In this document: positions 1 to 18,476 of the stretch, piece after piece
Layout of the letters: each line of letters starts with the position of its first letter
Position numbering within the stretch: the first letter of the stretch is position 1
Source of the DNA: Thiolapillus brandeum
GTDB taxonomy: Bacteria > Pseudomonadota > Gammaproteobacteria > Chromatiales > Chromatiaceae
Direction of reading: 5' to 3'
Assembly (NCBI GenBank): GCA_011051425.1
Contig: DRLF01000294.1
Coordinates: 1-18,476, forward strand
DNA: 18,476 bases
Position numbers and translations under genes: made by a program
Notes under the pieces: model-generated
What the model saw: only the letters and a program-made list of their open reading frames with translations
Told to the model about the DNA's origin: nothing
Databases searched by the model: none

Positions 1-160
1 CCACGGTGCGGTTCTCGTAGGCTTTGAGCTGCACTTCGGGTTCCAGTGTTTCCTCACGGTATTCCAGATCCAGTTCGGCAAGCGCCGGCAGCGCCAGAAA
101 CCCCGTCATGAAAAAAAGCGCGGCGGAAATCCGGTGGGAATCAATAACAGAAAACAGCAT
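1..160 (-). CDS. DUF2782-like small exported protein, 3' end outside window (partial)
   Basis: Only the first 53 codons are inside the window; the gene runs off the left edge. The protein begins with a short polar stretch, then a hydrophobic segment ending in an Ala-rich motif (LALPALA), which looks like a signal peptide with cleavage before ELDLEY. The following segment LEPEVQLKAYENRTV resembles the EPEVTIR..E..TI core of the DUF2782 family, small periplasmic proteins of unknown function that often lie near polA in gammaproteobacteria. The ATG at 160 is chosen because it gives a complete signal peptide; an internal ATG at 109 is an alternative. Neither has a clear Shine-Dalgarno sequence. 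The family call rests on a short similarity and is tentative. Confidence 0.5.
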   Translation of the reverse strand, partial: MLFSVIDSHRISAALFFMTGFLALPALAELDLEYREETLEPEVQLKAYENRTV

Positions 161-300
161 GGAGACTGGCAATAGCTTGCTCAAGGTGGCGTTTGGATGA
201 GGTATTAAACACTATTTGTTTTTCAATATAAACCTTGTTCCCGGTTTGCCCCGCAGAGCAGCAGCCTGGACAGTGAAGCCGGGCGGGTCAAGCCATTACC

Positions 301-337
301 GGTGCTTCCCTGCACCTGTGACAGACCTGCCTGTCTG
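301..337. repeat. Two small adjacent palindromes
   Basis: Two short perfect hairpins lie side by side in the 198-base gap between the DUF2782-like gene and the beta-helix gene. The first is GGTGC / loop TTCCCT / GCACC (301-316). The second is CAGAC / loop CTGCCT / GTCTG (322-337). The loop TTCCCT of the first is identical to that of the first hairpin of the larger palindrome array at 2761. The stems are only 5 bp, so chance is possible. No function is assigned. Confidence 0.45.
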
Positions 338-342
338 CAGAC

Positions 343-366
343 AAAAACCTGCCCCCCTTCAGGGGG
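343..366 (-). terminator. Weak terminator-like hairpin overlapping the stop codon of the beta-helix gene
   Basis: Read on the minus strand, a CCCCC / TGAA / GGGGG stem-loop (366-353) is followed, after a few GC-rich bases, by five T residues (347-343). The TGA stop of the upstream gene sits in the loop. The stem is short and the T run is separated from it, so this is a weak rho-independent terminator candidate. Confidence 0.4.
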
Positions 367-2617
367 AAATACCGTTGCCAACCCGCAAGATTCCCTGGTC
401 CATCACGCGAAAACGGGGGAACAAGATCACCTCGGGCGCAGAATAGATGACCTTGCTGTTGCCATCGATGGAAAGTTCATTGCCAGCACCTGCACCATTG
501 ATATCACCGGCCTTTATCGATACGGTGGTCGCACAATAGTATTCTTCATTGACATAACTGTCCGGCCCCTGAACTTCCAGATCTGTCGTGCCCGGCGGGC
601 AGGACTCATCGTCGATGATGGTAATCTGCGCCTGAGAGGGTGATCCCAGGGCTACACCCACCGGGTTACTCAAGACCAGCGTAAAGTATTCACCACCTTC
701 TGCCTTTGCATCGTCATCGATAGAGATATTCAGGGATTTGCTGGTCTCACCATTCTGCAGCGTAAGCGTACCCGAACTGCTCACATAGTCGCTACCGCTC
801 ATGGCGGTATTGTCAACAGTCGCATAACCCACAGAAACCTGTCCGGCACTGCTGCCGCTACGGTTTACCGTCACGCTGACGCTACCAGCCGTTTCATCAA
901 CATCATAGTTTGCCTGCGCCAGGGCCAACTCAGCCGGCGACTCCGTATACAGGTCATCGGACAATTTACTGGTCGTGCCTGCACCATAGAAATGAATAAC
1001 ACCATTGGCCATTGCCATGCTTTGGGTTCGCAGCCCTTCATCAGCCGTCAGTGAACGGGACAGGGTGGCAGTCCAGTTGCCACTGGCATCGGCAGTGGCT
1101 TCGCTCAAAAATTCCTTTGCCTCGATACGGCCATCCAGATCATCCGCATACAGATAGATCCGGCAATTGGGACAGGCTGCCGAAATAGTGGTGGGTCCAG
1201 GCAATACAGCATCATCACCCTGAGTACCGGTAACAGATGTACCGTTGATGCCGGTCACCTTCGCCGGATTGAACTTGCGCAGTTCTACGGGCACTCCCGG
1301 TGAAGCAAAACGGTAAACATGGTCGGGATGTGTGGCTGCACCGGCATCGATGACCATATTCTTGCGTACAGTAATCCACCGGCCGCTGCCGGCAGCAAAG
1401 CTCTGGGTCAGAATGGCGCTATCGAAATCGGTGCCGTCATCCCCCGGATCGAAACCATTGCGGGTATGCACGATCAGGTTGTTCTCTACCAGAAGTTCCG
1501 TGCCCTGGAGCAGCATCCCCTGACCACATACGCCAGCATCCTTACCGGCCAGATCACGCCCGATGACGTTCAGCGTCACGGTATTCCCAACACCGGCAAT
1601 TTCCATAGTGATCGGCGGCGTATCATTGGTCGACTGCGGGACATGCAAGCCCACCAAGCGATTGTTGGTCACCGTATTGTTATCGCCCGTTACCTGAATA
1701 CCGCGGCCCCCATACCAGAGGCTGGCATTGTAATCCAGCTCCCGAGCGCAGTTTACGCCGGTATCGTGGGGCGCAGGGACATGGCCCTGTGAGTCCATGC
1801 CAATGTAGTTGGCTTCGATCAGGTTGTTGTCACCACCGCTGGTTATGCGGATTGCCCGTTCAAAAGCACCGATGATGCGATTGCCGCGAATGATATTGTT
1901 GTCGGAATCCTCATTCGGCAGGATGATCCCACCCCGGGCCAACGAACGCATCGCCTGTGTCGATGCCGTTGAAGCCAGCGACAATCCACTGCCGTTTGCT
2001 TTCAGGCCCATCCAGTTGTTTTCCACCAGATTGTTACCTTCGTAAAGGATGATCTGGCCACCACCGATAAAACCAAGATTACGGATCACGTTGTTGGACG
2101 TGCGTACTTCGAGGGAGACGCCAAACGTTGGCAGGTTGTCACGATTGGTATTGACCATGATTTTCGGCGCATTTGCCCGTCCTCCGGGCTGCGTATTGCC
2201 GTCGATGGTGACCTGCCCGCTCACATCGGTGATGTAACGTCGCTTGAGCTCCCACTCATAGGACTCATCGATCTGCACTTTCCAGTACTGCAGGGCAGCA
2301 TCATAATTGGGGTCGTTGAGGGGAAGGTTGAATTCGATGGAAATGGGACGATCTGAGTCCGGTCGTGCGCTGGCTTCGACAATTGCCCGCCGCAGCGTGC
2401 ATTTTCCGTCCGACTCGGGAAAAAACAGGGCGCCATCGATATAGGTACAGGTGCTCCGGCTGAAATTGCTGCTGGTCGCCAGGTCTTCCGACGAATTGAC
2501 GACAATGGTTGTCGGCGCCGCCTGCAACTGTGCGGATGCAACCCCGAAGGCACAGCCTGCCAGCAAGGCAAGGTAAGCCTTCGATCTTCGGATGTGTGCA
2601 GTATGAGTGGTTTTCAT
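359..2617 (-). CDS. Secreted right-handed beta-helix protein with CSLREA-like region and Calx-beta domain
   Basis: The protein has 752 residues from the chosen start. Residues 1-33 form a signal peptide (basic N-terminus, hydrophobic core, cleavage near QLQAA). Residues 36-85 (TTIVVNSSEDL...GKCTLRRAIVEA) match the CSLREA pattern that opens many secreted repeat proteins. Residues about 170-390 carry repeated Asn ladders (NNVIRNLGF, NNLVENNWMG, NNIIRGNRIIG, NNLIEANYIG, NNTVTNNRLVG), typical of a parallel beta-helix. Residues about 563-672 are a Calx-beta domain, with the characteristic GSDYVSSSGTLTL and GGEYFTLVLSNP segments and a DD-rich end. The C-terminus (EVILFPRFRVMDQGILRVGNG) resembles a short repeat (IxLxPGFxVxxGxxFxA) often found at the ends of secreted proteins. 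The ATG at 2617 is preferred over an upstream ATG at 2707 because a strong Shine-Dalgarno sequence precedes it and the signal peptide then lies at the N-terminus. A surface or extracellular role, such as polysaccharide binding or adhesion, is inference; no catalytic residues were recognised. Confidence 0.85.
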   Translation of the reverse strand: MKTTHTAHIRRSKAYLALLAGCAFGVASAQLQAAPTTIVVNSSEDLATSSNFSRSTCTYIDGALFFPESDGKCTLRRAIVEASARPDSDRPISIEFNLPLNDPNYDAALQYWKVQIDESYEWELKRRYITDVSGQVTIDGNTQPGGRANAPKIMVNTNRDNLPTFGVSLEVRTSNNVIRNLGFIGGGQIILYEGNNLVENNWMGLKANGSGLSLASTASTQAMRSLARGGIILPNEDSDNNIIRGNRIIGAFERAIRITSGGDNNLIEANYIGMDSQGHVPAPHDTGVNCARELDYNASLWYGGRGIQVTGDNNTVTNNRLVGLHVPQSTNDTPPITMEIAGVGNTVTLNVIGRDLAGKDAGVCGQGMLLQGTELLVENNLIVHTRNGFDPGDDGTDFDSAILTQSFAAGSGRWITVRKNMVIDAGAATHPDHVYRFASPGVPVELRKFNPAKVTGINGTSVTGTQGDDAVLPGPTTISAACPNCRIYLYADDLDGRIEAKEFLSEATADASGNWTATLSRSLTADEGLRTQSMAMANGVIHFYGAGTTSKLSDDLYTESPAELALAQANYDVDETAGSVSVTVNRSGSSAGQVSVGYATVDNTAMSGSDYVSSSGTLTLQNGETSKSLNISIDDDAKAEGGEYFTLVLSNPVGVALGSPSQAQITIIDDESCPPGTTDLEVQGPDSYVNEEYYCATTVSIKAGDINGAGAGNELSIDGNSKVIYSAPEVILFPRFRVMDQGILRVGNGISP

Positions 2618-2626
2618 TCTTGTATA

Positions 2627-2633
2627 CTCCTCC
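2627..2633 (-). promoter_or_regulatory. Shine-Dalgarno sequence that fixes the beta-helix gene start
   Basis: GGAGGAG on the minus strand lies 9 bases upstream of the ATG at 2617. It supports starting the protein at MKTTHTAHIRR rather than 30 codons further upstream. Confidence 0.8.
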
Positions 2634-2663
2634 ATTTCGCATATTCCATTGTTTTTATATGGA

Positions 2664-2691
2664 TATATAATATTTTTTTGCCCTGCAACAA
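2664..2691 (-). promoter_or_regulatory. Candidate promoter of the beta-helix gene in an AT-rich divergent region
   Basis: On the minus strand TTGTTG (2691-2686) and TATATA (2669-2664) are spaced by 16 bases and lie about 50 bases upstream of the start codon. The same AT-rich block reads TATAAT on the plus strand at 2666-2671, which could serve as a -10 box for the divergent methyltransferase gene, although no good -35 precedes it. The AT-rich half of this intergenic region (about 2640-2760) holds no other recognisable element. AT-rich DNA yields such matches easily, so confidence is low. Confidence 0.35.
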
Positions 2692-2760
2692 TAACACAGC
2701 TCATCAAAATTGCTTCAGGTCATTGCCAGGAAACGGGTTTCCCTTTATTCTTTAACAATT

Positions 2761-2906
2761 GTCGTAAAAGCCCTTCCCTGGGCTTTTACGACTCGGATTC
2801 GGAAAAATGCGATTTTCCGAATCCTCCATTTTCAATGACTTACAGCCATCGAAAATGGCGATGCATCCCTGCATCGCGGAGGCTGTCGCCTTTTGCGACA
2901 CCCTCC
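2761..2906. repeat. Array of five consecutive, different palindromes
   Basis: Five inverted repeats follow one another with 0-2 bases between them. (1) 2761-2773 / 2780-2792: 13-bp perfect stem, loop TTCCCT. (2) 2795-2806 / 2813-2824: 12-bp perfect stem, loop ATGCGA. (3) 2826-2836 / 2848-2858: 11 bp with one mismatch, loop ACTTACAGC. (4) 2858-2864 / 2871-2877: 7-bp stem plus an A-T closing pair, loop ATCCCT. (5) 2878-2889 / 2895-2906: 12 positions with one C-C mismatch, loop CTTTT. The stems do not resemble each other in sequence, so this is not one element repeated; only the architecture and the loop (A/T)TCCCT recur. No T run follows any stem, so ordinary terminators are unlikely. The array occupies the right half of the 2618-2937 gap and ends 31 bases before the methyltransferase start. 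I cannot assign it to a named repeat family. Confidence 0.9.
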
Positions 2907-2937
2907 TTCGGTCAGAATCAATTTCCGGGAAACACGC

Positions 2938-3597
2938 ATGATGACAGTCAGCAACAGAGATGCCCGTTACAACATGGCCTATCAGCAGATTCGCCCCTGG
3001 GACGTTTTTGACGATCAGGTGCTGGATATCATGCAGAGCCTTCCCCGTGAGCAGTTCGTTCCTCATGCCTACCGCAGCCTGGCATTTGCTGACACGCGCA
3101 TTCCCCTGGGACATGGTCAGGTGATGATGGAACCCAAACTGGAAGCCCGCATGCTGCAGTCACTGGCCGTCAGGCCCAGCGACCAGATCCTGGAAGTCGG
3201 CACCGGCAGCGGCTTCGTCACCGCCTGCCTGGCCTCACTGGGAAATTCTGTCAGCAGCTTTGACATCTATGACGCGTTTATCAACACGGCAAAAGAAAAG
3301 ATCGCCATGCAGGGTATCAATAATGTTCACCTGCACCTGGGAAATGCATTCGCCGCCGAACTGCCCAGAGAAGGATTCGATGTGATCGCGGTGACCGGTT
3401 CATTGCCTGCCTACAGTGATCAGTGTGAACAGTTCCTCGCTCCCGGCGGACGTCTGTTCATGGTTGTAGGCACATCCCCGGTCATGGAAGCCATACTGGT
3501 CACCCGTCAAGGCGACGAGTTCGTGGAAGAGCACCTGTTCGAGACGGATCTACCACCGCTGGAACTGCTGCCTCAGCCTTCCCGCTTCTCGTTCTGA
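2938..3597 (+). CDS. Protein-L-isoaspartate O-methyltransferase-like protein, atypical clade
   Basis: This 219-residue class I S-adenosylmethionine-dependent methyltransferase resembles the isoaspartate repair enzyme Pcm. Visible features are the N-terminal segment MAYQQIRPWDVFDDQVLD (13-30), the segment REQFVPHAYRSLAF (37-50), the SAM-binding motif ILEVGTGSGFVTACLA (84-99) and the late motif LAPGGRLFMVVG (167-178). Canonical Pcm enzymes carry GQTISQP around residue 60, with a conserved Thr-Ile-Ser. Here the segment reads GHGQVMMEP, so those residues are missing and the substrate is uncertain. I recall similar LGHGQ-MM-P proteins encoded near tolC and waaA in other gammaproteobacteria; that is memory, not a search. 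The start at 2938 (ATGATG) is preferred over an ATG at 2893, which lies inside the palindrome array. The Shine-Dalgarno sequence is weak. The last 25 bases overlap the end of the opposing waaA. Confidence 0.85.
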   Translation: MMTVSNRDARYNMAYQQIRPWDVFDDQVLDIMQSLPREQFVPHAYRSLAFADTRIPLGHGQVMMEPKLEARMLQSLAVRPSDQILEVGTGSGFVTACLASLGNSVSSFDIYDAFINTAKEKIAMQGINNVHLHLGNAFAAELPREGFDVIAVTGSLPAYSDQCEQFLAPGGRLFMVVGTSPVMEAILVTRQGDEFVEEHLFETDLPPLELLPQPSRFSF

Positions 3598-4883
3598 GCG
3601 GAAGAAGCCGGCGCTCCCCGATCTTCCTGGAGAAAACCGTCCACCATATTCACCAGATGCTGCAGAGCACCGCGGTTCTGCTCCACAGCCTGCCGGCCGT
3701 GCTCACCCACCCGCGAGCGTTCACTCGCATCCTGCAGCCAGGCAGCAACCTGCTCTGACAGCTCCTCTATATCCTGCACCATGACACCGGCGCCCTGATC
3801 GCGCAGCAGGCGTGCAATCGCTGAAAAGTTGAACACATGGGGGCCGAACAGTACTGGCACTCCCTGGGCGGCAGCCTCGAGCATATTGTGTCCACCCACT
3901 TTGACCAGGCTGCCACCGATAAACGCCACATCGGCCACCCCCAGAAATACGGGCAGCTCACCCATGGTGTCTCCCAGAAACACCTGGGTCTGCTGGTCGC
4001 AGGCCCGTTCACTGGATCGCCGCAACAGGGAAAATCCCAGCCGCTGCACCAGCATTGCCACGCGCTCAAAACGCTCCGGATGACGGGGAACCAGTACCAG
4101 CAGGGCCGACGGAATCTGCGCCAGAATCTTTCTGTGTGCCGCCAGCACCAGTTCCTCCTCCCCTTCATGGGTACTGGCAGCCACCCATACCGGCCGGTCG
4201 CCCCAGACACGGCGCACCACCTGGGTCTGCTCCTGCACGCTGGCGGGAATACGCATGTCGAACTTGATGCTGCCGGTAACCCTGACACGCTCCTGCGGAA
4301 CCCCCAGGTCGATGAAGCGCCGGGCATCTGCCTCCGACTGGGCAGCAACCGCATCGATCATTCCAAAAACTTTTTGTGAAAACTTACGCAGATAGCCGTA
4401 ACGCCTGGCCGATCGCGCAGAAAGGCGGCCATTGGCCAGCAGCGTTGGAACCTGCTGCTCCCTGCAGAGGCGCAGCATGTTCGGCCAGATCTCGGTTTCC
4501 ACCATGACCAGCAGCCGCGGCTGAATCCTGTCGAGAAAGCAGCGTACCGCCGCAGGCAGGTCATAGGGATAGTAGACATGGAAGACGTCCTGACCGAACA
4601 GCAGGCGCACCCGTTCCGAACCGGTGGGCGTGGAGGTCGTGATGGTCAGGGAAAGCGCCGGCCAGTGCTGCTGCAGATGCTTTACCAGAGGTTCGATGGC
4701 CTGCACCTCACCCACAGACACCGCATGAATCCACACACCGCCAGCCGCCGGTTTGCCAATGAAAAAGCCCATGCGCTCTCCCCAGCGCTTCCCGTACTCG
4801 GGTGACTTGCTGCTGCGCCAAAGAAGACGCAGCAGCACGAAAGGCAACATCAGGTAAAGCAACGGGGTATAGATCAGCCTCAT
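3573..4883 (-). CDS. waaA: 3-deoxy-D-manno-octulosonic acid (Kdo) transferase
   Basis: The protein has 436 residues, slightly longer than the usual ~425. It transfers Kdo from CMP-Kdo to the lipid A precursor on the cytoplasmic face of the inner membrane. A hydrophobic anchor lies at about residues 5-22. The segment WIHAVSVGEVQAIEPL (51-66) contains the conserved SVGE with the catalytic glutamate E59; ETEIWPN (129-135) is also diagnostic. The C-terminal half has the GT-B donor-site features VAASTHEGEEE and GGSLVKVGGHNMLEAAAQGVPVLFGP-type sequence. The start overlaps the aldo/keto reductase stop by 4 bases (ATGA), so translation is probably coupled. It is the last gene of the minus-strand LPS cluster, and its 3' end overlaps the convergent methyltransferase gene by 25 bases. 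No terminator is visible after it. Confidence 0.97.
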   Translation of the reverse strand: MRLIYTPLLYLMLPFVLLRLLWRSSKSPEYGKRWGERMGFFIGKPAAGGVWIHAVSVGEVQAIEPLVKHLQQHWPALSLTITTSTPTGSERVRLLFGQDVFHVYYPYDLPAAVRCFLDRIQPRLLVMVETEIWPNMLRLCREQQVPTLLANGRLSARSARRYGYLRKFSQKVFGMIDAVAAQSEADARRFIDLGVPQERVRVTGSIKFDMRIPASVQEQTQVVRRVWGDRPVWVAASTHEGEEELVLAAHRKILAQIPSALLVLVPRHPERFERVAMLVQRLGFSLLRRSSERACDQQTQVFLGDTMGELPVFLGVADVAFIGGSLVKVGGHNMLEAAAQGVPVLFGPHVFNFSAIARLLRDQGAGVMVQDIEELSEQVAAWLQDASERSRVGEHGRQAVEQNRGALQHLVNMVDGFLQEDRGAPASSAQNEKREG

Positions 4884-5653
4884 GAGATCTCATCCATGAT
4901 GGCCACGTTCTGCCGCAGATGATGCGGATCGATGGTACCCACGATCATGCTGCTGACACCGGGCAGGCTGAACACATGGCGCATGGAAGCACGCACACCT
5001 TCCAACCCCTGAACATGACCGCTCATGAGGCCCTTCTTCACCAGCACCCCCTTGCCCAGGCGCCGGGCCGCCTCCAGCACGGGCCGTTCCTCATCGTATT
5101 CCAGGTTGGCCGTGGCCATGACTACATCCATTTCCTCGACGACCCGCAGGCCGCCGGCCACGGTTTTCGATGACATGCCGTGCGCGCGGATCAGACCTCT
5201 CTCCTTGAGTTCCCTGAGGGCATCGAGGGCGCCTTCGTGTTCCAGGATCTGAAGATCATCCCCACTCGAATGGATCAGCACACAATCCAGGTAGTCCGTG
5301 CGCAGGTCGCGCAGGCTTTGCTCAACCGCAGCCCTGGTATGCGCATGACTGAAATCGAAGGACGAACACCCCTTTTCGAAGATCTCTCCCACCTTCGAGA
5401 CGATGACCCAGTCCCCCCTCGGTCCCGGCAGCAGCTGGCCGAGCCGCTGCTGGGCCGTACCGTAGGCGGGAGCCGTATCCAGCAGATTGATACCCAGTTC
5501 CCTGGCCAGTTCCAGGATAGACTTCACGGAAGCGTCATCGGGTATCTCGAAGGCCGAGGGATATTTGACCTGCTGGTTCCGTCCAAACTTGACGGTGCCC
5601 AGCCCCAGAGGGCTGACACGAATGCCGGTGCTACCAAGATCTCTCAGCTCCAT
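4880..5653 (-). CDS. Aldo/keto reductase
   Basis: This 257-residue member of the aldo/keto reductase superfamily is an NAD(P)H-dependent carbonyl reductase by fold. It has the expected catalytic tetrad: D59 and Y64 in LLDTAPAYG, K87 in IVSKVGE, and H128 in VLIHSS. The N-terminus (RDLGSTGIRVSPLGLGTVKFG) and the C-terminal cofactor-binding region (SMIVGTIDPHHLRQN) are both recognisable, so it is complete although at the short end of the family. It overlaps the FAD oxidoreductase gene by 10 bases and waaA by 4, placing it firmly in the LPS operon. The substrate is unknown; a sugar or a product of the neighbouring flavoprotein is inferred only from position. Confidence 0.92.
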   Translation of the reverse strand: MELRDLGSTGIRVSPLGLGTVKFGRNQQVKYPSAFEIPDDASVKSILELARELGINLLDTAPAYGTAQQRLGQLLPGPRGDWVIVSKVGEIFEKGCSSFDFSHAHTRAAVEQSLRDLRTDYLDCVLIHSSGDDLQILEHEGALDALRELKERGLIRAHGMSSKTVAGGLRVVEEMDVVMATANLEYDEERPVLEAARRLGKGVLVKKGLMSGHVQGLEGVRASMRHVFSLPGVSSMIVGTIDPHHLRQNVAIMDEIS

Positions 5654-6810
5654 GACCGCACCGTTTCCCAGGGCAGACTTGCCAGCGCCGGCCTGGACAG
5701 GGGCATTTCAAACGGCCCGCCATCCGGTGACGGTTGTCCGGCCTCCTTCAGCCGGGCCAGCACCTCAGCTGCCAGCCTTGGGGCAAACGCCAGCTTGGTG
5801 GGCCAGGCCACCAGCAGGTCACCGGCCTCCCCGACAAAACTTTCCTGGGGACGCTTGCCTCCGGAGGTGGCGACTTCGGCACGCTGAATGGGCAGCGTGG
5901 CCCAGGCGGCATCCCTGACAGTCACCCAGGGCAGCAGGCGGGCAAGCTCTGAGCCTGCGGCCGCTATCTGCTCATCCGTATCGCGCCGCACTCCCTCCTC
6001 GGCCAGCTGGCCACCCAGATACCAGATCTGCTTCCCTTCGCCCAGGGGATAGCTGGTGATGGTCAGACGCGGGTTGGCGCTTGCGCCCAGACAGTGGGCA
6101 AAAACCGCAGGCAGCCGGGCCTTGAGCATGACCATATGCAGGGGGCGTTTTTGCATCTTGGGTTTTTTCAGCCCCCAGGCCGCCAGCAAACCCGCATTGC
6201 CTTCACCTGCCGTGAGCAGAATCTTACCCGGCTGCAGCTGCGTGTCGCCGATCCGCACCATACCGTTTTCCACCAACAGATCGGCCGGATCATATTTCCA
6301 GCAGTATGGCAGAGCCTGATCGGCCAGGTGGTGCATCAGGGATGCCGTATCGAGCACCGGCTCCTGCAACCGGTAGAGGCTGCCGTGAAAACCGGGTGCA
6401 TCGAAAGGCGCCGGCAGATCCGGCGCTGACACGGCCTGCACGCGGCTGCGCATGAGCTTGCTGGCAAACAGTCCCGCGACACCTGAGCTGAGACTGCCGC
6501 TGGACCAGAGATACTGGTGTTCGGACAACAGCCGCACGGCGGAAAGATCCAGTTCACCCTTGCCCTGCAGGCAGGCCCGCCAGATACCGGGCATAGCGGC
6601 GATGGACTGTGCCGAACCGCTCAGCCTGCCCTTCAGGGCGTACTTGGTGCCACCGTGAATGATTCCCTGTGAGGCAATGGACTGCACGCCGCCCAGGACG
6701 CGGGATTCCAGCAACAGCACGCTGTAACCTGCCTGCCGGGCACGCAGCAGCGTCCACAGACCGGCTATGCCACCGCCGAAAATCAGCAGGTCTGGCCGGA
6801 CGGTATTCAC
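5644..6810 (-). CDS. FAD-dependent oxidoreductase (DAO/GlpA-like fold)
   Basis: This 388-residue flavoprotein begins with the Rossmann FAD-binding motif FGGGIAGLW (11-19), with the acidic ribose-binding E35 at the end of the second strand (VLLLES). The segment SQGIIHGGTKYALKG (47-61) resembles the active-site loop of the D-amino-acid oxidase / glycerol-3-phosphate dehydrogenase superfamily. A later FAD segment, KILLTAGEGNAGLL, is also typical. The start codon is GTG at 6810, preceded by CAGGG at suitable distance and overlapping the hldE stop by 4 bases. The gene overlaps the aldo/keto reductase gene at its other end. There is no signal peptide, so it is probably cytoplasmic. Its substrate cannot be told from sequence; such a gene between hldE and waaA has no role in standard LPS core synthesis. 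Confidence 0.9.
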   Translation of the reverse strand: MNTVRPDLLIFGGGIAGLWTLLRARQAGYSVLLLESRVLGGVQSIASQGIIHGGTKYALKGRLSGSAQSIAAMPGIWRACLQGKGELDLSAVRLLSEHQYLWSSGSLSSGVAGLFASKLMRSRVQAVSAPDLPAPFDAPGFHGSLYRLQEPVLDTASLMHHLADQALPYCWKYDPADLLVENGMVRIGDTQLQPGKILLTAGEGNAGLLAAWGLKKPKMQKRPLHMVMLKARLPAVFAHCLGASANPRLTITSYPLGEGKQIWYLGGQLAEEGVRRDTDEQIAAAGSELARLLPWVTVRDAAWATLPIQRAEVATSGGKRPQESFVGEAGDLLVAWPTKLAFAPRLAAEVLARLKEAGQPSPDGGPFEMPLSRPALASLPWETVRSWS

Positions 6811-8231
6811 GAACCCTGTTTGATACTGTCTACGATGGATGTGGTGGAAACACCGTCGATGTAGGTGAGCACCCGCACTTCCCCGCCGGCAGAACGCACG
6901 CAGCCGGCGCCGGGAATGGCATCAGGATCATTATCTCCACCCTTCACCAGCAGATCGGGCTCAAGGCGGCAGATCAGGCGCTCGGGTGTTTCCTCGGCAA
7001 AGGGCACTACCCAGTCCACGAAACCCAGCGCAGCGAGTACGTGCATGCGGTTCTGCAGGGGATTCACGGGTCTTTCAGGACCTTTCAGCTGGCGCACGGT
7101 TTCATCCACGTTCACGGCCACTATCAGCCTGTCACCCAGTTTGCTCGCCTGTTCCAGGTAGGTGACATGGCCGGCATGCAGCAGATCGAAACAGCCGTTG
7201 GTGAACACGATACGCTCGCCCCGGTCCCTCGCTGCGGCAACCAGCTCCATGAGGTCATCCTCGGTCACAACGCCGTGTTCGGCAATGCGCTGCTCCAGCA
7301 GTCCCTGTTGCAGCTCATGGGCACTGACGCTGGCCGTGCCCAGCTTGCCCACTACGATGCCTGCTGCCAGATTGGCGAGGGCCGTGGCGGCTTCCACCGG
7401 CTGGCCCGCCGCCAGCGCAATCGCCAGGGTGGCAATCACGGTGTCACCGGCGCCGGTAACGTCGAATACTTCCTGCGCGCGTGTGGGCAGGTGATGAATA
7501 TCCTGACTGCGGCCTGCCAGGCTCATGCCATGCTCGCCCCGGGTGATGAGCAGGTGCTCCAGATCACAATCTTCGATCAGACGAAAAGCGGCCGCTTCCA
7601 GCGCAGCATTGCCGGCACAGGCACCGGCAACTGCCTCGAACTCGGACCAGTTGGGCGTGATCAGGCTGGCGCCCCGATAGCGGGTGAAATCCTTCCCCTT
7701 GGGGTCGACCAGCACAGGAAGCCCTGCGTTTCGGGCCAGCTGAATCCAGGCCTGGGGATCGGACAGGGTGCCCTTGCCATAATCGGACAACACCACGACA
7801 TCGGCATCGGGCAGCAGAGCTTCATAGCGGCGCAGCAGTGCCGCCCCGTCGTAGTCCGGAAAGCCGTCTTCGAAATCCAGGCGTATCAGCTGCTGATGAC
7901 GGCTGACGATACGCAGCTTGGTGATGGTGGGATAGGCGGCTTCACGCTGCAGGTGGCATTCCACACCGGCGCTTTCCAGCTGCTCCTGCAGCTGACTGGC
8001 CGCCGCGTCCTCCCCCGTCAGCCCCAGGAGAGATGCCTGCCCGCCCAGGGCGGCGATATTGGCCGCCACGTTGCCCGAGCCTCCCGGCCGTCCTTCCTCA
8101 TCCTGCACATGCACCACGGGCACGGGGGCTTCCGGCGAGATACGCTCGGTAGCACCGTGCCAGTAGCGGTCGAGCATCAGGTCCCCCACGACCAGCACCC
8201 TGGCAGCAGAAAAATCCGGCAGGTCTCTCAT
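6807..8231 (-). CDS. hldE: Bifunctional heptose-7-phosphate kinase / heptose-1-phosphate adenylyltransferase
   Basis: At 474 residues it has the normal HldE length. It carries out two cytoplasmic steps of ADP-L-glycero-D-manno-heptose synthesis for the LPS inner core. The N-terminal PfkB-type kinase domain (1 to ~315) shows VVGDLMLDRYWHG (14-26), GRPGGSGNVAANIAALGG (47-64) and the nucleotide/catalytic motif DVTGAGDT with base D263. The C-terminal nucleotidyltransferase domain (~338-474) shows FTNGCFDLLHAGHVTYL (343-359) with the HxGH signature at 352-355, plus DLLVKGGDN. The gene begins 6 bases after the barrel gene stop and ends in a 4-base overlap with the FAD oxidoreductase start. Both domains look intact. 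Confidence 0.97.
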   Translation of the reverse strand: MRDLPDFSAARVLVVGDLMLDRYWHGATERISPEAPVPVVHVQDEEGRPGGSGNVAANIAALGGQASLLGLTGEDAAASQLQEQLESAGVECHLQREAAYPTITKLRIVSRHQQLIRLDFEDGFPDYDGAALLRRYEALLPDADVVVLSDYGKGTLSDPQAWIQLARNAGLPVLVDPKGKDFTRYRGASLITPNWSEFEAVAGACAGNAALEAAAFRLIEDCDLEHLLITRGEHGMSLAGRSQDIHHLPTRAQEVFDVTGAGDTVIATLAIALAAGQPVEAATALANLAAGIVVGKLGTASVSAHELQQGLLEQRIAEHGVVTEDDLMELVAAARDRGERIVFTNGCFDLLHAGHVTYLEQASKLGDRLIVAVNVDETVRQLKGPERPVNPLQNRMHVLAALGFVDWVVPFAEETPERLICRLEPDLLVKGGDNDPDAIPGAGCVRSAGGEVRVLTYIDGVSTTSIVDSIKQGS

Positions 8232-8237
8232 GACATC

Positions 8238-9089
8238 TCAGAAATGGATACCGGCCTGCAGCACGGCGCCCAGTTCGTTACCCGTGCCACCCAGGCCGAT
8301 CTCCGCACCGGCTTTCAGATCCAGGCTCTTGTAGGTGTAGAGCAGCTCCGGCAAGACACTGAACTGGTTAAGATCGGAGAAATCGCCCAGGTAGGTCACT
8401 TCCACCGCGGGATGCAGTGCGCCCCAGGGAGAAAAAACGACTGCCAGCCTGGCATCCAGCGCCGGGAAAGTATCGTCTCCGTTGGGATGCAGATCATCAG
8501 AGTCGGTGTAATAGCGCAGCCCCAGGTTGGCCAGCAGCTGGCCAAAGGAATGCTGCCTGTCGAACTTCACACCGCCGGAAAACACGATACCCGTGTGATT
8601 CATGGGATCGAATTCATCCACGTTCTTCAGGTCTCTCTTGGTGGTTTCCAGGCGTCCGGGTACACGTCCGCCACTCACATAGTAGGACAGGTTGTAGCCC
8701 GTGTCCTCGGCAAAGCTCAGCTGGTGTTCGAAAGTCAAAACAGCAAAATCATAGACCCCGCCATTGCCTTCGACATCCACCTTCTCCCCCTGCTGCATGG
8801 GCTGATCGTCCTTGACCGTTGCTTCGGCATTGGTCTTGAACGGATAGTTGAAACGCAGACGGAACCTGTCACCAAACGGAATGGAAAACTCGGCCATGGC
8901 CGTCCAGCCTTCCAGATCCTCGACCTCGTCCACTTCCATGCCTTTGAAAGATTGCCAGCCCAGCTTCAGCTCCATCTTGTCGCTGATATCCGCATACTGG
9001 GTTCGCAGGGGCTCGGTCACTGTGCCCGCCAGCGCCTGGCCGGCCAGCAGCGTGGCAAGAATCGCCGCATATCCGAGTGTCTTTTGCAT
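8238..9089 (-). CDS. Predicted outer-membrane beta-barrel protein of unknown function
   Basis: The protein has 283 residues from the chosen start. The first 21 residues form a clear signal peptide ending in GQALA. The mature part consists of alternating hydrophobic/polar stretches with aromatic ends (for example RFRLRFNYPF, YNLSYYVSGG, LLANLGLRYYTD, ALHPAVEVTYLG, SLDLKAGAEIGLG) and ends in a terminal phenylalanine (LQAGIHF), the usual outer-membrane assembly signal. A barrel of about 10-12 strands is likely. An earlier ATG at 9113 exists, but 9089 is preferred because of a good ribosome-binding site and signal peptide. The gene follows the only sizeable gap of the cluster and sits directly before hldE. 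I do not recognise the family; a link to LPS is inferred from position alone. Confidence 0.85.
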   Translation of the reverse strand: MQKTLGYAAILATLLAGQALAGTVTEPLRTQYADISDKMELKLGWQSFKGMEVDEVEDLEGWTAMAEFSIPFGDRFRLRFNYPFKTNAEATVKDDQPMQQGEKVDVEGNGGVYDFAVLTFEHQLSFAEDTGYNLSYYVSGGRVPGRLETTKRDLKNVDEFDPMNHTGIVFSGGVKFDRQHSFGQLLANLGLRYYTDSDDLHPNGDDTFPALDARLAVVFSPWGALHPAVEVTYLGDFSDLNQFSVLPELLYTYKSLDLKAGAEIGLGGTGNELGAVLQAGIHF

Positions 9090-9098
9090 AACTGTATT

Positions 9099-9103
9099 CT
9101 CCT
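9099..9103 (-). promoter_or_regulatory. Shine-Dalgarno sequence that fixes the start of the barrel gene
   Basis: AGGAG on the minus strand lies 9 bases before the ATG at 9089. The surrounding 63-base gap (9090-9152) separates the barrel gene from the kinase-fold gene. It is the only place within the cluster with room for an internal promoter, but I see no convincing -35/-10 pair there. Confidence 0.7.
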
Positions 9104-9152
9104 GTACTAACACCTGACCGGGGTAAGCCAGGCTACATTTGTCTTGGTGATC

Positions 9153-9833
9153 TCAGGGACCCGTCTGTTCCCACGCGTTGTCGTAAGCCATTATCTTTGA
9201 TTTGAGCCGCTGTTTATAGGACGGACTGCCGTCAACGGCATTCAGATACAGTCCAACGAAGCGCTCAAAACCGAATGCCCGCATTTCCAGGCTTTGATCG
9301 TCACTGTTGAACAGGTGACGGAAATTGCGCGCCCGTGATACCGCATTCAGCGGCCAGGGCCAGAAGCGTGCATCCTGGACATCGATGAGCCCCATGCTGC
9401 CATCCGGCCTCAGCAGCACATTGCCGGGATGCACCGAACGAAAATAGATACCCTTGCGGTGCAGTTCCGCCAGAAAACCGGCCAGCGTCACATACAGATC
9501 ATCATCTGCGCCGGCAGCAAACATATCGTGAAAGGACTCGCCTTCCAGGAGATCATAAATCACGCCGTGGCGCCGGATCTCCCCGCAGTAAAACACTTCC
9601 CGTATCTTCGGTGCAGCCACGCCCCGGGCCTGCAGGCGGCGGGCATTGCGGGCAAAACGCAGATTGTAAGGATACAGCCTGCCGGAGGAGAAAAATCCCT
9701 TGAGACGAAACAGCTTCATGATGCGGCCGTCGGGCAGCAGCCATACCTTGACACCAAAACTCTGTGCTTCCAGCACTTTGGCGTCCGCCGTCAGTTGCCG
9801 GTAGCGGGCCAGACTCATGGACCGACTGAACAT
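9153..9833 (-). CDS. Kinase-fold protein, WaaP/InaA/toluene-tolerance type, lacking the usual catalytic Asp
   Basis: This 226-residue protein has a small-kinase layout. It has a beta-3 lysine candidate K40 (GRIMKLFRLKG), a hinge-like segment IYDLLEGESF (92-101), a catalytic-loop region GIYFRSVHPGNVLL (128-141) with conserved N138, and a metal-binding region GLIDVQDARF (148-157) with D151. In active LPS kinases the catalytic loop carries an Asp five residues before the Asn (as in HADLNAHN of Kdo kinase); here that position is S133. I recall a similar YFRSLH pattern in proteins annotated as toluene tolerance in Pseudomonas, so this may be a feature of the family and not damage. The start ATG overlaps the methyltransferase stop by one base (TGATG), indicating coupled translation. 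Phosphorylation of an LPS core sugar is the obvious guess, but activity is uncertain. Confidence 0.8.
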   Translation of the reverse strand: MFSRSMSLARYRQLTADAKVLEAQSFGVKVWLLPDGRIMKLFRLKGFFSSGRLYPYNLRFARNARRLQARGVAAPKIREVFYCGEIRRHGVIYDLLEGESFHDMFAAGADDDLYVTLAGFLAELHRKGIYFRSVHPGNVLLRPDGSMGLIDVQDARFWPWPLNAVSRARNFRHLFNSDDQSLEMRAFGFERFVGLYLNAVDGSPSYKQRLKSKIMAYDNAWEQTGP

Positions 9834-10534
9834 CAGTCACATTCCAGCACATAGGTGCGCCACATGGCATAGCGGGGCAGAAAATCCACTTTTCCGCGAA
9901 TGCTGAAACCCGCTTCTGCAAATTCCGACTCCACCTGCTGACGGCTGTGCAGAAAGCGGTTGTCGAAGCGTTTGCGTTTGGGACGCCTCTTCACGGCCCT
10001 CTGGCGCTTCCAGGCCTTGTAGTTGCCATCCACCCACATGGAAATGCAGACACTGTCCCGGGCCACGCGATGAAATTCCTTCAGGATGCGCAACCTGTCT
10101 TCCGACTCGCCAATATGATGCAGCAGTCTCATACAGAAGATATTCTCGACGGCATTGTCCGGCAGCTGAATATCGAAAGCCGAACTCTGGAATACCCTGA
10201 AACGCTGCACGATTTCCTGCGGTCTTTCCTCTTGCGCAACAACCAGCATGGCTTCGCTGTAGTCCGCCGCCAGCAGTTCCCGGTCCGGATCCCGTGCCAG
10301 CAGCTCCCAGAAACGCCCGGTGCCGCAGGGAAGATCCAGCACCGACCGAGGATTTCCCGCCAGTTTCAGCGCCCTGCCTGCCATCTGCTGTTCCCAGCGA
10401 TTGGAAATACGCCGCCCGAGAGAACCTTTCTGGTGCTTGCGATAGTACTCCCGCGCCCGTTCCAGGGAATATTTGCCGGAGAAATCCAGCTCACCTTCCT
10501 CTACGGCCGGTCGCATGCGTTCATTTTTCTTCAC
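9833..10534 (-). CDS. Class I SAM-dependent methyltransferase
   Basis: The 233-residue protein shows a standard methyltransferase motif I, SVLDLPCGTGRFWELLA (64-80), an acidic motif II residue D91 in LLAADYSEAML, and post-motif segments LPDNAVENIFCMRLLHHIG (124-142) and LKEFHRVARD (151-160). Residues 173-189 are strikingly basic (KAWKRQRAVKRRPKRKR), which would suit contact with a membrane surface or a phosphorylated lipid; that is inference. The start codon is GTG at 10534, with AGGA five bases upstream, and it overlaps the msbA end by 14 bases; an ATG at 10516 is an alternative. The stop overlaps the kinase-fold gene start by one base, suggesting the two products act together. The substrate is unknown; LPS core or a lipid is the contextual guess. 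Confidence 0.88.
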   Translation of the reverse strand: MKKNERMRPAVEEGELDFSGKYSLERAREYYRKHQKGSLGRRISNRWEQQMAGRALKLAGNPRSVLDLPCGTGRFWELLARDPDRELLAADYSEAMLVVAQEERPQEIVQRFRVFQSSAFDIQLPDNAVENIFCMRLLHHIGESEDRLRILKEFHRVARDSVCISMWVDGNYKAWKRQRAVKRRPKRKRFDNRFLHSRQQVESEFAEAGFSIRGKVDFLPRYAMWRTYVLECD

Positions 10535-12314
10535 GTTTTTCCTGCTTTTCGTTCAATACGATCTGGTTGTTGTACAAATGGGCATATTCACCATCACGCT
10601 GTATGAGTTCAGCGTGGGAACCCGACTCCACCACTTTGCCCTGGCGCACTACCAGAATCCGGTCCGCATTCTCGATGGTGGACAGGCGGTGAGCGATGAT
10701 CAGCGTGGTGCGGTTGGCCGTCAGGTTCTGCAGGGCCGCCTGCACATGGCGCTCGGAAACCGTATCCAGCGCGGATGTCGCCTCATCCAAAATCAGGATG
10801 GGCGCGTCCTTGAGCAGGGCGCGGGCAATAGCAATACGCTGACGCTGTCCACCCGAAAGGCGTACACCATCCTCTCCAACTATAGTATCAAAACCCTCCG
10901 GCAACTCCTCGATGAATTCCAGGGCGTGCGCCGCCCGCGCGGCAGCTTCCAGCGCCCCGGCAGTTGGTGGACGGGATGAACCGTAGGCGATGTTGGCGGC
11001 CACGGTATCGTTGAACAGCACCGACTCCTGCCCCACATAAGCCACATGCTCCCTGAGACCGGCCAGTGAAATCTCGCCCAGCGGAATATCATCCAGCAGG
11101 ATCTGTCCTTCGGTGGGTTCGTAAAAGCGGGGAATCAGGGCGGCGATAGTGGTCTTGCCGCTGCCGGAAGGGCCAACCAGCGCAATGCTTTGCCCCGGTT
11201 CCATCTGAAAACTGATGCCGTGCAGCGCATCAGTCTCTGCCTGGGAGTAGCGGAATTTTACATTCTCAAAACGGATGCTGCCATTGATGGTTTCGACGTT
11301 GCGGTCGCCGCTATCATTCTCCGGAGGTTCATCGATCAGCATGAACACCGACTCTGCACCGGCCAAACCGGTCTGCAGTGGCTGGTTGATGGCTGTCAGG
11401 CGCTTGATCGGCGGAAAAAGCAGGCCCAGGGCGGAAAAGAACGAAGTGAACTCACCCACCGTCATGGGCTCGCCGCCGAGCTGACCGGTGCCCAGGTAGA
11501 TAAGCAGCGCAATCATCAGCGCACCGATGAACTCCACGATGGGCGCGCTGGTGGCATCGGCCACCTTGAGCTTGAAGCGGTAACGGCGCACCCAGTTGGC
11601 CAGCTTGCCGAAACGTTTACGCTCGTAGGCCTGCCCCCCATATACCTTGACGATCCTGTTGCCACGGGTGGCTTCCTCCAGCGCATGGGTCATTTCCCCC
11701 ATGGTCTCCTGAAGGTTGCGGCTGGAATGGCGCATGCGACCGGACACATAACGCACGAAATACAGCATCACCGGCAACAGAATGGAAACCACCAGGGTAA
11801 ACTTCCAGTTGGTGTAGAGCATGAAACCCAGCAGTCCGATGACAGACAGCCCGTCCCGCAGCAGTATCACCAGCACCTTGGTGGCGGCGGTGGTCACCTG
11901 GGTGACGTCATAGGTCACCTTGGCGATCAGGTTACCCGTGACATGGGCATCGAAATAGGCAACCGGCAGGGTAAGGATGCGTTCGAACATCTCCCGCCGC
12001 AGGTCGAGAACCACCTTGCCCGCCACCCACTGAAAGGCCACCCGGCTGACGAAGGCCAGAATACCGCGCACGATATAGAGCACCAGCAGGGCGATCGGCA
12101 TCCAGAACATATAGAATTCATCGCGCTGGACGAAGGCCCTGTCCATCAGCGGCTCCATCAGATAGGGGATGGCCGGTTCCGTGGAGGCCAGCAGCACGGT
12201 AAACAGCACTGCCAGCGCAAAGGCGTGCCAATAGGGCCGCACGTGCTGCAGCAGCCGCAGGTACAGCTCTTTGCTCTCCGCGAAGGCGGTCTGATGGGGT
12301 TCTTTTCGGCTCAT
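10521..12314 (-). CDS. msbA: Lipid A export ATP-binding/permease protein MsbA
   Basis: This 597-residue half-transporter (usual MsbA length ~580) flips lipid A-core across the inner membrane as a homodimer. The N-terminal membrane domain covers about residues 1-320, with hydrophobic segments near 30-50, 72-90, 147-190 and 258-275. The nucleotide-binding domain shows Walker A GPSGSGKT (381-388), the ABC signature LSGGQ (486-490), Walker B ILILDE (506-511) and the switch H542 (IIAHRLS). All catalytic motifs are intact. The ATG follows the lpxL stop immediately (TGAATG), so acylation and export genes are translationally linked. Related half-transporters exist, but the lpxL neighbour and LPS context make MsbA the clear choice. 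Confidence 0.95.
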   Translation of the reverse strand: MSRKEPHQTAFAESKELYLRLLQHVRPYWHAFALAVLFTVLLASTEPAIPYLMEPLMDRAFVQRDEFYMFWMPIALLVLYIVRGILAFVSRVAFQWVAGKVVLDLRREMFERILTLPVAYFDAHVTGNLIAKVTYDVTQVTTAATKVLVILLRDGLSVIGLLGFMLYTNWKFTLVVSILLPVMLYFVRYVSGRMRHSSRNLQETMGEMTHALEEATRGNRIVKVYGGQAYERKRFGKLANWVRRYRFKLKVADATSAPIVEFIGALMIALLIYLGTGQLGGEPMTVGEFTSFFSALGLLFPPIKRLTAINQPLQTGLAGAESVFMLIDEPPENDSGDRNVETINGSIRFENVKFRYSQAETDALHGISFQMEPGQSIALVGPSGSGKTTIAALIPRFYEPTEGQILLDDIPLGEISLAGLREHVAYVGQESVLFNDTVAANIAYGSSRPPTAGALEAAARAAHALEFIEELPEGFDTIVGEDGVRLSGGQRQRIAIARALLKDAPILILDEATSALDTVSERHVQAALQNLTANRTTLIIAHRLSTIENADRILVVRQGKVVESGSHAELIQRDGEYAHLYNNQIVLNEKQEKREEK

Positions 12315-13241
12315 TCAGTCAACCGGATAAAGGCGGGGATCGCTACGCTGCGGGCGGGTCCGGAACCGGCGGTGAATCCACATGTATTGTTCGGGTGTTT
12401 CGCGCACCCACCTCTCGACCAGATCATTGACACGCTGTGTATCGGCTACCAGGTCACCACTGGGGAAATCATCCCACGCGGGTTCGAGGAAAATATCGTG
12501 TCCCCGTCCGTCCTCACGCCTGATGGCCCGGAAAGGCACGACTACAGCGCCGCTGAGCTTTGCCAGCCGGGCCGTTGCCGGATTGGTCGAAGCCGGGATG
12601 CCAAAGAAATCAGCAAATACCGACTCTTTCCGGCCCGCGTTCTGATCCACAGCATACCATATGGCCTTACCCTGTTTAAGGGCGCGGATCACAGCGCGGA
12701 CATTGTGCCGGGTGATAATCTGGGGCAGCCACTGCAGGCGCGCCCTGCTGATCATTCTGTCGATGACCGGGTTGTTGCTGGGCCGGTACATGGCGACGAA
12801 AGGCTGCTCATTCACCAGCAGGCGCCCGCCAAATTCCGGGCTGTTGAGGTGAGCTGACAGCAGCAGCACCCCTTTCCCCCTGTCCATTGCCGCCTGAAGA
12901 TTCTCCAGACCATGAATATGCGCCAGCTTTGACATGCGCGAGGTCGGCGCCCACCAGGCAAGCGGCGCTTCGAGCAGGGTCTTTCCCAGGCTGTCGAAAC
13001 TGTCCTTGAGCAACTGCTTGCGCCACCCGGGACTGCGGTCGGGAAAGCACAGATCGATGTTGGTCCGGGCAATAATCTTGCGCTTGGGCATGACGATCGC
13101 GTACAGGCGTCCTACAAACGGCCCCATCCACTGAATCATGCCATAGGGCAGCAGCGCCATCAGGCGTAAAGAAGCCACACCCACCCACGTCAGCCAGAAG
13201 CGCGGGTGATAGAGAGGCAGGCCTTTTAGCTTGTTCGCCAC
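12315..13241 (-). CDS. lpxL: Lipid A late acyltransferase (LpxL/HtrB family)
   Basis: The 308-residue inner-membrane enzyme adds a secondary acyl chain, usually laurate, to Kdo2-lipid IVA using acyl-ACP. The N-terminus LPLYHPRFWLTWVGVA (8-23) aligns with E. coli LpxL and precedes a membrane segment. The catalytic HX4E motif is HLNSPE (131-136). MYRPSNNPVIDRMISRARLQ (151-170) and VDQNAGRKESVFADFFG are further family blocks. LpxM is the main alternative, and the chain added cannot be read from sequence. The start is GTG at 13241; there is no good Shine-Dalgarno sequence. The gene lies in the same frame as rfbD, three codons after its TGA (rfbD stop, CTG, ATT, GTG), so reinitiation by terminating ribosomes is likely. 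It is followed directly by msbA. Confidence 0.93.
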   Translation of the reverse strand: MANKLKGLPLYHPRFWLTWVGVASLRLMALLPYGMIQWMGPFVGRLYAIVMPKRKIIARTNIDLCFPDRSPGWRKQLLKDSFDSLGKTLLEAPLAWWAPTSRMSKLAHIHGLENLQAAMDRGKGVLLLSAHLNSPEFGGRLLVNEQPFVAMYRPSNNPVIDRMISRARLQWLPQIITRHNVRAVIRALKQGKAIWYAVDQNAGRKESVFADFFGIPASTNPATARLAKLSGAVVVPFRAIRREDGRGHDIFLEPAWDDFPSGDLVADTQRVNDLVERWVRETPEQYMWIHRRFRTRPQRSDPRLYPVD

Positions 13242-13247
13242 AATCAG

Positions 13248-14159
13248 TCAGCGCTTGTCGAAAAGGTCTTCCATACACAGGGCCAGCCCCTGCCGCCAAT
13301 GGGGCAGGCGTACACCAAAGGCTTCCCACAGGCTGTCATTGCTCAGCACGGAGTAGGCCGGCCTGGCGGCAGAGGTCGGATACTGTTCAGTGGAAATGGC
13401 ATTGATGACACAGGTTTCATCCGACTGTTCGAGAATGGCCTGGGCGAACTCGTGCCAGCTGGCCTCGCCTGCGGCAGTGAGATGGAATATCTCACCATCA
13501 TGCATGCCGAAGCTGAACCGGCCTTCAGGGGTCCGACACTGGGCCAGCACCTGAGCGGCCGCCTCGGCGAGCAGGCGCGACCAGGTGGGGGCGCCAAACT
13601 GGTCGGCAACCACACCCAGCTGATCCTTCTCGGCAAAAAGCCGCAACATGGTCAGCAGGAAGTTGCTGCCCCTGGCGCCATAGACCCAGGCGGTACGCAA
13701 TATCAGGCTTTGCGCCCGGGAAGCAAGCAGCGCCTGCTCTCCTGCCAGTTTGGATCTGCCGTAAACGCTTTGCGGGTCAGGGGGGTCGTTTTCCTTCCAG
13801 GGCCTGTTCCCGTCACCGGAAAACACATAGTCGGTGGAAAAATGCAGCACGGGAACATCCAGCTCGGCCCCCAGTCTGCCCATCTGCCCCACCGCTTCGG
13901 CATTGACCTGAAAGGCCAGGGACTCTTCCGATTCGGCCTTGTCCACCGCCGTATAGGCAGTCGCATTCACCATCAGCACAGGCCTGATTTCATGAACCAG
14001 TTCATCCAGGGCTTCGGCATCGGTCAGATCGACATGCCTGTCCGCACCATCCACACCGGCGGTAATCACATCTCCCAGGGGGGCCAGCGTGCGGCGCAGC
14101 TCCCAGCCCAGCTGGCCACTGTGGCCGAACAGCAGAATGGGGGGACTACCGGCAGTCAT
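13248..14159 (-). CDS. rfbD: dTDP-4-dehydrorhamnose reductase
   Basis: The 303-residue short-chain dehydrogenase/reductase performs the last step of dTDP-L-rhamnose synthesis, NAD(P)H reduction of dTDP-4-dehydro-L-rhamnose. The cofactor motif is FGHSGQLGWEL (11-21). The segment VNATAYTAVDKAE (64-76) and the active site STDYVFSG (108-115) with Y133xxxK137 (VYGRSK) are diagnostic, with HFSTDYVFSGDGNRPWKEND being typical of RmlD. It overlaps rfbC by 4 bases (ATGA) and ends 6 bases before lpxL. All catalytic residues are present and the length is normal. Confidence 0.96.
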   Translation of the reverse strand: MTAGSPPILLFGHSGQLGWELRRTLAPLGDVITAGVDGADRHVDLTDAEALDELVHEIRPVLMVNATAYTAVDKAESEESLAFQVNAEAVGQMGRLGAELDVPVLHFSTDYVFSGDGNRPWKENDPPDPQSVYGRSKLAGEQALLASRAQSLILRTAWVYGARGSNFLLTMLRLFAEKDQLGVVADQFGAPTWSRLLAEAAAQVLAQCRTPEGRFSFGMHDGEIFHLTAAGEASWHEFAQAILEQSDETCVINAISTEQYPTSAARPAYSVLSNDSLWEAFGVRLPHWRQGLALCMEDLFDKR

Positions 14160-14716
14160 GGCAGGTATTCCGGCAGGCGTTCCGCGGCAATCTCGCGGAG
14201 CATCGGTGCATCAGCGTCCTTGCCGGACAGGCTGGGCTGCCCCACAATGGGCCAGTCGATGCCGATATCCTCGTCGTCCCAACGGATACTCAACTCGTTT
14301 TCCGGATGATAGAAGTCGGTACATTTGTAACTGAATATGGCCTGGTTGCTGGTCACCACGTAGCCGTGGGCGAAACCCGGCGGCACCCACAGCTGACGCC
14401 GCGTATCACCGGAAAGTATTACTCCCACCCACTGTCCGAAATGGGGGGATCCCCGGCGCGCATCCACCGCCACGTCGTACACTTCCCCCAGGATCACCTG
14501 TACCAGCTTTCCCTGGGCATGAGGGTGTTGCAGATGCAGGCCACGCAGGATGCCGTGACTGGACAGGGCCATGTTGTCCTGCACAAAGGGGCCGGGAATG
14601 CCCGCCTCGGCATAGCGCTGCTCCTGCCAGGTCTCCATGAACCAGCCACGCTGATCGCCATGCACATCCGGATCGATGATCAGCACGCCGGGAATGTCGG
14701 TTTCGGTTATTTTCAT
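14156..14716 (-). CDS. rfbC: dTDP-4-dehydrorhamnose 3,5-epimerase
   Basis: The 186-residue cupin-fold enzyme epimerises dTDP-4-dehydro-6-deoxyglucose at C3 and C5. Visible motifs are [12 protein letters not shown] (19-30), [20 protein letters not shown] (46-65) with catalytic H61, and [11 protein letters not shown] (111-121) followed by [14 protein letters not shown] with the catalytic Tyr at about 130. The length fits the family. A Shine-Dalgarno-like AGGAGAGG lies just upstream of the ATG, and the start overlaps the rfbA stop by 4 bases. Confidence 0.97.
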
Positions 14717-15588
14717 CGGATCCTCTCCTGTGCGATATCCCGCAGATACCGGCCATAGCCGGTCTTGCCCAGTTCATCGGCCAGTCCCACCAGCTGTTCA
14801 TCATCTATCCAGCCCATGCGCCAGGCCACTTCCTCGGGACAGCAGACCTTCAGACCCTGGCGGGTTTCCAGCGTCTGGATGAACTGGGAAGCATCCAGCA
14901 GGGAATCATGGGTGCCCGTATCCAGCCAGGCCATGCCCCGGCCCAGCACTTCCACATCCAGCTGCCCCTGCGACAGGTAGCGTTTGTTCACGTCTGTGAT
15001 CTCCAGCTCACCCCGGGGCGATGGCCTGATGCTCCTGGCGATATCGACCACCTGGCTGTCATAGAAATACAGCCCGGTAACGGCATAGCGGGATTTGGGC
15101 CGGGGTGGCTTTTCCTCCAGGCTGATGGCATGAAAGTTTTCATCGAACTCCACCACGCCATAACGCTCGGGATCATGCACCGGATAGGCGAACACCGTGG
15201 CGCCTTCCTTCCGGCCCGCGGAGCGGCTCAGCAGGCCGCCAAACTCATGGCCATAGAAGATATTGTCGCCCAGCACCAGTGCACAGTCGTCTCCAGCGAT
15301 GAAATCCGCACCGATGATGAACGCCTGCGCCAGCCCTTCGGGTTTGGGTTGCTCGGCATATGCCAGGGACATGCCCCAGCGGCCGCCATCACCCAGCAGC
15401 TGTTTGAACAGCGGCAGATCATGAGGCGTGGAAATGATCAGCACTTCCCGGATGCCCGCCAGCATCAGCGTACTCAGGGGATAGTAGATCATGGGTTTGT
15501 CATACACAGGCAGCAACTGCTTGGAGATGCTGCGGGTCACCGGGTGCAAACGGGTGCCGGAACCTCCGGCCAGGACGATACCTTTCAT
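14713..15588 (-). CDS. rfbA: Glucose-1-phosphate thymidylyltransferase
   Basis: The 291-residue enzyme makes dTDP-glucose from dTTP and glucose-1-phosphate, the first step of the rhamnose pathway. The nucleotide-binding signature is [20 protein letters not shown] (6-25), followed by [18 protein letters not shown] and the metal-site region [31 protein letters not shown] is typical of the RmlA group. Length and motifs are standard. It overlaps rfbB by 4 bases and rfbC by 4 bases, so the four rhamnose genes are translationally linked. Confidence 0.97.
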
Positions 15589-16655
15589 CCGATCACCCCC
15601 AGACGCTCACCGCGGTAGCTGCCATCCAGCACGCGCTGACACCAATTGTCATTCTCCAGATACCAGTCTACGGTTTTCACCATGCCGGTCTCAAAAGTCT
15701 CCTCGGGCACCCAGCCCAGTTCCCGTTCGATCTTGTCTGCGTCGATGGCATAACGCTGGTCATGGCCGGGACGGTCCGCCACATGGGTAATCAGCTCTTC
15801 ATAACGGCTGATACCCTGCGGGTGATCCGGGCGTTTCTCGTCGAGGATCCCGCACAGCGTCTTGACCACTTCCAGGTTGGTCTTTTCGTTGTGGCCACCG
15901 ATGTTGTAGGTCTCGCCAATGCGTCCCTGCTCCAGCACCCGCAACAGGGCGCGGGCATGATCATCCACGTACAGCCAGTCGCGGATCTGGTCACCCCTGC
16001 CGTAGATGGGCAGAGGCTTGCCGGCAAGGGCATTGAGAATGATCAGAGGCACCAGCTTCTCGGGAAACTGGTAAGGCCCGTAATTGTTGGAGCAGTTGGT
16101 GATGAGCACCGGCAGGCCGTAGGTTTCATGCCAGGCGCGCACCATGTGATCCGACGATGCCTTGCTCGCTGAATAAGGCGAATTGGGCTGGTAGGGCGAA
16201 GATTCGGTAAACATCCCTTCGGGTCCCAGGCTGCCATAGACCTCGTCCGTGGAAATATGGTGAAAGCGGAATTGCTGTTTTTCCCCTTCAGCCAGGTCGT
16301 TCCAGTAGGCGCGTGCCGCTTCCAGCAGCACCGTGGTGCCCGTGACATTGGTCTCGATGAAATCCGCCGGACCGTCGATGGAGCGGTCCACATGGGACTC
16401 TGCCGCCAGGTGCATGATTGCCGAGGGCTGATGCTCACGGAACACCCGCCTTACTTCCGCCCCGTCACAGATATCCACTTTTTCAAAAACATAACGCTCA
16501 TCGCCTGACACGGGTTCCAGGGACTCCAGGTTACCGGCATAGGTGAGCTTGTCGAGATTCACCACGCGATAACCGGTATTTTCGATCAAGTGGCGGATCA
16601 GCGCCGAACCGATAAAGCCCGCACCGCCGGTGATGAGCAGGGTTTTGCTATTCAT
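15585..16655 (-). CDS. rfbB: dTDP-glucose 4,6-dehydratase
   Basis: The 356-residue NAD-dependent dehydratase converts dTDP-glucose to dTDP-4-dehydro-6-deoxyglucose. The NAD-binding motif is [14 protein letters not shown] (10-23). Catalytic residues T136-D137-E138 ([10 protein letters not shown]) and Y161xxxK165 ([11 protein letters not shown]) are intact, and the block [23 protein letters not shown] sequence is conserved. AAGGGG precedes the ATG by nine bases. The start overlaps the end of the carbamoyltransferase gene by 8 bases. The order rfbB-A-C-D here differs from the common rfbBDAC order. Confidence 0.97.
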
Positions 16656-18384
16656 TTCTTGTTTCCCCTTTGGTAACCAGTATGTCTTCCATGATCAGAT
16701 ATTCCAGATCCGAGCCATAGAACATGTTCAGGGCATCTTCCGGCGAGCAGACCATGGGTTCGCCGCGCCGGTTGAGAGAGGTATTGAGAATCACGCCGTT
16801 GCCGGTATGCTTCTCCAGTTCCTCGATGAGGGCATAGTAACGGGGGTTGGTGTCCCGGGTCACCACCTGGGCGCGGGCGGTGCCATCCTCGTGCACCACT
16901 TCCGGCACCCGCTCCTTCCAGCCCTCGCCCACATCGAAGGTGATGGTCATGTAAGGCGCAGGGTGATTCGTCTGCAGCATGTCCGGGGCCACCCGGTCGA
17001 GAATGCTGGGGCAGAAGGGACGCCAGCGCTCCCGGTATTTGATCTGCTCGTTGATGCGGTCGGCGATGCCCGGCACGTTGGGCGCACCGAGAATGGAGCG
17101 GTTGCCCAGAGCCCGGGGGCCAAACTCCATGCGCCCCTGGAACCAGGCCACAGGATTGCCGTCCGCCAGCAGTTTCGCCGCCTTTTGCGGGACGTCAGCC
17201 ATCTTTTCCCATGCAGGCTTCTGCGGGTGGCTTTCGACTGCTGCGATACACTGTTCATTGGTATAGGACGGCCCAAGATAGGCGTGGCGCATGGGCTGCA
17301 CCTTGTCACCCGACTGGTTGGCGATATAAGACGCGGCACCGATGGCCGTGCCCGCATCCGAAGCCGCCGGCTGCACGAACAGCTCCTGCACATCATCCCG
17401 GGCCAGGATGCGCTGGTTCAGCTTGACGTTGAGAGCCACGCCGCCGGCAAAGGCCAGCTTACCGGTTTCCTTGAGGATGTCTCCCAGGTAATGATCCACC
17501 AGCCCCAGGGACACCTTTTCCAGCAGGTCCTGCATGCTGGCCGCGTAGTCCACGTAGGGGTCGTCGATCTCATCCCCTTCCCGGGGCGGCCCCAGCCAGT
17601 CCACCAGTTTCGGGCTGAAGTACATGCCCTTGCCGTTCCTGTCCTTCCAGCGGCGCAGGCCGATGACGTTTACAAGTCGGGTGTTTACGCGAAAATCCTT
17701 GTCGCTGTAGTCGATGAGGCGGGAAAAATCGAAACGGCCGGGATCGCCATAAGGCGCCATGCCCATGACCTTGAACTCCCCGTCCAGCATCTCGAAGCCC
17801 AGATACTCGGTCATGGCGCCGTACACGCCCCCCAGGGAATCCGGGTCGTAGAATTCCTTGATCTTGTGGATGCGCCCGTTCTCGCCGTAGCCAAAGAAGG
17901 TGGTTGCGTACTCGCCCTTGCCGTCGATACCCAGAATGGCAGTCTTCTCCTGGAATCCGCTCAGATGATAGGCGCTGCTGGCGTGGGCAAGATGATGCTC
18001 CACCATTTCCAGGCGGGCATTGGTGATGCCAAGATCCGCCACCAGCTTTTCCAGCAGGGAACGGTTGCGATGATAACGGCGGTTGCCGTGCAGTAGGGCG
18101 GTCAGGGCGCGATCGGGCGCATACCAGTGACGGGCGGCATAATGCCAGCGGGCAGGACTGCTCAGGGGAATCTTCGCATAGGGAAAGGCCACCACGTCCA
18201 CCTGCCCGGGTTCGACCCCCGCCGCTTCCAGACAGTAACGGGTGGCCTCGTAAGGAAACCGCCCCTTGGCATGCTTGTCGCGGATGAAACGTTCCTCCTC
18301 CGCGGCAGCGACCAGTTCGCCATCGACGAACAACGCCGCCGACGGATCATGGCTCACTGCCCCCGCTACACCCAGTACAATCAT
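16648..18384 (-). CDS. Carbamoyltransferase of the NodU/CmcH/TobZ family
   Basis: The 578-residue protein matches the two-domain O-carbamoyltransferases that use carbamoyl phosphate and ATP. The N-terminal Kae1-like domain begins with [16 protein letters not shown] (3-18), carries the metal motif [12 protein letters not shown] (129-140), the nucleotide segment [11 protein letters not shown] (151-161), GGVALN (314-319) and D343 in SDAGTAIGA. The C-terminal YrdC-like domain carries [17 protein letters not shown] (415-431) and [12 protein letters not shown] (449-460). All expected motifs are intact. The N-terminus matches the family start, so the ATG at 18384 is chosen even though no Shine-Dalgarno sequence lies directly upstream. 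As first gene of the cluster before rfbBACD, it probably carbamoylates a sugar of O-antigen, core or exopolysaccharide; the acceptor is inferred only from context. Confidence 0.93.
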
Positions 18385-18408
18385 CGGTTCTGTGCCACTG
18401 GCACCCTT
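18385..18408 (-). promoter_or_regulatory. Possible hairpin-split ribosome-binding site of the carbamoyltransferase gene
   Basis: Minus strand, 5' to 3': AAGG (18408-18405), then a perfect small hairpin GTGCC/AGT/GGCAC (18404-18392), then AGAACCG (18391-18385) and the ATG. There is no linear Shine-Dalgarno sequence at normal distance. If the hairpin folds, AAGG and AG become adjacent as AAGGAG, five bases before the ATG. This is seen in sequence; the functional reading is inference. Confidence 0.35.
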
Positions 18409-18428
18409 GTGACCTGAAACATGGCGTT

Positions 18429-18455
18429 ATTCTACCCGAATCCCTGCCCGAGCAA
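18429..18455 (-). promoter_or_regulatory. Candidate promoter of the LPS cluster
   Basis: On the minus strand TAGAAT (18434-18429) is a good -10 match, and TTGCTC (18455-18450), 15 bases upstream, is a poor -35. Transcription would start about 35-40 bases before the carbamoyltransferase ATG. The window ends 21 bases beyond, so a distal promoter or an upstream gene of the same operon cannot be excluded. Confidence 0.35.
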
Positions 18456-18476
18456 CCTTGCAAATCGCTCACGCAG

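Follow-up and report, generated by a model that had tools for sequence, protein, structure and literature searches.

A dispersed five-hairpin element of bacterial genomes is probably a non-autonomous DNA transposon

The window analysed here is the whole stretch of 18,476 nucleotides from Thiolapillus brandeum, and the feature under study is an array of palindromes upstream of a pcm-like methyltransferase gene. The relevant features of the locus, with the hairpins placed by folding, are listed below.

362–2626, minus strand: gene for a large protein, divergent from pcm; the product has a Calx-beta domain and a NosD match below the cut-off, and may be a surface or secreted protein
2723–2751, plus strand: promoter-like pair TTGCCA-17-TATTCT upstream of the element (one found, 0.7 expected by chance)
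2761–2905, plus strand: five-hairpin mobile element, assigned as a MITE of the TCG end type; copies elsewhere align from window position 2760 to about 2908
2761–2792: hairpin H1, 13 bp, loop TTCCCT (AGGGAA on the minus strand), containing the left terminal inverted repeat GTCGTAAAAG and an inner inverted copy of the same repeat
2795–2824: hairpin H2, 12 bp, loop ATGCGA
2827–2857: hairpin H3, 13 positions, 11 of them Watson–Crick
2858–2877: hairpin H4, 8 bp, loop TCCC, apical hexamer ATCCCT (AGGGAT on the minus strand, which fits ANGGAN)
2878–2906: hairpin H5, 12 positions with one mismatch, carrying the right terminal inverted repeat CTTTTGCGACACCCTC
2906–2910, plus strand: CTTCG, right-hand candidate target duplication; its left counterpart, CTTTA at 2750–2754, agrees at 3 of 5 bases
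2941–3597, plus strand: pcm-like protein-L-isoaspartate O-methyltransferase gene, with its start codon at 2938 or 2941

On either strand, positions 2761–2906 fold into five adjacent hairpins that take up almost the whole stretch. The folding energy is -80.2 kcal/mol on the plus strand and -94.5 kcal/mol on the minus strand. Shuffled sequences averaged -39.0 and -46.3 kcal/mol, respectively (z = -10.4 and -11.5), and none of 200 shuffles on each strand folded as well. All five inverted repeats that an earlier note, made from the letters alone, had described at this place are thus present, and folding both strands, the check it proposed, returned the full set each way. Its statement that the array holds no classical terminator needs correction, since a consensus scan places terminator-like sites in H2 on the plus strand and H4 on the minus strand (2, against 0.4 ± 0.8 expected by chance). 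No Rfam family reached its gathering score anywhere in the window. At the left end, where other copies have GAGGAT, about six bases have been changed or lost in this one, positions 2755–2760 reading ACAATT, and the target duplication, judged from its flanking bases, is degraded.

The window feature belongs to a dispersed element of approximately 150–160 bp, of which it is a single copy. The genome that carries it (2.74 Mb in 479 contigs, 84 percent complete) yielded ten BLAST matches, of which four, the window copy included, are near full length at 87–100 percent identity. Among relatives, a match was recovered in 18 of the 55 genomes searched, own genome included; because up to 15 candidates were scored per genome, the copy numbers are lower bounds. 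In a near-complete relative assembled into three contigs (G007), the end motif AGGNTGTYGNAAAA occurs 57 times per strand, against none for a reversed-pattern control. Among the matches listed in a pattern scan of named genomes were Sedimenticola sp. MAGs, several Gammaproteobacteria MAGs, a Porticoccaceae MAG, a Chromatiales MAG, and MAGs labelled Proteobacteria and Deltaproteobacteria. A model of the hairpin core, whose E-values are rough, matched 49 of 274 genomes of the class, in 37 of 222 genera, and 43 of 398 genomes in a sample of the phylum. These 43 comprise our own genome, a second one of the class, and 41 from other classes, among which 36 belong to one family. The listed core matches outside the class are weaker, reaching up to 79 bits, and nine that were read there keep 29–33 of 33 pairs as Watson–Crick. 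Searches of plasmid and phage collections at blastn sensitivity returned no match to the element.

From the examined loci we collected 160 full copies, of which 136 measure 145–165 bp, too short for a transposase gene; the element is thus short and non-coding, as MITEs are. Three end types were recognized: TTG (CAGGNTGTTGAAAAA, mostly 161 bp, at both ends of 87 copies), TCG (GAGGRTGTCGYAAAAG, the window's type, mostly 151 bp, at both ends of 29), and CTG (GGAASCTCTGAAYAA, about 150–153 bp, at both ends of 21). In the other 23 of the 160 copies, the mismatch-tolerant match assigned the two ends to different types, and these were excluded from the duplication count. The terminal inverted repeats agree, on average, at 13.3 of 16 end bases in the TCG type, 12.7 in TTG and 10.4 in CTG. 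Target duplications were counted as exact abutting direct repeats in one-type copies with distinct flanks, each set being compared with 500 controls of re-paired flanks. By this measure, TTG ends show an exact 4-bp repeat in 49 of 85 copies (controls: mean 14.4, maximum 25), CTG ends a 4-bp repeat in 8 of 18 (mean 1.2, maximum 4), and TCG ends a 5-bp repeat in 15 of 29 (mean 1.0, maximum 6), so that every end type exceeds all 500 of its controls. The pattern YTAR, the target of IS5, fits 44 of the 49 TTG duplications and 5 of the 8 CTG duplications. TTG and CTG targets are non-palindromic, whereas those of TCG copies are palindromic, with a score of 7.41 that exceeds all 100 re-paired controls (6.78 ± 0.17); this type therefore tends to land in palindromes. 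An inner inverted copy of the end repeat, matching at no fewer than 9 of 10 bases, accompanies the left end in 72 of 86 TTG, 18 of 28 TCG and 6 of 21 CTG copies, and the right end in 51 TTG copies and none of the TCG or CTG copies; this test uses a fixed offset and ignores bulges, and single-copy folds show both H1 and H5 in all three types.

The product of the pcm-like gene matches PF01135 in Pfam at 96.9 bits and falls below the NCBIfam equivalog cut-off (128.9 versus 188 bits). We compared 13 full pcm orthologues, our own included, from 15 genomes of the genus. With the core model, none of the 12 others has the element at a comparable score, and the sole other core hit near pcm is weak (39 bits, in L303) and lies on the downstream side. 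The nearest orthologue, that of G003 (89 percent identical in protein), lacks the element but aligns to either side of it; its promoter-like pair reads TTGCCA-17-TAATCT, and CTTCG is found near the join. Comparison of the same intergenic region in relatives thus revealed absence of the whole unit at the one empty site examined. In the window, the element lies between the promoter-like pair and the pcm start codon, where it most likely makes up almost all of the gene's leader RNA. The earlier idea of a structured 5' untranslated region probably holds for the window copy on account of this position, and fails as an account of where the family came from. The companion idea of a dispersed palindromic element or mobile palindrome cluster is borne out by three more near-full copies in the same genome, many in relatives, the target duplications and the empty site.

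Insertion sequences of the IS5 family with the same or similar ends were found for two of the three end types, TTG and CTG, in other hosts. In G007, a DUF772 search led to a 1.3-kb IS5-family element at two sites, with ends CAGGGTGTTGAAAAA and CAGGCCGTTGAAAAT and duplications TTAA and TTAG; its 361-residue protein matches NF033581, the IS5-family transposase model, at 272 bits (cut-off 140). A second genome (G158) carries five copies of a 1158-bp IS5-family element with CTG-like ends (GGAACTTCTGCAAAA and GGATGCTCTGAACAA, three mismatches to the CTG pattern over both ends), the protein of one copy scoring 352 bits as IS5 family. Four of these copies have exact duplications (TTAA twice, CTAA twice), and the fifth has TTAG/CTAG; two of the five (L349 and L356) directly adjoin a MITE copy, with a CTAA target common to both. 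DDE_Tnp_1 genes with similar end pairs also occur in G124 and G114. The partners share their ends alone with the MITE, as no hairpin-core match was found in L234, L235 or L344. No DUF772 (IS5-type) match was found in the window's own genome, and among 15 genomes of the genus only four contain such a match, though others carry many copies of the element. For the TCG type, no partner emerged from a DDE_Tnp_1 search of 12 genomes or from the pattern AGGNTGTCGNAAAAH in five genomes, and an end-pair scan of the examined loci gave one chance pair (L093). Two intervals of G007 considered as autonomous copies from their end spacing (1885105–1886842 and 1650453–1651904) proved to be ordinary genes between element copies or ends. 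In a G114 locus (L351, approximately 1320–2698), we also observed a DDE_Tnp_1 element with identical ends GAGCCTGTAGAAAAA, a possible further IS5-like partner.

The dispersal, the end repeats, the fixed-length duplications, the one empty site and the partners for two of three end types are observed; that the transposase of these partners moves the MITE is inferred.

The hairpins themselves are retained while their stems change. In an alignment made without reference to structure, covering the H2–H4 core of 19 divergent copies (six degenerate rows of 25 were omitted, which favours pairing), both sides have changed in 18 of 33 pairs, and 90.6 percent of cells pair, against 81.3 percent in shuffled alignments and at most 48.9 percent with partners slid; none of 500 shuffles reached any of the measures. 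Among 30 further matches from the class search (alignment A5), 27 of 33 pairs have changed on both sides, with 186 two-sided versus 8 one-sided cells, in an alignment that favours perfect pairs, as it was fitted to structure by the model and holds mostly the best-scoring copy per genome. Folded one by one, 23 of 25 diverse copies show five hairpins, each with four pairs or more; in the degenerate copies L014, L281 and L285, the five hairpins are not all the family's five. Pairing in H1 was read from per-copy folds, since stem registers differ between end types on a joint alignment. In the 39 copies of one genome we counted 41 both-arm changes, 34 of them Watson–Crick, where independent arms would give 6.1; the shared descent of the copies inflates this count. 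The earlier note had named, as grounds for dropping its proposal, a lack of similar arrays elsewhere and stem changes that are not compensatory; we find arrays in the own genome and in relatives, and two-sided stem changes. Its view that architecture is conserved and sequence is not stands for the architecture alone, as the loops and much of the H3 and H4 sequence are conserved too: within the family the stems also show some conservation of sequence, H3 and H4 being recognizable across families.

An apparent sign of strand-specific RNA selection was considered and rejected. Across 202 copies, 239 A.C cells stand against 141 G.U cells (30 lineages versus 5, with 16 equal), but this minus-strand wobble signal is carried by one H3 pair, with 92 A.C cells, and falls to 147 versus 138 without that pair. 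In single copies, moreover, bases of the H4 loop show no clear advantage in retention over paired bases. Given this lack of strand preference and of better loop retention, the constraint seems to act, strand-symmetrically, on the propagating copies. Single copies within a genome decay, so a value of the structure to the host is not demonstrated.

We also examined the genes that face the element. Of 132 copies with enough flank, 115 were used, two misoriented copies and 15 that apparently lie within ORFs having been dropped; the ORF calls are heuristic. These 115 copies face 127 gene 3' ends versus 90 5' ends, and 73 versus 30 within 60 bp. Of the 88 gene 3' ends next to TTG copies, 14 lie exactly at the element boundary. 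Orientation is balanced: 64 3' ends run into the plus strand and 63 into the minus strand, and 5' ends divide 47 and 43. The enrichment of 3' ends suits a built-in two-way barrier, but target choice alone could produce the same. YTAR contains TAA/TAG, and TCG copies sit in palindromic targets; the 3'-end preference is therefore no proof of a barrier.

We consider it probable, at roughly 0.78, that the element is a non-autonomous DNA transposon (MITE) with a five-hairpin body, moved by IS5-type transposases, whose hairpins are kept as palindromes that work both ways. Such an element would move in trans through a DDE transposase, of IS5 type for TTG and CTG ends and of another kind for TCG ends, and each insertion would duplicate 4 bp (mostly YTAR) or 5 bp of the target. 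Its terminal repeats each fold into a hairpin of their own, H1 and H5, rather than pair with the opposite end. A propagating element would need palindromes that function in either orientation, and the hairpins would be kept on that account. The function we favour is a two-way barrier at gene 3' ends, acting as a terminator or as protection of the mRNA 3' end, which would make insertions at stop codons and in terminators tolerable. The window copy, between promoter and start codon, would probably form the leader RNA of pcm.

Other explanations were weighed against this reading. Template switching in quasi-palindromes, which rewrites one arm from the other, would yield two-sided changes without any function. 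The 186-to-8 ratio in A5, the absence of strand preference and the both-arm excess within one genome are what it would give, although A5 favours perfect pairs and shared ancestry inflates the excess in that genome. A purely mutational process does not predict that loops stay fixed while stems change, however, and we regard this explanation as unlikely, albeit the strongest of the rivals. A more doubtful proposal is that the minus-strand RNA binds CsrA/RsmA as a decoy or leader site, the scattered copies titrating or recruiting CsrA; the element would then be a mobile CsrA decoy on a fixed scaffold that has acquired at least three unrelated sets of terminal repeats. The loop motif common to H1 and H4, already remarked on in the earlier note, is real and recurs across the family. 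Among 202 copies examined, 177 have a four-base H4 loop, and in 160 of these the apical hexamer fits NTCCNT (ANGGAN on the minus strand). All 50 lineage majorities fit, positions 2, 3, 4 and 6 being invariant, position 1 reading A33 G10 T6 C1 and position 5 C29 A10 T9 G2, although these lineages share ancestry and hence are not 50 independent cases. The H1 loop contains GGA in 165 of 188 folded copies and forms the full ANGGAN hexaloop in 90, and a CsrA gene is present in 12 of 12 genomes tested. Passages of PMC7652899 give the CsrA consensus as RUACARGGAUGU with an ANGGAN hexaloop; ANGGAN is the RsmE/CsrA loop there, and the common H4 forms approach the consensus. Yet the same passages indicate that very stable stems are possibly unfavourable for CsrA, and the balanced orientation to genes, the loss of wobble preference once a single site is set aside, and the unexceptional retention of the H4 loop in single copies all count against the decoy, as does a motif broken in 3 of the 9 matches read outside the class. 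The common loops of H2 and H3 are conserved as well, and contain no GGA. Across families, we observed mostly RYGYGR in the H2 loop and mostly TTRYN in the H3 loop; we know of no protein that reads either.

The two remaining explanations are far less probable. For a REP/BIME element moved by a RAYT (Y1 tyrosine transposase), which we hold to be very improbable, one may cite the intergenic palindromes, which occur in many copies, a Y1_Tnp match in 11 of the 15 genomes examined in the genus, and TTG-like end-motif pairs in 4 of 26 Y1 loci scanned (L240, L251, L255 and L257), near the Y1 match in L255 and L257. The own genome, at 84 percent completeness, has no Y1 match, however; L240 holds an ordinary copy about 850 bp away, and the pairs in L255 (1398–1431) and L257 (approximately 1716–1792) are short TTG-ended derivatives lacking the core beside partial Y1 matches. 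To our knowledge, neither target duplications nor terminal inverted repeats are expected of the RAYT mechanism, and the element has both. A structured 5' untranslated region evolved in place as a cis-regulator of the methyltransferase gene would suit the position between the promoter-like pair and the start codon, but the lack of the element, at a comparable score, in the 12 other orthologues and the many other genes that copies adjoin refute it as the origin, and we give it scarcely any weight.

Returning to the MITE reading, the element shares with known MITEs its small non-coding body, terminal inverted repeats, YTAR or 5-bp duplications, mostly intergenic placement and, in some hosts, insertion sequences with the same or similar ends. 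It differs in having five separate local hairpins, in that each end folds on itself and the stems covary across families, and in bearing three unrelated end types on one hairpin core. Stable stem-loop folds of MITE transcripts are described in a 2024 review of prokaryotic MITEs (PMC10969869), whose passages on MITEs contain no such hairpin array. Passages of that review also present SPRITE, RUP and BOX of Streptococcus pneumoniae and QMITE2 of Coxiella as small mobile repeats; like our element, they are small and mobile, some being terminator-like or having folded transcripts, but they belong to other hosts, the comparison being one of descriptions. With REP/BIME sequences, the element has in common intergenic palindromes near gene 3' ends in many copies, and is set apart by its terminal inverted repeats, its target duplications and the lack of a Y1 transposase in the own genome. 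CsrA antagonists of the CsrB/RsmZ type likewise present ANGGAN loops, here on the minus strand in H4 and partly in H1; in our element, unlike these, the motif is confined to two of five loops, strand and orientation preference are absent, the whole is mobile, and nothing in the window matches Rfam.

We found no previous account of this element: the window matched no Rfam family, and a literature search among open-licence full texts gave no recognized description, the listed motif-based matches being judged by title and the start of the abstract. Over a sixth of the genomes sampled from the class (49 of 274), and genomes of other classes, would carry this structured mobile element. With one hairpin scaffold, different end repeats, frozen loops and free stems, it offers a natural experiment in which the reasons why small transposons carry hairpins are testable. 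It may alter many genes at their leaders or 3' ends, pcm in the window among them, and if the CsrA reading were true, genomes with many copies would carry a scattered CsrA decoy as transposon cargo.

Some copies depart from the single-unit form. Tandem arrays with a 124-bp period occur in L324 (G052), with cores at 1377–1461, 1501–1585 and 1625–1709, and in L190, with two cores 124 bp apart; their units apparently comprise H1–H4, with no H5 between them, and recombination or one-ended transposition could be the source. Chimeric-looking copies in L131, L195 and L117 adjoin other palindromes of similar loop (for example, CCGCCATCCCTGGCGG in L195), which suggests that the hairpin module is also present in further intergenic elements.
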